A stretch of DNA of 64,000 bases from assembly GCF_025231485.1 (NCBI RefSeq), contig NZ_CP104003.1, forward strand, positions 3,472,001 through 3,536,000, in the 5' to 3' direction. Both the position numbers and the translations under genes were made by a program. The notes beneath the pieces were generated by a model that was given only the letters and a program-made list of their open reading frames with translations, ran no database searches and was not told the origin of the DNA. Positions 1-64,000 of this stretch are shown here, one piece after another. The DNA comes from Salinirubellus salinus. GTDB taxonomy: Archaea; Halobacteriota; Halobacteria; Halobacteriales; Haloarculaceae. The first letter of the stretch is position 1, and every line of letters starts with the position of its first letter.

Positions 1-43
1 GCCGACCCCACGGTTGACGGTCCTCGCCCACGCAGGCCGTGCC

Positions 44-805
44 ATGACCGTCCACTACGACCGGGAGGGGCCGGTGGCCGTCGTCACCGTCGACCGACCC
101 GAGCGACGCAACGCCATCGACCACGCCACGAGCGAGGCGCTCGGCGACGCCTTCGACCGCTTCGAGGACGAGGACGACGCCCACGTCGCCGTCCTCACCG
201 GGAGCGAGGGCACCTTCTCCGCCGGTGCCGACCTGAAGGCGATGGACCTCGAGGACACCCCCGACGGCTGGCTGGGGTTCACCCGCCGTCGGCTGGAGAA
301 GCCGACCATCGCGGCCGTCGAGGGCCACTGCGTCGCCGGCGGTATCGAGATGGCACTCTGGTGTGACATCCGCGTCGCGGCTCGCGGAGCCACGTTCGGC
401 TGTTTCGAACGCCGCTTCGGCGTCCCACTCGTCGACGGCGGCACGCAGCGACTCCCGCGTGTCGTGGGCCTCGGCCGGGCGCTCGACATGATCCTCACGG
501 GCCGTGCTGTGGACGCCGAGACGGCCGAGCGCTGGGGGCTGGCGACCCGACTGGTCGACGAGGGGGAGGCGCTCGACGCCGCCGTCGAACTCGGCGAGCG
601 ACTCGCCGAGTTCCCGCAGGAGACGATGCTCACCGACCGCGAGGCGGTCTACGACGGCGTCGGCACCCCGCTCCAGCAGGGACTCGGACTGGAGGGGTGG
701 TACGGCTCCCGAGCGCTCCAGACGGCGATGGAGGGCGCCGAGCGGTTCGCCGGTGGGGAGGGAAGAAGCGGCGAGGGTATCGAGGACGAGAACGGGGACG
801 ACTGA
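44..805 (+). CDS. Enoyl-CoA hydratase/isomerase family protein (crotonase fold)
   Basis: Probable cytoplasmic crotonase-superfamily enzyme of 253 aa, adding water to or isomerising an acyl-CoA. Visible family signs are the oxyanion-hole stretch FSAGADLKAM, then VAGGIEMAL carrying the first catalytic-type Glu, and FGCFERRFG followed by GGTQRL, where a second Glu falls at the usual place, so it looks catalytically complete. The ATG at 44 is preferred to a TTG at 14 because the crotonase N-terminal strand (VHYDREGPVAVVTV) begins right after it. Its substrate cannot be read from sequence; a link to the acyl-CoA ligase at 10279-11934 is an inference. The upstream region lies outside the window. 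Confidence 0.85.
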   Translation: MTVHYDREGPVAVVTVDRPERRNAIDHATSEALGDAFDRFEDEDDAHVAVLTGSEGTFSAGADLKAMDLEDTPDGWLGFTRRRLEKPTIAAVEGHCVAGGIEMALWCDIRVAARGATFGCFERRFGVPLVDGGTQRLPRVVGLGRALDMILTGRAVDAETAERWGLATRLVDEGEALDAAVELGERLAEFPQETMLTDREAVYDGVGTPLQQGLGLEGWYGSRALQTAMEGAERFAGGEGRSGEGIEDENGDD

Positions 806-809
806 CGGT

Positions 810-1673
810 CTACTGGCCCTTGCCGGCGCGGCCGGGTTCGGTCAGCGTGACGTCGTCGTAGTAGTACTGCTGGTCGACGCCGAAGTTGGGGCTGTTGAAG
901 ATGAACTCGAGGAACTGCGTGCTCGGCGCGAACACGTTGTAGTTCCGCTCGTCGGCGACGAGCTTGCCGTCGACGCGCCACTTCATGGCCGCGCCGTCGC
1001 TGGTCTGCTGGAGCTGTGCCTCGACGTCCACCCAGCCACCCTCCTCGGGGTCGATGCCGAGCTTCCGGGGGAGGCCGATGGACTCCCAGCGGGCGCCGGC
1101 GAAGTCACCGTTCTCGTCGGCCTCGTAGACGTAGACCCGGAATCCGGCCTCGCCGTCCTCGTTCGCGTCGCTGTCCTGGTACTCGAGGATGGGGTACGCG
1201 CTGATGCTGCCACCTTCGTTGCCGAGGACGGGCCACACGCCGGTCTGCTGGCCGACGCCGTCGCCCTCCCACGCGGGGTCGATGTAGAACCGGTACGAGA
1301 ACCGCGACCCGGTGCCGGTGTTCCAGTAACTGCCCCCGGCGTCCTGGTACTTCTTGCCCTGATAGCCGTAGAACCCGGAGGTCGGGCCGTCCTCGCTGAT
1401 GTCGATGCAGAGTCGGTCGTCCCCGTCGAACGATGCACGGGTGAACGCCACGGGGTCGTAGCCGAGACTCGGGTTGTATCGGTCGAGGACCCATCCTGCC
1501 GTGTTGGGACCGTTCCCGGCAACGTCGGCCGCCGTCGAGAAGTCGAGGTCGAACACCGCGTTCGGGCTCGCGCCTGGCCGTGCGCTCGCGGTGGCCGTGC
1601 CGAGGCCAGCGGCCACGAGCGTCGCGCCGCCCAGTCGGAGTGCCGTGCGTCGAGTGATATCGTCTGATACCAT
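810..1673 (-). CDS. Tat-exported protein, probable concanavalin-like beta-sandwich
   Basis: Secreted protein of 287 aa with a twin-arginine signal: RR at residues 8-9, a hydrophobic stretch to about residue 29 and an ASA-type cleavage site, so export in folded form is expected. The mature part is rich in Tyr, Trp, Gly and Asp and reads as beta-strands (for example SRFSYRFYIDP, KWRVDGKLV, YYYDDVTL), resembling jelly-roll glycan-binding or polysaccharide-lyase-like folds; this fold call is an inference and no catalytic motif was recognised. It converges on the crotonase gene with 4 bases between the stop codons. A glycan-related role outside the cell is possible. Confidence 0.7.
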   Translation of the reverse strand: MVSDDITRRTALRLGGATLVAAGLGTATASARPGASPNAVFDLDFSTAADVAGNGPNTAGWVLDRYNPSLGYDPVAFTRASFDGDDRLCIDISEDGPTSGFYGYQGKKYQDAGGSYWNTGTGSRFSYRFYIDPAWEGDGVGQQTGVWPVLGNEGGSISAYPILEYQDSDANEDGEAGFRVYVYEADENGDFAGARWESIGLPRKLGIDPEEGGWVDVEAQLQQTSDGAAMKWRVDGKLVADERNYNVFAPSTQFLEFIFNSPNFGVDQQYYYDDVTLTEPGRAGKGQ

Positions 1674-1808
1674 GCGGAGTACGGATATGTTGACCGTTAG
1701 TTATCACTTGCTTGGCCGACGCTAACCCCGTCCCGACTCGGAGACCGACAGCGCGGTACCCCGATACCGCCACCCGGATTCATACGCCCGCCACGCGACA
1801 CGGCACCT

Positions 1809-3017
1809 ATGGACGACCGCATCCCGGAGTTCCGGTTCCCCTACGACCCACCGACGGTCCGCTACGGCCGCGACGCGGTCGAGGACCTCGCGGCCGAACT
1901 GGCTGCCATCGACGTCGAGCGTGCCCTCGTCGTCGCCGGTGAGACGACCGGGACGAGCGACGCCGTCGGCGGCCGCGTCGAGGCGGGGCTCGGGGACCGA
2001 CTGGTCGAGACGTTCGCCGAGACGACGACGGACAAGCGCATCGCGACGGCCCACGAGGTGGCCGAACTCGCCGACGACCTCGACGCCGACGCCCTCGTCG
2101 CGGTCGGCGGTGGCTCCTCGCTGGACGTCGCGAAGGTCGCGGCCACGCTCCGCGAGACGGGCCAGTCGCTCGACGAGGCGCGGGCCGCGCTCCGCGAGGG
2201 TGGGCTGGCACTCCCGCAGGAGGCGACGCCGACGCCCATCGTGGCCGTCCCGACGACGCTCGCGGGCGCGGAACTCTCGGTCGTCGCCGGTATCACCGAC
2301 GCGCCCGACAGCGAGGGCGACCTCGTCGTCCGCGGGGGCGTGTTCGACCCGCGGCTGATGCCCGCGGCCGTCGTCTACGACCCGTCGCTGTTCGAGACCA
2401 CCCCGCACGGCGTCCTCTGTGCGTCGGCGATGAACGGCTTCGACAAGGGGCTGGAGACGGTGTACGCCCGGAACGCCACGCCGGTCACGGACGCGACGGC
2501 GATGCGTGGGCTCTCGCTGCTGCGGCGGGGGCTCCCCGAACTCGGTGCGGGCGAGTGGGACGCGGACACCCTCTACGACTGCATCGTCGGGACGATGCTC
2601 GTCCAGTACGGCTGTTCGCGCTCCGACGGGACCACGCTCTCGGTGATCCACGCCTACGGCCACGGGGTCGCCCGCGGGTTCGCCGTCCAGCAAGGTGGCG
2701 CTCACGCCATCGTCCTGCCGGACGCGCTGGAACACCTGTTCGGCGAGGTGGACGCCCGGCGCGACCTGCTGGCCGAGGCGTTCGACGTGGCGGCCGACTC
2801 CCCCGAGGCGACGGCCGAGGGGGTCGTCGAGGCCGTGACGGAGGTCCGGGACGCGCTCGGCCTCCCCACCCGCCTGCGCGACGTCGAGGACATGGACGAG
2901 TCGGACCTCCCGAAGATCGCCGACGTGGTCGTCGAGGACGGGTTCATGCGCAACCGACCCGAGGGGTACGACCCGACGGCCGAGGACGTCCTCGGGGTGC
3001 TGGAGCGGGCGTGGTGA
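1809..3017 (+). CDS. Iron-containing alcohol dehydrogenase family protein
   Basis: Cytoplasmic NAD(P)-dependent dehydrogenase of 402 aa, the usual length for the iron-type (group III) alcohol dehydrogenase family. Residues about 97-107 hold the nucleotide-binding GGGSSLDVAK motif; the C-terminal helical half has the metal-binding region with GFDKGLE and the histidines in VIHAYGHGVARGF and GGAHAIVLP. The ATG at 1809 follows a weak AT-rich box around 1782. It is divergent from the Tat-exported protein. The substrate is unknown: simple alcohols, aldehydes or hydroxy acids are all known for the family. Confidence 0.85.
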   Translation: MDDRIPEFRFPYDPPTVRYGRDAVEDLAAELAAIDVERALVVAGETTGTSDAVGGRVEAGLGDRLVETFAETTTDKRIATAHEVAELADDLDADALVAVGGGSSLDVAKVAATLRETGQSLDEARAALREGGLALPQEATPTPIVAVPTTLAGAELSVVAGITDAPDSEGDLVVRGGVFDPRLMPAAVVYDPSLFETTPHGVLCASAMNGFDKGLETVYARNATPVTDATAMRGLSLLRRGLPELGAGEWDADTLYDCIVGTMLVQYGCSRSDGTTLSVIHAYGHGVARGFAVQQGGAHAIVLPDALEHLFGEVDARRDLLAEAFDVAADSPEATAEGVVEAVTEVRDALGLPTRLRDVEDMDESDLPKIADVVVEDGFMRNRPEGYDPTAEDVLGVLERAW

Positions 3018-3121
3018 GCACGGCGGCGACCGAACGGCTTCAATCGCCCGGCGAATGACGCCCTGCGCGAAAGTCTTTTGCTGTGTCACACGAAACGTGC
3101 CGGCCACGCAGGGGCAGGACC

Positions 3122-3838
3122 ATGCTAGAACTCACCCTCGACATGGAGCAGTACGACTGCCCGTTCATCGACACGACGGAGGCGACGGACGTCTCGTTCG
3201 CGGCGGTCCACTGGGAGTTCGACAGCGCCCGGCACGAACTGGAGACGCGGATGCTGGTCGAGGGGGCCGACCGGGGGGCGCTGGAGAACGGGCTGGGGGC
3301 GCTCGCCGACCACGAGAACATGCGCGAGTGCACGCTGCTCTCGAAACAGGGCGAGGCGGCACAGATACGGACCACCATCGACGAGACGGACGCGATGGGG
3401 ACCATCCGCGCCAACGAGGGGTACATCACCGGTCCGTTCCACATCCGCGAGGGAGCGGAGCTCTGGCACGTCGGCTTCGACCGGGAGGCCACCGCCGACG
3501 AGACGCTGGAGGCGCTCGACCGGGCCAACGAGTTCGACGTGGTCGAGCGCGAGCGCGTCTCGCCGCACTCCGTCACCGGGTTCGTCCAGAACGTCGGTGC
3601 GGCGATGACGCTCGTCGAGGGGTGTCGCGACCTCTCACCCACCGAGCGCCGCACGCTCGAGGCCGCCGTCGACCGGGGCTACTTCGAGTCACCGCGCGGG
3701 GCGTCGCTCGGTGACCTCGCCGACGAGTTCGGCGTCTCGAAGACCGCCGTCTCGAAGAACCTCCGCCGGGCCGAGGGGAAGGCGATGGGTCGGGTGAGCG
3801 AGGCGCTCTCGGAGATGGACGAGGACGAGTCGGCCTGA
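3122..3838 (+). CDS. Bacterio-opsin activator-type HTH transcriptional regulator
   Basis: Haloarchaeal DNA-binding regulator of 238 aa. The N-terminal two thirds (MLELTLDMEQYDCPF onward) is the ligand or interaction domain typical of this family; the C-terminal 60 residues form the HTH_10 domain, starting LSPTERRTLEAAVDRGYFESP and ending with the recognition helix in GVSKTAVSKNLRRAE. An in-frame upstream start at 3083 would add 13 basic residues that are not family-like, so 3122 was chosen. Neighbours are an alcohol dehydrogenase and an acetyltransferase in the same direction. Its target genes are unknown. A second member lies at 45786-46448. Confidence 0.85.
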   Translation: MLELTLDMEQYDCPFIDTTEATDVSFAAVHWEFDSARHELETRMLVEGADRGALENGLGALADHENMRECTLLSKQGEAAQIRTTIDETDAMGTIRANEGYITGPFHIREGAELWHVGFDREATADETLEALDRANEFDVVERERVSPHSVTGFVQNVGAAMTLVEGCRDLSPTERRTLEAAVDRGYFESPRGASLGDLADEFGVSKTAVSKNLRRAEGKAMGRVSEALSEMDEDESA

Positions 3839-3853
3839 CACGGCCCCACGAGG

Positions 3854-3859
3854 CTTATC
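3854..3859 (+). promoter_or_regulatory. Candidate TATA box of the AAC(3)-like gene
   Basis: CTTATC lies 29 bases before the ATG at 3883, the spacing seen for leaderless haloarchaeal transcripts. Confidence 0.5.
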
Positions 3860-3882
3860 CCTCGCCGCTGGCACGACGGCAC

Positions 3883-4716
3883 ATGAGCGACAGCGACGAG
3901 ACGGGCTCCGACGGGGTCCTCCCGGTCGAGCGTTCGTCCGAACCGATCACGGTCGAGTCGATGGCCGCGGCCCTCCGTGCCCTCGGCGTCGAGTCGGACG
4001 ACTGCCTGCTGGTCCACGCCTCGCTCTCCTCGCTGGGGTGGGTCAACGGCGCCGCCCCGGCCGTCGTCGACGCCCTCCAGCGGATTCTCACCGACGGGAC
4101 GCTCGTGATGCCGACCCACTCGCCCGACGTCTCGAACCCGGAGTGGTGGGAGAACCCACCCGTCCCCGAGGACTGGTACGCGACGGTGCGCGAGACGATG
4201 CCCGCCTACCGGCCCGCGGTGACTCCGACGCGCGGGATGGGGGCCGTCGCCGAGTGTTTCCGCTCGTACCCCGGCGTCGAGCGGAGCGCCCACCCGATGC
4301 ACTCGTTCGCGGCGTGGGGGACCGACAGCGCGTTCGTCACGGAGAGGCACCCCCTCGACGACTCGCTCGGTGACGACTCGCCGCTCGCACGGGTGTACGA
4401 CCGCGACGGACGGGTGCTGTTCCTCGGCACCACGCACGCGACGAACACGTCGCTCCACCTCGCGGAGTACCGCGCCGACCTCGGCCTCGAGCGCGAGTCG
4501 AAGGGGAGCGCCGTCGTCCGCGACGGCGAGCGCGAGTGGGTCACGTTCGAGGACCTCGCCATCGACGACGAGGACTTCCCCGAGTGCGGTGCGGCGTTCG
4601 AAGCGGCCCACCCCGAGGCCGTCTCGCGCGGCGAGGTGGGGGTCGCCGAGTGTGCGTTGCTGGACCAGCGACCGATGGTCGACGTCGCCGTCGAGTGGTT
4701 CGAGGCGAACCGCTAA
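3883..4716 (+). CDS. Aminoglycoside N(3)-acetyltransferase family protein
   Basis: Acetyl-CoA-dependent acetyltransferase of 277 aa, close to the normal AAC(3) length. Family signs: VHASLSSLGWVNG near residues 45-57, GTLVMPTHSPD, the PMHSFAAWG stretch with the conserved His, and GTTHATNTSLHLAEY. Known members acetylate aminoglycosides, but many archaeal and environmental homologues have no shown link to resistance, so the physiological acceptor is open. It has its own promoter-like box and is followed by the gene-free stretch before the Liv transporter. Confidence 0.85.
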   Translation: MSDSDETGSDGVLPVERSSEPITVESMAAALRALGVESDDCLLVHASLSSLGWVNGAAPAVVDALQRILTDGTLVMPTHSPDVSNPEWWENPPVPEDWYATVRETMPAYRPAVTPTRGMGAVAECFRSYPGVERSAHPMHSFAAWGTDSAFVTERHPLDDSLGDDSPLARVYDRDGRVLFLGTTHATNTSLHLAEYRADLGLERESKGSAVVRDGEREWVTFEDLAIDDEDFPECGAAFEAAHPEAVSRGEVGVAECALLDQRPMVDVAVEWFEANR

Positions 4717-4773
4717 CCGGGCGGGAGACCCGTCTCGACGACCGGTTCTGGTGGACCGGCTCGTGAGCGTCTC

Positions 4774-4796
4774 GTCGGTTCACATGTCAACCCGAC
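4774..4796. promoter_or_regulatory. Palindromic candidate operator upstream of the Liv operon
   Basis: An imperfect palindrome with arms GTCGGTT (4774-4780) and AACCCGAC (4789-4796) around CACATGTC lies about 40 bases before the ATG of the binding-protein gene at 4834. Position between possible promoter elements and start codon suggests a repressor site; no matching regulator was identified. Confidence 0.35.
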
Positions 4797-4833
4797 GTGT
4801 TAGCGTGGTGTGACAGTACTCCTCTAGCGTGTC

Positions 4834-6258
4834 ATGGAACGAAATCACATCTCGCGGCGACGGTTCGTCGCCGCGGCTGGTGCGGCCGGCATCGCCGGCC
4901 TCGCGGGCTGTTCGAGTGGCGACGGCACGCCGACCCCGACCGAGGAACCGACGGACACCCCCGGCGGCGGGGGTGGTGGCGGGAGCACCGACACCGCGAC
5001 GGGGACGCCACAGCCGGTCTCTGGAACCGTGAGGATCGGCGTCCTCCAGCCGGTGTCGGGGAGCCTGCAGTACTACGGCCAGCAGTCGCTCTGGGGGCTG
5101 TTCCAGGGGTTCAACTACAAGAGCGAGAGCGAGTTCGCCCCGCCGGCCGAGACGGGGACCCAGACGGTCAGCGTCGGCGACGTGGACTACGAACTCGTCG
5201 TCCGGGACACACAGCTCTCGGCCGACGAGGCGCAGACCATCGCGACGAACTTCGTCCAGCAGGAGGACGTCGACGTCATCGTCGGCTGCAGCTCCTCTGC
5301 GGCGGCCAACCGCGTCATCCAGACCGTCTCGACGCAGGTCGACATCCCGACGCTCATCGGGCCGGCGGCGTCGGCCGACATCACCGCGAATGCCGAGACG
5401 TGTGCGCCGAACGTGTTCCGCGCCAGCGAGAACACCGCGATGGACGCCCGCTCGGGCGGCACATACGTCGCGCAGAACTCGGACGTCTCGTCGGTGTACC
5501 TGTTCGGCGCGGACTACTCGTTCGGCCGTGCGGTGGTCAACAACTACCGCTCGGTACTCGAGTCGCAGGGCGTGGAGATCGTCGGCGAGCAGTTCCTCCC
5601 GCGGGGCTACTCCGAGTGGGAGGGCCTGCTCGACAACGCCGAGAGCGCGGGGGCTGGGGGGATCGTCGCCGGATTCACGGTCCAGACGCTCCCGCAACTG
5701 TTCACCACGTTCCTGAACGGCGACTACTCGTTCAAGGTGTTCGGCGGCTTCGCCACACAGGTGACGACCGGCATCGTCGGGCAGACCCTGCAGAACGAGC
5801 TGGGGACGCCGCTGACCGAGGAGAAACTGCAGAACGCGAATCTCGGGCCGTTCACCTCGCGCTACCACTGGAACCAGTACGACAACGACATCAACAGCGC
5901 GTTCGTCGACAGCTACACCTCGGCGTACGGCATCGTCCCGGACCTGTTCAGCTCCGGGCTGTTCACGACCGCCTCGGCGCTCGTGCAGGCCGTCGAGTCA
6001 GCCGGCTCTACCGAGGGTGCAGACCTCGTCTCCGCGCTGCAGGGGATGACCGTCACGGACACCCCGAAGGGTGAGGGCGCCTACACGTTCCAGGAGTACA
6101 ACAACCAGGCGCGCTCGGAGATGACCATCGCGGGTGTCGCGCCCAACGACGAGGACAACTGGGACGCGGCAATCAAGCCCGGCGAGGCCGTCGAGCGCAT
6201 CCCGGCCGACCAGACGACCATCCCCGCGGACTCCTCGGAGATGGGGTGCTCGCTGTAG
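4834..6258 (+). CDS. livK: Liv-type ABC transporter substrate-binding lipoprotein
   Basis: Extracellular solute-binding lipoprotein of 474 aa, first gene of a five-gene importer. The N-terminus has a twin-arginine stretch (SRRRF, residues 7-11) and a lipobox LAGC with Cys26, followed by a Thr/Pro/Gly linker to about residue 65, the standard haloarchaeal anchor. The mature part is a type I periplasmic binding fold as in LivJ/LivK: VRIGVLQPVSGSLQYYG, then VDVIVGCSSSAAANRV and SVYLFGADYSFGR. The gene ends 3 bases before the ATPase gene. The ligand may be a branched amino acid, amide, urea or carboxylate; sequence alone does not decide. Confidence 0.85.
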   Translation: MERNHISRRRFVAAAGAAGIAGLAGCSSGDGTPTPTEEPTDTPGGGGGGGSTDTATGTPQPVSGTVRIGVLQPVSGSLQYYGQQSLWGLFQGFNYKSESEFAPPAETGTQTVSVGDVDYELVVRDTQLSADEAQTIATNFVQQEDVDVIVGCSSSAAANRVIQTVSTQVDIPTLIGPAASADITANAETCAPNVFRASENTAMDARSGGTYVAQNSDVSSVYLFGADYSFGRAVVNNYRSVLESQGVEIVGEQFLPRGYSEWEGLLDNAESAGAGGIVAGFTVQTLPQLFTTFLNGDYSFKVFGGFATQVTTGIVGQTLQNELGTPLTEEKLQNANLGPFTSRYHWNQYDNDINSAFVDSYTSAYGIVPDLFSSGLFTTASALVQAVESAGSTEGADLVSALQGMTVTDTPKGEGAYTFQEYNNQARSEMTIAGVAPNDEDNWDAAIKPGEAVERIPADQTTIPADSSEMGCSL

Positions 6259-6261
6259 GCG

Positions 6262-7071
6262 ATGTCGTTGCTCCGCACGGCCGGGCTGACCAAGCGGTTC
6301 GGTGGGCTGACCGCCGTCGACAGCGTCGACTTCGAGCTGGACGAGGAGCTCACGTCGCTCATCGGGCCGAACGGGGCCGGCAAGACGACGTTCTTCGACC
6401 TGCTGACCGGCGTGCTCGAGCCCACGGAGGGGACCATCGAGCTCCGGGCGGGAGACGAGTGGCGCGACGTGACCGAGGCCGCCCCCCACGGGACGGCCCG
6501 GCTGGGCGTCCACCGCTCGTACCAGGTGACGAACCTGTTCCCCACCTCGACGGTGCTGGAGAACGTCCGCGTGGCCGCGCAGGCCCACGGCGAGGACTCG
6601 ATGCGCGCGTGGCGCAACGTCAACGCGTTCACCGACTACGCCGAGGAGGCCCACCGCATCCTCGAACGGGTCGGGCTGGACGGCGAGGCCCACACCGTCG
6701 CCGAGACGCTCAGCCACGGCGCGAAACGGCAACTGGAGGTCGGCATCGCGCTCGCCGGCGACCCGGACGTCCTCCTGCTGGACGAACCGAACGCCGGCGT
6801 CTCCAGCGAGTCGGTCGGTGACATCATCGACCTCATCGAGGACGTGGCCGACGACCACGCGGTCCTGCTCGTCGAGCACAACATGGACATCGTGATGAAC
6901 GTCTCCGACCACATCGTCGTCCTCGACCGGGGGAGCGTCATCGCCGACGGGCCGCCGAGCGAGGTTCGGGGCGACCCGACCGTGCAGGAGGCGTACCTCG
7001 GTGGCTACGAGCCGGGGACGGCCGGTCGGTCCGGATCGGACACCGGCTCGGAGGAGGGGAGCGTCGCATGA
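6262..7071 (+). CDS. livG: Liv-type ABC transporter ATP-binding protein (LivG-like)
   Basis: Cytoplasmic ATPase subunit of 269 aa. Walker A is GPNGAGKTT near residues 34-42, the signature is LSHGAKRQLEVG (the LivG-type departure from LSGGQ), and Walker B is VLLLDEPNAGV; the switch His is in LLVEHNMDIV. The stop codon overlaps the next start by 4 bases (7068-7071), so translation is probably coupled to the second ATPase. It pairs with the 7068-7811 product as the energy module for the permeases at 7808 and 8830. Confidence 0.9.
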   Translation: MSLLRTAGLTKRFGGLTAVDSVDFELDEELTSLIGPNGAGKTTFFDLLTGVLEPTEGTIELRAGDEWRDVTEAAPHGTARLGVHRSYQVTNLFPTSTVLENVRVAAQAHGEDSMRAWRNVNAFTDYAEEAHRILERVGLDGEAHTVAETLSHGAKRQLEVGIALAGDPDVLLLDEPNAGVSSESVGDIIDLIEDVADDHAVLLVEHNMDIVMNVSDHIVVLDRGSVIADGPPSEVRGDPTVQEAYLGGYEPGTAGRSGSDTGSEEGSVA

Positions 7072-7811
7072 GCAGTCGGTCGGACACGGGCACGGCGGTG
7101 GACGCCGCTACCGACCCCCTCCTCACCGTCGAGGACGTCCACACCTACTACGGCGAGAGCCACATCCTCGAGGGCGTCTCGCTCGCCGTCGAGGAGGGCG
7201 AGACGGTCGCGCTCATCGGCCGGAACGGCGTCGGCAAGACGACGACGCTCCGCTCCGTGCTCCAGTTGACGCCGCCTCGTCGCGGCTCCATCCGCTACCG
7301 CGGCGAGGAACTGGTCGGTCTCCGGACTCACGAGGTGGCCTCGCGCGGCGTCGGCTGGATCCCCGAGGAACGCCGGATGTTCGCCGAACTCACCGTCACC
7401 GAGAACATCCGTATCGCGGTGCCGAAGGGCGGTGACGTGGAGGCGGCCATCGACCGGGCGTTCGAGACGTTCCCGGCGCTGGACGAGCGAAGCAGCGCGA
7501 AAGCCGGGGCGCTCTCGGGCGGCCAGCAGCAGATGCTCGCCATCGCTCGCGGGCTCGTCGGCGACAACGAGTTCCTGCTGGTCGACGAACCGAGCGAGGG
7601 ACTGGCCCCGCAGATCGTGGCCGACGTGGCCGACGCCATCGCCGCGGCCGCCGAGGAGGCGACCATCCTGCTCGTCGAGCAGAACCTGCCGCTGGCGATG
7701 GACCTCGCGGACCGCTTCTACCTGCTCGACAACGGGCAGGTCGTCAAGGAGGGCTCCACCGAGGGTGTGAGCCCGGACGACGAGGAACTCCGGAGGTACC
7801 TCTCGGCATGA
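7068..7811 (+). CDS. livF: Liv-type ABC transporter ATP-binding protein (LivF-like)
   Basis: Second ATPase subunit, 247 aa. Walker A GRNGVGKTT, LivF-typical GWIPEERRMFAELTVTENI, signature LSGGQQQMLAIARGL, Walker B LLVDEPSEGLAP and switch His replaced by Gln in LLVEQNLPLAM, as is usual for LivF. The N-terminal 16 residues are a disordered Ser/Thr/Asp stretch before the ABC core. It overlaps both neighbours by 4 bases, showing one transcription unit with the other transporter genes. Confidence 0.9.
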   Translation: MSSRSDTGTAVDAATDPLLTVEDVHTYYGESHILEGVSLAVEEGETVALIGRNGVGKTTTLRSVLQLTPPRRGSIRYRGEELVGLRTHEVASRGVGWIPEERRMFAELTVTENIRIAVPKGGDVEAAIDRAFETFPALDERSSAKAGALSGGQQQMLAIARGLVGDNEFLLVDEPSEGLAPQIVADVADAIAAAAEEATILLVEQNLPLAMDLADRFYLLDNGQVVKEGSTEGVSPDDEELRRYLSA

Positions 7812-8833
7812 CGGGCCTCGGCATCGACCTCGTCGTCGCCCAGTCGCTCGTCGACGGCCTCGGGCAGTTCCTCCGCCCCTCGACGCTGTTCTCGGTGCTT
7901 GTCGACGGGCTGGCGAAGTCGGCGCTGTTCCTGATGATCGCCACGGGACTGACCCTCATCTTCGGGCTGATGGGCGTGCTGAACTTCGCGCACGGCTCGC
8001 TGACGATGATCGGTGCGTACCTCGGCGGCCTCATCATGGTGCTGACCGTCTCGCAGGGGACGCCGAACGGGACGCGGCTGGCGGTGTTCTTCGTCGGTCT
8101 GTTCGTCGTCTTCGGCGTGCTGGCGGCGCTCGGTGGCGTCATCGAGGTCGGGCTCATCCGGCCGCTGTACGACCGCCCACCGATCTACCAGATACTGCTC
8201 ACCTTCGGCGTGACGCTGGTGCTGGACGAACTGGTCCGCATCGTCACGCTGTTCTACGACATCCAGCCCGTGGCCGACTGGCAGGCCGCGCTCGGCACCA
8301 AGCCGACGTGGTTCACCGACCCGGTTGATCTGGGGCTGGCCTCCGTCCGGGGGCTGGCGCTGTTCGAGATCCTGTTCGGCGTCGCCACCGTCGTCGCGGT
8401 CTGGGCGTTCCTGAACCGGACCCGGTACGGCCTCGTCGTCCGGGCCGGCAGCGAGGACAGCGAGATGACCGAGGCGCTCGGTATCGACGTCCGGCGGGTG
8501 TTCACCGTCGTGTTCGCGCTCGGGGCCGGCATCGCGGGCGTCGCGGGGATGCTCCTGATGTGGGACAAGAACTGGGGCGCGAGCGTGCCGCTCGCGGCGG
8601 AGACGCTGCTGCCGGCGTTCGTCGTCGTCATCGTCGGCGGACTCGGCACCTTCCGCGGGACGGTGTACGCCGCGCTCATCGTCGGGCTCGCCGACGCCGT
8701 GACGACGTGGTGGTTCATCAACGTCGTCGACCTGACGTTCCTGCCCGAAGTCGTGGTGTTCGCCATCCTCGTGCTGGTGCTCGTGGTGAAACCGCGCGGG
8801 CTGTTCGGGTTAGCGGAGGTGGGCGGGCATTGA
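7808..8833 (+). CDS. livH: Liv-type ABC transporter permease (LivH-like)
   Basis: Integral membrane permease of 341 aa with about eight hydrophobic segments. The LivH hallmark TLIFGLMGVLNFAHGSLTMIGAY appears as GLTLIFGLMGVLNFAHG near residues 45-61, and the later EAA-like loop GSEDSEMTEALGIDV precedes the final helices. It overlaps the LivF-like gene by 4 bases and its TGA overlaps the TTG start of the next permease. With the LivM-like protein it forms the heterodimeric membrane channel. Confidence 0.9.
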   Translation: MTGLGIDLVVAQSLVDGLGQFLRPSTLFSVLVDGLAKSALFLMIATGLTLIFGLMGVLNFAHGSLTMIGAYLGGLIMVLTVSQGTPNGTRLAVFFVGLFVVFGVLAALGGVIEVGLIRPLYDRPPIYQILLTFGVTLVLDELVRIVTLFYDIQPVADWQAALGTKPTWFTDPVDLGLASVRGLALFEILFGVATVVAVWAFLNRTRYGLVVRAGSEDSEMTEALGIDVRRVFTVVFALGAGIAGVAGMLLMWDKNWGASVPLAAETLLPAFVVVIVGGLGTFRGTVYAALIVGLADAVTTWWFINVVDLTFLPEVVVFAILVLVLVVKPRGLFGLAEVGGH

Positions 8834-10272
8834 GCCGCGAGGACGAGCGTAGCGAGTCCTCGGAGCGGGCGAGCGGGAGTGAGCGGAGCGAACGACACGC
8901 GAGCCGCGGGACGGAGGCCGACGGCGGTACCGAGACGGCCGACGCCACCGAGTCCGACCGCCCGACAGACTACGGGACGGGCCTCTCGTGGCCCCGACAG
9001 TACGCCGCCGAGCACGTCCCGCACCTCGTCGTCGTCGCCCTGCTCGCGGTGTACCCGTTCGTCCACGCGTTCCTGCTCTCGTCGCCGGTCGCCGCCGAGG
9101 CGACGATGTTCCTGCCGGACGTGGACACCATGACGGCGGTGCTCTACTTCGGTCTGTTCGCGATGAGTTTCGACTTCGTCTCGGGGTACACCGGCTACCT
9201 CTCGTTCGGCCACGCCGTCTTCTACGGCACGGGGGCGTACTTCGTCGTCCTCGCGGCCAACGGGAAGGTGCCGCTGGTGCCCTACGACGCGCCGTTCCTC
9301 CTGCTGGTGGTGCTGGGCGGGGTGCTGGCGGTGGTGCTGTCGTTGCTCATCGGCGTCGTCTCGTTCCGCCTCTCGGGCGTCTACTTCGCGATGATCACGC
9401 TCGGGTTCTCGCAGGTGCTCTACGTGTTCGTCCGCGACTGGGACTACGTGGGCTCCTCGCCGCGGGACGGCCCCGCGGTGGTCGGCCCGCCGGACGCGGT
9501 GGCGCCGTCGTTCAACGTCGGCATCCCCGGCGTGGACGCGCTGAACCTCGCCATCGGTGGCCTCGCGGGTGACTCGATAGAGGGGCTGTTCGGCGTCGTG
9601 AACCTCTCCTCGACGGAGGTGACGTACTTCATGGCCGGCCTGGTCGTGCTCGTGTGTTACTTCGCGATGCAACGGCTGGTCCACTCCCCGTTCGGGCGCG
9701 TGATGGTCGCCATCCGCGAGAACGAGGAGCGTGCCGAGGCCGTGGGATACGACCCGTTCCGGTACAAACTGGCCGCGTTCGCGGTGAGCGCGTTCTTCGC
9801 CGCCGTCGCCGGCGGCCTGTTCGCCGGCGTCCGCCGGTCGGTGTCGCCGGACAACTCGCTGTTCTTCCTCGTCACGGGCGACGCGCTGCTCGCGTCCATC
9901 ATCGGCGGGTTCGGCACCCTCGCCGGGCCGCTCTACGGCCGTCTCTTCGACGAGAGTGTCCGGGAGTTCCTGTCGAAGGAAGGGGCCGGTGGGGGGCTGC
10001 TCCCGTACCTCCGGAACACGCTGCCCGAGGGGGTGTTGCAGACGGAGACCATCGGTGGGCTGACCGTCCAGGAGGGTATCGGCGCGTTCCTGAACGGCCA
10101 CGCCGCGCTCTACATCGGCATCCTGTTCGTCCTGTTCGTCCTCTACGTCCCGAACGGCATCCTCGGGACGGTCCGGGACCGACTGGGCGCGACCACGGTG
10201 GCGAAGTGGGCCGGCGCACGACTCACCTCCGGCGGCGACGGTGGGAGCGTGCGTGCGTCCAGCGAGGACTGA
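8830..10272 (+). CDS. livM: Liv-type ABC transporter permease (LivM-like) with low-complexity N-terminus
   Basis: Second permease, 480 aa. The most upstream sensible start is the TTG at 8830, overlapping the previous TGA by 3 bases; no ATG or GTG occurs in frame until well inside the conserved part. Residues 1-50 are a Ser/Glu/Arg-rich tract (RSESSERAS, SERSERHAS) encoded by a recurring GAGCGNAGCGA motif and are unlike other permeases. The LivM core follows, with FDFVSGYTGYLSFGHAVFYG, GVYFAMITLGFSQV and AIRENEERAEAVGYD. If the true start is later, the low-complexity tract would be untranslated. The gene converges on the acyl-CoA ligase with 6 bases between. Confidence 0.85.
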   Translation: MSREDERSESSERASGSERSERHASRGTEADGGTETADATESDRPTDYGTGLSWPRQYAAEHVPHLVVVALLAVYPFVHAFLLSSPVAAEATMFLPDVDTMTAVLYFGLFAMSFDFVSGYTGYLSFGHAVFYGTGAYFVVLAANGKVPLVPYDAPFLLLVVLGGVLAVVLSLLIGVVSFRLSGVYFAMITLGFSQVLYVFVRDWDYVGSSPRDGPAVVGPPDAVAPSFNVGIPGVDALNLAIGGLAGDSIEGLFGVVNLSSTEVTYFMAGLVVLVCYFAMQRLVHSPFGRVMVAIRENEERAEAVGYDPFRYKLAAFAVSAFFAAVAGGLFAGVRRSVSPDNSLFFLVTGDALLASIIGGFGTLAGPLYGRLFDESVREFLSKEGAGGGLLPYLRNTLPEGVLQTETIGGLTVQEGIGAFLNGHAALYIGILFVLFVLYVPNGILGTVRDRLGATTVAKWAGARLTSGGDGGSVRASSED

Positions 10273-10278
10273 CCCGCC

Positions 10279-11934
10279 CTACACCGCGTCCGCCCAGTCC
10301 GGATACTCCCGTTCGCGGTCCCAGCCGAACTCGTCACGTTCCTTCTCTTGCTCGGCCAACTGCACGCGCTGGATGCGCTCGCTCGGCGTCTTCGGGAACG
10401 AGTCGACGAACTCGACGTAGCGCGGGACCTTGTGCGCGGCGAGGGTCGTGGCGACCTGCCGGACCACGTCGCGCTCGGTGACGCCGTCGACGCTCGCGCG
10501 CTTGACCATCGCTTTCACCTCCTCGCCGCGGAGGTCGTCGGGGACCGGTATCACCGCGGACTCCTCGACGCCCTCGAGTTCGTCGATGACCTCCTCGACC
10601 TCACGGGGGGCGATGTTCTCGCCCGACCGGCGGATCATGAACTTCACGCGGTCGACGTAGTAGCAGTAGCCGTCCTCGTCGACGCGCACGACGTCGCCGG
10701 AGAAGATGCGGCCGTCGCGGAGCGTCTCCTCGGTCTTCTCGGGCATCTGGAAGTACTCCAGCATCGCGCCGGGGTCCGTGCGGGTGAGTTCACCCTCCTC
10801 GCCCGCGGGCGCCGGGTTCCCGTCCCGGTCGAGGACGGTCACCTCGTGACCGCGGTCCGGGAACATCGGCTTGCCGATGGCGCCCTTCCGGACCTTCCCG
10901 GGCTCGGGGTGGTTCATCAGCAGCGTCGGGGACTCCGTCTGGGAGTATATCTGGAGGACCCGCAGCGAGAAGCGGTCCGCGAACCGGTCCCACGTCTCGG
11001 TGCCGATGGGGCCGATGGCGACCTCCAGCGTCGTCTCGGGGAACGAGTCGTACGTCGAGAGCAGGAGTTTCGGGGTGCCGCCGAGGATGTTGAACGAGGT
11101 GACTCCGTAGCGGTCGACGTACTCGCGGAACTTCGAGGCGGTGAACTTCCGGCCGAGGAGCCACTCGGTGCCGGCCAGCAGCGGCCCGACCATCGAGTAG
11201 TACTGGTTGTTGCCGTGGAACAGCGGGAACGGGTTGTAGTTCACGTCCTCGTCGGGGAGCGCCGGGAGGAACGACTTGCCCGAGAGCAGGTACGAGCGAT
11301 GCGGGAGGAGGGCGGGTTTGGGGAGGCCGGTCGTCCCCGAGGTGTAGATGATGGTGAACGGGTCCGCCGGCCCAACGTCGACGTCGGGTACCGTCCCGTC
11401 GAGGTCGGCGAAGCGGTGGACCGAGAGCGCGCAGTCGACGAGCGGTTCGGGCTCGTCCACCGGCTCCGCGACGGCGTCCTCGACGAGGACGCAGTGCTCG
11501 AAGGCGTCGAACTCCCCCTCGACGGCCCCGAGGTTCTGGTGGTGGTCCGTGTCGGGGCCGACGAGACAGGCGACCGGCCCGGCCGTCTCGAACGCGTGGC
11601 GGACCTCGCGCTCGCGGTAGTCGGGGTTGATGGGGACCTGCACGGCGCCGAGTTTCGCACAGGCGTAGACGCTCGCGACGAACGCCGGCGAGTTCCGCAG
11701 GTAGAGTCCCACCCGGTCGCCCTTCGAGACGCCGAGGTCGGCGAGGCCGCCGGCCACGCGGGTCGCCCAGTCGTCCATCTCGGCGACGGTGTACGTCTCG
11801 CCCGTCTCGGCGAACGTGAGATACGGGGCGTCCGGCCGGACCGACCGCGCCGCCGCGATGGCCTCGCCCATCGTCTCGGCCTTACGTGTGGTCGGGTCCA
11901 GCGCCGCCTGTACCGACTCGTAGGTTCTGTCCAT
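10279..11934 (-). CDS. Acyl-CoA synthetase (AMP-binding family, CaiC-like)
   Basis: Cytoplasmic ligase of 551 aa that activates a carboxylic acid with ATP and joins it to CoA. The adenylation P-loop is YTSGTTGLPKPALL, followed by FNILGGTPKLL, IYSQTESPTLL and the hinge/A8 region GRIFSGDVVRVDEDGY...DRVKFMIRRSGENIAPREVEE. In the A10 motif, normally PKTxxGK, the sequence reads PKTPSERIQR, so the usual catalytic Lys position (residue 520) is Arg. The ATG at 11934 gives the normal family length; longer in-frame readings are shadows. Convergent with the Liv importer, which suggests uptake and activation of the same compound (inference). Confidence 0.85.
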   Translation of the reverse strand: MDRTYESVQAALDPTTRKAETMGEAIAAARSVRPDAPYLTFAETGETYTVAEMDDWATRVAGGLADLGVSKGDRVGLYLRNSPAFVASVYACAKLGAVQVPINPDYREREVRHAFETAGPVACLVGPDTDHHQNLGAVEGEFDAFEHCVLVEDAVAEPVDEPEPLVDCALSVHRFADLDGTVPDVDVGPADPFTIIYTSGTTGLPKPALLPHRSYLLSGKSFLPALPDEDVNYNPFPLFHGNNQYYSMVGPLLAGTEWLLGRKFTASKFREYVDRYGVTSFNILGGTPKLLLSTYDSFPETTLEVAIGPIGTETWDRFADRFSLRVLQIYSQTESPTLLMNHPEPGKVRKGAIGKPMFPDRGHEVTVLDRDGNPAPAGEEGELTRTDPGAMLEYFQMPEKTEETLRDGRIFSGDVVRVDEDGYCYYVDRVKFMIRRSGENIAPREVEEVIDELEGVEESAVIPVPDDLRGEEVKAMVKRASVDGVTERDVVRQVATTLAAHKVPRYVEFVDSFPKTPSERIQRVQLAEQEKERDEFGWDREREYPDWADAV

Positions 11935-12035
11935 GCGCCGCACTCCCGCCCCGGTTGACAAATAACTCCGGTTGTCACCCTCACGCGGCCCCCGAGCGCC
12001 GCCGACGTTTTGTCGGTGCACGTCTAGCCGGAGGT

Positions 12036-12902
12036 ATGACTCAGGGCCCACTCGCTCGACTCCGGCGGCCGGAGTACACGGGCGAGAACCGGTGTGTCCC
12101 CTGCACGCTCGCCAACACCGCCATCGCGCTCGTCCTCGCGGCCGTCGTCGGCTCCGGCTGGCTGGCGCTCGTCGGCGGCCTCGCCGTCGCGGGGGGCCTC
12201 GCCGTCGCCGTCCTCGTCGTCTCGGCGCTCGCCATCTGGCTCCGTGGCTACCTCGTCCCCGGCACGCCCGAACTGACGAAACGCTACTTCCCCGACTGGC
12301 TGCTGGCGCGGTTCGACAAGGCGCCCGAGCCGGGGGCGAGCGGTCTCGTCGACGACGACACCGGGGCCTACGACGGCCCGGTCGACCCCGAGACGCTCCT
12401 GGTCGACGGGGGTGTGGTCGAACCCTGCGCGGACGTCGACGACCTCTGTCTCGCCGAGGGGTTCCGCGAGGCGTGGCGCGGCCGGATGTCGGCGCTCCGG
12501 GAGGGCGAGGCCGAGCGCGAGGAACTCGCCGGGCAACTGGACGTCGCCCCCGAGAGCGTGACCTTCGAGGAGCACGCCGGGGGCGCGTTCTCGGCGTTCG
12601 TCGACGGGACCCGCGTCGGCCAGTGGGAGTCGCGTGCGGCGCTCCTCGCCGACCTGGCAGCCGGTCGGGAACTCCCCGTGTGGCTCGACGACTGGACACG
12701 GTTCCCCACGCAGACCCGCTCGCAACTGCTCGGCGGCCTGCGCATCTTCCTCGACACCTGTCCGGACTGTGGCGGGCCGGTGGTCGCCGGACAGGAGACG
12801 GTCGCGTCCTGTTGTCGGTCCTACGAGGTGGTCGCGGCCTCGTGTGACGAGTGCGGGTCGCGGCTGCTGGAGGTCCCCTACAACGAGGGGATGGCGGCCT
12901 AG
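12036..12902 (+). CDS. Haloarchaeal membrane protein with zinc-ribbon-like C-terminus
   Basis: Conserved-looking haloarchaeal protein of 288 aa with no recognised function. It begins with a CVPC pair, then two closely spaced hydrophobic helices at about residues 27-70. After a charged middle region come CPDC, SCC and CDEC near the C-terminus, which together could bind one or two zinc ions. The segment SAFVDGTRVGQWESRAALLADLAAG looks like a small globular domain. The soluble part is probably cytoplasmic. It is divergent from the acyl-CoA ligase and stands alone; a 266-base gap follows. Confidence 0.75.
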   Translation: MTQGPLARLRRPEYTGENRCVPCTLANTAIALVLAAVVGSGWLALVGGLAVAGGLAVAVLVVSALAIWLRGYLVPGTPELTKRYFPDWLLARFDKAPEPGASGLVDDDTGAYDGPVDPETLLVDGGVVEPCADVDDLCLAEGFREAWRGRMSALREGEAEREELAGQLDVAPESVTFEEHAGGAFSAFVDGTRVGQWESRAALLADLAAGRELPVWLDDWTRFPTQTRSQLLGGLRIFLDTCPDCGGPVVAGQETVASCCRSYEVVAASCDECGSRLLEVPYNEGMAA

Positions 12903-13135
12903 ACGATTCGAGTCGACCGGCGGTCGTGCGTCGGTCGCTGCCCGAGGGAGCAGGGTGACTCGCGCGGTACGGAGTGGACCGCACAGCCGTCGTGCCCGTG
13001 CGCCCACGAGGGCGCACACGCCGTGCCTCCCCTCCCCCGACTCGGGCACGCGGCGTTGCTCGCGCCGCGGCCCTCGCCGGCCGTGTCCCTCGTCCGGTGG
13101 TGCGACCCACGCGGCCTGTCCGGGTAGACCCACCG
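12903..13135. other. Gene-free, hairpin-rich interval
   Basis: No convincing gene was seen. The stretch is extremely G+C-rich and contains inverted repeats, including GTGCGCCC/GGGCGCAC with a 4-base loop around 13000-13020 and CGCGGCG/CGCCGCG with a 7-base loop near 13050-13072. It lacks the conserved landmarks of RNase P RNA or SRP RNA. It could hold a structured RNA or simply be decayed sequence. Confidence 0.4.
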
Positions 13136-13138
13136 CAC

Positions 13139-13144
13139 TTTTGC
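13139..13144 (+). promoter_or_regulatory. Candidate TATA box for the 13169 gene
   Basis: TTTTGC is 30 bases before the ATG at 13169 and is the only T-rich run in the gap. Confidence 0.45.
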
Positions 13145-13168
13145 CCGTCAGTCACCCACCACCGTCCA

Positions 13169-13531
13169 ATGAGCGAGTTCGACCCGGAGCGGTTCGAGGA
13201 GGAGAAGTACCGCGACCACCTCACCCAGCTCCAGCAGGCGTACAAGGCTGCGTTCGGTCGGATGCGCGAGGACCTCGGCTACGACTCCACGCTCGTCCAC
13301 GCCGTCGACCAGTTCGTGCTCAACGAGTCGGAGCCATTCTGGGACGACGAACGCGAGACGTTCCGCGTGGACGTCCCGGCGGAGCCGACGCCGGCCCAGC
13401 GCGTGGAGAGCGCCGGCGTGGTCGTCGACGAGTCGAAACTGGACGCGATGCTGGCGGACTACCGTGAGACGCTGGCCGAGGAACTGGAGGTCCAGTTCGG
13501 CCTGCGCGAGCCCCCCGAGGAGAACGCATAA
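13169..13531 (+). CDS. Small acidic haloarchaeal protein (DUF5783-like)
   Basis: Soluble cytoplasmic protein of 120 aa, strongly acidic and predicted mostly helical (FEEEKYRDHLTQLQQAYKAAF, then a second helix DAMLADYRETLAEELEVQF). It resembles the haloarchaeal DUF5783 family from memory; no biochemical role is known. No cysteines, signal or membrane segment. It is followed after 24 bases by the NFU-type Fe-S gene in the same direction, so the two may be co-transcribed and the protein could be an accessory in Fe-S metabolism, which is inference only. Confidence 0.75.
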   Translation: MSEFDPERFEEEKYRDHLTQLQQAYKAAFGRMREDLGYDSTLVHAVDQFVLNESEPFWDDERETFRVDVPAEPTPAQRVESAGVVVDESKLDAMLADYRETLAEELEVQFGLREPPEENA

Positions 13532-13555
13532 GCCGTTCCATCCCCAAGCGCCACC

Positions 13556-13924
13556 ATGAGCACCCAAGCGGAGAGCGAGGAGGACCTGCGCGAGCGCGTC
13601 AGCAACTTCCTGCGCCGGAACTTCCCGCAGATCCAGATGCACGGCGGCAGCGCCGCCATCCGCGACCTCGACATGGAGACGGGCGAGGTCACCGTCATGC
13701 TCGGCGGTGCCTGCTCGGGCTGTGGTATCTCCCCGATGACCATCCAGGCCATCAAGTCCCGGATGGTGCAGGAGATCCCGGAGATCAACACGGTCCACGC
13801 CGACACCGGCATGGGCGGCGGCGGTGGCGGCTCCGGCGACGGGATGGGCGGCGGCCCGATGTCCCCGTCGTTCCCCGGCGAGTCCAGCAGCGACGACGAC
13901 GAAGGCCCGCAGGCGCCGTTCTAG
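13556..13924 (+). CDS. NifU C-terminal (NFU) domain Fe-S scaffold/carrier protein
   Basis: Cytoplasmic Fe-S cluster carrier of 122 aa. The NFU domain covers residues about 8-90, with QIQMHGGSAAIRDLDMETGEVTV split as the first strands and the cluster-binding CSGC at Cys53 and Cys56, followed by ISPMTIQAIKSRM. The tail is a Gly/Met/Ser-rich disordered stretch (GMGGGGGGSGDGMGGGPM) ending in acidic residues, a common haloarchaeal extension. It probably delivers 4Fe-4S clusters to target enzymes. Other Fe-S genes in the window are sufU at 18063 and sufS at 20124. Confidence 0.9.
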   Translation: MSTQAESEEDLRERVSNFLRRNFPQIQMHGGSAAIRDLDMETGEVTVMLGGACSGCGISPMTIQAIKSRMVQEIPEINTVHADTGMGGGGGGSGDGMGGGPMSPSFPGESSSDDDEGPQAPF

Positions 13925-14060
13925 AGCCGCGCCATCCTCCCTCGATTCTCCCCCCGAGAGTCGTGCGTCCGCCCTCGTCCGCCGCTGTCGTCCCGCTCGA
14001 CACCGTCACCACCGTGACCTATCACGGAATCGCTACCCCACTGCCGACGGTATCACGGGA

Positions 14061-14066
14061 TTTATT
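14061..14066 (+). promoter_or_regulatory. Candidate TATA box of the AlkP-superfamily gene
   Basis: TTTATT stands 30 bases before the ATG at 14091 in otherwise G+C-rich DNA. Confidence 0.55.
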
Positions 14067-14090
14067 CTCCGGCACCGCGACCCACCGCAC

Positions 14091-15566
14091 ATGACCGACC
14101 CCGGCCGGAACGTCCTGTTCGTCGTCATGGACACGGTCCGGAAGGACCACCTGACGCCGTACGGCTACGACCGGCCGACGACGCCGGGCCTCGACGAGTT
14201 CGCCGCGGAGGCTCGCGTCTACGACAACGCGGTCGCACAGGCGCCCTGGACCCTCCCCTCGCACGCCTCGATGTTCACCGGGCTCTACCCGAGCGACCAC
14301 AAGGCGACGCAGGAGGACCCGTACCTCCCCGAGGAGATCGGGACGCTCGCCCAGTCCGTCTCGGACGCGGGCTACGCCACGGCGTGTTACTCCTCGAACG
14401 CGTGGATCACGCCCTACACCCGCCTCACGGCCGGGTTCGACTCGCAGGACAACTTCTTCGAGGTGATGCCCGGCGACTTCCTCTCGGGGACGCTGGCGGA
14501 CCTCTGGCAGAAGGTCAACGACTCGCCACGGTTGCGGAAGGTGGCGAACCGCCTCGTCGAACTCGGCAACGACGTCCACGAGTACCTCGCCGACGGCGAG
14601 GGGGCCGACTCGAAGACGCCGAAGGTCGTCGACCAGACCATCGAGTTCATGGACGCCAACGAGGAGTTCTTCGCGTTCGTCAACCTCATGGACGCGCACC
14701 TCCCGGTCTTCCCGCCCGAGGAGTACCGCGAGGAGTTCGCGCCTGGGGTGGACCCAACCGAGGTGTGCCAGAACTCGAAGGAGTACAACTCCGGCGCGCG
14801 CGACATCAGCGACGAGGAGTTCGAGGACATCCGCGGGCTCTACGACGCCGAGATACGGCACATCGACGCCCAACTGACGCGCCTGTTCGAGTGGATGCAG
14901 GAGAACGGCAAGTGGGAGGACACCACCGTCGTCGTCTGTGCGGACCACGGCGAACTCCACGGGGAACACGGCCTCTACGGCCACGAGTTCTGCATCTACG
15001 ACCCGCTCGTGAACGTCCCGCTCATCGTGAAGGACCCAGACCTCGAATCGGGCCGCGAGGAGCGGACCGTCGAACTGCTGGACCTGTACCACACCGTCCT
15101 CGACGCGACGGACGCGCAGGCGCTCGGCGAGCCGTTCGACGAGACGCGCTCGCTCCTCTCGGCCGACTACCGGGAGTTCGCCGACGGCGAGTACGGCTTC
15201 GTGGAGTACCACCGGCCCGTGGTCGAGTTGAAGCAACTGGAGACGAAGGCGCGGGAGGCCGGGATCACGCTCGCGGAGGACTCGCGGTACTACTCCCGGA
15301 TGCGCGCGGCCCGCCGCACGGACGGGAAGTACATCCGCAACGAGCGCATCGCCGACGAGGCCTACCGGGTCGACTCGGACCCCGGCGAGACCGACCCCGT
15401 CTCGCCCGACGAGGACGAGGTCGTCGCCGAGGTGGAGGCGACGCTCGCGGCGTTCGAGGACCGCTACGGCGGGGACTGGGACTCGATGGACGTCGACGGG
15501 GACGGGTTGGACGCGATGAGCGACGACGCGAAGGCGCGTCTGCAGGACCTCGGGTACGTGGAGTAG
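14091..15566 (+). CDS. Sulfatase-like hydrolase/transferase (alkaline phosphatase superfamily)
   Basis: Enzyme of 491 aa with the sulfatase/alkaline phosphatase fold. Metal-binding parts are LFVVMDTVRKDHL at the N-terminus and VVCADHGELHGEHGLYGHE around residues 282-301. Where arylsulfatases have CxPxR for formylglycine, this protein has TLPSH, with Thr54 as the likely nucleophile, so it is more likely a phospho- or phosphoglycerol-type hydrolase or transferase than a true sulfatase. No signal peptide is evident. It ends 3 bases before the flippase-like membrane gene, so the pair is probably one unit acting on cell-surface glycans or lipids (inference). Confidence 0.85.
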   Translation: MTDPGRNVLFVVMDTVRKDHLTPYGYDRPTTPGLDEFAAEARVYDNAVAQAPWTLPSHASMFTGLYPSDHKATQEDPYLPEEIGTLAQSVSDAGYATACYSSNAWITPYTRLTAGFDSQDNFFEVMPGDFLSGTLADLWQKVNDSPRLRKVANRLVELGNDVHEYLADGEGADSKTPKVVDQTIEFMDANEEFFAFVNLMDAHLPVFPPEEYREEFAPGVDPTEVCQNSKEYNSGARDISDEEFEDIRGLYDAEIRHIDAQLTRLFEWMQENGKWEDTTVVVCADHGELHGEHGLYGHEFCIYDPLVNVPLIVKDPDLESGREERTVELLDLYHTVLDATDAQALGEPFDETRSLLSADYREFADGEYGFVEYHRPVVELKQLETKAREAGITLAEDSRYYSRMRAARRTDGKYIRNERIADEAYRVDSDPGETDPVSPDEDEVVAEVEATLAAFEDRYGGDWDSMDVDGDGLDAMSDDAKARLQDLGYVE

Positions 15567-15569
15567 TCG

Positions 15570-16592
15570 ATGGCCGGGGACGGGTTCGGGGGATTCGCCA
15601 CGCGCGAGACGCTCGCGAAGACCGGTGTCGGGTTCCTCGTCGCGGCGGTGTTGCTCTACCTCGTGGCGACGGGGCTGGGTATCGACCAGCTGGCCGAGAC
15701 GCTCGCGGACGCGAAACTCCGCTGGGTGGCCGTCGCCTGCGTCTCCACGCTCGTCTGTCTCGGGTGCTGGGCGAAGGCGTGGCAGGTCGTGCTCCGCGAG
15801 GTGGACATCGAGGTGCCGTTCGGCCAGCTCGTCGTCACCTACTTCGCCGCCACGTTCGCCAACTACGTCACCCCGCTCGGGCAGGCCGGCGGCGAGCCGT
15901 TCATCGCCTACGTGCTCTCCCGCGACACGGGCGCGTCCTACGAGGACTCGCTGGCGAGCGTCGTGACGGCGGACCTGCTGAACCTCCTGCCGTTCTTCAC
16001 GTTCGCGGCCGGTGGGCTCTCGTTCCTCCTGCTGCGAGCGGAGCTGCCGGAGGCGACCCGGCCGCTCGCGTTCGGCCTGCTCGCGCTCGCCGTCGGCGTC
16101 CCCGCCATCGCCGTCTCAGGGTGGTGGTTCCGCGAGAAGGTCCGGGGTGGGGTCGTGCGGCTGGTCGCACCCGTCGCGCGCCGCACCTCGCGCCTCAGCG
16201 TCGAGGGGGTCCGCGAGCGCATCGACGACCTCTACACCGCGTTCGGCCGCATCGCGCAGGACCCCGCCGCGCTCGTCGAGGCGGTGTTCTTCGCCTACGT
16301 CGGCTGGGTGTTCTTCGCGCTGCCGCTGTACTTCGCCGGCCTCGCGCTCGAACTCCCGGTCGACCCGCTGTTGATGCTGTTCATCGTCCCGGCCTCGACG
16401 CTCGCGGGCCTGACGCCCTCGCCCGGTGGCCTCGTGGGCGTGGAGGTGGCGCTCGTCGGCCTGCTCGTCGCGCTGACGCCCGTCGGCGCGGCGGCGGCGT
16501 TCGCCATCGCGCTCGTCTACCGGGTCGCATCCTACTGGTTCGCGCTGGCCGTCGGCGGCGGCGCGGCCCTGCTGGTGGTCGGGCGCTCCTGA
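15570..16592 (+). CDS. Flippase-like/lysylphosphatidylglycerol synthase TM family membrane protein
   Basis: Integral membrane protein of 340 aa with about eight hydrophobic segments, matching the UPF0104/YbhN-like family. Typical stretches are ATFANYVTPLGQAGGEPFIAY, here broken as NYVTPLGQAGGEPF, and the late loop PASTLAGLTPSPGGLVGVE. Family members are thought to move or modify membrane lipids or lipid-linked sugars. The gene follows the AlkP-superfamily enzyme with a 3-base gap, so a joint role in surface glycolipid handling is plausible. No lysyl-transferase domain is attached. Confidence 0.85.
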   Translation: MAGDGFGGFATRETLAKTGVGFLVAAVLLYLVATGLGIDQLAETLADAKLRWVAVACVSTLVCLGCWAKAWQVVLREVDIEVPFGQLVVTYFAATFANYVTPLGQAGGEPFIAYVLSRDTGASYEDSLASVVTADLLNLLPFFTFAAGGLSFLLLRAELPEATRPLAFGLLALAVGVPAIAVSGWWFREKVRGGVVRLVAPVARRTSRLSVEGVRERIDDLYTAFGRIAQDPAALVEAVFFAYVGWVFFALPLYFAGLALELPVDPLLMLFIVPASTLAGLTPSPGGLVGVEVALVGLLVALTPVGAAAAFAIALVYRVASYWFALAVGGGAALLVVGRS

Positions 16593-16606
16593 CCGTCGGC
16601 GCAGGT

Positions 16607-17497
16607 TCAGCGCAGGCCGCGCTCCCGTTCCCACGCCCGCAGCAACGACGCGAGCGTCGCGTTCACGGGCGTCTCGACGCCCCGCTCGGGCGCCAGGTCG
16701 GCGACGTAGCCCGTGATGGCGTCCACCTCCGTCCGCCGCTCGGCCGCCACGTCCTGCAGCATCGAGGAGTGGTTCGCGGCCGTCGCCTCGGCCACCCGTA
16801 CGACGGCGTCGACGGCCGCCTCGTCGGGGAGGTCGACCCCCTCGGCACGGGCGAGTGCAGCCACCTCGCGACCGGCGGCGCGGGCCACCTCGTTGCCCGG
16901 CCCCTCGACGAGTGCCCCGTTCTCGACCCGGGCGAGCGCCGTCGGCGCGTTGATGCCCGCGTTCACCGCCAGTTTCTCCCAGAGCCGCCGGGGCATGTCG
17001 TCGGCGACCGTGGTCACCATCGCGTCCGCGAACGCCCGCCCCACCCGGTCTGCGGCCTCGCTCTCGCCCCCGTCGCGCGGGCCGAGGACCACCTCGCCGA
17101 CGCCGGTGCAGTGGACGACGCCCGGTTCCGGGCGCAGGGCGCCGTAGGTGCAGGTGCCGGCGAGGACGGTGTCGAGGTGCTCGGCCAGCGTGGCCTCGTT
17201 GCCCATCCCGTTGCCGAGCGAGAGGGTCACGTCTGGCACCCCCTCGAGGGCGCGGGCGGCCGTCTCGGTGTCGAACGCCTTCACCGTCACCACCGCGATG
17301 TCGGCGTGTTCGGGGGCCGTCGTCCGGGCGGTGGGGTGGACGGTGAAGTCGAACTCGCCACCCACGTGGAGGCCCGCCCCCCGGATCGCCGCGACGTGTG
17401 GGTCGCGCCCGACGAGCGTCACGTCGTGGCCGGCGCGGGCGAGTAACCCACCGACGAGGCTCCCGAGGCTCCCGGCGCCGAAGACGAGGACGTCCAT
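16607..17497 (-). CDS. panE: Ketopantoate reductase (2-dehydropantoate 2-reductase)
   Basis: Cytoplasmic NADPH-dependent reductase of 296 aa making pantoate for coenzyme A. The Rossmann motif GAGSLGSLVGGLLARAG starts at residue 7, NGMGNEATLAEHL follows the dinucleotide domain, and the C-terminal helical domain has the catalytic Lys region KLAVNAGINAPTAL plus NHSSMLQDVAAERRTEVD. The length and motif order are those of PanE/ApbA. It converges with the flippase-like gene and stands alone. Some family members reduce other 2-oxo acids, so the pantoate role is likely rather than proven. Confidence 0.85.
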   Translation of the reverse strand: MDVLVFGAGSLGSLVGGLLARAGHDVTLVGRDPHVAAIRGAGLHVGGEFDFTVHPTARTTAPEHADIAVVTVKAFDTETAARALEGVPDVTLSLGNGMGNEATLAEHLDTVLAGTCTYGALRPEPGVVHCTGVGEVVLGPRDGGESEAADRVGRAFADAMVTTVADDMPRRLWEKLAVNAGINAPTALARVENGALVEGPGNEVARAAGREVAALARAEGVDLPDEAAVDAVVRVAEATAANHSSMLQDVAAERRTEVDAITGYVADLAPERGVETPVNATLASLLRAWERERGLR

Positions 17498-17542
17498 ACC
17501 TGCGGGTGGCCGCCCGCCACGAAAACAGTCACGTCTCTCGAC

Positions 17543-17848
17543 TCAGTCCTGTTGCCAGTAGTAGAGTTCCTCCTTCGCCGCCCCGCAGGACGGGCAGGTC
17601 TCTGGGAGGTCGGTCCCCTCCAGTTTGCCGAGTTCGCCACACTCCCAGCAGCGCCAGTGGAGCTCTTTCACCCCCGCCTTGCTGCTGGCCTCGTGTTCCA
17701 TCGACATGGCCAGGACGCCGTCCGAGGTGCTCACGTAGAAGCCGTGTTCGTCGAGTCCACGGACGCTGCCGAGTTCGTTCCCCTCGTCGTCGTACACCGC
17801 TTCGCCGAAGGTGACGCGTCGCTCCGCCTCTTCGTGACTCTGGCTCAT
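17543..17848 (-). CDS. Rubredoxin-like zinc-ribbon protein (DUF7130-like)
   Basis: Small cytoplasmic protein of 101 aa. The first 65 residues form a beta-rich domain (VTFGEAVYDDEGNELGSVR) that resembles PRC-barrel-type strands; the C-terminal 40 residues are a rubredoxin-like ribbon with CWEC and CPSC and an aromatic tail ELYYWQQD. It may bind zinc or iron. From memory this matches a haloarchaeal family labelled DUF7130; function unknown. It is transcribed in the same direction as sufU upstream, separated by 214 bases that include a duplicated sufU tail. Confidence 0.8.
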   Translation of the reverse strand: MSQSHEEAERRVTFGEAVYDDEGNELGSVRGLDEHGFYVSTSDGVLAMSMEHEASSKAGVKELHWRCWECGELGKLEGTDLPETCPSCGAAKEELYYWQQD

Positions 17849-17960
17849 CGCACCGTGCGGTACGGTACCGAGTGGCTTAAAATGGTCGCTCAGTCGAAAC
17901 GTTACTCACGGGAACCGGACGGTCGAGGGGTCGTCGACCCGCCGGGTGACCCCGGTCGGC

Positions 17961-18062
17961 TCACTCGATCGTCGTCTCGTCCAGCTCCTGCTGCCCCCAC
18001 CTTTTTCTCGCGGCTCGTTCCTCGCCGCTCGCAAAAGCTGGAGCAAAAGTCCGCGACAGCAC
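17961..18062 (-). repeat. Element after sufU bounded by a duplicated sufU tail
   Basis: Positions 17961-17988 repeat the last 28 bases of sufU (18063-18090) with one mismatch, including the stop codon. The 74 bases between hold, on the minus strand, CTTTTGC, a second TTTTGC and GAGAAAAAGG around GAGCGGC and GCCGCGAG arms. The same layout of T- and A-runs around hairpins recurs after sufS and the thermosome gene. Confidence 0.6.
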
Positions 18063-18476
18063 TCACTCGGTCGTCGTCTCGTCCAGCTCCTTCTCGCCGC
18101 GGTGGATGGCGGCGCCGTCCTGTGCCACCTTCTCGGCGAGGACGGCACACTTCAGGCGCATCGGCGTCACCTCCACCCCGAGGAGGTCGACCACGTCGTC
18201 ACGGTCGAGTTCGTCCAGTTCGTCCAGCGTCATCCCGTGGAGCGACTCGGTCAGGAGGCTCGCGGAGGCCTGCGAGATGGCACAGCCGTCGCCGACGAAC
18301 GACACCTGCTCGATACGCTCGTCGTCGTCCAGCCGCACGAACATCTTGATCGTGTCGCCACACATCGGGTTCTCGCCGACGTGTTCGAACGTGGCGTCCT
18401 CGAGTTCCCCGTAGTTGCGCGGGTTCTTGTAGTGGTCGAGGATCTGCTGCCGGTACATGTCGGAGCCCGTTCCCAT
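18063..18476 (-). CDS. sufU: Fe-S cluster assembly protein SufU/IscU-like
   Basis: Cytoplasmic sulfur-acceptor/scaffold protein of 137 aa. It has the three family cysteines: Cys39 in NPMCGD, Cys65 in GDGCAISQAS and Cys110 in RLKCAVLA, with the Asp after the first Cys that binds zinc in SufU. SufU takes persulfide sulfur from SufS, which is encoded on the same strand at 20124-21365. The ATG at 18476 follows a GCTTTTCC box 30 bases upstream; an internal Met at residue 7 is an alternative start. The last ten codons are duplicated just downstream, QQELDETTIE against EKELDETTTE. Confidence 0.9.
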   Translation of the reverse strand: MGTGSDMYRQQILDHYKNPRNYGELEDATFEHVGENPMCGDTIKMFVRLDDDERIEQVSFVGDGCAISQASASLLTESLHGMTLDELDELDRDDVVDLLGVEVTPMRLKCAVLAEKVAQDGAAIHRGEKELDETTTE

Positions 18477-18587
18477 CGTTACGCGAAGTTGGGGCGTCCC
18501 CCGGAAAAGCGTAGCGCCCCGTCCCTCGCCGGATCCCCACGGAGACACGTCACAAGGGCAATAACCTCCCCGGCGGTAGGCTCGCTG

Positions 18588-19010
18588 ATGGCAGAGGAGC
18601 CGGCCGGCGAGGAGACGGACGTGAGCGTGGCGGCCGTCGGCGGCACTCGGCTCTCGGCACCGGGGACGTTCACGCTCGTCTGGGGGCTCTCGGCGCTGGC
18701 GCTGGCGGCCATCGACGCCGCCGACGGAGTCGGTACCGTGGCGGCCTTCGCTACCGTCGCGGGCCTCGTCGCCGTGCTCGCCGTGCTCGCCGACTTCGCG
18801 TTCGACCGGCGACCCGGGACCACCGTGTTCCTGTTCGTGGGTGTCCCGGCCCTGCTCGGAGCCGGGCTCGCGGGGTTCGAGGGGAGACTCCTGAGCGCCG
18901 TGGGGCTCGCCGTCGTCGGTGTCGCGATGCTCGGCCGGGTGTACGGGCTCCCGGGTGAGGACGACCCGACCGTGGAGACGGGCGACGCGGCCGAGGAGCG
19001 CGAGGACTGA
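18588..19010 (+). CDS. Small four-helix membrane protein, function unknown
   Basis: Membrane protein of 140 aa, not recognised. An acidic N-terminus of about 30 residues is followed by four hydrophobic helices: FTLVWGLSALALAAIDAA, VAAFATVAGLVAVLAVLADF, TTVFLFVGVPALLGAGLAGF and LLSAVGLAVVGVAMLGRV, then an acidic tail. No charged catalytic motif is seen in the helices. It is divergent from sufU and converges on the zinc-ribbon membrane protein with 5 bases between stops. The ATG at 18588 lies just past an AT-richer GGGCAATAACC stretch. Confidence 0.7.
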   Translation: MAEEPAGEETDVSVAAVGGTRLSAPGTFTLVWGLSALALAAIDAADGVGTVAAFATVAGLVAVLAVLADFAFDRRPGTTVFLFVGVPALLGAGLAGFEGRLLSAVGLAVVGVAMLGRVYGLPGEDDPTVETGDAAEERED

Positions 19011-19015
19011 CCGGT

Positions 19016-19405
19016 TCAGGCCGCCGCAGGTGGCGACAGTTCGTCGTCGCGGCGCTGGGCCGTCTTGGCCGCGTCGTAGGCCGCGTAGATCCAGATGGCC
19101 GGCACGAGCAGGAAGCCGACGAACACGAACAGCGAGAGCAGCGAGAGCACGAACGAGACGGCGAAGAACAGCCCCATCTCCACCTCGCGGGCGTAGACGT
19201 GGCCCAGTCCGGGGAAGAGCGCCGAGAGCAACACCGCGACGAGGGGGTTCCGGCCGTCCAGCAGGCTCTCGACGGCCTGCGAGTTCGGCGGCGCGCGCTG
19301 TCGGACCCCGCACTCGGGGCATATCTCGGCCGCTCTCAGTATCTCCGCGCCGCACTCGCGGCAGTAGACGGTGTCGGACTCGCGTTCGGTCACACTGGAG
19401 GACAT
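19016..19405 (-). CDS. Zinc-ribbon membrane protein
   Basis: Protein of 129 aa with an N-terminal zinc ribbon, YCRECGAEI...CPECGVR, then a linker and two hydrophobic segments: NPLVAVLLSALFPGLGHVY and a long FFAVSFVLSLLSLFVFVGFL continuing to IWIYAAYDAA. The LFPGLGHVYARE stretch resembles TM2-like and similar small membrane families found with zinc ribbons in archaea. A sensor or assembly factor role has been suggested for such proteins but none is shown. Its start at 19405 was chosen as the Met directly before a short Ser/Thr leader to the ribbon. Confidence 0.75.
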   Translation of the reverse strand: MSSSVTERESDTVYCRECGAEILRAAEICPECGVRQRAPPNSQAVESLLDGRNPLVAVLLSALFPGLGHVYAREVEMGLFFAVSFVLSLLSLFVFVGFLLVPAIWIYAAYDAAKTAQRRDDELSPPAAA

Positions 19406-19448
19406 GGCGTCTCGAAGGCCGGAGGGGGAGATAAGGTTCGCGTGGGCG

Positions 19449-19877
19449 TCAGGCGACTCGAACGTTGACGGTGAACGACTCACGCACCCGGTCCGCCTCG
19501 TTCGCCACGGACACGTCGTAGCCGAACTCGCCGTCGGGGGCGTCGCTGGCTACCTCCACGACCAGTTCGCCGGTCACGTCGCGTGGCCGGTCCCAGTACC
19601 AGATAGGCGGGAAACTGTCGGCCTGTGTCGAGGGCGTGGGCGAGACGTCCGTCTCCACGAGCGAGACGGACTCGTGGTACGCTTCGGGGACCTGCGGGAG
19701 AAACCGGAACTCCGTCGCGTCCGTCGCCTCGGCCGTCAGCGTCACCCGCTGGCCGGGTCCGACGGTCGGTTCGTCACCGGAGACGGTGGGCGGGCCGCTC
19801 GCGCTGGACCGGCCCAGACACCCGGCTGTCGCGGTGAGGACGCCGATGGCCGCCGAGAGGTAGGTCCGTCGGTGCAT
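19449..19877 (-). CDS. Small secreted lipoprotein, function unknown
   Basis: Lipoprotein of 142 aa. The N-terminus MHRRTYLSAAIGVLTATAGC has an Arg pair and a lipobox with Cys20, so membrane anchoring on the outside is expected. The mature part is beta-rich (VTLTAEATDATEFRFL, GELVVEVASDAP, SFTVNVRVA) and resembles Ig-like or CARDB-like single domains. No enzyme motif is seen. It lies between sufS and the zinc-ribbon membrane gene on the same strand, but spacing argues for separate expression. Confidence 0.75.
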   Translation of the reverse strand: MHRRTYLSAAIGVLTATAGCLGRSSASGPPTVSGDEPTVGPGQRVTLTAEATDATEFRFLPQVPEAYHESVSLVETDVSPTPSTQADSFPPIWYWDRPRDVTGELVVEVASDAPDGEFGYDVSVANEADRVRESFTVNVRVA

Positions 19878-20023
19878 ACCCACGGCTCTATCTCCCACCG
19901 TACAAGACGTTACGGAGGCTCAAACGACGGCCTGACCGAAACCGAGCGGTGCGGTGGCGGTGCTGCCGCGGTGCGGTCGAGCCCACCCACCCGCCGCGAG
20001 CGGCGCCTTTTTCATGAACGTTC

Positions 20024-20108
20024 GGGAGAGCGGAGCTCTCCCGCAGCCCATCAGAAATCGGAGATTTCTGAGGACGTTTTTGCGAGAGAGGGTCGCCGCA
20101 GGCGACCC
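20024..20108. repeat. Three tight hairpins in the 3' flank of sufS
   Basis: Three perfect inverted repeats with 3-base loops: arms GGGAGAGC (20024-20031) and GCTCTCCC (20035-20042), loop GGA; arms TCAGAAATC (20051-20059) and GATTTCTGA (20063-20071), loop GGA; arms GGGTCGCC (20090-20097) and GGCGACCC (20101-20108), loop GCA. T- and A-runs separate them. On the minus strand they follow the sufS stop. Confidence 0.8.
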
Positions 20109-20123
20109 CGAGCGGAAAAAGGT

Positions 20124-21365
20124 TCAGGCGAAGATACTGCGCGCCTCGTCCACGGCATCCACCAGCGCGTCGACCTCCTCCCTCGTGTTGTAGAGGTAGA
20201 ACGACGCTCGTGCGGAGGCACCCACGCCGAGCACGTCGTGGAGCGGCTGGGTGCAGTGGTCGCCGGCGCGGATGGCCACCCCGTAGTCGTTGACGATGGA
20301 CGCGAGGTCGTGGGCGTGGACGCCGTCGAGGTTGAACGCGACGAGGCCGCTCCGGTCGTCGCCCGGCGGGCCGTAGACCTCGACGTCGCCGAGTTCGGTC
20401 AGGCGGTCGTAGGCGTACTCGGCGAGCTGCTCCTCGTGGCGCTGGATGCGCTCCATGCCGATGTCGTCGAGGTACTCGCAGGCCTCGGCGAGCGCGATGC
20501 CCTCGGAGATGGAGGGGGTGCCGGCCTCGAACTTCCACGGGAGTTCGTTCCACTGGCTGTCCTCGAACGTGACCTTCACGATCATGTCGCCGCCGTAGAG
20601 GTAGGGTTCCATCGCCTCGAGGACGTGTTCCTTGCCGTAGAGCGCACCCGACCCGGTCGGGCCGCACATCTTGTGCCCCGAGAAGGCGAGGAAGTCCACG
20701 TCGAGGGCCTTCACGTCGACCGGCCGGTTCGGCACGGACTGGGCCGCGTCGGCGAATATCAGGGCGTCGTGGTCGTGGGCGATGTCGGCCAGTTCGCGGA
20801 CGGGATTGACCGTCCCGAGGGTGTTCGAGGCGTGGACGACGCTCACCATCTCCGTGTCGTCGGTGATCAGCTCCGCGGCGGCGTCCATATCGAGGTAGCC
20901 GTCCTCGGTGATGGGGACGTACTTGCACTCGGCGCCGGTCCGCTTGCATATCTGCTGCCACGTCACCAGCGAGGCGTGGTGTTCCATCTCGGTGGTGACC
21001 ACCTCGTCGCCCGGACCGAGTTCGTTCAGGCCCCACGCGTAGGCGACGAGGTTCATCGCCTCGGTGGTGTTCTTCGTGAAGACGACCTCCTCGCGGCCGT
21101 CCGCGCCGATGAACTCCGCGACGGTGTCGTGGGCCTCCTCGTAGGCGATGGAGGCCTCCTGACTCAACTGGTGGATGCCGCGGTGGACGTTCGCGTTGTA
21201 CCGGTAGTAGTAGTCGCTGATGGACTCGACCACCCGCGTCGGGGTCTGCGAGGTGGCGGCGTTGTCGAGGTAGACGAGCGGGCCGCCGTTGACCTCCCGG
21301 TCGAGGATCGGAAAGTCCTCCCGGATGCGGTCGACGTCCAGCGGCTCGACCTGCTGGGTTCCCAT
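20124..21365 (-). CDS. sufS: Cysteine desulfurase SufS
   Basis: PLP-dependent enzyme of 413 aa that takes sulfur from cysteine for Fe-S cluster assembly. The PLP Lys is Lys232 in AFSGHKMCGPTG; the His in EMEHHASLVTW and Asp in IFADAAQSV are the usual cofactor contacts; the persulfide Cys is Cys371 in IRAGDHCTQPLH. Length and loop type fit SufS (group II) rather than IscS. SufU, its expected sulfur acceptor, is encoded 1.6 kb downstream on the same strand. A TTTTAG box at 21410-21415 is the likely promoter element. Hairpins follow the stop codon. Confidence 0.95.
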   Translation of the reverse strand: MGTQQVEPLDVDRIREDFPILDREVNGGPLVYLDNAATSQTPTRVVESISDYYYRYNANVHRGIHQLSQEASIAYEEAHDTVAEFIGADGREEVVFTKNTTEAMNLVAYAWGLNELGPGDEVVTTEMEHHASLVTWQQICKRTGAECKYVPITEDGYLDMDAAAELITDDTEMVSVVHASNTLGTVNPVRELADIAHDHDALIFADAAQSVPNRPVDVKALDVDFLAFSGHKMCGPTGSGALYGKEHVLEAMEPYLYGGDMIVKVTFEDSQWNELPWKFEAGTPSISEGIALAEACEYLDDIGMERIQRHEEQLAEYAYDRLTELGDVEVYGPPGDDRSGLVAFNLDGVHAHDLASIVNDYGVAIRAGDHCTQPLHDVLGVGASARASFYLYNTREEVDALVDAVDEARSIFA

Positions 21366-21447
21366 TGACTGGATATGAGGCCCGCAGGTAGGTCACTCCT
21401 TCGGTCGGCCTAAAACGGGTCTGGTGGGCTGGGTCGTGCGCGGCCGT

Positions 21448-21678
21448 TCAGGTGGCGCAGTAGCCGTGTTTCCGGATGCACTCGCGCATCCCGTCCTCCG
21501 TGTCGTGCTTGTGGAGCGTGGTCGGCGTGTCGCAGTAGAACGTCTCGCCGTCGAAGCGGAGCGTCACCTCGTGGTCGCTACCGAGGAACTGCGTCCGGAT
21601 GGTGACCCGTTCGCCCTCGCGCAGCTGTTCGAGCAGTTCATCCGTCGCGCAGTCGCCCGCCTCGATGACCGGACTCAT
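21448..21678 (-). CDS. Small cysteine-containing haloarchaeal protein
   Basis: Soluble protein of 76 aa, not recognised with confidence. It has a beta-rich core (GERVTIRTQFLGSDHEVTLRF, here read as RVTIRTQF and EVTLRFDGETFYC) and four cysteines, two of them in the C-terminal CIRKHGYC, plus several His, so metal or thiol chemistry is possible. The Met at 21678 gives the compact domain; a longer reading would include repetitive sequence from an unrelated frame. It is convergent with nothing and is expressed toward sufS. Confidence 0.65.
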   Translation of the reverse strand: MSPVIEAGDCATDELLEQLREGERVTIRTQFLGSDHEVTLRFDGETFYCDTPTTLHKHDTEDGMRECIRKHGYCAT

Positions 21679-21816
21679 CCCCGTATCGGAGGGCGGCTCG
21701 CCTCTTGATGGTTCCCCCGTGTCCCGGCGGTTTCGCACCACCGCCGCACGGCCCCCGGCGGTACTTAGGTTACGGAACGTTACGTCGTATCGTGGCGACG
21801 CCGCCACCGCAACACC

Positions 21817-22005
21817 ATGCCGACCGACGACCCTCCGACCGAACACGCCGACGACCCTCCGACCGAACACGCCGACGACCCGCCCGCCCCGCCCACGTTC
21901 GCGTCCCTCGAGCTCGCGGACGGTGACCTCGTGGTCTACGACGCCGAGAACCACCGGGCGTGGCTCCAGTCGAGCCGCGCCGTCTCGCTCGCCGCCCACG
22001 TCTAG
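21817..22005 (+). CDS. Small protein with tandem N-terminal repeat
   Basis: Short protein of 62 aa. Residues 4-24 consist of an eight-residue unit DDPPTEHA repeated twice and then a partial DDPPAPP; the 24-base DNA unit is nearly perfect, so it arose by recent duplication. The C-terminal 36 residues (FASLELADGDLVVYDAENHRAWLQ) form a compact beta-like domain seen in small haloarchaeal proteins of unknown function. There is no signal or membrane segment. The repeat number may vary between strains. Confidence 0.65.
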   Translation: MPTDDPPTEHADDPPTEHADDPPAPPTFASLELADGDLVVYDAENHRAWLQSSRAVSLAAHV

Positions 22006-22033
22006 CGACCCGGACCCGCACCCCCAGCACGCC

Positions 22034-22393
22034 TCAGGCGTCCCGCGGCTCCGCGAGGTGCTCCTTGCCCCACGCCTGCATCGCCGAGATGACCGGATCC
22101 AGTGACTCCCCTCGCTCGGTCAGCGAGTACTGCACCCGGAACGGCTTCTCGCTCACTACCTCCCGGTTCACGAGACCGTGCTCCTCGAGGTCCTCGAGGC
22201 TGTCCGACAGCACCTTCGAGGAGACCCCGTCGACCGCCTCTTTCAGCGCGTTGAACCCCAGTGCACCGTCCCGGAGGAGCCGGTGGACGATGACGGGGTG
22301 CCACTTCCGGCCGAGGATGGTCGCCGTCGACGTGAGCGCACACCACTCCTCGCCGGCACACCACACCTCCAGCCGTTCAGGCTGCTGGCTCAT
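22034..22393 (-). CDS. HxlR-type winged-helix transcriptional regulator
   Basis: DNA-binding regulator of 119 aa. The HxlR pattern is clear: a Cys in WCALTSTATILGRKWHPVIVHRL, here recognised by LGRKWHPVIVHRLL, then FNALKEAVDGVSSKVLSDSL with the recognition helix and LVNREVVSEKPFRVQYSLTERG as the wing. Two Cys lie near residues 12 and 18, where redox- or electrophile-sensing Cys are found in some relatives. It heads a divergent-like region away from the next regulator and is probably self-controlled through the box at 22417-22422. Confidence 0.9.
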   Translation of the reverse strand: MSQQPERLEVWCAGEEWCALTSTATILGRKWHPVIVHRLLRDGALGFNALKEAVDGVSSKVLSDSLEDLEEHGLVNREVVSEKPFRVQYSLTERGESLDPVISAMQAWGKEHLAEPRDA

Positions 22394-22416
22394 GTGTGCC
22401 AGGTCGACTCCCCCGA

Positions 22417-22422
22417 GTATAA
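22417..22422 (-). promoter_or_regulatory. Candidate TATA box of the HxlR-type gene
   Basis: TTATAC on the minus strand lies about 29 bases before the ATG at 22393. A GGTTACC/GGTAACC palindrome directly upstream may be a BRE or operator. Confidence 0.5.
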
Positions 22423-22495
22423 GGTTACCTCACGAAACCTCGTGTCTCACAGAAAGGCGAACGCTCCGGCGCCGGGGACTGGAACGACGGGCAGC

Positions 22496-22879
22496 TCAGG
22501 TCTCGCGGCCGAACTCGTCGATGCGGTCGTGGACGTACGCGGCCCACTCGTCGAGGGTCTGGTGCATCAGTTCGCGGGCCTCCTCGACGGGCGTGGCGGT
22601 GTACTGGTAGACGTGCCCACCGGAGTCGAGCAGGCGGCGTTCGCGCTCGGCGAGGTGCTTCTCGCGGAGGGTGCTCAGCGAGCGGTTCACGTTCGACCGG
22701 TCGCGGTCGACCACGTCGGCGAGTTCGGCGACCGTGCTGCCGGGGTGGTCGACCAGCGCGAGGTAGGTCCGGACCTCGTGGCCCTGGACGTCGAACACGC
22801 ACGCCATCACCTCCTCGAGCGCGGGTTCGTCGTCGAGCATCAGGTCGCGGAACCGCGCGGGGCTCGGGTCCGTTCGCAT
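22496..22879 (-). CDS. TrmB/MarR-like winged-helix transcriptional regulator
   Basis: Regulator of 127 aa. The helix-turn-helix is VRTYLALVDHPGSTVAELADVVDRDRSNVNRSLSTLREK, recognised from GSTVAELADVVDRDRSNVNR, followed by the wing ERRLLDSGGHVYQYTATPVEE. The C-terminal helix EARELMHQTLDEWAAYVHDRIDEF, read as a helical tail, is probably for dimerisation. This layout fits short TrmB-type haloarchaeal regulators lacking a sugar-binding domain. The gene is divergent from the MDR oxidoreductase at 23021, which is a possible target. Confidence 0.8.
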   Translation of the reverse strand: MRTDPSPARFRDLMLDDEPALEEVMACVFDVQGHEVRTYLALVDHPGSTVAELADVVDRDRSNVNRSLSTLREKHLAERERRLLDSGGHVYQYTATPVEEARELMHQTLDEWAAYVHDRIDEFGRET

Positions 22880-23020
22880 GTCCCCCCGTTGGGGGGTTCG
22901 GGCGATAAAGCCCGACGTTACCGGGAGGTAAGCCGGTCGTGCGTCCGTGCGACCGACGCGCCCCGGCGCGCGGACCGCCGGCGGGCGAACCCCTTTACCC
23001 CCACCGGCCGACCGGCGGGT

Positions 23021-24019
23021 ATGCCGACCCAGACCCGCCGCTGGCACCTGGCCGCTCGCCCCGAGGGCGAACCGACGCGCGACGACTTCGACCTCCGCGA
23101 GACGACCGTCGAGGACCCCGGTCCCGGCGAGGTGCTCGTGAAGACGCTGTACCTCTCGGTCGACCCGTACATGCGGGGCCGGATGCGTGACGCCGAGTCC
23201 TACGCGGAACCGTGGGACGTGGGCGACCCGATGCGCGCCGGCGTCGTCGCCGAGGTGGTCGAGTCGAACTACGACGGCCTCGAGGCCGGCGACGTGGTCA
23301 ACGGCGAACTCTACTGGTCGGAGTACGCCGTCGTCCCCGGCCACACGCTCCGACAGGTCGACGCCGACCTCGCGCCCGTCTCCACCGCGCTCGGCGTCCT
23401 CGGGATGCCCGGCGCGACGGCCTACTTCGGCCTGACCGACGTAGGCGAACCCACGCCCGGTGACACCGTGGTCGTGAGCGGTGCGGCGGGGGCCGTCGGC
23501 AGCGTCGTCGGCCAGATCGCCCGCATCGGCGGGTGCGAGGTCGTCGGCATCGCCGGCAGCGACGAGAAGACTGCGTGGCTCACCGAGGACCTCGGGTTCG
23601 ACCACGCGATCAACTACCAGACGGAGAACGTCGGCAAGCGCCTGCGCGAGGCCGTCGACGGGGTAGACGTCTACTTCGACAACGTCGGCGGCCCCATCAC
23701 GGACGCCGTGTTCCGGCAGTTGAACGTCCGCGCCCGCGTCGTCGTCTGCGGGCAGATATCGCAGTACAACGCGACCGAGGTCCCGATGGGGCCACGGAAG
23801 CTCGCGGGCCTCATCACCACCCGTGCCCGCGTCGAGGGCGTCCTCGTCCGTGACTACCCGGACTGGACCGAGGCGTTCGAGCGCATCGGCGGCTGGATCG
23901 CGGCCGACGAACTCCACTACCGGGAGTCGGTCGTCGAGGGGTTCGAGAACGCGCCCGACGCCTTCCTCGGCCTGTTCGAGGGGGAGAACATCGGCAAGCA
24001 GGTCGTGAAGGTCGACTGA
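23021..24019 (+). CDS. NADP-dependent MDR-family oxidoreductase
   Basis: Cytoplasmic reductase of 332 aa, of the leukotriene B4 12-hydroxydehydrogenase/alkenal reductase branch of the medium-chain dehydrogenase superfamily. Signs: LSVDPYMRGRM near residue 48, GMPGATAYFGLTDVGEP, the cofactor motif SGAAGAVGSVVGQIA, and VYFDNVGGPITDAV. No zinc-binding Cys/His set is present, as expected for this branch. It probably reduces C=C bonds of unsaturated carbonyls or quinones. A TTTA box near 22994 precedes the ATG; the divergent TrmB-like gene may regulate it. Confidence 0.9.
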   Translation: MPTQTRRWHLAARPEGEPTRDDFDLRETTVEDPGPGEVLVKTLYLSVDPYMRGRMRDAESYAEPWDVGDPMRAGVVAEVVESNYDGLEAGDVVNGELYWSEYAVVPGHTLRQVDADLAPVSTALGVLGMPGATAYFGLTDVGEPTPGDTVVVSGAAGAVGSVVGQIARIGGCEVVGIAGSDEKTAWLTEDLGFDHAINYQTENVGKRLREAVDGVDVYFDNVGGPITDAVFRQLNVRARVVVCGQISQYNATEVPMGPRKLAGLITTRARVEGVLVRDYPDWTEAFERIGGWIAADELHYRESVVEGFENAPDAFLGLFEGENIGKQVVKVD

Positions 24020-24064
24020 AGCCGCGGCGCGAGCCCTTTTGTCTCCGTGGCGTGAGCGTGTGGT

Positions 24065-25906
24065 ATGAGTGGCAACGACACGCACAGGTTCGCCCGCGCC
24101 ACGCTGGCCGTCGCCCTCCTCCTCGTCACGCTCGAGTACGCCGTCATCCGCGTCTTCGTCCTGAACTTCTCGACGGCGGGGCCGAACGCGACGGCGCTGC
24201 TCGCGCTCCTCCTGCTGACCGGGTGGACGCTCCCGGTCGCCGCGCGGCCGGCCGAGGGCGAACCCGGTGGTGGCCTGCTCGTCGGCCTGACCGCCGGCGG
24301 TGTCGCGCTCTCGTTGCTCGGTGGGGCGGTCCTCTCCCTGCTCGGGGCGGCTCTGGCGGGGCTAGCGCTGACACCCCTGCTCGCGCTCGACGCGGCCCGG
24401 CTCCGCGGTCGGACGGGGGTGGCGTTCGCGCTCGGTCTGCTGGCCGTCCTCGCCCTGCGGGGGGTCGCCGGCGCGACGCCCGCCTACGCGACGACGGTGG
24501 GCCGGTTCGGACTGCTCGCACTCCTGCTCGCTCTCGCAGCCGTCACCACCGCGCTCGGGCGCGAGGCGGACCCCGAACCGGTCGAGTCGCGCACCCACCT
24601 CGGACCGCTCGTCGGGGCGGTGTTCCTCGCCGTCCTCTGGCTCGGCGCCCCCGTCACGCCGGCCCGCTGGGCCGGTAGACCGTACCTCCCGGCGGTCGCG
24701 TTCGCAGCGCTCGGCCTCCTCGCGGGCGCTGCGTGGCTCGAGACTCGCGGCCTCCTCACGCCACGGGCCGCGGGGACGTGGGGACTCGCCCTCCTCGTCT
24801 CGCTAGCCACCCTGCTGACCGGGAGCGTCCCCGCCGTGGTCGCGCTCGCCCCCGCGCTGGCGGCGCTCGTCGTCCTCGCCGGCACCGCGGGTCGCGGCAC
24901 GACGACCCCCGCCCGCGCCGGCCTCGGCGTCCTCGCCGTCCAGTTCGCCGGCCTCCTCGCCGTCGTCGGGTTCGCCTTCGCCGTCAACTTCGCGTTCGTC
25001 CCCGGTGGCGCAGCCCTCCGGGGTGGCGAACCCGCGTTCGTCCTCGGTCTCGGGGTGGTCGTCGTCGTCGCGGCCGTCCTCGCGGCGCGTGATTCGGTCC
25101 CCGCGGTCGAGCGTGGACCGCCCGACGCCGACCGACGGACGCTCCTCGCCGGGCTCGCCGCCGGCGTCCTCGGGGTGGCCGGCGCGGTCCTCCGTACCCC
25201 CCGAGCGACCGCCGACCCGACCGGCCTCCGGGTGGCGGCGTACAACCTCCACCAGTGGGTCGACGCCGATGGACAGTACAACCTCCGTGCGGTCACCCGC
25301 CTCCTCCGCGGTCAGGACGCCGGCGTCGTCGGCCTGCAGGAGACTGAGGGGGCCCGCGTCACCGCCGGGCACGTCCACGGGGTCCGGTGGCTGGCCGAGG
25401 CGCTGGGCTACCACTGGCACCCCGGCCCGGACACCGCGACGGGCGGCTACGGCGTGGCCCTGCTCTCGGCGTGGCCGCTCTCGGACGTCGACGTGGTCGA
25501 GCTCCCCCGGACCGACAGCGCGGTCCGGGTGGCGATGCGAGCGACGGTCGAGCACCCGGACGGGGCGTTCCCGGTCGTCAGCGCCCATCTGGAGACGGCG
25601 GGCGATGTCCGTCTCGCGCAGGCCGAGCGTGTGGCAGAACTGGTCGCCGACGAGACTCGAGCGGTCGTCCTCGGCGACTTCAACGCTACGCCCGACGAGG
25701 CTCCCGTCGCCACCATGACCGACACGCTCACCGACGCGTGGGCCGCCGCCGGCGACGGGCCGGGGGACACCTACAGCGCGAACGACCCGTACCAGCGCAT
25801 CGACTACGTCTTCGTGCGGGGGTTCGCGGTCACCGGCGCGAGCGTGTTCGGTGGGCCGGACGCGTCCGACCACCGGGGCGTGCGCGCGACGCTGGAGCGC
25901 ACCTGA
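24065..25906 (+). CDS. Multi-pass membrane protein fused to an endonuclease/exonuclease/phosphatase domain
   Basis: Protein of 613 aa in two parts. Residues 1 to about 350 are hydrophobic, with roughly ten helices rich in Leu, Ala and Gly. Residues about 378-613 form an EEP-fold domain with all key residues: Asn in AAYNLHQW, Glu in GLQETEG, His in VVSAHLET, Asp/Asn in LGDFNATPDEA, Asp in RIDYVFVRG and SDHRGVR. Such domains cut phosphodiesters in DNA, phospholipids or inositol phosphates. A membrane-tethered, probably extracellular phosphodiesterase is most likely. A TTTTGT box at 24037 precedes the start. Confidence 0.8.
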   Translation: MSGNDTHRFARATLAVALLLVTLEYAVIRVFVLNFSTAGPNATALLALLLLTGWTLPVAARPAEGEPGGGLLVGLTAGGVALSLLGGAVLSLLGAALAGLALTPLLALDAARLRGRTGVAFALGLLAVLALRGVAGATPAYATTVGRFGLLALLLALAAVTTALGREADPEPVESRTHLGPLVGAVFLAVLWLGAPVTPARWAGRPYLPAVAFAALGLLAGAAWLETRGLLTPRAAGTWGLALLVSLATLLTGSVPAVVALAPALAALVVLAGTAGRGTTTPARAGLGVLAVQFAGLLAVVGFAFAVNFAFVPGGAALRGGEPAFVLGLGVVVVVAAVLAARDSVPAVERGPPDADRRTLLAGLAAGVLGVAGAVLRTPRATADPTGLRVAAYNLHQWVDADGQYNLRAVTRLLRGQDAGVVGLQETEGARVTAGHVHGVRWLAEALGYHWHPGPDTATGGYGVALLSAWPLSDVDVVELPRTDSAVRVAMRATVEHPDGAFPVVSAHLETAGDVRLAQAERVAELVADETRAVVLGDFNATPDEAPVATMTDTLTDAWAAAGDGPGDTYSANDPYQRIDYVFVRGFAVTGASVFGGPDASDHRGVRATLERT

Positions 25907-25910
25907 CCGG

Positions 25911-26429
25911 TCACTCCGCCATCGACACCCGCTCCCGGAGGGTCGTGTCCGAATCCACCCGGTAGCGGTAGGTCTGGGTGAACCAGTCGGCGTGCGGGAC
26001 GGGTGTCGGCGTGTCGGTTCCGTTCCCGGTGTACGACTCGTCCGGCCCGGAGTAGCCCGAACACGTCACGAGCGCCTCGTAGCCGTAGGCCGTCTCGTTC
26101 ACCGCGTCCACCTCGCACTCGAGGGTGACCTGACTGCGCTCGTTCACCCAGAGTGCGTTGTACGCGTAGCGGTACTCGAAGGCGCGGACGTACTCCCGCA
26201 CCGACGACTCGTTCAGGGTCGGCGGACGTTCGGGACGTTCCTTCGGGCCGTCGGGGAAGGTGACCGGCTCGCCCGTGAGGTCGGTGACCGGCGTCGCGGT
26301 CTGAGTCGGTGACGGGGAGGGCGAGTCGGTCGGTGTCGGCGACCCGCCGCCGAGTGGGCCGCCGAGACACCCGGCGCTCACGGCCACGAGCAGCAGTACC
26401 AGCGGGAGGGTGCGGCGGAGGGCGGGCAC
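25911..26429 (-). CDS. Secreted lipoprotein, function unknown
   Basis: Lipoprotein of 172 aa starting with GTG at 26429. The hydrophobic leader PLVLLLVAVSAGC ends in a lipobox with Cys21; a Ser/Pro/Thr linker follows to about residue 48. The mature domain (VREYVRAFEYRYAYNALWV, then VTLECEVDAV and WFTQTYRYRVDSD) is a mixed fold seen in several haloarchaeal lipoproteins without assigned function. Two Cys in ECEV and TCSG may form a disulfide outside the cell. It converges on the EEP-domain gene with 4 bases between stops. Confidence 0.7.
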   Translation of the reverse strand: MPALRRTLPLVLLLVAVSAGCLGGPLGGGSPTPTDSPSPSPTQTATPVTDLTGEPVTFPDGPKERPERPPTLNESSVREYVRAFEYRYAYNALWVNERSQVTLECEVDAVNETAYGYEALVTCSGYSGPDESYTGNGTDTPTPVPHADWFTQTYRYRVDSDTTLRERVSMAE

Positions 26430-26470
26430 ACGCCGACGGTGCGTGGTGCCGGGTAAGTGTCTTGTGTCGC

Positions 26471-27418
26471 TCAGACGCCGCGCAGGTACGCGAGCAGCCC
26501 CTTCTGGGCGTGCAGGCGGTTCTCGGCCTGGTCCCAGACGATGGAGCCCTCGCTCTCGAGGACGGCGTCGGTGATCTCCTCGCCGCGGTGGGCCGGGAGA
26601 CAGTGCATCACGTACTGGTCGTCCAGCAGGGCCGTGCTCACCTGGAAGCCGTCGAAGTCCTCCAACTTGGTCGCACGGCGTCCCTCCTGTCCCATCGAGA
26701 CCCAGACGTCCGTGTAGACCACGTCGGCGCCATCGACGGCCGCCTCGGGGTCGTGGGTCGTCTCCGGTGCGGTGCCGAGTTCGGCGGCCCGTGCCATGTG
26801 CTCCTCGCTCACCTCGTACCCCTCGGGGGTGGCCACCGTGAGGTCGATGTCCGTCATCGCCGCGCCGAGGACGAACGACTGGCAGACGTTGTTGCCGTCG
26901 CCGACCCACGCCACGTCCACGTCGAAGCCGTCGAAGCGCTCGTGGATGGTCAGCAGGTCCGCGAGCGTCTGGCACGGGTGGGCGTCGTCGGTCAGCCCGT
27001 TGACCACGGGCACGTCGGCGTACTCCGCGAGCTCGACGACGTCCGAGTGGTCGAACGTGCGGGCCATGATGGCGTCCACGTACCGCGAGAGGGCGCGGGC
27101 GGTGTCCTTCACGGGTTCGCCGTGACCGAGGTGGATGTCGTCCGGGCCGAGGAAGACGGCGTGGCCGCCGAGTTGCGTCATCCCCGTCTCGAAGGAGACG
27201 CGGGTGCGCGTCGACGGCTTCTCGAAGATCATCCCGAGCGTCTCGTCCTCCAGCAGGGCGTGGCGCTTGCCCCGGCGCTGGCGCTCCTTCAGGTCAGTGG
27301 CCCGCGTCAGCACCTCGTGGAGCTGCTGGCGGGTCAGGTCGTCCACGTCGAGGAAGGCGTCGGGACGTTCGGCGGCGGTGCTGTCGTCGGTGTCGTCGGT
27401 GGTGTCGGTGTCGCTCAT
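26471..27418 (-). CDS. argF: Ornithine carbamoyltransferase
   Basis: Cytoplasmic enzyme of 315 aa making citrulline from ornithine and carbamoyl phosphate. Motifs: carbamoyl-phosphate loop KPSTRTRVSFE, HPCQTLADLL, and the ornithine-loop/active Cys HCLPAHRGEE; FVLGAAMTDIDLTV lies in the second domain. An acidic Thr/Asp leader of about 16 residues is haloarchaeal. The ATG overlaps the argE stop codon (27415-27418), so it is the last gene of the lysW-argX-C-B-D-E-F run. The product feeds ArgG, encoded at the other end of the cluster. Confidence 0.95.
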   Translation of the reverse strand: MSDTDTTDDTDDSTAAERPDAFLDVDDLTRQQLHEVLTRATDLKERQRRGKRHALLEDETLGMIFEKPSTRTRVSFETGMTQLGGHAVFLGPDDIHLGHGEPVKDTARALSRYVDAIMARTFDHSDVVELAEYADVPVVNGLTDDAHPCQTLADLLTIHERFDGFDVDVAWVGDGNNVCQSFVLGAAMTDIDLTVATPEGYEVSEEHMARAAELGTAPETTHDPEAAVDGADVVYTDVWVSMGQEGRRATKLEDFDGFQVSTALLDDQYVMHCLPAHRGEEITDAVLESEGSIVWDQAENRLHAQKGLLAYLRGV

Positions 27419-28479
27419 TGCATCCTCCCGACGGCCGCCTCGAGGACGGCCGTCGCACGGTCGAGTTCGGGCAGCGGCAGGCGTTCGTCCGGCGCGTGGT
27501 CGAGGTCCGAGTCACCGGGGCCGTAGGTGACCATCGGGCAGTCCCACGCGCCGGCGTAGATGTTCACGTCGGCGGTGCCGGTCTTGCGCAGCAGGCGCGG
27601 TTCGAGGTCGACGCTCCGGACCGCGACCCGGAACGCCCGCGCGAGGTCGGTGCGCGGTGAGGCCATCGTCGGACGCACGCTGTCGTGCCAGTTGACGTGG
27701 CCCGTCTGCAGGTAGCCGTCGGCGACCTCCCGGACCTCCTCGCAGGTCATCGACGGCGGTACGCGCAGTTGCACGTCCATCGTCGCCTCCACGGAGAGGC
27801 CGTCGTCGCTGGTGCCCCCCTCGATGGAGACGGGTTTGGCGGTCACCTGCTCGAAGACGGGTTCGTACGGGTCGTTCTCGAACTCCGCCTCCACCTTCGA
27901 CCACCACGCGATGGCGTCCTGGATGGCGTTGTTCTCCGGGCGCGAGGTGTGGCCCGACTGGCTCGTGGCCACGTACGTCCCCGAAAGGATGCCACGGTAG
28001 CCCAGCGTGATGCCGTCCACGCCGGAGGGTTCGCCGTTGACGACGGCGTCGGGTGCCTCGCGGTCCTCGACGAGGAAGCGGGCGCCCCGGCTGTCGACCT
28101 CCTCGCCGACCACGCCGACGAACGAGACGCCGGTGCGGACGGCCGCGACGGCCATCGCCGCGAGCGGGCCCTTCGCGTCGACGGAGCCGCGGCCCCACAG
28201 GGTCGGGACCCCCTCTTCGCTCTCCTCGATGCGCACCGGGATGTCGCCCGGGACGGTGTCGACGTGCGAGGTGAGTAGGACGCTGTCGTCGGCCGGCGCG
28301 CGGACGTTCCCGATGTCGTCGAGGAACACCTCGCGGTCGTGGGCCTCGAGGAACTCGACGAGCACCTGGGCGGCGGCGGCCTCCTCGCCCGACGGCGAGG
28401 GCGTGGCCACCAGCCGTTCCAGCAGGTCACGCGCCTCGGTGTCGGGTTCGTCGACGGGGGCCGCCGCCGCGTCGCTCAC
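27415..28479 (-). CDS. argE: [LysW]-ornithine hydrolase (ArgE/LysK, M20 peptidase family)
   Basis: Zinc-dependent M20-family hydrolase of 354 aa that releases ornithine from the LysW carrier. Metal motifs: LLTSHVDTVPGDI, WGRGSVDAKGPLAAMA and GVVGEEVDSRGARFLV with the Glu-Glu pair. The lack of a separate acetylornithine-type context and the presence of lysW and argX in the run support the LysK-like role. Start is GTG at 28479, overlapping the argD stop by 4 bases; the stop overlaps the argF start. The dimerisation domain is intact (DVQLRVPPSM). Confidence 0.9.
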   Translation of the reverse strand: MSDAAAAPVDEPDTEARDLLERLVATPSPSGEEAAAAQVLVEFLEAHDREVFLDDIGNVRAPADDSVLLTSHVDTVPGDIPVRIEESEEGVPTLWGRGSVDAKGPLAAMAVAAVRTGVSFVGVVGEEVDSRGARFLVEDREAPDAVVNGEPSGVDGITLGYRGILSGTYVATSQSGHTSRPENNAIQDAIAWWSKVEAEFENDPYEPVFEQVTAKPVSIEGGTSDDGLSVEATMDVQLRVPPSMTCEEVREVADGYLQTGHVNWHDSVRPTMASPRTDLARAFRVAVRSVDLEPRLLRKTGTADVNIYAGAWDCPMVTYGPGDSDLDHAPDERLPLPELDRATAVLEAAVGRMQ

Positions 28480-29612
28480 GAGGTGACCACCTCGGTGATG
28501 GCGTCGACGGCCTCGTCCGCGTCGCTCTCGGTCAGGGTGAGCGGCGGGAGCAGGCGCACGACCGTGCGGCCCGCGGGGAGCGCCAGGATCTGGTGGTTCA
28601 GCGCGAGGTCGCGGAGCATCCGGTTGGCCCCCCGTTTCACCTCGACGCCGACCATCAGCCCGTTGCCGCGCACGTCGCGCACCTCGTCGCCGACGCTGGC
28701 CTCGAGTTCGCTGCGGAGGTACTCGCCCACTGCCGCGGCGTTCTCGGCCAGCCCCTCGTCGTGGATGACGTCGAGTGTGGCGTTCGCGGCGGCGCAGATG
28801 GCCGGTCCGCCGGAGAACGTCGACCCGTGGGGGCCGGCGTCCTCGGCGACCCACTCCCGGCAGAGCGTGGCGCCGACGGGGAGGCCGTTGGCCAGCCCCT
28901 TCGCGGTCGTCAGGATGTCGGGGACCACGTCGTGCGCGTCGCTCGCCCAGAACGACCCGGTGCGGCCGAGGCCGGTCTGGATCTCGTCCATCACCATCGC
29001 CGCGCCGTGCTCGGCGGTGGCCTCGCGGACCGCCTGCAGGTACCCGGTGGAGGCAGGGTTGATGCCGCCCTCGCCCTGCAGGGGTTCGAGGATGACCGCC
29101 GCCGTCTCGTCGTCGACGGCCTCCCGCATCGCGTCGGCGTCACCGTACGGGACGAACTCCACGCCGTCGATCAGCGGCTCGAACGGCTGCTTGTACTTGT
29201 CCTTCCAGGTGCAGGCGAGCGCGCCCATCGTCCGGCCGTGGAAGCCACGCGTGGTGGAGAGTATCTTCGAGCGGCCGGTCGCACTCCGGGCGAACTTCAG
29301 GGCCGCCTCGTTCGCCTCCGTGCCGGAGTTACAGAGCCACGTGTAGTCCACGTCGCCCGGCGCGGTGTGCGCGAGCTTCTCGTAGAGCTCGTCGCGCTGG
29401 TCGTGCGGGTAGGACGCCTGCACGTAGAACAGCTGTTCGAGCTGTTCCGTCGTGCGCGAGAGCACCTCCGGGTGGCAGTGGCCCGCCGGCGTGCAGGCGT
29501 ACGACGCGCCGAGGTCGAGGTACTCGGTGCCGTCCTCGGCGTAGAGGCGGACCCCCTCGCCGTGGTCGATGCGGATCGGTTTCTCGGAGAAGACGAAACT
29601 GTGGTCACTCAT
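28476..29612 (-). CDS. argD: [LysW]-glutamate semialdehyde aminotransferase (ArgD/LysJ)
   Basis: PLP-dependent class III aminotransferase of 378 aa. The PLP Lys is in DILTTAKGLANGLPVGA; MVMDEIQTGLGRTG holds the cofactor Asp, and SGTEANEAALKFARSATG is the phosphate-binding part. It transfers an amino group from glutamate to the LysW-bound semialdehyde. It overlaps argB by 8 bases and argE by 4 bases, so the three are translated from one message. Length is slightly short of bacterial ArgD but complete. Confidence 0.95.
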   Translation of the reverse strand: MSDHSFVFSEKPIRIDHGEGVRLYAEDGTEYLDLGASYACTPAGHCHPEVLSRTTEQLEQLFYVQASYPHDQRDELYEKLAHTAPGDVDYTWLCNSGTEANEAALKFARSATGRSKILSTTRGFHGRTMGALACTWKDKYKQPFEPLIDGVEFVPYGDADAMREAVDDETAAVILEPLQGEGGINPASTGYLQAVREATAEHGAAMVMDEIQTGLGRTGSFWASDAHDVVPDILTTAKGLANGLPVGATLCREWVAEDAGPHGSTFSGGPAICAAANATLDVIHDEGLAENAAAVGEYLRSELEASVGDEVRDVRGNGLMVGVEVKRGANRMLRDLALNHQILALPAGRTVVRLLPPLTLTESDADEAVDAITEVVTS

Positions 29613-30432
29613 CGGATATCGCCTCGGGGAGGACGTGGGTGCCGCTGCCGTCCAACGCGGCGCTGACGGGCTTCTCGGCGTTCGCGTCGGCGACTATCAC
29701 CTCGCTCGCACCGCCTTCGAGCGCCTCCGTCGCGGCCATCACCTTGCGGGTCATGAACCCCTCGGCGGCCGCCTCGAGTTCGGCGTAGTCGTCGGTCGTC
29801 TCGACACGCTCGATGAGCGTGCTCGCGTCGTCGGGGTCGCGGTAGACGCCCTGCACGTCGGTCAGGGAGACGAGCGTGGCGCCGAGGGCGGCGGCGACGG
29901 CCGCGCTCGCCCGGTCCGCGTCGGTGTTGACGGCCACCCCGTCGTCCGCCAGCATCGGCGGGGAGGCGACGGGCGTGTAGCCGTCCGCGAGGAGCGACTC
30001 CAGCAGGTCGGCGTTGACCGACTGGATGCGCCCGGAGTGGTCGCCGCGGCGGATCTTCTTCTTGCCGTCTTCGACCACCCGAACGGCGGACTTGCGGGTG
30101 CCGGTGAGCAACCCGCCGTCGACGCCCGAGAGGCCGACCGCGTCGGCCCCGGCGTTCCGGAGGCCGGTCACGAGGTCCGTGTTCACGAGGCCCGCCATCG
30201 CCATCTTGAACACGTCCATCGTCTCCTCGTCGGTGAACCGACCGACGACACCCGAGGGGGTCTCGACGTACTCCGGTTCCATCCCCATCCGTTCGAGGGT
30301 GTCGTCGACCGCGGTGGAGCCACCGTGCACGACGACGACGTCGGTGCCAGCCTCGGCTACCGCGGCGATGTCGGCCAGTGCGCCCTCCGGGTCCACCGCG
30401 CGGGCGCCGCCGATCTTGACGACGACCGTCAT
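29605..30432 (-). CDS. argB: [LysW]-glutamate kinase (ArgB/LysZ)
   Basis: Amino-acid-kinase-fold enzyme of 275 aa that phosphorylates the side-chain carboxyl of LysW-bound glutamate. Motifs: VVKIGGARA at the N-terminus, VVVHGGSTAVDDTLERMG, VNTDADRASAAVAAALG and LTDVQGVYRDPDD. The order is that of LysZ/ArgB. An 80-base gap with an AT-richer GATTTTCAG stretch separates it from argC, so an internal promoter is possible. It overlaps argD by 8 bases. Confidence 0.95.
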   Translation of the reverse strand: MTVVVKIGGARAVDPEGALADIAAVAEAGTDVVVVHGGSTAVDDTLERMGMEPEYVETPSGVVGRFTDEETMDVFKMAMAGLVNTDLVTGLRNAGADAVGLSGVDGGLLTGTRKSAVRVVEDGKKKIRRGDHSGRIQSVNADLLESLLADGYTPVASPPMLADDGVAVNTDADRASAAVAAALGATLVSLTDVQGVYRDPDDASTLIERVETTDDYAELEAAAEGFMTRKVMAATEALEGGASEVIVADANAEKPVSAALDGSGTHVLPEAISDE

Positions 30433-30512
30433 CTGCGGTGCCTCCGCTTCGAGTGCGCTGTCGTTCGTGTGAAAACTGCGTTCGCTGTCATGGTACTGAA
30501 AATCTGCATCTC

Positions 30513-31550
30513 CTACGGCGCACCGACCGGGTGGAATCCGGTGAACTCGAGGCCGGCCGTCTCCTCCAGCCCGAGCGCGAGGTTCGCGGCGTGGACGGCC
30601 TGACCCGCGCTGCCCTTCATCATGTTGTCGATGGCCGAGAACACGACGATGCGGCCGTTGCGCGGGTCGAGTTCGAAGCCGACCTCCGCGAAGTTCGACC
30701 CGGCCACCGACTTCGGCTCGGGGTAGCGGTACACGTCGCCGCCCCCGCTGGCCATCCGGACGAACGGTTCGTCGTCGTACTGCTCGCGGTAGGCGCCCCA
30801 GAGGTCACCCTTCGTGACGCGCTCGCCGGGGAAGGCGTGGATGGTCGCGCTCGCGCCGCGGATCATGTCCACCGCGTGGACGGTGAACGAGACGCTCGCG
30901 CCGAGGTAGGCCTCGATCTCCGCCTCGTGGCGGTGGCCCGTCGGCGCGTAGGGGCGGACGATACCGGAGCGCTCGGCGTGGTGCGAGGCCTTCGAGCCGG
31001 TCGCCCCACCCTCCGAGGAGCCGACCTTCACGTCGACGACGAGGCGCTCGTCGCCGGAGAGGACGCCGTGCTCGTAGAGCGGGAGCAGGCCACAGATTGT
31101 CGCGGTGGCGTTACAGCCACCCGCGGCGATGAGGTCCGCACCCGCGAGGTTCTCGCGGTTGAGTTCGGGGAGCGCGTACTCCGCCTCCGCGAGCAGTTCG
31201 GGGCGCTCGTGGCCGTCGTACCAGTCGTCGTAGTAGTCCTCGCTCGGCAGGCGGAAGTCCGCCGAGAGGTCGACGACGGTGTCGGCCGCGTCGCGGAACT
31301 CGTCTATCTGCCCCATCGAGACGCCGTGTGGCGTCGCGGTGAACAGCACGTCCACCGACTCGAGGTCCTCGGGGTCCGAGAACCGCAGGTCGAGGTGCCG
31401 GAGGTTCGGGTGGACGTTGCCCACCGTCTTGTTCGTGTACGACCGGGAGGTGGCCTGCACCGGCTCGAACTCGGGGTGGCCGTCGAGCAGGCGGAGCAGT
31501 TCGCCGCCCGTGAAGCCCGACCCGCCGACGACGCCCGCGGTGCGCGTCAC
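30513..31550 (-). CDS. argC: [LysW]-glutamyl phosphate reductase (ArgC/LysY)
   Basis: NADPH-dependent reductase of 345 aa making the LysW-bound semialdehyde. N-terminal Rossmann motif GGSGFTGGELLRLLDGHP, active-site Cys in AAGGCNATATICGLL, and conserved GSSEGGATG and HRHEAEIEAYLG with the catalytic-type His. Start is GTG at 31550, overlapping the argX stop codon. Length matches LysY/ArgC. Located between argX and argB in the run. Confidence 0.95.
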   Translation of the reverse strand: MTRTAGVVGGSGFTGGELLRLLDGHPEFEPVQATSRSYTNKTVGNVHPNLRHLDLRFSDPEDLESVDVLFTATPHGVSMGQIDEFRDAADTVVDLSADFRLPSEDYYDDWYDGHERPELLAEAEYALPELNRENLAGADLIAAGGCNATATICGLLPLYEHGVLSGDERLVVDVKVGSSEGGATGSKASHHAERSGIVRPYAPTGHRHEAEIEAYLGASVSFTVHAVDMIRGASATIHAFPGERVTKGDLWGAYREQYDDEPFVRMASGGGDVYRYPEPKSVAGSNFAEVGFELDPRNGRIVVFSAIDNMMKGSAGQAVHAANLALGLEETAGLEFTGFHPVGAP

Positions 31551-32425
31551 GCGCTGGCCTCCGGGGTCTCGCCTTCGTACTCGGCGGCCTTCGCCTCCAG
31601 CCAGTCGACGACGGCGCCGGGGACGTCCACGTCGGCCACCTCGTTCAGCGCCTTGAACTCGACGGTGTGGTTGACCTCGTGGACGGTGTAGGAGTCACCC
31701 GTCTCCATCAGGTCGACGCCGAGCAGGCCGTCGCCGACGGCGGCGCTGGCCTTCCGAACCAGGTCGCGCATCTCGTCGTCCACCTCGATGACCTCCGTCG
31801 TGGCGCCCTTCGCGGCGTTGGTGAGCCAGTGGTCCGAGGAGCGGGCCATCGCGGCCACGGGTTCGCCGTCCGTCGCCAGCACGCGGATGTCGCGGCCCGG
31901 CTTCTCGACGAACTCCTGGATGTAGAACACCTTGTGCTCGTAGTGGCCGAGCGTCTCCTTGTGTTCGAGGATGGCCTCGGCGGCGTCGCGGGAGTCGATC
32001 TTCGCCATCAGGCGGCCCCACGAGCCGACGACCGGCTTGAGCACGCAGGGGTAGCCGAACTCCTCGATGGTCTCGAGGGCGGCCTCCTTGGTGAACGCCA
32101 CCTCCGTGTTCGGGGTCGGCACCCCGGCGTCCGCGAGGACGAGGCTGTTGCGGGCCTTGTCCGCGCAGATGGCCGCGGTGTCCGGTTCGTTCACCACCGG
32201 CAGGTCGTACGCGTCGACGAACCGGGTGATGTAGCGCGAGCGCGAGGTGGCGAGACAGCGGTCGAGCACGAGGTCGACGCCCTCGAAGGAGTCGGGAGCC
32301 TCGTGGAGGCCGAACCGTTCCTTGCGGACGTCGATCTTCGTGACCTCGTGGTCCCGGTCGCGCAGCTCGCGCAGCAACAACTTCTCGTCGCGCCGGATGC
32401 GCGAGTAGAGCATTCCTACGTTCAT
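31547..32425 (-). CDS. argX: Glutamate-LysW ligase ArgX (ATP-grasp)
   Basis: ATP-grasp ligase of 292 aa joining glutamate through its amino group to the C-terminal Glu of LysW. N-terminal GMLYSRIRRDEKLLLREL is typical of the LysX/ArgX/RimK group; KPVVGSWGRLMAKIDSRD is the ATP-binding strand-loop, and VDLMETGDSYTVHEVNHTVEFKAL carries the metal-binding Glu and Asn. The gene lies 35 bases after lysW, its protein substrate. The arginine gene context favours glutamate (ArgX) over aminoadipate (LysX). Confidence 0.92.
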   Translation of the reverse strand: MNVGMLYSRIRRDEKLLLRELRDRDHEVTKIDVRKERFGLHEAPDSFEGVDLVLDRCLATSRSRYITRFVDAYDLPVVNEPDTAAICADKARNSLVLADAGVPTPNTEVAFTKEAALETIEEFGYPCVLKPVVGSWGRLMAKIDSRDAAEAILEHKETLGHYEHKVFYIQEFVEKPGRDIRVLATDGEPVAAMARSSDHWLTNAAKGATTEVIEVDDEMRDLVRKASAAVGDGLLGVDLMETGDSYTVHEVNHTVEFKALNEVADVDVPGAVVDWLEAKAAEYEGETPEASA

Positions 32426-32460
32426 CGTGTCCCTCCGATCCCCGCGCCGGCCGTCCTCAT

Positions 32461-32625
32461 CTACTCGCCCCAGTCCTCTTCCAGCTCGGGCGCGGTGTCG
32501 AGTTCGAGGGGGTCGGTCCCCAGAACCTCGAGCTCCGCGCCACACGTACCGCAGTCGACTATCTCGCCCGTTTCCACGTCGTCGTGCAGGGTCAGTTCGG
32601 CCCCGCACTCGATACACTCTGCCAT
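32461..32625 (-). CDS. lysW: Amino-group carrier protein LysW
   Basis: Carrier protein of 54 aa, too small to be obvious but diagnostic. A zinc ribbon is formed by Cys4/Cys7 (CIEC) and Cys25/Cys28 (CGTC), and the tail ends EEDWGE, where the terminal Glu54 accepts the amino group of glutamate, protecting it and offering an acidic surface to ArgB, ArgC, ArgD and ArgE. A longer in-frame reading from 32643 adds MRVGGT only; MAEC is the family start. A TTTAAG box at 32653-32658 marks the promoter of the seven-gene run. Confidence 0.95.
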   Translation of the reverse strand: MAECIECGAELTLHDDVETGEIVDCGTCGAELEVLGTDPLELDTAPELEEDWGE

Positions 32626-32652
32626 CGTACCACCCACTCGCACCTTCGGGGA

Positions 32653-32658
32653 CTTAAA
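32653..32658 (-). promoter_or_regulatory. Promoter of the lysW-argXCBDEF run
   Basis: TTTAAG on the minus strand is 33 bases before the lysW ATG. A second AT-rich box (CTAAATTTATCC) lies just upstream at 32674-32687, and an AATCCGA/TCGGATT inverted repeat sits at 32732-32753. Together they may carry arginine-responsive control; no regulator gene is adjacent. Confidence 0.55.
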
Positions 32659-32791
32659 CGCTTCGAACTTGTCGGATAAATTTAGTTACGCAGACTGCCG
32701 TCTCGGGGTCGTTGTCGCAATCTCTGCCGCGAATCCGAAGTCAGTATCGGATTTCTGGTAGTTCGTCCCCGGAGGGGGACGGGAGCCCCGG

Positions 32792-32814
32792 TGGCCCCCG
32801 GGTGTCGGGGGCCA
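32792..32814 (-). terminator. Strong hairpin downstream of argH
   Basis: Arms TGGCCCCCG (32792-32800) and CGGGGGCCA (32806-32814) form a 9-bp stem with a 5-base loop 21 bases past the argH stop. A smaller GTCCCC/GGGGAC hairpin (32765-32780) follows. No T-run ends it, so a role in RNA 3' end formation or stability is only likely. Confidence 0.45.
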
Positions 32815-32834
32815 GTTCGGGGGACGGTCGCCGC

Positions 32835-34289
32835 TCAGACACCGGCGCTCACCTCCGCGAGTCGGTCGGCCGCACCGTCGAGCGAGTCGCGGCGCTCGGC
32901 GTGGGCCCCCTCGTCGTCGTCGAGGCCGGTCAGGACCCGCTCCAGTGCGGCCGCCACCGCGTCGGGCGCGGGGCCGCCGAGCGAGTCGCGCGACGCGACG
33001 CTCTCGGCGGGGTCGAGGGCAGCCTCGACGGCCTCGCGCTCGACGTACTCGGCGAGCGGTGCGTCGAGCACGTCCTCGGCCGCCGCGTCCAGTGTCTCGT
33101 AGTCCGCGCCCTCCTCGGCAGCCACCGCGACTAGCTCGTGCGCCGTGCGGAACGGCACGCCGTGCATCGCCAGCAGGTCCGCGACGCCCGTCGCCGTCGA
33201 GAACCCCTGGCCGGCCGCGTCCGCGAGGGTCGCTTCCTGCCACTCCGCGGTGGCCACCGCGCCGGCGGCGACCTCGGTCGCCTCGGTCACGGCGTCGACG
33301 GCGGCGAAGGCGTGGTCGTGCGCCCGCTGCAGGTCGCGGTTGTACGCACGCGGCAGGCCCTTGAGCGTCGTGAGCAGGCCGTTCAGCCCGGCGCTCGCGT
33401 CGCCCGCACACGCTCGGACCAGTTCCATCGTGTCCGGATTCACCTTCTGGGGCATGATGGACGACGTCGAGGAGTAGTCGTCCGAGAGCTGGACGTACCC
33501 CTTGTTCGAGAAGACGACGAGGTCCTCCGCCAGTCCGGAGAGGTGCGTCGCCAGCGAGGCCAGCGCGCTCGTCGCTTCGACGAGGAAATCGCGGGCCGAC
33601 GAGGCGTCCATCGAGTTCTCGACGACGCCGTCGAACCCGAGCAACTCGGCCACGCGCTCGCGGTCGACGTCGAACGGCGTGCCGGCGAACGCCGCCGCAC
33701 CGAGCGGCGAGCGGTTCGTCCGGTCGAACGCGTCCAGCAGGCGCGCGGTGTCACGCGCCAGCGCGGACTCGTAGGACAGCAGGTAGTGCGCGACGGTGGT
33801 CGGCTGGGCCGGCTGGAGGTGCGTGAACCCCGGCATCACGGTCCGGGTGTGCTCGCTGGCCACCTCGGCGAGCACCTCGCGGGCCTCCAGCGTCGCCGCG
33901 ATCGCCCCGAGCAGGTCCTCGCGCAGCCGGTAGCGCAGGCAGGTCGCCACCTCGTCGTTGCGCGAGCGAGCGGTGTGCATCTTCCCGCCGACCGGCCCGA
34001 CACGGTCGATGACGGCCGTCTCGATGGCCGCGTGGACGTCCTCGCCGTCGGGGAGGTCGGCGTGACCCGCCTCCTCCACCGAGTCCAGCGCCGCGAGTAT
34101 CTCGCGGGCCTCCATCTCGGGCACGATACCCTGCTCGGCGAGCATCACGACGTGGGCGCGGTCCACCGCGAGGTCCGCGTCGAAGATGCGCGCGTCGCTG
34201 TCGAGCGAGGAGAGGAACCCACGGGCGGGGCCGCCGCTGAAGCGCTCGCGGCGGACGACGTCGTCGGCGGTGTCCTGCTCCTCGCTCAT
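32835..34289 (-). CDS. argH: Argininosuccinate lyase
   Basis: Cytoplasmic enzyme of 484 aa splitting argininosuccinate to arginine and fumarate. Family motifs: HTARSRNDEVATCLRYRLR, PGFTHLQPAQPTTVAHYLL as the THLQ region, and the signature SSIMPQKVNPDTMEL with the catalytic Ser loop. The Met at 34289 is used because it lies 4 bases after the argG stop; an upstream Met at 34322 would overlap argG by 29 bases. It is co-transcribed with argG and separated from lysW by a hairpin region. Confidence 0.95.
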   Translation of the reverse strand: MSEEQDTADDVVRRERFSGGPARGFLSSLDSDARIFDADLAVDRAHVVMLAEQGIVPEMEAREILAALDSVEEAGHADLPDGEDVHAAIETAVIDRVGPVGGKMHTARSRNDEVATCLRYRLREDLLGAIAATLEAREVLAEVASEHTRTVMPGFTHLQPAQPTTVAHYLLSYESALARDTARLLDAFDRTNRSPLGAAAFAGTPFDVDRERVAELLGFDGVVENSMDASSARDFLVEATSALASLATHLSGLAEDLVVFSNKGYVQLSDDYSSTSSIMPQKVNPDTMELVRACAGDASAGLNGLLTTLKGLPRAYNRDLQRAHDHAFAAVDAVTEATEVAAGAVATAEWQEATLADAAGQGFSTATGVADLLAMHGVPFRTAHELVAVAAEEGADYETLDAAAEDVLDAPLAEYVEREAVEAALDPAESVASRDSLGGPAPDAVAAALERVLTGLDDDEGAHAERRDSLDGAADRLAEVSAGV

Positions 34290-34293
34290 CGCT

Positions 34294-35547
34294 CTACTCT
34301 GCGTCCTCGGCGTTTCCGCCATCCGTGACGGCCTCCGCGTTCGCCTTCGCCTGAGCGGCCGCGGCCACCTTGTTGGCGAGGCGCTCCTGGAAGCCGTGGT
34401 ACTTCGCGACGCCCGTCGCGTCGTTCTGCTCGATACCGCCCATCACGTCCTCGGTGTTGAACGAGGCGGCCTCGGCCGAGTAGACGGCGTACGGCGACTC
34501 GCGGCCGACGACGCGGGCCTGTCCCCCTTCGAGGCGGATGGTGACCGTGCCGGTGACCTTCGTCTGGGTCTCGTCGATGAACCCCTCCAGCGCGCGGACG
34601 AGCGGGGCGTTCACGAGTCCCTCGTAGGCCTTCTCGGCCCACTCCTGGTCGACGTAGTTCTTGAACATCCGCTCCTCCTTCGTCAGGACGAGCGACTCGA
34701 GGCCCTCGTGGGCCGAGAGCAGGACCGTCGCGGCCGGGTGCTCGTAGTTCTCGCGCACCTTCAGCCCGAGCATGCGGTCCTCCATCACGTCGGTGCGTCC
34801 GACGCCGTAGGCGCCGGCCGTCTCGTTCAGCGTCTCGGTCATCTCGACCGGGTCCATCGCCTCCCCGTCGAGCGAGACGGCGTAGCCGTCCTCGAACCCG
34901 ATCTCGAGTTCCAGCGTCTCGCTGCCGGGTGCACTCGTCCACGCGTAGATCTCCTCGCCGGGGACGTAGCTGGGCTCCTCGAGCTCCTTGCCCTCGACCG
35001 AGCGGCTCCAGAGGTTCGTGTCGATGGACCAGTCGCCCTCGTTGCCCCCCTCGACGGGCAGGTCACGCTCGGCGGCGTACTCCTTCTCCCACGCGCGGGT
35101 GAGGCCGAGTTCGCGGATGGGGGCGATGACCTCGAGGTCCGAGTCGCGCCAGACGGCTTCGAACCGGAGCTGGTCGTTCCCCTTCCCGGTACAGCCGTGT
35201 GCGATTCCCGTACAGCCCTCCTCCTCGGCGACCTCGAGGATGGCGCTGGCGATGACCGGGCGGGCCATCGCGGTGCCGAGCGGGTAGCCCTGGTACGTGG
35301 CGTTCGCGCGGACGCCGTCGAAACAGAGCGCGGCGAACTCCTCCTTCGCGTCGACGACGTGGATATCGAGTCCGAGCGCCTCGGCCGTCTCCTCGGCCTC
35401 GGCGAACTCGGGCTCGGGCTGGCCGACGTCGACCGTGACGCCGATGACCTCGTCGTAGCCGTACTCCTCTTTCAGTAGTGGGACGCAGACCGTCGTGTCG
35501 AGGCCGCCGCTGAACGCGAGTGCGACCTTCTGGTGTGCTGCTGTCAT
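34294..35547 (-). CDS. argG: Argininosuccinate synthase
   Basis: Cytoplasmic ATP-dependent enzyme of 417 aa joining citrulline and aspartate. The N-terminal PP-loop is LAFSGGLDTTVCVPLL; further signs are IAHGCTGKGNDQLRFE, ERDLPVEGGNEGDWSIDTNLW read in parts, and EPSYVPGEEIYAW. The Ala/Asn-rich tail is normal for haloarchaea. The gene has a long leader: the nearest AT-rich box is at 35766-35771, about 220 bases upstream. argH follows after 4 bases. Confidence 0.95.
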   Translation of the reverse strand: MTAAHQKVALAFSGGLDTTVCVPLLKEEYGYDEVIGVTVDVGQPEPEFAEAEETAEALGLDIHVVDAKEEFAALCFDGVRANATYQGYPLGTAMARPVIASAILEVAEEEGCTGIAHGCTGKGNDQLRFEAVWRDSDLEVIAPIRELGLTRAWEKEYAAERDLPVEGGNEGDWSIDTNLWSRSVEGKELEEPSYVPGEEIYAWTSAPGSETLELEIGFEDGYAVSLDGEAMDPVEMTETLNETAGAYGVGRTDVMEDRMLGLKVRENYEHPAATVLLSAHEGLESLVLTKEERMFKNYVDQEWAEKAYEGLVNAPLVRALEGFIDETQTKVTGTVTIRLEGGQARVVGRESPYAVYSAEAASFNTEDVMGGIEQNDATGVAKYHGFQERLANKVAAAAQAKANAEAVTDGGNAEDAE

Positions 35548-35740
35548 GTGTGTTGGGTGTGGCGTGTCGCCAACCGGGCGACGTCGTGAGCGTGCGAGCG
35601 GACCGTTCGGGGTGGAGTGTTGTGACTGGGCCTACCGGCCCGGTCGCGGTCGTCGCGGAAGGAAGAGTGCGCGGGCGGTGGAGGTCCCGCGGGTCCCGTC
35701 GCTGGTCACCGGCCGGCCAGCGAGGGTCGTGTACTCCATG

Positions 35741-35771
35741 TACGATTGCCTACCCACAGTATCGTATTAAA
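35741..35771 (-). promoter_or_regulatory. Candidate argG promoter with overlapping inverted repeat
   Basis: TTTAAT on the minus strand (35766-35771) is the best promoter box upstream of argG. Arms TACGAT (35741-35746) and ATCGTA (35761-35766) form an inverted repeat spanning the box and the expected start of transcription, as a repressor operator would. The leader to the argG ATG would be near 195 bases and shows no riboswitch that I recognise. Confidence 0.4.
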
Positions 35772-35834
35772 CCCTTTCGCGTTGGCAACACTCGTTGGTG
35801 GGGCGTTCACACGCCACTCGATACGGCTCTAGCG

Positions 35835-36527
35835 CTACCCGTCCCCACGTCGCAGTACCGTGGCCGCCACCAGCCCGGCCGGGACGAGCGCGAACAGCGC
35901 CGCCCCCGAGAACGCACCCCAGCCCGCCGGTGTCGGCGTCGGCGTCGGTGGCTGCTCGAACCGCGCGGCGAACCCCGAGAGGTCGCTGCCGTGCCCCCAG
36001 AGCGCACTGTTGCGCCGCGCGATGTCCGGAGACGGCCGGAGCGCCCCGCGGACGTACCCCTCCGGCCCGTGGACCACGAGCGTCTCGTTCGCCGCCAGCG
36101 CGAACGAGGGGGAGGCGAACGGCTGGGTGAGGACGACGGCCCGCGGTTCGACCCGCGCCAGCCCCGAGACGGGTGCGGTGAGCGTGACGGTGCCGGTACC
36201 GTTGGCCGCCGCGAACTCGACGCCAGCGCCGCCCACGGCCGGGTCGCGCTCCGTCGACTCGCGGACCGTCGCCGCCCCGTCCTCGAGCCGGGTGGTGAAC
36301 GCCTCGACGCGCGCCGCCCGTGCGCTGTCGTTGGTCCGGAGCGACTCGAACCGCTGGCGCTCCGCGGGGACCGAGAGCTCGTACGTGCGCTCGACGGTCA
36401 GCGTGGCGTCGCCGTCGCTCTCCAGGGATACCTCGAACGTGTGCCCCGTGTCGTGGACCGCCCCGGCGGGGGCGACGGCGGCCGCGAGCAGACAGGTGAG
36501 GGCCAACCACGCCGAGAGCGCTCTCAT
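35835..36527 (-). CDS. Secreted surface protein with C-terminal membrane anchor
   Basis: Protein of 230 aa with a signal peptide (MRALSAWLALTCLLAAAVAPAGA), an extracellular beta-rich domain and a C-terminal membrane helix (WGAFSGAALFALVPAGLVAATVL) followed by RRGDG. A Pro/Thr-rich linker PPTPTPTPAG precedes the helix. The outer domain has strands such as HTFEVSLESDGDATLTVERTYEL, read in parts, typical of haloarchaeal surface proteins of unknown function. No catalytic motif is visible. Its upstream neighbour is divergent from the 64-aa membrane protein at 36624. Confidence 0.7.
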   Translation of the reverse strand: MRALSAWLALTCLLAAAVAPAGAVHDTGHTFEVSLESDGDATLTVERTYELSVPAERQRFESLRTNDSARAARVEAFTTRLEDGAATVRESTERDPAVGGAGVEFAAANGTGTVTLTAPVSGLARVEPRAVVLTQPFASPSFALAANETLVVHGPEGYVRGALRPSPDIARRNSALWGHGSDLSGFAARFEQPPTPTPTPAGWGAFSGAALFALVPAGLVAATVLRRGDG

Positions 36528-36623
36528 CGTTTCCCGCTCCGCCCCGCGGAAGATAAGTGCGTCGGGGTTCCGACCACCGAGCGGCCACAGGGGCTTAGTG
36601 CTCGCGCCGTGCATCGGCGGACG

Positions 36624-36818
36624 ATGTTACCCAGCACTCCCGGTCGAGGCGACCTGGACGTCGAGGACCTCCTGAAGATCATCCTCGTCCTCGTCGTCAT
36701 CTACATCGCCATCAACATCGCGTTCGACGTCATCGGCTTCGTGTTCGGGCCGCTCTCGAACATCGTCGGCCTGATAATCGTCGTCCTCATCGTCGCCTAC
36801 TTCCTCGACTACATCTGA
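36624..36818 (+). CDS. Small two-helix membrane protein
   Basis: Protein of 64 aa: a short acidic leader (GRGDLDVEDLLK) and two hydrophobic helices, IILVLVVIYIAINIAFDVIGF and IVGLIIVVLIVAYFLDYI. Its Ile/Val-rich composition stands out from the Ala/Leu-rich membrane proteins around it. Small proteins of this kind are conserved in haloarchaea (a DUF7554-like family from memory) with no known role. The ATG at 36624 gives the compact form; longer in-frame readings come from a neighbouring gene's shadow. Confidence 0.7.
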   Translation: MLPSTPGRGDLDVEDLLKIILVLVVIYIAINIAFDVIGFVFGPLSNIVGLIIVVLIVAYFLDYI

Positions 36819-36873
36819 CTGGGGCGGCCCGAGAGCGAAACCCACTCGTCGGTCCGATGCCTCTCCCTCGTCA

Positions 36874-37359
36874 GTGTCCGTGTACAGCCTGAACGTCCCC
36901 GTGCCGCCTGCCGTGGGCCGCCTCGCCAGCGGCCTCGCCAGCGAGACGCTCACGGCCGACTGTCGCACCCGCCACAGCCTCGTCGCCAAGCGACTCGGCG
37001 AGGAGTGGCGCGTCTCGAAGCAGGTCCGCGAGGCGCTCTCGGGGACGGCCCCGTTCCGCGTGAAGGTGGAGGGCGTCGACGCCTTCCGTCAGCCCACGGC
37101 CGGGAAGGGACCGGTCGCCTACCTCGACGTGGAGTCGCAGGGGCTCTGGGACCTCCACTACAGACTCTGCGAGGTGCTCGACCCCATCCCCGAACTGGAG
37201 GGCGACGACTACACCCCACACGTCACCATCGCGCGCGGGGGCGACGCCCACCAGCTCATCGGGCGCGACGCGGGGCCCATCGAGTGGACCGTCGAACGGC
37301 TGGAGTTCTACGACTCGCACAACCGCGTCACCGTCGAGAGCGTCTCGCTGCCTGCGTAG
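36874..37359 (+). CDS. 2'-5' RNA ligase family protein
   Basis: Protein of 161 aa starting with GTG at 36874, related to LigT/2H phosphodiesterases that act on 2'-5' phosphodiester or cyclic phosphate RNA ends. A clear second motif HVTIA is at TPHVTIARGG; the first motif is RHSLVAK, so both His are present, although the first lacks the usual Thr two residues on (HSL). The strand order (VYSLNVPVP, FRVKVEGV, VAYLDVE) fits the fold. It is followed 42 bases later by the phosphohexomutase gene, with a T-run between. Confidence 0.8.
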   Translation: MSVYSLNVPVPPAVGRLASGLASETLTADCRTRHSLVAKRLGEEWRVSKQVREALSGTAPFRVKVEGVDAFRQPTAGKGPVAYLDVESQGLWDLHYRLCEVLDPIPELEGDDYTPHVTIARGGDAHQLIGRDAGPIEWTVERLEFYDSHNRVTVESVSLPA

Positions 37360-37401
37360 GGGTCGACCGGTTTTTTCTCCCCTCCCCGCCCACCGTCGGC
37401 C

Positions 37402-38790
37402 ATGACCGACGACGCCTCGCTCGACGCCATCGCCTTCGGCACCGACGGCTGGCGCGCCACGCTCGACACCTTCACCGCCCCGCGGGTACGCGCCGTGGGG
37501 CAGGCCGTGGCCGACCACCTCGCGGCGGCCGACCTCGGTTCGACCACCGTCGCCGTCGGCTACGACGCCCGCGACTCCTCGCCGGGCTTCGCCACCGACC
37601 TCGCCGACGTGCTCACGGCCAACGGCTTCGACGTCCTCGTCCCCGAGCGTGACCTCCCGACGCCGGTCCTCGCGTGGACCGTGAAGGAGCGCGGCCTCGC
37701 GGGCGGCCTGATGCTCACTGCGAGCCACAACCCGCCCGAGTACAATGGCGTGAAGTTCCTCCCCGGCGACGGCGCCCCCGCCACGCCCGAGGTGACGGAC
37801 GACATCGTGGCGAACCTCCGCCACCCCGTCGAGTCCGACGAGACGGGCGAGCGCCGCGAGGTGGACATGGTCGGCCCGTACCTCGACCACGCGCTCGACT
37901 TCTGTGGCGACCCGGACTGCTCCGGGCTGCGGGTGGCCTACGACGCGATGCACGGCTCCGGCCGCGACGTGACCGACCGCCTGCTCGAACGCGCCGGGGC
38001 CACCGTCGAACGCCTGCGCTGTGACACCGACCCCGAGTTCGGCGGGGTGCCCCCGGAGCCGAAGGCCGACCGCCTCGCTGACCTCGTCGCCCGCGTGGTC
38101 GAGGGGGACGCCGACCTCGGCGTCGCCAACGACGGCGACGCCGACAGGGTGGCCGTCGTCACGCCGGAGGGGTACGTCGACGCGAACTTCCTGTACGTCG
38201 CGCTCTACGACCACCTGCTCGAAGCCGGGTCCGGGTCGGCGGTCCGGACTGTCTCAACGACGTTCCTCGTCGACCGGGTGGCCGAGGCCCACGGCGAGGC
38301 CGTCCACGAGACGGCGGTCGGGTTCAAGTACGTCGCCGACGCGATGCGCGAGCACAGCGCCCTGTTCGGCGGGGAGGAGAGCGGTGGCTTCGGCGTCACC
38401 GACCACCTGCTGAACAAGGACGGGGTGCTGGTGGCCCTGCTCGCGGCCCAGGCACACGCCGAACGACCGATACAGGACCGGCTCGCGGACATCCGCGCCG
38501 AACACGGCGACGTGGTGCAGGACCGGGTGAGCGTGGACTGCCCGGACGACCGGAAGGCGCCGGTCCTGCGGGCGCTGGGTGACGAACTCCCCGACGAGGT
38601 GGCGGGCGTCGCCGTCGAGCGGGTGAACGAGGTGGACGGGTTCAAGGCGCTGCTCGCGGACGAGTCGTGGCTCCTCATGCGTCCCTCCGGCACCGAGCCG
38701 AAGTTGCGGGTCTACGCGGAGGCCGAGAGCGAGGCACGGGTCGCGGAGTTGCTCGCGGCCGGCCGGGAACTGGTGGCGCCGCTCGTCTGA
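37402..38790 (+). CDS. Phosphoglucomutase/phosphomannomutase family protein
   Basis: Cytoplasmic alpha-D-phosphohexomutase of 462 aa. Active-site Ser loop LTASHNPPEYNGVKF near residues 112-126, metal loop NDGDADRVAVV, sugar-binding loop GGEESGGFGV and phosphate-binding loop RPSGTEPKLRVYAEA are all intact. Substrate could be glucose-, mannose- or glucosamine-phosphate; archaeal members often serve GlmM-type steps for surface glycans. A TTTTTT run at 37371-37376 lies 31 bases before the ATG and may serve both as its promoter box and as end signal of the previous gene. Confidence 0.92.
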   Translation: MTDDASLDAIAFGTDGWRATLDTFTAPRVRAVGQAVADHLAAADLGSTTVAVGYDARDSSPGFATDLADVLTANGFDVLVPERDLPTPVLAWTVKERGLAGGLMLTASHNPPEYNGVKFLPGDGAPATPEVTDDIVANLRHPVESDETGERREVDMVGPYLDHALDFCGDPDCSGLRVAYDAMHGSGRDVTDRLLERAGATVERLRCDTDPEFGGVPPEPKADRLADLVARVVEGDADLGVANDGDADRVAVVTPEGYVDANFLYVALYDHLLEAGSGSAVRTVSTTFLVDRVAEAHGEAVHETAVGFKYVADAMREHSALFGGEESGGFGVTDHLLNKDGVLVALLAAQAHAERPIQDRLADIRAEHGDVVQDRVSVDCPDDRKAPVLRALGDELPDEVAGVAVERVNEVDGFKALLADESWLLMRPSGTEPKLRVYAEAESEARVAELLAAGRELVAPLV

Positions 38791-38791
38791 C

Positions 38792-39142
38792 TCAGCCCTC
38801 GAGAACGCCCCGGTAGCGCCCCGGCTCGTCGGTCTCCCGTACGTCGAACCCGAGCGACTCGTAGAACGGCCGCACGCCCGCGTCGAACGCGGCCACCAGT
38901 CGCTCGCGCCGCTCGCCCGCCGCCGCCACGAGCGCCGACCCGACCCCCTTCCCCTGGCGTCGTCGCCTGACCGCCACGGCGTCGATGCGGTCGCCCACGA
39001 GGAGGAGTGCGCCCACCACGCTCCCCCGGTCGACGGCCACCAGCAGGGTGCCCTCGTCGACCCGGTCGGTCTCCAGCATCGCCGCGTCCAGCACGTTCAG
39101 CGCGGCGTCGCGCTCGTCGGGTCGGGCCTCGCGGACCTGCAC
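38792..39142 (-). CDS. GNAT-family N-acetyltransferase
   Basis: Acetyl-CoA-dependent acetyltransferase of 116 aa, at the short end of the family. The acetyl-CoA loop is AVRRRRQGKGVGSALVAAAGERR (R-x-x-G-x-G/A read as RRQGKGVGSAL), and the last strand pair is FYESLGFDVRE. The GTG at 39142 starts directly before VQVREARPDERDAALN, the usual first strand; longer starts would add a Pro/Arg-rich stretch. The acceptor is unknown. Convergent with the phosphohexomutase gene with 1 base between. Confidence 0.85.
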   Translation of the reverse strand: MQVREARPDERDAALNVLDAAMLETDRVDEGTLLVAVDRGSVVGALLLVGDRIDAVAVRRRRQGKGVGSALVAAAGERRERLVAAFDAGVRPFYESLGFDVRETDEPGRYRGVLEG

Positions 39143-39185
39143 AGTCGGGCGAGGGACGACGGCGCCAAGAGCGTTCGGGGCAGGG

Positions 39186-39656
39186 TCACGCGGTCGCCGT
39201 GGCCCGCTCGTGCATCTCTGCCTCGAGGTTCTCGAGCGTCGTCTCGCCGACGCGCTCGAACCGGCCGCGGCCCAGCCGGACGAGCAGTCGCCCCAGCGGG
39301 CCGTACCTCGGTTCGTAGTCGAACTGCATCGAGACACGGCTTCGGTCACCGCCGTCCTCCGGGGTCACCTCGAAGGTGCCGCCGAACGACCGGAACAGTC
39401 GGCGGTGGACGGGGCTGTTCGGGGCGTCGACGGCGAACGCGTATGCACGGCCGGGGTCGTACCGCGTGCAGGTCTCGTCCCACCACCGGCCGTCGGTGTC
39501 GGCACACCGTCGCGGCGCGCCCACGGCCAGTCCCTCGGGGAGGTCGACCTCGCTCAGGTTCGGCGCGGCGTCCCGGAACGCCGCCTGGTCGCGCAGGACA
39601 TCCCACGCCACGTCGTGCGGGACGGCCACCGTCCGTTCGAAGGTGAGTGTCGCCAT
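39186..39656 (-). CDS. SRPBCC-family (START-like) protein
   Basis: Soluble protein of 156 aa with the helix-grip fold used to bind hydrophobic ligands. The opening strand and helix, LTFERTVAVPHDVAWDVLRDQ, and the late pattern VSMQFDYEPRYGPLGRLLVRLG followed by a long C-terminal helix ending FERVGETTLENLEAEM are typical, each read in part. Ligand unknown. It is 43 bases downstream of... the SAMP2 gene lies upstream on the same strand with a 57-base gap, so co-expression is possible. Confidence 0.8.
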   Translation of the reverse strand: MATLTFERTVAVPHDVAWDVLRDQAAFRDAAPNLSEVDLPEGLAVGAPRRCADTDGRWWDETCTRYDPGRAYAFAVDAPNSPVHRRLFRSFGGTFEVTPEDGGDRSRVSMQFDYEPRYGPLGRLLVRLGRGRFERVGETTLENLEAEMHERATATA

Positions 39657-39713
39657 AGCTCCCGGACCACGCCCGGCGGCATCAACGGCCGTCGGTCGGG
39701 CGTCCCTCGTGCA

Positions 39714-39914
39714 CTAGCCACCCTGCACCAGGCGCAGGAGCCGCACCCGGTCGGCCGCGACGGGAGCGTCCTCGGGGACCGGCGCGTCGTCGACGAGGAC
39801 GGCGGCCTCGTGCTCGCTGAAGCCGACCGCCCGGATGACGTCACCGTAGACCGCGTCGTCGGGCAGGTCGAGAACGTGGGTCTCCCCGGCGACCACGTCA
39901 CAGGTCACGCGCAT
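39714..39914 (-). CDS. samp2: Ubiquitin-like small archaeal modifier protein (SAMP2-like)
   Basis: Beta-grasp protein of 66 aa that ends in Gly65-Gly66, the form needed for activation by the E1-like UbaA and attachment to lysines or for sulfur carriage in tRNA thiolation. The sequence, from MRVTCDVVAGETHVLDL through VRAVGFSEHEAAVLVD-like HEAAVLVDDAPVPED to RLLRLVQGG, closely follows SAMP2 of Haloferax as I remember it. Cys5 is unusual for the family. No lysine is present, so chains on itself would need another residue. No UbaA gene is in the window. Confidence 0.88.
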   Translation of the reverse strand: MRVTCDVVAGETHVLDLPDDAVYGDVIRAVGFSEHEAAVLVDDAPVPEDAPVAADRVRLLRLVQGG

Positions 39915-39967
39915 ACTGGAGGGACGGCGAACGGGGGAAAGAGGCTACCGGCTCCGGCCGGCTCGGC

Positions 39968-41071
39968 TCAGGCGGCCGGTGCGCCCTCGTCGGGCGACTC
40001 GGTGCCCTCGTCGGCCGCCGGCTCCTCGGGCTGGCCGCGGTAGGTCCGGTACAGCGTCGCCGCGAGCGCCCCCAGCCCGAGGAGGAAGACGACGAGTTCG
40101 AACACGCCGCCGATCCACGGGACGCGGACGAGTATCGCGACGACCAGGAGGCCGACGGCGAGCGACGCCCAGCGGTTCTCCACGTCCGCGAGGCGGGTGA
40201 GCCACTCGCCGACCGCGATGCGCCCGACGACGGCGCCGACCCACGCCAGCAGGCCGAAGACGGCGAAGCCGACGAGGCTCAGCGGGATGCCGACGATGGT
40301 GAGCAACAGGAGCACCAGCACCACGGGGATCCCGACGAGTGCCAGCACCCCGATGCCGCCCGCGGCGAGCGGTTCGGTCCGGGCGTAGCGGGTGACCCGG
40401 CCGGTGAACGACGGGAACGCGAGGAGCAGGAACGCCCCGAGCAGGAAGTTCACCACGAGCGCGTAGACCCCCAGCACGAACTCGGGGATCACGGAGGGGA
40501 CGGGGGCGTCGAAGCCGGGGCCGACGCCGCTCCCGATGGAGCGGTCACGGACGACGGTGCCGTCGACGGCCCCGTCGTTGGTGAACGTCCCGGCGTCGTA
40601 CCGGAGGTTCCCGGCGACGCGGGCCGTCTCGGTCAGGACGAGCGTCTCGGTCCCGACCGTCACGTCTCCGTCGACGGCACCGGCGAGGGTGACGGACCCG
40701 GCGCCGGCGGAGACGTCGCCACCGATACGGCCGGACTCGCCCAGCGTGATGCTCCCGGCCGCGCCGGAGAGGTCGCCCTCGACGACGCCGGCGACCGTGA
40801 CGGAGCCACCGACGGCGCTCACGCTCCCGGTGACCCGACCACTCTCCGCGACGGTCACGTCGCCGGCGAACGCGTTCAGGTCACCCTGGACGGTCCCCCG
40901 CACGAGGACGTCGCCGGCGAAGGCGTCGAGGCCGCCGGTGACGGTCTCGCCCGGGCCGACGACGATGGTACCGCCGGTCCGCGTCTCGGCGGCGACGGCG
41001 CCGGGGAGGACACTCAGGACGAGGAACAGTGCCACCAGGACCGCACTCAGCCGTCTGGTGTTTCGGCTCAT
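39968..41071 (-). CDS. Bactofilin-like repeat protein with membrane domain
   Basis: Protein of 367 aa. A signal peptide (LSAVLVALFLVLSVLPGAVAA) leads into about 130 residues of beta-helix-like repeats alternating V/G/D, such as GGLDAFAGDVLVRGTVQGDL, GRVTGSVSAVGG and GRIGGDVSAGAG, as in polymer-forming bactofilin domains but on the outside. Four to five membrane helices follow (VLGVYALVVNFLLGAFLLLAF, IPVVLVLLLLTIVGIPLSLV, LGLGALAATLY among them) and an acidic tail. A surface scaffold or envelope role is inferred. It is divergent from rfcS. Confidence 0.8.
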   Translation of the reverse strand: MSRNTRRLSAVLVALFLVLSVLPGAVAAETRTGGTIVVGPGETVTGGLDAFAGDVLVRGTVQGDLNAFAGDVTVAESGRVTGSVSAVGGSVTVAGVVEGDLSGAAGSITLGESGRIGGDVSAGAGSVTLAGAVDGDVTVGTETLVLTETARVAGNLRYDAGTFTNDGAVDGTVVRDRSIGSGVGPGFDAPVPSVIPEFVLGVYALVVNFLLGAFLLLAFPSFTGRVTRYARTEPLAAGGIGVLALVGIPVVLVLLLLTIVGIPLSLVGFAVFGLLAWVGAVVGRIAVGEWLTRLADVENRWASLAVGLLVVAILVRVPWIGGVFELVVFLLGLGALAATLYRTYRGQPEEPAADEGTESPDEGAPAA

Positions 41072-41196
41072 GGTCGAGGGTACCCCAGCGGGCGTCCTAA
41101 ACGGTCGTTCAGCGCTCGACAATTCACGCGAGTGTGACACACACCCGCGAGACAGTCGGTGTCGGCAGGGGAGAACGGCGACGGCCTCTCGGGGGG

Positions 41197-41202
41197 TTTA
41201 TC
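41197..41202 (+). promoter_or_regulatory. TATA box of rfcS
   Basis: TTTATC after a G6 run is 30 bases before the rfcS ATG at 41227. Confidence 0.6.
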
Positions 41203-41226
41203 AACGGACGGGGCATCCCTCAGAAC

Positions 41227-42207
41227 ATGAGCGAGGCCGCCGAGAGCGAGGGGAGCCGGGGCCGTGAGGTGTGGATCGAGAAGTACCGCCCGCAGACGCT
41301 CGAGGACGTGGTCGGCCACGAGAACATCACCGAGCGCCTGGAACACTACATCGCCAAGGACGACCTGCCGCACCTGCTGTTCGCGGGGCCGGCAGGCGTG
41401 GGCAAGACCACCTCCGCGGTGGCCATCGCCAAGTCCATCTACGGCGAGGAGTGGCGCGAGAACTTCCTCGAGTTGAACGCCTCGGACCAGCGCGGTATCG
41501 ACGTGGTCCGCGACCGCATCAAGAACTTCGCGCGCTCCTCGTTCGGCGGCTACGACTACCGCGTCATCTTCCTCGACGAGGCCGACGCACTCACGAACGA
41601 CGCGCAGTCCGCGCTCCGCCGGACGATGGAGCAGTTCTCGAACAACACGCGGTTCATCCTCTCGTGTAACTACTCCTCGCGCATCATCGACCCCATCCAG
41701 TCGCGGTGTGCGGTGTTCCGCTTCTCCCCGCTGGGCGACGACGCCATCGCCCAGCAGGTCCGCATCATCGCGGACGCCGAGGGTATCGAGGTTACCGACG
41801 ACGGCGTGGACGCGCTCGTCTACGCCGCCGGCGGCGACATGCGCAAGGCCATCAACGGCCTGCAGGCGGCGGCCGTCCTCGACGAGACGGTGGACGAGGA
41901 CGCGGTGTTCGCCATCACCTCCACGGCCCGGCCGGAGGATATCAAGGAGATGGTCCAGATGGCGCTCGACGGGGAGTTCACGGCCTCGAGGGCGCGACTG
42001 GAGTCGCTGCTCGTCGACAGCGGTATCGCCGGCGGGGACATCATCGACCAGCTCCACCGGTCGGTCTGGGAGTTCGACCTGACCGAGCGACAGGCGGTGC
42101 GCCTGATGGAACGGGTCGGCGAGGCCGACTACCGCATCACGGCGGGGGCGAACGAGCAGGTGCAACTGGAGGCGCTGCTGGCGTCGCTGGCGCTGAACGA
42201 GGAGTAG
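41227..42207 (+). CDS. rfcS: Replication factor C small subunit
   Basis: AAA+ clamp-loader subunit of 326 aa that opens and loads PCNA onto primed DNA. Motifs: [19 protein letters not shown] (RFC box II read in part), Walker [13 protein letters not shown], Walker [30 protein letters not shown], and the arginine-finger SRC in [10 protein letters not shown]. No intein is present, unlike some archaeal homologues. An acidic leader of 13 residues precedes the core. It is transcribed alone from its own promoter. Confidence 0.97.
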
Positions 42208-42328
42208 TCCCCGCGAGCGAGCGGTTCACCGCCGCTGGACTCACTCGGTTCGTCCAGCGAGGTGCGCTCGTCGAATCCAGCGTGTTGCTGGAGCGGTGTG
42301 CCGAAGCCGCACCCGTCGGGAACAGGGT

Positions 42329-42742
42329 CTAGCTGAGCAGCAGCGCCACCGCCACGAAAAGCAGACCGACACTCGCCGGGAGCCACATCGGGACGGTCAT
42401 CGGGTCGTAGGTACCGCCGAGCGCGGCGGCGGTGACGAGGACGAGGCCGGCGCCGACGACACCGCCGAGCGTGGCGACGAGCAGCCGTCGGGCCAGCCTG
42501 ACGGTGCCGACGCGCCGGGGGGTGCGCGACGACGAACGTGGGGACGGCGACGACGCCCGCGACGCACGCGAAGAACGTCGCGGTGGAGCCGAACCAGACC
42601 GGGGGGTCGACGGCCGACCAGCGGAACGCGAGGGCCAGCGTCACCACCGTCGCGACGGCGGCGAGGCCAGCCAGCAGGAACGCCCGGCGGTGGCTCTCGC
42701 GCCCCCGACGGCCCCCCCCCCGACACCGACCCGTGACGGCAT
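42329..42742 (-). pseudogene. Frameshifted four-helix membrane protein gene
   Basis: On the minus strand one frame encodes two membrane helices (AFLLAGLAAVATVVTLALAF and ATFFACVAGVVAVPTFVVA) and then breaks in a run of six identical bases at 42517-42522. Dropping one base joins a second frame encoding two more helices (LLVATLGGVVGAGLVLVTAAAL and MWLPASVGLLFVAVALLLS) and a TAG at 42329-42331. A second run of ten bases (42712-42721) separates the ATG at 42742 from the first helix frame; one extra base would join them, or a TTG at 42752 may be the start. Either a decayed or phase-variable gene or two homopolymer reading errors. Confidence 0.6.
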
Positions 42743-42843
42743 TGTCGAACAATGTCCTGTCACTGTGATAATCGTTTTCCCGCCGGTGCCGACGCTCCGC
42801 CTCGCTGCCGGCCGTGAGTCGGCGAGTCGAACCTTCGGAACCC

Positions 42844-42850
42844 TTTTTGA
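42844..42850 (+). promoter_or_regulatory. Candidate promoter box of alaS
   Basis: TTTTTGA is 30 bases before the alaS ATG at 42874. Confidence 0.5.
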
Positions 42851-42873
42851 CTGCGGTGGGCGAGTAACCGGTA

Positions 42874-45663
42874 ATGAGCGACCTCACGTCGGAGTACCAA
42901 CTCGAATACTTCCGGGAGGAGGGGTTCCACCGCAAGGAGTGCCCGGAGTGTGGGGACCACTTCTGGACACGTGACGAGGAGCGTGTCCTCTGCGGCGAAC
43001 CGCCCTGCACGACCTACGACTTCATCGGCGACCCGGCGTTCGACGAGGAGTACAGCCTCACCGAGATGCGCGAGGCGTTCCTCTCGTACTTCGAGGCGAA
43101 CGACCACGAGCGTATCGAGCCGTACCCGGTGGCGGCGAACCGCTGGCGCGACGACGTCCTGCTGACGCAGGCCTCTATCTACGACTTTCAGCCGCTCGTC
43201 ACGTCCGGCCAGACGCCGCCGCCGGCCAACCCGCTCACCATCTCCCAGCCCTGCATCCGGATGCAGGACATCGACAACGTGGGCAAGACGGGCCGGCACA
43301 CGATGGCGTTCGAGATGATGGCCCACCACGCGTTCAACACGCGCGAGGACGCCGAGGGGTACGCCTACCACGGCGAGGTCTACTGGAAGGACGAGACGGT
43401 CGAACTCTGTGAGGGCTTCTTCGAGGAACTCGGCGCGGACGTCGAGGACGTCACCTACATCGAGGACCCGTGGGTCGGTGGCGGCAACGCGGGCCCCGCC
43501 ATCGAGGTCATCTACCGGGGGCTGGAACTGGCGACGCTCGTCTTCATGTCGATGGAGCAGGACCCCGACGGCGAGTACGAACTCAAGGACGGCAACCGCT
43601 ACTCGCCGATGGACACGTACATCGTCGACACCGGCTACGGGCTAGAGCGGTGGACGTGGATGAGTCAGGGGACCCCCACCGTCTACGAGGCGGTCTACCC
43701 CGAGACCATCGAGTTCCTGAAGGAGAACGCCGGCATCGACCACACCGACGCGGAGGCCGACATCGTGCGCCGGGCCGCGACGCTCGCGGGCAACATGGAC
43801 ATCGACGAGGCCGAGGACCTGGAGACGGCGAGAGGGGACATCGCCGCCGAGTTGGGCGTCGACGTCGAGGAACTCCGCGCGCTGACCGAGCCGCTCGAGT
43901 CCATCTACGCCATCGCGGACCACTGCCGGACGCTCGCGTACATGCTCGGTGACGGCATCGTCCCGTCGAACGTCGGCACGGGCTACCTGACCCGGATGGT
44001 CCTCCGGCGCACCAAGCGACTCGCCGACACCGTCGGCGTCGACGCGCCGCTCGATGAACTGGTCGACATGCAGGCCGAGCGGCTGGGCTACCAGAACCGC
44101 GACACCGTGCGCGACATCGTCCGCACGGAGGTGGAGAAGTACCGCGAGACGCTCGACCGCGGCGGTCGGCGTGTTCGCCAGCTGGCCGAGGAGTACGCCG
44201 AGCGTGGCGAGCCCATCCCGCTCTCGGAGGTCGTCGAGCTGTACGACAGCCACGGCATCCAGCCGGACATGGTCGCGGAGATCGCCGCCGAGGTCGGTGC
44301 CGAGGTCGACGTGCCCGACGACTTCTACGGCCAGGTCGCGGCGCGCCACTCCGGCCCGGAGCACGAGGAGACGGCGGACCCGTTCGCCGACGTCCGCGAG
44401 CGGGTGGGCGAACTCCCCGAGACGGAGAAACTGTTCTACGAGGACCAGTCCCGAACCGAGTTCGAGGCCGTCGTGCTGGACGTGCTGGAGCGGGAAATCG
44501 ACGGCGAGACGGCGTACGACGTGGTGCTCGACCAGACGATGTTCTACCCGGAGGGCGGTGGCCAGCCCGCCGACACGGGGACGCTCGCCACCGAGGACAC
44601 CACCGTCGAGGTCACCGACGTGCAGGAGGTGGACGGCCGCGTGCTCCACCGCACCGACGAGTCGCCCGGCAAGGGCGAGTTCGTCACCGGGCAGATAGAC
44701 GCGACGCGGCGCTCGCGGCTGATGGCCCACCACACCGCCACCCACATCGTGGGGCACGCCGCTCGGAAGGTGCTCGGTGACCACATCCGGCAGGCCGGCG
44801 CGCAGAAGGGCGAGGACCGCGCGCGCCTCGACGTGACCCACTACGAACGCGTCTCGCGCGAGGACGTGAAGGCCATCGAGCGGGTCGCCAACGACGTGGT
44901 CCGGGAGAACCTCGCGGTGAAACAGGAGTGGCTGGACCGCAACGACGCGCAGGCGAAGTACGGCTTCGACCTGTTCCAGGGCGGCATCCCGCCGGGGACG
45001 CAGGTCCGGGTCATCACCGTCGGCGAGGACGTGCAGGCGTGTGCGGGGACGCACGTCGGCCGGACGGGCGAGATCGGGACCATCAAGCTCCGCTCCACGG
45101 AGCGCGTGCAGGACGGCGTCGAGCGACTCGTCTTCTCCGCGGGCGACGCGGCCATCGAGGCGACCCAGCGGACCGAGGACGCGCTCTACGACGCGGCCGA
45201 GGTACTGGACGTCTCCCCCCCCGAGATGCCCGCCACGGCCGAGCGGTTCTTCGAGGAGTGGAAGGCGCGAGGCAAGCGCATCGAGGAGCTGAAAGAGCAA
45301 CTCGCCGAGGCCCGCGCGCAGGGCGGCGAGAGCGGCGAGGAGGTGGTGGTCGGCGACGCCACCGCCGTCGTCCAGCGGCTCGACGCGGACATGGACGAAC
45401 TCCGTGCCACGGCCAACGCCCTCTCCGAGGAGGGGAAGGTCGCGGTGCTCGGCTCCGGGCTGGACGGCGCGACGTTCGTCGTGAGCGTCCCCGACGGCGT
45501 CCCCATCAACGCGGGCGAGGTGGTCGGCCAGCTCGCCGCGAAGGTGGGTGGCGGTGGCGGCGGCCCGCCGGACTTCGCGCAGGGTGGCGGCCCGGACGTG
45601 GCGGCGCTCGACGACGCGCTGGCCGAGGCGCCGGACGTGCTGAAGCAGGTGCTCGAGGCGTAG
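42874..45663 (+). CDS. alaS: Alanyl-tRNA synthetase (archaeal type)
   Basis: Class II synthetase of 929 aa charging tRNA-Ala. The archaeal N-terminal extension holds CPECGDHF and CGEPPC, a likely zinc site. The catalytic core shows [20 protein letters not shown], read in part, and [16 protein letters not shown]. The editing domain has [15 protein letters not shown] (HxxxH) and [13 protein letters not shown] (CxxxH). The C-terminal DHHA1-like domain ends in [15 protein letters not shown], the usual oligomerisation/tRNA part. All required residues are present. The bat-type regulator follows after 122 bases. Confidence 0.97.
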
Positions 45664-45785
45664 TCCGGTCCGTCCGCGGACGACGTTCCATCGGCCCGGA
45701 AGCTCACTCGCGAGGGAGTCTACGGCTCGTCACCACGTTCGAAACCGCGCACACATTTGTACGAGTGATACCTACTCGGGGTGCA

Positions 45786-46448
45786 GTGACGGCCATCGCT
45801 GAACTGTCGTTCCCCACCGAGGCCTACCCGCTGGGCGAGGCGGTCCGGGTCCCGGAGGGAACGCGTGTGGAACTGGAACGACTGGTCCCCACGGGCGAGG
45901 GTGTACTCCCGTACCTGTGGGTGTGGAGCGAGACCCCCGACCGGTTCGTCGCCCACCTCCGGGCACAACCGGCGGTGGACGACGTTGCGGTGGTCTATCG
46001 CGACGCGGGCGACGTGCTCATCCGCGCCGGCTGGCAGCTGGCGCCGGGGACGCTGTTGCACTTCCTCGCTGGCGAGGACGTGGCGCTGGTCTCGGCGACG
46101 GGGACGGCCGACGGGTGGGTGGTCGAACTCCGGAGCGAACGTGACGTGTTGCGCCGCATCGAGAGGTTCTGCCGCGAGCGGGCCATCGAGATGACGCTCC
46201 GCCGGGTGTACGAGGCGACGGCACTCGAGGCGCTCGAGCGGGAACCGAGCGGCACGCCGGAGGGGCTGACGCGGCTCCAGCACGAGACGCTGGTGCGGGC
46301 GCTGGAGGCGGGCTACTTCGAGGAGCCACGCGAGGTGACCCTGGAGGAGCTGGCCGCGGACCTCGGCGTCTCGTCGCGGGCCGTCTCGCGGCGCCTCCGG
46401 CGCGGGGTCGCGAACGTCCTCCGGGGGTCGCTCATCGGGGAGCGGTAG
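45786..46448 (+). CDS. Bacterio-opsin activator-type HTH transcriptional regulator
   Basis: Regulator of 220 aa with the same architecture as the 3122-3838 product. It starts at GTG (VTAIAELSFPTEAYPLGEAV), has the N-terminal bat-type sensing domain, and ends in HTH_10: LTRLQHETLVRALEAGYFEEP, then LAADLGVSSRAVSRRLRRGV with the recognition helix. Haloarchaea carry many paralogues controlling diverse genes. A CACATTTGTACG stretch about 35 bases upstream may be its promoter. Targets unknown; alaS lies upstream on the same strand. Confidence 0.85.
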   Translation: MTAIAELSFPTEAYPLGEAVRVPEGTRVELERLVPTGEGVLPYLWVWSETPDRFVAHLRAQPAVDDVAVVYRDAGDVLIRAGWQLAPGTLLHFLAGEDVALVSATGTADGWVVELRSERDVLRRIERFCRERAIEMTLRRVYEATALEALEREPSGTPEGLTRLQHETLVRALEAGYFEEPREVTLEELAADLGVSSRAVSRRLRRGVANVLRGSLIGER

Positions 46449-46697
46449 CGGGGCGTCGTCGCGCTCGGTCGCCGGACGTTCGCTATCGAACGGGGGAACA
46501 TAAGCCCGGAACCGGCGTCGGGTAGAGCGGTGGCCGGCGTCCACCACGGCCCGACCGACGGTGGGTCTCGGACGCGGTCTCGAGTAGCACCACACTCTCC
46601 CTGGCTGTCGACACGGCGTCGACCCGCCACGGTCGCTGCCGCTTGTCACTCGGCGTCGGATATCACGTGCGTCGTGGACCGGCCACGAAACGGCGGC
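46449..46697. other. Gene-free interval
   Basis: A 249-base gap between convergent genes. I see no gene, no tRNA and no strong hairpin array in it; a GTCGACACGGCGTCGAC inverted repeat (7-8 base arms) lies near 46608-46624 and could be a terminator-like structure. Confidence 0.4.
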
Positions 46698-47804
46698 TCA
46701 GTCGTCCAGTCCCGCCAGCAGCGCGTCCACGTCGTCCTCGGTGTTGAAGACGTGGAGCGACGCCCGGACCGTGTCCGGGCGCGGGAGCGCGCGGACGACG
46801 ACCCCTCGCTCGGCGAGTCGCTCGACCGTCGCCTCCGCGTCGTCCACCTCGAACGCGACGAGTCCGGACTCGAACTCGCGCGGCGAGACGAGTCGGTCGG
46901 CGGGCAGACCGTCTTTCAGCTGTTCGGTCAGGCCCCGGATGTGCTCGCGCACCGCGTCGAGGCCGAGTTCGTCGTGGACGTCGAGCGCCTCGCGGAGCGC
47001 GGCGTAGGGGGCCAGTGACTGGGTGCCGACCTCCAGCCGTCTCGCCCCCGCGTGGAAGTCGAGCGGGACCGCCTGCTTGTCCTCGACCGAGCGGTAGCCG
47101 ACGTGTCGCGGCCGGACCCGGTCGACGACGGACTCGTCGACGAAGCAGAAGCCGGCGCCCCACACCCCGAGCAGCCACTTGTGGCCGGCCGCGGTGACGA
47201 AGTCGGCGCCCCACGCCTTCGGGTGGACCCGGGCCTGCCCGGGTGACTGGACGGCGTCGACGAGCGCGAGGGCACCGTGTTCGTGCGCCACGTCGCAGGC
47301 CCGCCTGACGTCCAGTTGTGTGCCGTGGATCCACGAGATGCTGTTGAGACAGAGCAGGTCCGCTCCCTCGAGGGCCGTCTCGAGGGCGTCGTAGTCGAGG
47401 TGGCCCCCCGGCGCGGGCACCTCGCGCACCTCGACACCGCGCTCCGCCAGTCGGGCCCACGGGAGGATGCCGGCGGGGTGTTCGAGGTCCGTGCGGACGA
47501 CCACGTCGCCCTCGTTCCAGTCCAGCGCGTTGGCGATGCGGGAGATGCCGTCGGCGGTCGACCCGCAGAGCGCCACCTCGGACGGCGAGACGGCCATGTA
47601 CTCGGCGAGTCGCTCGCGGGTGCGGTCGTAGGCGTCCCACGCCGAGGCGTAGGGGCCAGGGTCGACGGTCCACTCGCGCTCGTGGCGGGCCTGTTCCTCC
47701 CGGGCGGCCTGGAGCACGCGTTCGGGGGCGGGGCCGGACGCCCCGGTGTTCAGGTAGACGGTGTCCCCGAGCGTCACGTCGGCACGGAGGTCCGCGATGT
47801 CCAT
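46698..47804 (-). CDS. Aminotransferase class V family protein
   Basis: PLP enzyme of 368 aa. The PLP Lys is in VTAAGHKWLLGVWGAGF, the cofactor Asp in ALVDAVQSPGQ, and the substrate part includes TDLEHPAGILPWARL. Unlike SufS in this window, it has no Cys in the C-terminal loop (VVVRALPRPDTVRASLHVFNT), so it is not a standard cysteine desulfurase; kynureninase-, epimerase- or lyase-like activity is possible. The neighbouring hydrolase-like and methionine genes run in the opposite direction, so context gives little help. Start ATG at 47804 gives the typical length. Confidence 0.85.
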   Translation of the reverse strand: MDIADLRADVTLGDTVYLNTGASGPAPERVLQAAREEQARHEREWTVDPGPYASAWDAYDRTRERLAEYMAVSPSEVALCGSTADGISRIANALDWNEGDVVVRTDLEHPAGILPWARLAERGVEVREVPAPGGHLDYDALETALEGADLLCLNSISWIHGTQLDVRRACDVAHEHGALALVDAVQSPGQARVHPKAWGADFVTAAGHKWLLGVWGAGFCFVDESVVDRVRPRHVGYRSVEDKQAVPLDFHAGARRLEVGTQSLAPYAALREALDVHDELGLDAVREHIRGLTEQLKDGLPADRLVSPREFESGLVAFEVDDAEATVERLAERGVVVRALPRPDTVRASLHVFNTEDDVDALLAGLDD

Positions 47805-47855
47805 GGCCGGGCTACGACGGGGCGCTACAAGACTCTCGGGGACACGTCGGGAGGG

Positions 47856-47861
47856 TTTTGC
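47856..47861 (+). promoter_or_regulatory. Candidate TATA box of the hydrolase-like gene
   Basis: TTTTGC is 29 bases before the ATG at 47885. Confidence 0.45.
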
Positions 47862-47884
47862 CGGGAGGCCACGTCGCTCCCGGC

Positions 47885-48637
47885 ATGCACGTATCCGTCG
47901 ACGGGGCACGAGTCCACTACGGGAGCGTCGGGGCCGGTGACCCGGTGGTCCTGCTGGGCGAGGCCGGGTTCGGCCCGTGGCAGTGGGGCTGGCAACACGA
48001 CGCGTTCGCGGGGCCGTACCGCGTCCTCACCCCGTCGCCGCGGGGCCACGGCGACTCGACCGGCAGCCCCGACTCGGTGGCGACGCTGGCGGGCGACCTC
48101 GACGCCGTCCTCGCCCACGCGGACGTCGACCGCGCCCACCTCGTCGGCTTCGGCCTCGGGGGGGTGACCGCGCTCCACTACGCCCGCGAGTTCGGCCGCG
48201 CCCGCACCCTGACGCTCGTCGGGACGGCCCCTCGCGGCGAGGCGGTCGACGCCGACGCGTTCCGGGCGCTGTTCGCGGACCCGGCGGACCTCTCGGGGCT
48301 GTTCACCGACGCCTTCCGGGTGGCCCGCCCGGACCTCTGCGAGCAGGTCGCGGGGTGGCGCCGGGAGGAGGACGCCGAGCCGTCGGTCCGAGCGGCAGCG
48401 CTCGACGCCTGCCGCGCGTTCGACGCGGGGCCGCTCTACGAACTCACGACGCCGACGCTGGTCCTGCACGCCGTCGACGACCCGGTGGTCCCGATGGCGG
48501 TCAGCGCGGAACTCGGTGACGGCCTGCCGAACGGCCGGTTCGAGGCGGTGGCGGGCCGTCGGCTGGCACACGCCGAGTTCTCGGCGGCGGTGAACGACGA
48601 GGTGCTGGGGTTCCTCGAGGCGCACCCGCTGGACTGA
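47885..48637 (+). CDS. Alpha/beta hydrolase-fold protein lacking the nucleophile Ser
   Basis: Protein of 250 aa with the alpha/beta hydrolase layout: VVLLGEAGFGPWQW as the oxyanion strand-loop, TPSPRGHGDSTG, and VLHAVDDPVVPMAVS with the acid residue; AGRRLAHAEFS carries a His. At the nucleophile elbow, normally GHSLGG, it reads GFGLGG with Gly90 in place of Ser, so the standard hydrolase mechanism cannot operate. It may be a lyase, a binding protein or a dead enzyme. It lies 78 bases upstream of the first MetY-like gene in the same direction. Confidence 0.8.
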   Translation: MHVSVDGARVHYGSVGAGDPVVLLGEAGFGPWQWGWQHDAFAGPYRVLTPSPRGHGDSTGSPDSVATLAGDLDAVLAHADVDRAHLVGFGLGGVTALHYAREFGRARTLTLVGTAPRGEAVDADAFRALFADPADLSGLFTDAFRVARPDLCEQVAGWRREEDAEPSVRAAALDACRAFDAGPLYELTTPTLVLHAVDDPVVPMAVSAELGDGLPNGRFEAVAGRRLAHAEFSAAVNDEVLGFLEAHPLD

Positions 48638-48682
48638 GCGGTGTGTCACTCCATCGCTCTCAATTCTTGCCGTAACTCGTGG

Positions 48683-48702
48683 TTATAGAATACTTCGAGT
48701 AT
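48683..48702 (+). promoter_or_regulatory. Promoter box and palindrome before the first MetY-like gene
   Basis: TTATAG (48683-48688) is 33 bases before the ATG at 48716. A palindrome with arms ATACT (48690-48694) and AGTAT (48698-48702) around TCG sits just after it, near the expected start of transcription, as an operator would. Confidence 0.45.
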
Positions 48703-48715
48703 ATGCACGGGACAC

Positions 48716-50023
48716 ATGAACGAGCGGAACGACACCGACGGGTACGGGTTCGGGACACGCTGTGTCCACACGGGACAGTCCCGTGACCCGACCACCGGGG
48801 CCGCCGGCGTACCGATACACCAGACCTCCTCGTACGAGTTCGAGGACGCCGACACGGCCGCGGACCTCTACTCCCTCGACCAGCTCGACCACGTCTACTC
48901 GCGCATCTCGAACCCGACCGTGAACGTCCTCGAGGAGCGCCTCGCCGCGCTCCACGGCGCGGCGGGCGCCGTCGCCACCGCCAGCGGGATGGCCGCGCTC
49001 GACGCCTGCACCACCCTGCTCGCGGAGGCGGGCGACAACGTCGTCACGGCCGCCTCCATCTACGGCGGCACCACCTCCTACCTCAACAACACCGCCTCGC
49101 GCCGGGGGGTCGAGGCACGGTTCGTCGACACGCTGGACCCCGACGCCTACGCCGCGTCCATCGACGAGGACACCGCCTACGTCCACTACGAGACGGTCGG
49201 GAACCCCTCGCTCGTGACGCCGCCGATGGAGGCCATCGCGGAGGTGGCCCACGAGCGCGGCGTCCCCGTCGTCGTCGACAACACGTTCGCCACGCCCGCG
49301 CTCTGCCGGCCCTTCGAACACGGCGCGGACGTCGTCTGGGAGTCCACGACCAAGTGGATCCAGGGCTCGGGCACGACCGTCGGCGGGATCCTGCTGGAGT
49401 CGGGCGACTTCCCGTGGGCCGACCACCCGGAGAAGTACCCCGAGGTGGGCGGCGAGAACCCGGCGTTCCACGGGAAGAACTTCGCCGAGGCGTTCGGCGA
49501 GCGGGCGTTCACCGTCGCCGCCCGCAATCGAGCCGTGCGGTCGCTCGGCGACCAACAGAGTCCGTTCGACGCGTGGGCGACCCTGCAGGGCCTCGAGACG
49601 CTCCAGTTGCGGATGGCGCGTCACTCCGCCAACGCCCGGCGGGTGGCGAGCTATCTCGACGACCACCCGCAGGTGGCGTGGGTGGCCTCCCCCGGCCTCG
49701 AGTCCCACGAGACCCACGACCACGCGAGCCGGTATCTCGACGACTTCGGCGGCATGGTCGCGTTCGGGCTGGAGGGTGGCTTCGAGGCGGGCAAGCGCCT
49801 CTGCGACGAGGTCGAGTTGATAAAGTTCCTCGCCAACATCGGGGACGCGCGCTCGCTGGTCATCCACCCGGCATCCACGACGCACGCCCAGTTGAGCGAG
49901 GCGGAGCAGCGCGCCGCGGGGGTCAGCCCCGACCTGCTCCGGTTCAGCGTCGGCATCGAGGACCCCGAGGACATCGAGGCGGACCTCGAACAGGCTATCA
50001 CTGCGGCCCACGGAGACCGATAG
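48716..50023 (+). CDS. metY: O-acetylhomoserine sulfhydrylase-like PLP enzyme (first copy)
   Basis: Cys/Met-metabolism PLP enzyme of 435 aa. Signs: [39 protein letters not shown], the PLP Lys in [16 protein letters not shown], and a long insertion typical of O-acetylhomoserine sulfhydrylases rather than the shorter cystathionine synthases. It probably forms homocysteine from O-acetylhomoserine and sulfide, with metX starting 2 bases after its stop. A cystathionine-gamma activity cannot be excluded. It shares high similarity with the product at 51310, suggesting a duplication. Confidence 0.9.
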
Positions 50024-50025
50024 CG

Positions 50026-51237
50026 ATGCCGGAACACACCCGCGACACCGCGTCGCTCGGCGACTTCGAGTTCCAGTGTGGGGAGTCGGTGCCGGACCTC
50101 GAACTCGCCTACGAGACGTACGGCGAGTTCGACGGTGACAATGCGGTCCTCGTCTGTCACGCCCTGACCGGGAGCGCACACGTCGCCGGCGCACGCCGTC
50201 GGGGCGGCACCAGCGGGCAGGCCGCGGCGTGGTGGGACGACATCGTCGGGCCGGGCAAGGCCATCGACACGAACGAGTACTACGTGGTCTGCGCGAACGT
50301 CCCCGGCTCCTGCTACGGTTCCTCCGGCCCCACGAGCGAGCACCCCGAGACGGGCGAGCCGTGGGGTGTCGAGTTCCCCGCGGTCACCGTCGGTGACTGG
50401 ACCGAGGCCCAGCGGCTGTTGCTGGACGAACTCGGGGTCCCGCACCTCCACGCCGTCGTCGGCGGGAGCGTGGGCGGCATGAACGCCATCGAGTGGGCCA
50501 AGCGACACCCCGACCACGTCGACCGGGTGGCGGCCATCGCCGCCGCCGAGCGCCTCGACCCGCAGGGCCTCGCGCTGGACGCCATCGCCCGGCGCTGCAT
50601 CACCACCGACCCGAACTGGCAGGGCGGGGAGTACTACGGCGGGCCGGAGCCGACGAACGGGCTGGCGCTGGCGCGACAGATCGGCCACGTCATGTACCTC
50701 TCGAAGTCGTCGATGGAGGACAAGTTCGGCCGCCGCTCGGCCGGGATGGACGCGGTGCGCGACGCGTTCCCGTCCGACCCCGCGGCCGGCTTCTTCCCCT
50801 ACCGCGACGTGGAGTCGTACCTCGACTACCAGGGCGAGAAGTTCGGCGAGCGGTTCGACGCCAACGCGTACCTCTACCTCACGCGCGCGATGGACAACTA
50901 CGACCTCGCGTCGGGCTACGAGTCCGGCGCGGACGCGCTCGCCGCCTTCTCGGGCGAGTCGCTCGTCGTCTCGTTCACCGGCGACTGGCACTTCACCGTC
51001 GAGCAGAACGAGGAACTCGCGGGGTCGTTCCGGCGCGCGGGTGCGGACACCGCGCACCACGTCGTCGAGTCGGGCCACGGCCACGACGCGTTCCTCGTCG
51101 AACCGGACCGCCTCGGCCCGCCGCTCGCGGACTTCCTCGACGACGGCGTCGACGGCCGCGCGGTCACCGACACCCGCGAGGAGGACGAGGACGAGAGCGA
51201 GTTCGCGCCCGTCCACACGAGCCTGTTCTCGGACTGA
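50026..51237 (+). CDS. metX: Homoserine O-acetyltransferase
   Basis: Cytoplasmic enzyme of 403 aa that transfers acetyl from acetyl-CoA to homoserine. Alpha/beta fold motifs: [32 protein letters not shown], the nucleophile elbow [13 protein letters not shown], the Asp in [14 protein letters not shown] and the His in [14 protein letters not shown]. The triad is complete and the acidic C-terminal tail is haloarchaeal. It lies 2 bases after the first MetY-like gene, so the two are one operon: MetX makes the substrate that MetY uses. A 72-base gap precedes the second MetY-like gene. Confidence 0.95.
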
Positions 51238-51309
51238 CGGCGTCACCGACACCCCACAGGGCTTACCGCGGTATGGTAGATTGAAACGTGCGCACCGTGA
51301 GGGGCCGGT

Positions 51310-52617
51310 ATGGCAGACGACAACGCTGACGACGGCCAGCGACGGTTCGAGACCAACGCGCTCCACGCCGGGCAGGAACAACCCGATCCGGCGACGGGCG
51401 CCCGCGCACCGCCCATCTACCAGACCACCTCGTACGTGTTCGAGGACGCCGACCACGCCGCGCGGCTGTTCGCGCTCGAGGAGGCCGGCAACATCTACTC
51501 GCGGCTGATGAACCCGACGAACGCGACGCTCGAGAAGCGCCTCGCCACGCTCGAGGGCGGGGTCGGAGCGCTCGCCACGGCCAGCGGGATGGCCGCGCTC
51601 AACCTCGCGACGTTCATGCTCGCCGAGGCGGGCGACAACGTCGTCACCGCCTCCTCGCTCTACGGCGGCACCTACACCTACTTCACCCACACCGCCCCGC
51701 GCCGTGGCGTCGAGGCGAGGTTCGTCGACACGCTCGACTACGACGCCTACGAGGAGGCCATCGACGAGGACACGGCCTACGTCCACTGCGAGACCATCGG
51801 CAACCCGGCGCTCGTCACGCCGGACCTCGAACGCCTCGCCGACATCGCGCACGACAACGGTGTCCCGCTGTTCGTCGACAACACGTTCGCCACGCCCGCG
51901 CTCTGCTCGCCCATCGAGCACGGCGCGGACCTGACGTGGAGTTCGACGACGAAGTGGATCCACGGCCACGGCACCACCGTCGGTGGCATCCTCGTCGACG
52001 GCGGGTCGTTCCCGTGGGCCGAGCACGCCGAGAAGTTCCCCGAGATCGGCGCCGAGAACCCGGCCTACCACGGCGTCAACTTCTCCGACCGGTTCGGCGA
52101 CGCGGCGTTCACCTACGCGGCGCTCGCGCGTGGCCTGCGTGACCTCGGGAACCAGCAGTCCCCCTTCGACGCGTGGCAGACGATGCAGGGCGTCGAGTCG
52201 CTCCCGATGCGGATGGAGCGCCACTGCGAGAACGCGATGGCCGTCGCGGAGTTCCTCGAGGACCACCCGGACGTGGCGTGGGTCACCTACCCCGGCCTCG
52301 AGAGCCACGAGACGCACGACATGGCCTCGAAGTACCTCGACGGCGGCTACGGCGGTATGATCGCCTTCGGCCTCGCCGGTGGCTACGACGCCGCGAAGAC
52401 CACCGTCGAGTCGACGGAGGTGGCCAGTCTGCTGGCGAACGTCGGCGACGCCAAGACGCTCGTCATCCACCCGGCCTCGACGACCCACCAGCAGCTCACC
52501 GAGGCAGAGCAGGAGGCGGCGGGCGTCACCGCCGACATGGTCCGTCTCTCCGTGGGGACCGAGAACGTCGAAGACATACTCGCGGACCTGGACCAGGCCA
52601 TCGCGCAGGCGAACTGA
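51310..52617 (+). CDS. metY: O-acetylhomoserine sulfhydrylase-like PLP enzyme (second copy)
   Basis: Paralogue of the 48716-50023 product, also 435 aa. PLP Lys in [36 protein letters not shown] and the C-terminal FGLAGGYDAAKTTVEST. Differences from the first copy cluster around the entrance and small domain (for example LFALEEAGNIYSRLMNPTN against [19 protein letters not shown], read in part), so the two may prefer different acceptors, such as sulfide versus cysteine or methanethiol. Its own promoter region (GGTATGGTAGATTG) precedes the start. Confidence 0.9.
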   Translation: MADDNADDGQRRFETNALHAGQEQPDPATGARAPPIYQTTSYVFEDADHAARLFALEEAGNIYSRLMNPTNATLEKRLATLEGGVGALATASGMAALNLATFMLAEAGDNVVTASSLYGGTYTYFTHTAPRRGVEARFVDTLDYDAYEEAIDEDTAYVHCETIGNPALVTPDLERLADIAHDNGVPLFVDNTFATPALCSPIEHGADLTWSSTTKWIHGHGTTVGGILVDGGSFPWAEHAEKFPEIGAENPAYHGVNFSDRFGDAAFTYAALARGLRDLGNQQSPFDAWQTMQGVESLPMRMERHCENAMAVAEFLEDHPDVAWVTYPGLESHETHDMASKYLDGGYGGMIAFGLAGGYDAAKTTVESTEVASLLANVGDAKTLVIHPASTTHQQLTEAEQEAAGVTADMVRLSVGTENVEDILADLDQAIAQAN

Positions 52618-52630
52618 GAGCCGCGTCGCC

Positions 52631-52879
52631 TCAGGAGAACGGCCAGAACAGCGTCGTCAGGCCCACCACGAACGCGGCAGGGTAGGCCGGGCGAGCGAGC
52701 GAGAACTGGAGCACCCGGTCCGGGGTGACCTCCGACCCCGGTCCCACGCCGAGTGACGCGACGACGACCCACGCGGCCAGTAGCGCCGCGACGGCGCCAC
52801 TGGTCCGGAGCGGGTGGCGGGACACCCAGCGGAGGGGGCCGCCGAACACCTTCAGACCGAGCCGTGACAGCAGACTCAT
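52631..52879 (-). CDS. Small two-helix membrane protein
   Basis: Protein of 82 aa, not recognised. A basic leader (LSRLGLKVFGGPLRWVSRHPLR, read in part) precedes helix 1, TSGAVAALLAAWVVVASLGVG, and helix 2, YPAAFVVGLTTLFWPFS, ends the protein. Two Arg/Lys-rich flanks suggest both termini face the cytoplasm. No motif hints at a function. It converges on the second MetY-like gene with 13 bases between. Confidence 0.6.
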   Translation of the reverse strand: MSLLSRLGLKVFGGPLRWVSRHPLRTSGAVAALLAAWVVVASLGVGPGSEVTPDRVLQFSLARPAYPAAFVVGLTTLFWPFS

Positions 52880-52960
52880 CTGTCCGTGAGTGGGTCGTCG
52901 GCCGGCAAAAACCCGCGTCAGACGGGCGGACGACGCTCGCCGCCCGTGTCGCGCCCCGGT

Positions 52961-53593
52961 CTACAGGACGCCCTCGTCCGCGAGCAGGTCCTGTAGCTCC
53001 GGCATCGATGAGACGACCACGTCGCAGTGGGGCCGGACGGCCGGTTTCGGCTCGTAGCCGACCGCGAGCCCCGCGACCTCGAGCATCGGCAGGTCGTTCG
53101 CCCCGTCCCCGACGGCGACGGTGTCGGCCATCTCGACGCCCAGTTCCTCGGCGAGGTCCTCCAGCGCGTGGTCCTTCGTCCCCTCGATGAGCGGTCCCTC
53201 GGCGCGGCCGGTGAGGTGGCCGTTGCGCGAGACGAGGTGGTTGGCGACGATGGTGTCGACCTCGACGTCCTCGGCGGCGAGTGCGGCCTCCACGCCCCGG
53301 TCGAACCCGCCGGTGAGGATGGCGACGTGGTGGCCGGCCTCGCGGAGCGCCCGGACGACGTCGGCCGCACCGGGACGGAGCGAGACGGACTCGAAGGCGG
53401 CCTGCGCCTCGTCGTCGTCCAGTCGGAACAGCAGGTCCGCCCGCTCGTGCAGGCTCTCGGCGTACGATATCTCGTCGTTCATCGCCCGCTCGGTTATCTC
53501 GGCGATCTCGTCGGCGACGCCGTGGCGCTGGCCGAGGAGGACCATCATCTCCGAGTCCGAGAGCGTGCCGTCGAAGTCGAACGCGATGAGCAT
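52961..53593 (-). CDS. serB: Phosphoserine phosphatase
   Basis: HAD-superfamily phosphatase of 210 aa making serine. Motif I is DFDGTLSDSE with the Asp nucleophile and acid, motif II lies in AILTGGFDRGVE, motif III in EGTKDHALEDL, and motif IV in AVGDGANDLPML. The size and cap insertion (EISYAESLHERADLLFRLD, read in part) are those of SerB. Serine then feeds cysteine, which supplies SufS and could link to the methionine block. The start at 53593 is the only Met before the motif. Confidence 0.92.
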   Translation of the reverse strand: MLIAFDFDGTLSDSEMMVLLGQRHGVADEIAEITERAMNDEISYAESLHERADLLFRLDDDEAQAAFESVSLRPGAADVVRALREAGHHVAILTGGFDRGVEAALAAEDVEVDTIVANHLVSRNGHLTGRAEGPLIEGTKDHALEDLAEELGVEMADTVAVGDGANDLPMLEVAGLAVGYEPKPAVRPHCDVVVSSMPELQDLLADEGVL

Positions 53594-54117
53594 TACGTGG
53601 GCTGTCTCTCCCTGCCGGCTTGAATGGTGGCGATACCGCAACGGGTGGTTCGTGGGGTGTGGTTCGTGCTGCGATGTCTGTGACAACGAGCGGACTAGCG
53701 AGTCGCGGTCCACAGTGAACCGCACAGCGACCGCCCAGCAGAGCGACCGGTCGCGCCGACAGGCGCGACACGGCGGCCCCGGCCCACCCCCTGTCTGCGC
53801 CCCCGCTCGCTTTCGCTCGCGGCGGCCGCGCAGACCGCTGTGGTCTGCTCAGTCGAGCAGACGCTCCGGCGCGTGCGGTGAGCGGTGCCGGCTGGAGGCC
53901 GGCCCGCGAACGACTCCGCGCGGGGTCCTCACGAGGCCGGAGGTCGAGTGAGGGCTCGGCAGCGCAAGCGCTGCCGGTGGATGAGCGAAGCGAATCGGCC
54001 GAGGAGGCGTGTGGCTGTTGCCGAGCTGTGCGTTTCACTTCGTCCCGCGCTAGTCTCTCCACTCGGCTGGAACGAGTCCGGTTCCCCGCTCGCCCGACCC
54101 GAACTCCTCGTCGTCTC
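53594..54117. other. Gene-free, hairpin-rich stretch
   Basis: No gene is supported over 524 bases. Inverted repeats: arms CAGACC/GGTCTG (53831-53847), arms GTCTGCTC/GAGCAGAC with loop AGTC (53843-53862), arms GCCGGC/GCCGGC (53887-53903) and arms CGGCAGCGC/GCGCTGCCG with loop AA (53957-53976). A GAGCGAAGCGA motif is at 53983-53993. It reads as a mosaic of haloarchaeal intergenic repeats in the space between divergent genes. Confidence 0.7.
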
Positions 54118-56826
54118 CTAGTCGTCCACGGACATCGGCTCGCGCTCGCGCGCCCGACTCGGACCGACCGCGACCCCACTCGGCCCGTACCGCCGGGTCC
54201 ACAGCACGAGCAGCGACGGCAACACGACCACGCTCGCGAGGAACGAGTAGGCGATGGTGATGGCCGTGACGACGCCGAACTGCTGGAGGGGTTCGAGGAT
54301 GGCGAACGCGAGCACGCCGACACCCACCACGTCCGTCACCGCGGAGCCGAGCAACGCCCCACCCGTCCCGAGCGCCGCGGTCTCGACGGCCTCGGCCGTC
54401 GACGCGCCCCCCTCGAGTTCCTGCACGTAGCGCTCGGTGACGTGGATGGAGTAGTCTACCCCGAACCCGACGGTGAACGAGGTGATGAGGGCCGTCATCA
54501 CGTTGAACGGGACGCCGAGGAGGGCCATCGTCCCGAGGATCCACGAGACGGCGAACGTCACGGGGAGGATGGTCACCACCCCGAGCGAGGCGTGGTGGCC
54601 GGCTCGTCGGTAGACCGCGACGAGGAGGCCCAGCACCACCGCGAGCGTGATGGCGAGCGCCTGCGTCACCGTGTCGAGCAACTGCGTGGCGACGGCCTGG
54701 TTCTGGACGGGCTGACCGGTCGCGATGGCTCGCAGGCCGTCGCCCTGCACCGGGGTTGTGGCGTTGCGGACCTCGCTCGTGATGGTCGGCTCGCTCTCGG
54801 TGCCGTTCACGGGCGCCTTCACACGCAGGGCGACGTACTCGCCACCCCGCCGGTCGAGGACGGTCCGCGCGGCCTCGGGTTCGGCCGCGTAGAACGCGTC
54901 GTAGAGCGTCTCGAGGTCACGGTCCGGGACGCCGTCGCCGTCCTCGTCGCTGGCCTCGAGGGTGGCCGCGAACGACTCGTTCCGGTCGGCGACGGCGTGC
55001 ATCATCGTCAGCGGCGAGCGGGTCGCGGGCCGGCCGTCGGGGAGGACCAGCGCCACCCCGGTGTCGTTGACGACGTCGCTGGCACGCTTCACGCGCCGGA
55101 GCGTGTCGGGTGCGGTCACCTCCCCGCGGACGAGTAGCTCGGTGTAGGTGCCGTCGTAGACGAACTCGTTGGCCTCGACGTAGTCGAGGTTCGCCTGCGC
55201 GGTGTAGTTCGAGGGCTGCATCGGCGTGGGCAGGTCGTCGGTCCACCCCGGCACGTCGCCGTCGTCGACGAGCAGGTCGTCCTGCTCGAACCGGTCCCCG
55301 ACCTGCGTGGCGCCGTAGACGCCGCCCGCGGTGACGAGGAGGGTCAGCACGACGACGGCCCACGGGGTCGACCGGGCGAACGCGACAGGGACCGCGAGCA
55401 GGGTCCGCAACCGGCCCTCGGTGCCGAACGCGCGCCCGGTGCGGTCGTGGCCACGTGCCTCGAGGAACGTGTCGACCTCCACCTTCAGCGCGGGGAGGAA
55501 CGCGCCGAAGACGACGAACGTGGCGAGGATACCTACCGCGCTCACGACGCCGAACGCCCGGATGGGGCCGACGCCGCTCGCGAGGTTCGAGAGGAACCCG
55601 GTCGCGGTGGTGAGCGTGACGAGCGCGAGCGCCGCGCCGACGCTCCCGACGGCGACGCGCATCGACGGGGCGACGCCGTCGCTCGGCTTCCCAGCTCCCG
55701 GCTCGCGGGTCGTCGCTGCGCTCCTCCCCGCTCGCTCGGACGGCGGCCCTCCCGGTGGTCGGGCCGCCCGTTCCTCTCGCTGCCGCATGAACACGTGGAT
55801 GGCGTAGTCGATGGAGAGCCCCATCAGGAGGACGGGGACGGCGACGAACAGCTGGTTGAACGTGACGCCGGCCCAGCCCATGTAGCCGAACGTCCAGAGC
55901 AGGCTCGTCCCGACGCCGACAAGGGTGAGCGCGGCGTCGACGGCGTCACGGTAGGCGACCCCGAGCAGGAGGACGACCAGCAGCAGGGCGACGGGCCCGA
56001 CGATGCGGAGCGAGTCGACCGACGAGCGCCGGAGCTCGTCGTTCACCATCCCGTCGCCGACGACGATGGCCTCGCGGTCCGGGCCGAGGTGGGCGTTCAC
56101 CACCGCGCCGGCGGCGGTCTGTGCGGCGGTGAGGTTCTCCGGGTCGGTCTCCTCGTGGTGCGAGACGACGAACGCCGTCGCCGTCGCCGTCTTCTGGTTC
56201 GCCTCGTAGGTGGTCGGGACGAACGCGAAGCCGCCGCCGTCGGGCCACGTGTGGCTCACGTCCGAGAGGACCGTGCCGACGGCGTAGGAGGTGTAGCGCT
56301 GACGTTCGAGGTCGCTCAGCTCCCGGAGGGCGGCCGCCTGCGCGTCGAGCGAGGGACGTGGCTCCACGCGGACGTCGTCCACGTCGGTCTCCCGCTCGCG
56401 CTCGATGGCGACGACGGCGACGACGGTGGCGATGGAGAGCGGGCGCTGTTCGGGGTGGAGGGTCCGGGCCACCGTCTCGTTGGCTTCCAGCGCCCGCTGG
56501 GCCGCCACGTACTCGAGGTACGCCTCACGCGTGAGGACGTTCCGGTCGCGGCGCGGGGCGGTCTCCGGGAGCGTGGTCCGGACCACGACCAGACTCTGGG
56601 TGACGTTCGACTCGCCGCCGGAGAGGTTCGCCTCGACGTAGTCGGTGGCGTCGGCCTCGGCCGTGCCACCGCGGAACTCCTCGAGCGAGGTGGAGAGTTC
56701 GACGGCGGGGGCGCCCGCCCCGAGGACGAGCGTCGCCAGCAGGACGGCGACGAGGACCGGTCGCCGCCCCGCGCCGGTCACTGTCGCGGCCAGTCGGTCG
56801 AGCAGCCCTGTCCGGTCGTCGGTCAC
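54118..56826 (-). CDS. RND/MMPL-family membrane transporter
   Basis: Large transporter of 902 aa with two repeated halves. Each half has an outer domain of about 200 residues and six membrane helices; the fourth-helix motifs are LSIDYAIHVFMRQRE in the first and VGFGVDYSIHVTERYV in the second. The pattern matches archaeal and bacterial MMPL/RND proteins that export lipids or other hydrophobic compounds. A low-complexity cytoplasmic insertion of about 35 residues (Pro/Arg/Ser-rich, PSERAGRSAATTREPGAG) follows the first motif and contains the GAGCGNAGCGA DNA motif at 55713-55723. Substrate unknown. Confidence 0.88.
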   Translation of the reverse strand: MTDDRTGLLDRLAATVTGAGRRPVLVAVLLATLVLGAGAPAVELSTSLEEFRGGTAEADATDYVEANLSGGESNVTQSLVVVRTTLPETAPRRDRNVLTREAYLEYVAAQRALEANETVARTLHPEQRPLSIATVVAVVAIERERETDVDDVRVEPRPSLDAQAAALRELSDLERQRYTSYAVGTVLSDVSHTWPDGGGFAFVPTTYEANQKTATATAFVVSHHEETDPENLTAAQTAAGAVVNAHLGPDREAIVVGDGMVNDELRRSSVDSLRIVGPVALLLVVLLLGVAYRDAVDAALTLVGVGTSLLWTFGYMGWAGVTFNQLFVAVPVLLMGLSIDYAIHVFMRQREERAARPPGGPPSERAGRSAATTREPGAGKPSDGVAPSMRVAVGSVGAALALVTLTTATGFLSNLASGVGPIRAFGVVSAVGILATFVVFGAFLPALKVEVDTFLEARGHDRTGRAFGTEGRLRTLLAVPVAFARSTPWAVVVLTLLVTAGGVYGATQVGDRFEQDDLLVDDGDVPGWTDDLPTPMQPSNYTAQANLDYVEANEFVYDGTYTELLVRGEVTAPDTLRRVKRASDVVNDTGVALVLPDGRPATRSPLTMMHAVADRNESFAATLEASDEDGDGVPDRDLETLYDAFYAAEPEAARTVLDRRGGEYVALRVKAPVNGTESEPTITSEVRNATTPVQGDGLRAIATGQPVQNQAVATQLLDTVTQALAITLAVVLGLLVAVYRRAGHHASLGVVTILPVTFAVSWILGTMALLGVPFNVMTALITSFTVGFGVDYSIHVTERYVQELEGGASTAEAVETAALGTGGALLGSAVTDVVGVGVLAFAILEPLQQFGVVTAITIAYSFLASVVVLPSLLVLWTRRYGPSGVAVGPSRAREREPMSVDD

Positions 56827-56927
56827 AGTTGTCCGTGGGTGCGGGTCGTGGGGGATAGGCCCGTTGCCGGGGTGGCCCGGCCGGTTTTGAACGGCCGGTC
56901 AGCGACTGCCCGCCACGACGGACCGGA

Positions 56928-56933
56928 TTTATC
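56928..56933 (+). promoter_or_regulatory. TATA box of ridA
   Basis: TTTATC is 30 bases before the ATG at 56958. Confidence 0.6.
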
Positions 56934-56957
56934 CCCACGGCGACCGATTCGGCGGGC

Positions 56958-57338
56958 ATGAAGGAGATTATCAGCACGAACGCGGCACCCGAGGCGGTCG
57001 GTGCGTACAGTCAGGCGACGAGCGACGGGTCGCTCGTGTTCACCGCCGGGCAGATTCCACTCACGCCGGACGGTGAACTGCTGGACGACGCGCCCATCGA
57101 GGCCCAGACCGAGCAGGCGCTGGACAACCTGATGGCGGTGCTCTCGCAGGCCGGTGCCGGGATGGAGGACGTGCTGAAGGTGACCGTGTTCCTCGCGGAC
57201 ATCGACGACTTCGACGCGATGAACGAGACGTACGCGGGCTACTTCGAGCGGGAGCCACCCGCCCGCTCGGCGGTGCAGGCCGGTGCGCTCCCGAAGGGGG
57301 TCGGCGTCGAGATCGAGGCGGTCGCGAGCGTGGAGTGA
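56958..57338 (+). CDS. ridA: Reactive intermediate deaminase RidA (YjgF/YER057c family)
   Basis: Soluble trimer-forming protein of 126 aa that hydrolyses reactive 2-aminoacrylate and related imines released by PLP enzymes. Conserved signs: VGAYSQATSDGSLVFTAGQIPL (read as GAYSQA and FTAGQIP), FLADIDDFDAMNETYAGYF, and the active-site Arg in PPARSAVQAGALPKGVGVEIEAVA, read as PPARSAVQ. Several PLP enzymes in the window (SufS, ArgD, MetY) could create its substrates. The next small gene starts 1 base after its stop codon. Confidence 0.95.
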   Translation: MKEIISTNAAPEAVGAYSQATSDGSLVFTAGQIPLTPDGELLDDAPIEAQTEQALDNLMAVLSQAGAGMEDVLKVTVFLADIDDFDAMNETYAGYFEREPPARSAVQAGALPKGVGVEIEAVASVE

Positions 57339-57339
57339 G

Positions 57340-57546
57340 GTGGAGCCGCGAACGAAGGCCAGTCTGCTCTGGGGCGTCGTCGGGGCGCTGACGTTCCTCG
57401 TCGGCATCCAGGGGTTTCGACTGGTGACCGGCGAGGGGGCGACGCTCCCGGTCGCGGTGGGCGTGGCCCTGCTCGTGGGGGTCACGGCGGCCGCGACGAC
57501 GTACGTCCTCGACGGGCGCCTGCCCGGCCCAAAGGAACAGTCTTAA
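57340..57546 (+). CDS. Small two-helix membrane protein
   Basis: Protein of 68 aa starting with GTG right after the ridA stop, so it is probably translated from the same message. Two helices are visible, ASLLWGVVGALTFLVGIQGF and LPVAVGVALLVGVTAAATTYVL. The tail GRLPGPKEQS is polar. No function is recognised. Its TAA stop overlaps the TTAAG box that probably drives the tRNA-Ser gene. Confidence 0.65.
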   Translation: MEPRTKASLLWGVVGALTFLVGIQGFRLVTGEGATLPVAVGVALLVGVTAAATTYVLDGRLPGPKEQS

Positions 57547-57547
57547 G
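57542..57547 (+). promoter_or_regulatory. Promoter box of tRNA-Ser
   Basis: CTTAAG lies 32 bases before the mature tRNA 5' end at 57574, the expected archaeal spacing, and overlaps the stop codon of the preceding gene. Confidence 0.55.
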
Positions 57548-57573
57548 CGGCGTAGTAGGTTAGTTCGGGACGA

Positions 57574-57654
57574 GCCGGGATGGCCGAGTGGTAAGGCGCA
57601 CGCCTGGAAAGCGTGTTCCCTCTGGGATCGGGGGTTCGAATCCCTCTCCCGGCG
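57574..57654 (+). tRNA. tRNA-Ser (GGA)
   Basis: 81 bases without encoded CCA. Acceptor arm GCCGGGA pairs with TCCCGGC (57647-57653), discriminator G. D-arm GGCCGAGTGGTAAGGC; anticodon stem CACGC/GCGTG around loop CTGGAAA with anticodon GGA at 57606-57608; a long variable arm TTCCCTCTGGGA as in tRNA-Ser; T-arm GGGGGTTCGAATCCC. No intron. Reads serine codons UCC and UCU. Confidence 0.97.
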
Positions 57655-57694
57655 CTCCTGCGGCGAACGACGTGAGCAGCGGAGCGTCCGCCGT

Positions 57695-57789
57695 GAGGGT
57701 TCGAACCAGGGAGGAGCTCGCTCTGACCGTGGTCACGGCGGTAGCCGTGACCCGACGACGGCTTCGCCGTCGGCGTGGTTCGAATCCTC
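57695..57789. repeat. Inverted-repeat element beside tRNA-Ser
   Basis: End arms GAGGGTTCGAACCAG (57695-57709) and GTGGTTCGAATCCTC (57775-57789) match in inverted order at 13 of 15 positions and resemble the tRNA T-arm. Inside are hairpins GGTCACGGC/GCCGTGACC with loop GGTA and CGACGGC/GCCGTCG with loop TTC. The right end continues TCCCGCC, like the tRNA 3' end. It could be a decayed attachment site, a small non-autonomous element or a structured RNA. Confidence 0.65.
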
Positions 57790-57826
57790 TCCCGCCCCAA
57801 CGACGTCGCGCTCACCACTGGAGTGC

Positions 57827-58411
57827 TCACGTCCCCGGCAGGACGTCCCCGAGAGAGGCACCGACGGCCATCACGATGGCGGTCACGGTGACCTGCCCAG
57901 CGGCCGTCAACGGTGTGGCCCACTCGACTCGTCCCCAGATCGTCATCAACACGAGTGCCATCACGCCTGCTATCGTCGGGATGCCCACCAGTCGGACGGG
58001 GACCACTCCCCAGAGGAGGTCCGCTTCGACCTTCTCGAACTCGACCGCGTGCAGGATCTCGTAGACCAGGACGAACCCGAACGCGACCGTGAGGGCGAAG
58101 AAGAGTGGGTTTCCCGCGATGAACCGGCCGATCTCGAGCGTTCCGTCCTCGACGATCATCGGCATCCCGAAGAGGAAGCTTCCGACGACGGCTTCCCCGA
58201 CGTCACGGGAGTCGAACGAATCACTGAGTCGCCCGAGGAGAGGCGGCCGACGTGCGAGGCGGAGGACGCGCATCGTCTCACGCACCTGTTCTAGCTCTGC
58301 TGCAGAGTCGACGATACCCTCGAGTTCCTCCAGTTCCTCGTACACGTCTTCGACGTCGAACTCCTCGTCGGACGCGCTCGCGGCTGGTGAGTCCCGAGAA
58401 CTGTGGCTCAT
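57827..58411 (-). CDS. DUF2391-like integral membrane protein
   Basis: Protein of 194 aa. The first 60 residues are acidic and helical (EEFDVEDVYEELEELEGIVDS, coiled-coil-like), then a polar linker and four hydrophobic segments: VGSFLFGMPMIVEDG with its downstream helix, NPLFFALTVAFGFVLVYEIL, IPTIAGVMALVLMTIWG and VTVTAIVMAVGASLGDVL. This pattern fits haloarchaeal DUF2391 membrane proteins, role unknown. The coding DNA is less G+C-rich than its neighbours and it sits beside the tRNA-linked repeat, so transfer is possible. A TTTAAG box at 58435 precedes it. Confidence 0.75.
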   Translation of the reverse strand: MSHSSRDSPAASASDEEFDVEDVYEELEELEGIVDSAAELEQVRETMRVLRLARRPPLLGRLSDSFDSRDVGEAVVGSFLFGMPMIVEDGTLEIGRFIAGNPLFFALTVAFGFVLVYEILHAVEFEKVEADLLWGVVPVRLVGIPTIAGVMALVLMTIWGRVEWATPLTAAGQVTVTAIVMAVGASLGDVLPGT

Positions 58412-58434
58412 GCTACACGGACGACACTGATTCG

Positions 58435-58440
58435 CTTAAA
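58435..58440 (-). promoter_or_regulatory. TATA box of the 57827 membrane-protein gene
   Basis: TTTAAG on the minus strand is 29 bases before the ATG at 58411. Confidence 0.55.
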
Positions 58441-58553
58441 CACAGGTCGAGGTCGGAGTGAGTACGCGTCCCCCCGATAACGCAGCGTGGCGGGTGGTGG
58501 CGGGACCGGCCGAACCACCCGGATTGAACTCACCTCCGCGAGAACGCCCCCGC

Positions 58554-59069
58554 ATGCTCAGACGCCTTCGGGAGACCGGTCCGGTCGTCCTCGTCCCGGC
58601 CGCGTGGACGTTCGCCGTCCTCGCGCATGTCGGGACGCTCACCACACGGACCGTCCTCATCGCGCACGTCGTGATGACCGCCCTGCTCGTCGCGTTCCTC
58701 GTCCTCTCGTGGGCGGAGATGACCGAGGGCGTCCTGCGGGTGTGGCGGACGGTCATCGTCGTCGGCGTGCCCGTGACGCTCGCGGGTGTCGCCGGGTTGC
58801 TGATACGGCCGGGCGGCGCGCCCCTCCTCGCCATCGCGCTCGTGGGGTGGATGGTGGTGCCGGCGCTCGCGCTCGCCCGGACGGCGCCGATGCTCCCGAG
58901 CGAGGCGTCGGCCCGCATCGCCACCGTCGGCGGGGGGCTCTCGCTGCTGGGGGCTATCCTCTACGGCGCCGGGTGGTTCCTCTCCTCGCCGACGGTGACG
59001 CTGGTGGCGCTCGGCCTCGTCGGTGTCGGGCAGACCGCCGGCATCGCGGACGCCGTCTACCGCTACTGA
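58554..59069 (+). CDS. Integral membrane protein, function unknown
   Basis: Protein of 171 aa with five or six hydrophobic segments: VVLVPAAWTFAVLAHVG, TVLIAHVVMTALLVAFLVLSW, TVIVVGVPVTLAGVAGLLI, LLAIALVGWMVVPALAL, GGGLSLLGAILYGAGWFL and TVTLVALGLVGVGQTAG. Two short charged loops lie between helices 2-3 and 4-5. The VGQTAGIADAVYRY tail is distinctive but not recognised. It stands between a divergent membrane gene and the thermosome gene. Confidence 0.7.
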   Translation: MLRRLRETGPVVLVPAAWTFAVLAHVGTLTTRTVLIAHVVMTALLVAFLVLSWAEMTEGVLRVWRTVIVVGVPVTLAGVAGLLIRPGGAPLLAIALVGWMVVPALALARTAPMLPSEASARIATVGGGLSLLGAILYGAGWFLSSPTVTLVALGLVGVGQTAGIADAVYRY

Positions 59070-59224
59070 GGTACTTATACCCTGCTCGGAGTGACCCGCT
59101 CGGGGAGGCTCCAGACTGGGTGTGTCAATGGGTCACAAACGCCGCGAACGGGTCGCTCGGTGGTGAATCCTGCCGCTTCACCCGCGGCGTCTGACACCTC
59201 GCTCGCGTCCGCGAATCCCAGACA

Positions 59225-59232
59225 TTTATATA
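59225..59232 (+). promoter_or_regulatory. Strong TATA box of the thermosome gene
   Basis: TTTATATA is the most AT-rich box in the window and lies 28-35 bases before the ATG at 59260, as in haloarchaeal heat-shock cct promoters. Confidence 0.75.
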
Positions 59233-59259
59233 GAACCGCGGGCAAACTCTCTCCCGAAC

Positions 59260-60942
59260 ATGTCTCAGCGACGAATGCAGGGCCAGCCCATGATCATCCT
59301 GGGCGAGGACTCCCAGCGGATGAAGGACAAGGACGCCCAGAGCCACAACATCTCGGCCGCTCGCGCCGTGGCCGAGTCCGTACGGACCACGCTCGGGCCG
59401 AAGGGGATGGACAAGATGCTCGTCTCCTCGATGGGCGACGTCACCGTCACGAACGACGGCGTCACCATCCTGCAGGAGATGGACATCGACAACCCGACCG
59501 CGGAGATGATCGTCGAGGTCGCGGAGACACAGGAGGACGAGGCCGGCGACGGCACCACCACCGCGGTCGCCATCGCGGGTGAACTCCTGAAGAACGCCGA
59601 GGACCTCCTCGAGCAGGACATCCACCCGACGGCCATCATCAAGGGGTTCCACATGGCCTCGCAGAAGGCTCGCGAGGAGATCGACGACATCGCCGTCGAC
59701 GTGGACACCGACGACGAGGAGATCCTGAAGAAGGTCGCCGGCACCTCGATGACCGGCAAGGGCGCGGAGCTCAACAAGGAACTGCTCGCGCAACTCATCG
59801 TCGACGCCGTGCAGGCCGTGACGGTCGAGGCGGACGACGGCACGAACGTCGTCGACCTCGACTACCTGAAGATCGAGACCCAGACCGGCCGCTCGGTCGG
59901 CGAGAGCGAACTGCTCGAGGGGGCGGTCATCGACAAGGACCCGACCCACCCCGACATGCCGAGCGAGGCCGAGGACGCGAACGTCCTCCTGCTCACCGAA
60001 CCCATCGAGGTCGAGGAGACGGACGTCGACGCCGAACTCCAGCTCGACAGCCCGGACCAGCTCCAGTCGTTCCTCGACAGCGAGGAGGAGCGCCTGCGCG
60101 AGAAGGTCCAGCAGATCAAGGACACCGGCGCGGACGTCGTCTTCTGTCAGAAGGGCATCGACGACCTCGCCCAGCACTTCCTCGCGAAGGAGGGCATCCT
60201 CGCGGTCCGCCGTGTGAAGAAGTCCGACATCAAGTTCCTGAAGGAGGTCACGGGCGCGAACGTCGTCTCGGACCTCGACGAGGCCGAAGCGGCCGACCTC
60301 GGTGGCGCGAACGTCTCGCGTGACCCCGAGGACGAGATGTTCTACGTCGAGGGCACCGGCGACGAACCCCACGGCGTCACGCTCCTGCTGCGTGGCTCTA
60401 CGAACCACGTCGTCGACGAACTCGAGCGCGGTGTCGGCGACGCACTGGACGTCGTCTCCCAGACCGTCGCGGACGGCCGCGTGCTGGCGGGCGGCGGCGC
60501 CGTCGAGGTCGAACTCGCCCGCCGCGTGCGCGACTACGCCGACTCCGTCTCCGGCCGCGAGCAGATGGCCGTCGAGGCGTTCGCCGACGCGCTCGAACTC
60601 GTCCCGCGCATCCTCGCGGAGAACTCCGGGCTGGACGCCATCGACACGCTCGTCGACCTCCGTGCGGCTCACGCCGAGGGCGACGTGCAGGCCGGTCTCG
60701 ACGTCTACACCGGCGACGTGGTGAACACGTTCGACGCCGGCGTCGTCGAGCCCGCCCACGCCAAGGAGCAGGCGCTCTCTTCGGCCACCGAGGCCGCGAA
60801 CCTGGTCCTCAAGATCGACGACATCATCGCCGCCGGTGACCTGAGCACCGAGGGCGAAGAAGAGGAGGGCGGCGCCCCCGGCGGCATGGGTGGCATGGGC
60901 GGCATGGGCGGTATGGGCGGTGGGATGGGCGGCATGATGTAA
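59260..60942 (+). CDS. Thermosome subunit (group II chaperonin)
   Basis: Chaperonin subunit of 560 aa forming double rings that fold proteins with ATP. Signs: MIILGEDSQRMKDKDAQSHN, TLGPKGMDKMLV, the ATPase motif GDGTTTAVAIAGELL, the NDGVTILQEMDI nucleotide loop, and ARRVRDYADSVSGREQMA with the second ATPase part GGGAVEVELA. The C-terminus is GGM-rich (GGMGGMGGGMGGMM), as in haloarchaeal Cct1-type subunits. Start MSQRRMQGQP is the family start. Other subunits are not in the window. Confidence 0.97.
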   Translation: MSQRRMQGQPMIILGEDSQRMKDKDAQSHNISAARAVAESVRTTLGPKGMDKMLVSSMGDVTVTNDGVTILQEMDIDNPTAEMIVEVAETQEDEAGDGTTTAVAIAGELLKNAEDLLEQDIHPTAIIKGFHMASQKAREEIDDIAVDVDTDDEEILKKVAGTSMTGKGAELNKELLAQLIVDAVQAVTVEADDGTNVVDLDYLKIETQTGRSVGESELLEGAVIDKDPTHPDMPSEAEDANVLLLTEPIEVEETDVDAELQLDSPDQLQSFLDSEEERLREKVQQIKDTGADVVFCQKGIDDLAQHFLAKEGILAVRRVKKSDIKFLKEVTGANVVSDLDEAEAADLGGANVSRDPEDEMFYVEGTGDEPHGVTLLLRGSTNHVVDELERGVGDALDVVSQTVADGRVLAGGGAVEVELARRVRDYADSVSGREQMAVEAFADALELVPRILAENSGLDAIDTLVDLRAAHAEGDVQAGLDVYTGDVVNTFDAGVVEPAHAKEQALSSATEAANLVLKIDDIIAAGDLSTEGEEEEGGAPGGMGGMGGMGGMGGGMGGMM

Positions 60943-60949
60943 ACCCACT

Positions 60950-61081
60950 TTTTGCACTTCACTCGCGGCCTTCGGCCGCTCGTTCAGGCAAAAACTTGGG
61001 GAAAAAGGCGCGGCGGGCGGGGGTGCTTGAAAACCGCCTCCGGCGGTTTTCAGCATCACGAGAGGCGCGGAGCGCCTCTCG
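60950..61081. repeat. Tight hairpin array in the 3' flank of the thermosome gene
   Basis: Three perfect inverted repeats with 3-base loops: arms GCGGCC/GGCCGC (60965-60979, loop TTC); arms TGAAAACCGCC (61028-61038) and GGCGGTTTTCA (61042-61052), loop TCC; arms CGAGAGGCGC (61059-61068) and GCGCCTCTCG (61072-61081), loop GGA. CTTTTTGC, GCAAAAAC and GAAAAAGGCGC runs separate them, as in the element after sufS. The first T-run probably ends the transcript. Confidence 0.8.
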
Positions 61082-61186
61082 GTCGACTCCGCCCCCACCC
61101 GCCGCGATGCGGTGGGCTAGCCCCACCGCGACCGCACCGCCACCGTGCTGCTTCCGCACCGCACACCGACCGACTGTCTTCTCTCT

Positions 61187-62077
61187 TCAGGGCGACGGCA
61201 CCGAGCCACGCGACCCGCCGATGGACTCGTTGATGGCAGTCTCGTACCACTCGGGTCGCTCGACGGTGACGTCCCGGAAGTCGTAGCGCACGTCACGGGT
61301 CACCTCGACCGGTTCGCCGTCGAGCGTCGCGTCGAAGGTGAGCCGGTACCCACGTACCGCCCCCTCGTCCGTGACGGCGCCGACGAGCGTGAGGTTCCGT
61401 GGGTCCGCGAACCCCGTGGCGGCCGCGAGCGCGTCCGGTTCGGTCACGTCGGTCGCCTCGAACAGGTAGACGGTCTGGCCCGGCCGGTCGCCGGCCTGTC
61501 GCGCGGCGATCTTCGCGTCGACGCTGGCGAACACGACGTACAGGTCGAGCCACGGCTTCGGTCTGCGGAGGGAGTTGTAGAACCCGCTGCCCCCCGCGTA
61601 CTGCTCGGACGGGAGGTAGATGTAGCGGACCGTGGTGTTGCCGTCGAGCTGGGTCGTCCGGGCACGTTCGACCATCTCCGTGCCGTTCGACCAGAACTCC
61701 GCGACGGTCGGCCGGTTGCCGACGATGCCTGTCCGTCCGCGGACCGAGAGGTTCGCCGTGAACGCCCCGTCGGGGACGACCGCAGCGCGCTGGCGCACCT
61801 CCCCGCGGACGGTGCCGTTGGCGTACGCGACGCGCCACTGGTGGACGAACGAGTGTTCGCGCGTCTCGACGGCGACGGCGTGGGCCCTGGCGAGCAGGAG
61901 CGGACTCGTGACGCCCTCCTCGGTCACCCCCGGTGCGAGCGTGCCGCCACCGGTGGGGGTGGCCGCCCCCTCCAGCGGCACCGCGGTCACGGTGGGTGTC
62001 TCCGCGCCGGGGTCGGTGGCAGCGAACCCACTGCATCCGGCCAGGAGGAGACACAGGACGACCGCGACCCCACGCAT
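61187..62077 (-). CDS. Secreted lipoprotein, paralogue of the next gene
   Basis: Lipoprotein of 296 aa with leader MRGVAVVLCLLLAGC and lipobox Cys15, then a Thr/Pro linker. A conserved LAPGVTEEGVTSPLLLARAHAVAV opening follows, with repeated parts such as VAYANGTVRGEV and FDATLDGEPVEVTRDVRYDF and a C-terminal VERPEWYETAI. The size and motif order equal those of the 62150-63040 product. It resembles a family of haloarchaeal surface lipoproteins (DUF7537-like from memory) without known function; a LolA/LppX-like lipid-carrier fold is conceivable. Confidence 0.75.
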   Translation of the reverse strand: MRGVAVVLCLLLAGCSGFAATDPGAETPTVTAVPLEGAATPTGGGTLAPGVTEEGVTSPLLLARAHAVAVETREHSFVHQWRVAYANGTVRGEVRQRAAVVPDGAFTANLSVRGRTGIVGNRPTVAEFWSNGTEMVERARTTQLDGNTTVRYIYLPSEQYAGGSGFYNSLRRPKPWLDLYVVFASVDAKIAARQAGDRPGQTVYLFEATDVTEPDALAAATGFADPRNLTLVGAVTDEGAVRGYRLTFDATLDGEPVEVTRDVRYDFRDVTVERPEWYETAINESIGGSRGSVPSP

Positions 62078-62149
62078 ACCACGAGGTTCGGGTGCACGAC
62101 ACAAGACCCCTCGGCTCGGGGCTATCGAGGCGGTGGGCGACGGCGCCGC

Positions 62150-63040
62150 TCACTCGGAGCGAGTCGTCTCCGTCGTCGCGACCGTCCCGCCGAGGCCCGT
62201 CGCCGCCAGCGCCTCCCCGTACCACGGCGGCCGCTCGACGGGGGTGGTCCCCACGGCGACGTGTCGGACCGTGGTCCGGACCGCCACCGGCGTCCCGCGG
62301 AACTCGCGGGCCGTGTACGCGAGGTCCCAGCCCACGACGAGGCCGTCGGCCCGGACGTACAGCGAGACGGTCCCCGGCTCGGGGTCGAGCCCGAACGGTG
62401 ACCCCGCCTCCCGGAGGCTGTCCGTGGTCGCGGTCAGGCGGTAGTCTGCCCCGGTGGGACCGTCCTCCCCGACGCGGGTCACGCGAGCCTCGTCGGCCGC
62501 GACGAGGAGGCTCAGGAACGACCGGCGGTAGGCGTCTTCCAGTGCGTGTGGGCCGCCGCGGCGGCGTTCCCCGGCGTAGGTCACGGTCCCTCCGCTGACC
62601 TCACGGGCCAGCACGACCGTCTCGCTCCACCGCTCGACGCTCCGGTTCCCGACCCGCGAGGTCCAGTACAGGCGGTCGCGCTCGGCAGCGACCGCCACCC
62701 GCTCGTCCAGTCGGACGACGGTCCCGTTCGGGTACTTCACCCGGACGACACGCTCGACGGTGAGGTTCCGGTCGGTGAGCGCGAGGCGGTGGGCCGACCC
62801 CAGTCCGATGGCGTCGACGACCCCCTCGGCGGTGACGCCGGGCGCGAGCTCCCCCCCGGCGGTCACGGTCGGCCCCCCCACGGGTGGTATCGTCCGGGTG
62901 GCCGTGGGCGTGAGGTCGGGGACGGGCGCGGGCGTGGCCGTCGCCGTCTCGGGGACGCGGTCGTCGGCCCCCGGCGTGGGCGCACCGCTGCACCCGGCGA
63001 GCACCAGCAGCGCCGCGATCAGCAGGACACGCCCCGTCAC
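62150..63040 (-). CDS. Secreted lipoprotein, paralogue of the previous gene
   Basis: Lipoprotein of 296 aa, first of a tandem pair on the minus strand. Leader MTGRVLLIAALLVLAGC with lipobox Cys17 and a long Pro/Thr linker to about residue 55. Matches with the neighbour include LAPGVTAEGVVDAIGLGSAHRLAL, KYPNGTVVRLDERVAV, and PVERPPWYGEAL near the end, each read in part. Divergence between the two is large, so the duplication is old. They are 72 bases apart and probably co-transcribed; no enzyme motif is visible in either. Confidence 0.75.
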   Translation of the reverse strand: MTGRVLLIAALLVLAGCSGAPTPGADDRVPETATATPAPVPDLTPTATRTIPPVGGPTVTAGGELAPGVTAEGVVDAIGLGSAHRLALTDRNLTVERVVRVKYPNGTVVRLDERVAVAAERDRLYWTSRVGNRSVERWSETVVLAREVSGGTVTYAGERRRGGPHALEDAYRRSFLSLLVAADEARVTRVGEDGPTGADYRLTATTDSLREAGSPFGLDPEPGTVSLYVRADGLVVGWDLAYTAREFRGTPVAVRTTVRHVAVGTTPVERPPWYGEALAATGLGGTVATTETTRSE

Positions 63041-63152
63041 TGTCTCACGTGCGGGACCCGCGCGTGAAACGTTTGCGCTGCCGCGTGTCGACCCTCGTGT
63101 CGCCGCGACGACGGCTTTCCCACCCGCTCGCTGCCGCCGCCGAACGGGTACG

Positions 63153-63158
63153 CTTAAT
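63153..63158 (+). promoter_or_regulatory. TATA box of the last gene
   Basis: CTTAAT is about 30 bases before the ATG at 63184. Confidence 0.5.
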
Positions 63159-63183
63159 CCACCTCGTGCAAGATTTGCCTCAC

Positions 63184-64000
63184 ATGGCCGAGCACGAAAC
63201 CCTGCTGTTGAACCCGCAGGACGTCACCGACAACGCGAAGATGGGGGAGGTGATCCGGGCCGTCGAGGACGCGTTCGCCGCCTACGAGCGGGGGGACGCC
63301 CAGATGCCCGCGAAGTCCTACATCGACCTGCCGCAGTACAACGGCGACTTCCGGTCGATGCCCGCCTACCTCGAGGCCGAGGACTGGGACGCCGCCGGCA
63401 TCAAGTGGGTGAACGTCCACCCGGACAACCCCGAGGACTACGACCTCCCGACCGTGCTCGGGACGATGGTCTACTCCGACCCGCGCAACGCCGTCCCGCT
63501 GGCCATCATGGACGGGACGACGCTCACGCGACTCCGGACGGGGGCCGCGGCTGCAGTCGCCACGAAGCACCTCGCCGTGGAGGACGCCACCTCGCTCGGT
63601 ATCGTCGGCGCGGGCGTCCAGTCCTACACGCAACTGGAGGGCATATCGCAGGTCCGGCCCATCGAGGAGGTCGTCGTCTCCGACGTGAGCGAACGGGCCG
63701 TCGCGAAGTTCATCGACCGCTTCGAGGACGAGTTCGACGTCCGCGCCGGCTCTATCGACGAGGCCGCCTCGTGTGACGTGCTCTCGACGGTGACGCCGGT
63801 GGAAGAGCCCATCGTCTCTCGCGAGATGGTGGGCGAGCACACCCACGTCAACGCGATGGGGGCGGACGCCGAGGGGAAACACGAACTCGCCGACGAACTC
63901 CTGCTCGCCGCGAAACTCGTCATCGACGACTACACCCAGACCACTCACTCCGGCGAGATCAACGTCCCGTGGGCCGCCGGCGTGCTCGACGACGAGGACA
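63184..64000 (+). CDS. Ornithine cyclodeaminase/alanine dehydrogenase family protein (partial, cut at window edge)
   Basis: The first 272 residues of an NAD(P)-dependent mu-crystallin/ornithine cyclodeaminase-like enzyme; the end lies beyond the window. Visible: AKSYIDLPQYNGDFRSMPAYL with the substrate-binding Lys/Arg region, LGTMVYSDPRNAVPLAIMDG, LRTGAAAAVATKHLA, the Rossmann motif IVGAGVQSYTQL and VNAMGADAEGKHEL. The GVQSYTQLEGI form, with Val-Gln-Ser, resembles archaeal alanine dehydrogenases as well as cyclodeaminases. With the arginine cluster in the window a proline-from-ornithine role is possible but not decided. Confidence 0.85.
   Translation, partial: MAEHETLLLNPQDVTDNAKMGEVIRAVEDAFAAYERGDAQMPAKSYIDLPQYNGDFRSMPAYLEAEDWDAAGIKWVNVHPDNPEDYDLPTVLGTMVYSDPRNAVPLAIMDGTTLTRLRTGAAAAVATKHLAVEDATSLGIVGAGVQSYTQLEGISQVRPIEEVVVSDVSERAVAKFIDRFEDEFDVRAGSIDEAASCDVLSTVTPVEEPIVSREMVGEHTHVNAMGADAEGKHELADELLLAAKLVIDDYTQTTHSGEINVPWAAGVLDDED

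Follow-up and report, generated by a model that had tools for sequence, protein, structure and literature searches.

The 3' flanks of tRNA genes across the haloarchaea carry a family of short, non-coding cassettes whose ends are tRNA sequence, and the element that lies behind tRNA-Ser(GGA) in the stretch of Salinirubellus salinus DNA analysed here (64 000 nucleotides; hereafter the window) is a worn, single cassette of this widespread family, with a composite core. From species to species, cassettes may be present or absent and change in number and order, and their core hairpin (C) modules are common to different tRNA genes. We found no description of such a family in the open-access literature, although an earlier description in subscription papers is possible.

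In the loci that we read, a cassette follows the plan: tRNA 3' end, spacer (S) module, inverted T-loop/T-stem arm (invT), C hairpin, and GGTTCRAATCC joined to a copy of the host tRNA 3' end. The S module has a median length of 44 nt and often contains a hairpin; the inverted arm is the reverse complement of the T-loop and the 3' strand of the T-stem. The C module is a hairpin of 20–98 nt and comes in several types built on one plan: type A (CAGGGAG...CGACCGTG), type B (CCTGCCAGTCGC...GTCTGGCTCCG), type II (CCCGACGAGAC...GTCTCGGCACG) and others. Units are mostly 89–145 bp long, occur up to four in tandem and, where intact, are flanked by a host-specific repeat of ~21 nt; at ~100 bp, they have no room for an integrase gene.

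The features of the window cassette are given in Table 1. The part of tRNA-Ser(GGA) that it repeats runs from GGTTCGAAT to the 3' end of the gene. The initial annotation had described fifteen-base ends that pair at 13 of 15 positions, both with T-arm-like sequence, and two perfect hairpins between them. Consistent with this, the inverted arms (57695–57708 and 57776–57789) are 93% complementary over 14 nt and both contain TTCGAA with GG/CC flanks, and the hairpins are present at 57731–57752 and 57756–57772. Within the C module, these hairpins follow a type-A start (AGGGAG...GACCGTGG, 57708–57732) and are themselves followed by a ...GGCGT end; to judge from comparison with type-A and Haloferax modules, it may be a fusion. 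The likeness to a tRNA 3' end that had been noticed after the right arm also proved real: the arm reads GGTTCGAATCC-TCTCCCGCCCC against GGTTCGAATCCCTCTCCCGGCGC of tRNA-Ser, which makes it a worn copy of that tRNA 3' end that has lost one base and differs at a few others, and its intact equivalent is found in the tRNA-Ser(GGA) cassette of a relative (L169) as well. The S module can be aligned to the tRNA-Ser(GGA) locus of a relative (G029; query 1–140, 86%).

Table 1. Parts of the cassette behind tRNA-Ser(GGA), in window coordinates.
Feature	Position	Strand	Basis
tRNA-Ser(GGA), host gene	57574..57655	+	ARAGORN; Rfam tRNA, 63.3 bits
S (spacer) module; contains GAACGACGTGAG in a trailer hairpin region	57656..57694	+	Siblings: same position, hairpin style
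Inverted arm GAGGGTTCGAACC (T-loop and 3' T-stem strand, reverse-complemented)	57695..57707	+	Inverted-repeat detection, family statistics
C (core hairpin) module, composite	57708..57776	+	Sequence comparison: type-A modules, Haloferax ...GTCGGCGTG modules
Right arm GGTTCGAATCC with worn tRNA-Ser 3' end copy (one deletion)	57777..57798	+	Sequence; intact equivalents in siblings

The window stretch folds better than its shuffles (z −3.5). Nevertheless, its direct repeat is worn, matching at 14/22 positions without gaps, which is inside the shuffle range, and the window copy alone is therefore only suggestive. The element is made secure by its relatives, namely the copies of GGRTTCGAAYCAGGGAG that lie behind tRNAs in this genome and across the order. 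In an Rfam search over the cassette, the tRNA alone reached a gathering score and no curated RNA family beyond tRNA was matched.

The genome has four copies of the left-arm motif, GGRTTCGAAYCAGGGAG, at no more than one mismatch, each on the same strand as a tRNA gene and 40–43 nt after it; the hosts are tRNA-Ser(GGA), tRNA-Leu(TAA), tRNA-Cys(GCA) and tRNA-Leu(CAA). Among 293 genomes of the order, 95 have exact matches, spread across nine of the sampled families, and the reversed control pattern gave 0. The possibility that the same ends would be found away from tRNA genes had been raised at the outset; in fact, 27 of 29 order-wide motif loci lie 30–340 nt behind a same-strand tRNA. One of the two exceptions lies behind displaced tRNA-Lys ends, and the other is apparently coding sequence. 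Chance likeness to a T-arm is ruled out by the reversed-pattern control together with the other-isotype control described below. Motif matches in bacteria were left uncounted as elements because most are within tRNA genes (opposite strand of the T-arm) or at a great distance from tRNAs. On viral contigs, the six matches to the motif were tRNA genes or sequence without a neighbouring tRNA, and two other patterns searched there gave no matches. Phage and plasmid collections yielded no full-length cassette match; only the hairpin part of the core motif matched plasmids, and weakly so. We therefore saw no free carrier of the cassettes.

In S. salinus itself, 10 of 44 tRNAs are followed by a repeat of their own 3' end (identity of at least 16/22), compared with 0 of 44 in the upstream control. 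In one of these, tRNA-Arg(CCT), the repeat is missing its T-loop part; worn cases beyond the ten are tRNA-Cys (15/22) and the tRNA-Ser of the window. Over all loci analysed, 167 units were counted behind 119 of 331 distinct tRNAs, which is no population estimate because many of these loci were chosen by motif and some are bacterial or orthologous; the units are likewise not independent. The own tRNA end is present in 114 of 313 downstream tracts, and the ends of other isotypes in 11, 11 and 15.

The pairing of the ends, the loss of which had been named as evidence against the element, is kept in the family. At a match of at least 9/12, the inverted arm is present in 120 of 155 units, when 4.7 would be expected from shuffles, and a reversed query found 0. 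The arm also tends to follow its own tRNA at variable sites, where it has the minority letter in 25/40 cases at position 57 and in 4/4 at position 59, and at two T-stem positions (23/49 and 49/87). Agreement with the own tRNA is well above that with other isotypes, the levels being inflated somewhat by the choice of arms as best matches to their own tRNA. In two Haloferax species, tRNA-Val(TAC) has the T-loop TTCGACT, a change that recurs in the repeats and in the inverted arm alike. A damaged T-loop is seen in the inverted arm of some Haloferax C modules, which nonetheless recur in several species. Of the three interpretations offered by the initial annotation, a small mobile element that uses tRNA sequence as its ends comes closest, given the position of the motif behind tRNAs and the conserved pairing; generic tRNA mimicry does not describe the ends, as the right one reproduces the 3' end of the very tRNA that hosts it.

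The inverted arm, C module and right arm together have a mean fold z of −4.68, and the arms pair in 135 of 138 units, a figure that is partly the result of selection. Type-A C hairpins of equal length differ in sequence while complementarity is kept (for example, CAGCTTTGCTG, CGCCTCTGGCG and GAGGTCCCCTC). The orientation of type-A C modules relative to the tRNA is fixed at 70:0; inversion of C between the inverted arms was found in 0 of 70 cases, and the arms are therefore unlike a pair of freely inverting sites. A frequent form of the hairpin is C-GA-NN-GNA-N'N'-GA-G, which we take to resemble the stable d(GCGAAGC) mini-hairpin with flanking G.A pairs. Hairpins of the form GA-NN-GNA-N'N'-GA recur in S and C modules, with 27 in 138 S modules compared with ~2 in shuffles, and the hairpin in the window S module is related to them.

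Modules reassort among units. The C module cluster C0 comprises 18 units, which are distributed over eight tRNA species and have 18 different S modules; conversely, at the Haloferax tRNA-Val(TAC) locus, a single S module is paired with five different C modules. This orthologous locus holds one to four units in all 15 Haloferax species, in varying order. Behind Haloferax tRNA-Glu(CTC), one genome (G301) has the empty arrangement tRNA-S-flank, while four others (G314, G319, G168 and G321) have the filled arrangement tRNA-S-invT-C-tRNA end-S-flank. This is a clean presence/absence of a unit, in which gain and loss are both possible. Halorubrum tRNA-Leu(TAA), for which the tRNA and flank matches were often at different places, was left out of the presence/absence comparison. 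At the tRNA-Val(TAC) locus of G321 (L302, G321:C1:1004950–1007800), 2 kb of sequence between copies of the tRNA-Val 3' end contains two ORFs of 322 and 250 aa, neither with a Pfam match, and is a candidate gene-bearing cassette.

Integrase-bearing elements use the same boundary as the cassettes. Just past the right end of the window, an element of ~14.5 kb (C1:3537040–3551577) occupies tRNA-Arg(TCT). It is bounded by the tRNA and a displaced end, GTTCGAATCCCACCGTGCTCGC, and has Phage_integrase matches near both ends, of which one is the nearest such match to the window array, at 8 kb and inside this separate element. The element boundary (GTTCGAAT...) is the boundary of the cassette repeat; an older cassette array lies beyond the displaced tRNA end, and a partial inverted T-loop lies 42 nt upstream of attR. 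On a plasmid contig, an integrase gene (C2:156271) adjoins an exact GGTTCAAATCCCTCCGGGCTCG, the 3' end of tRNA-Arg(CCG), which is likely to be its attP. From these two cases, we conclude that exchange from the T-loop to the 3' end by integrase-bearing elements occurs in this lineage. Archaeal tyrosine recombinases are reported in a review to cleave at the borders of tRNA loops (PMC8371274), and by extrapolation the T-loop would be included among these borders. A possible 17.7-kb element with two integrase-like genes was also seen between tRNA-Arg(CCG) and a displaced cassette (C1:3351431–3369247). When 103 integrase regions, some of them overlapping, were inspected, there were few true T-loop ends and no element end with a C module, and the cassettes are therefore probably not simply remnants of such elements. 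We make no claim that C modules simply represent attP regions from ordinary T-loop elements, as enrichment of inverted arms across the integrase regions was not convincing.

We give roughly even weight to the proposal that the cassettes move by site-specific recombination at the T-loop, mediated by a trans-acting tyrosine recombinase in an integron-like manner; the recombinase, the single-strand step and the action in trans are what we infer. The T-loop of the tRNA would be the fixed docking site, and recombination would take place at TTCRANY, as a 7-bp overlap. In the folded strand invT-C-T, the arms would pair and rebuild a double-stranded T-arm with the C hairpin as its variable tip, and this folded strand would be the cassette site, comparable in action to the attC of integrons. 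A tRNA-targeting tyrosine recombinase would then join docking site and cassette site in trans, with S, or rarely a gene, carried along as payload. In favour of this proposal are the host-specific end copies, the host-matched inverted arm, the narrow unit size, the tandem arrays, the reassortment, the filled and empty sites, the fold with its compensation, the fixed orientation, the boundary shared with integrase-bearing elements and the reported loop-border cleavage (PMC8371274). Against it, no recombinase was tied to the cassettes in this analysis, the inspected T-loop element ends lack C sequence, no free carrier was seen and damaged T-loop arms recur; furthermore, the payloads are almost all non-coding and the independent reassortment of S and C is unlike ordinary cassette insertion.

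The resemblance to integrons lies in a fixed docking site, in tandem short cassettes that are each bounded by a repeat resembling a recombination site, in a cassette site made of inverted repeats, whose folded hairpin has a variable tip and a fixed orientation, and in gain, loss and reordering among species. Unlike in integrons, the docking site is a tRNA gene, the payload is nearly always non-coding, no intI or integrase gene lies beside the window array, the site sequence follows each host tRNA, and spacer and hairpin reassort independently. Xer dif modules (pdif) are also small segments between inverted recombination sites, but they have plasmid-borne dif sites, carry genes and involve no tRNA. 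The fuller reading, which we hold tentatively and as possible rather than probable, is of an undescribed integron-like system, in which a tyrosine recombinase reads the hairpin-rebuilt T-arm and inserts mostly non-coding, occasionally gene-bearing cassettes at the T-loops of many tRNAs, leaving shuffled arrays.

The main rival is recombination at the shared T-arm sequence without a dedicated enzyme, which we consider somewhat unlikely. Unequal crossing-over or template switching would alter the number of units, and ectopic recombination or gene conversion at the shared T-arm would spread C modules. Filled sites indeed lie between long direct repeats, which consist of the tRNA 3' end and S, arms agree with their host tRNA as they would under concerted evolution, and breakpoints fall at T-arm sequence. 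However, exchange between different tRNA genes would be limited to ~11–13 bp, C keeps its single orientation despite the inverted-repeat arms, and compensatory change in the C stems needs a reason.

That each unit is the scar of a tRNA-integrated element or virus whose interior has been deleted seems to us distinctly unlikely. The cassettes share with tRNA-integrated islands and proviruses (tyrosine integrases, T-loop sublocation) a direct repeat from T-loop to 3' end at both ends, an intact tRNA and a displaced fragment downstream, and their boundary is identical to that of the 14.5-kb element of this genome. Gene-bearing stretches between tRNA-end copies also fit such scars: the 2-kb stretch described above, an N-terminal integrase fragment that ends at a cassette arm (L098), and ORFs, toxin–antitoxin-like by eye, between tRNA-Arg and a displaced end (L159). 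Unlike islands and proviruses, the cassettes are ~100 bp long, tandem and devoid of an integrase, with an inverted T-loop arm and modules common to several tRNA species. Random decay is not expected to give the 89–145 bp class, tandem copies or one C module behind eight tRNA species, and the inspected element ends are without C modules. The earlier suggestion of a decayed integration site thus holds for the repeat boundary, which coincides with that of real elements integrated in this genome, but simple decay does not fit units of such uniform size, arranged in tandem and with modules in common.

An RNA-level element is improbable as a full explanation. Here, the trailer hairpin would protect or process the tRNA precursor or yield a stable small RNA; for example, it might sequester the extra 3' half and so prevent its mispairing with the tRNA 5' half. 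The strong folding, the compensatory stems, the fixed orientation relative to the tRNA and the presence of at least one unit at tRNA-Val(TAC) in 15 of 15 Haloferax species would suit such a role. Nevertheless, many tRNAs have no unit, G301 has none at tRNA-Glu where its relatives have one, and an RNA function accounts for maintenance and not for spread among tRNA genes. The initial idea of an RNA whose fold imitates a portion of a tRNA found no direct support, and an RNA role for the hairpin is a possibility to which we give little weight.

Single-strand transposition of the hairpins by enzymes of the IS200/IS605 or RAYT type, in the manner of REP elements or PATEs, would suit hairpin-bearing units that are too short to code, but is scarcely credible because units are confined to tRNA 3' ends and the intact ones are flanked by the host-specific repeat, when haloarchaeal PATEs, which have near-terminal palindromes and are related to IS605-type transposons, make no target duplication, like IS605-type elements themselves (PMC3119063). 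The MITEs, PATEs and SMRs of Haloquadratum walsbyi are likewise short, non-coding, mobile repeats with palindromic ends, but neither a link to tRNA 3' ends nor host-specific tRNA-end repeats are described for them (PMC3119063). REP elements are also intergenic palindromes; the cassettes differ in their confinement to tRNA 3' flanks and in their cassette organization.

tRNA genes are classic docking sites of mobile DNA, and are usually discussed in this role for large, integrase-carrying elements. The cassettes described here are small and non-coding, lie behind a sizeable share of the tRNA genes in an archaeal order, are matched to their tRNAs and show integron-like shuffling. If they are driven by a recombinase, this would be a cassette system anchored on the tRNA itself, testable in the genetically tractable Haloferax, and would offer a route for the capture of genes beside tRNAs. 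If no enzyme is involved, the shared T-arm would link tRNA genes at scattered places into a network of exchange. In both cases, the units can be taken for displaced tRNA ends during the mapping of genomic islands.
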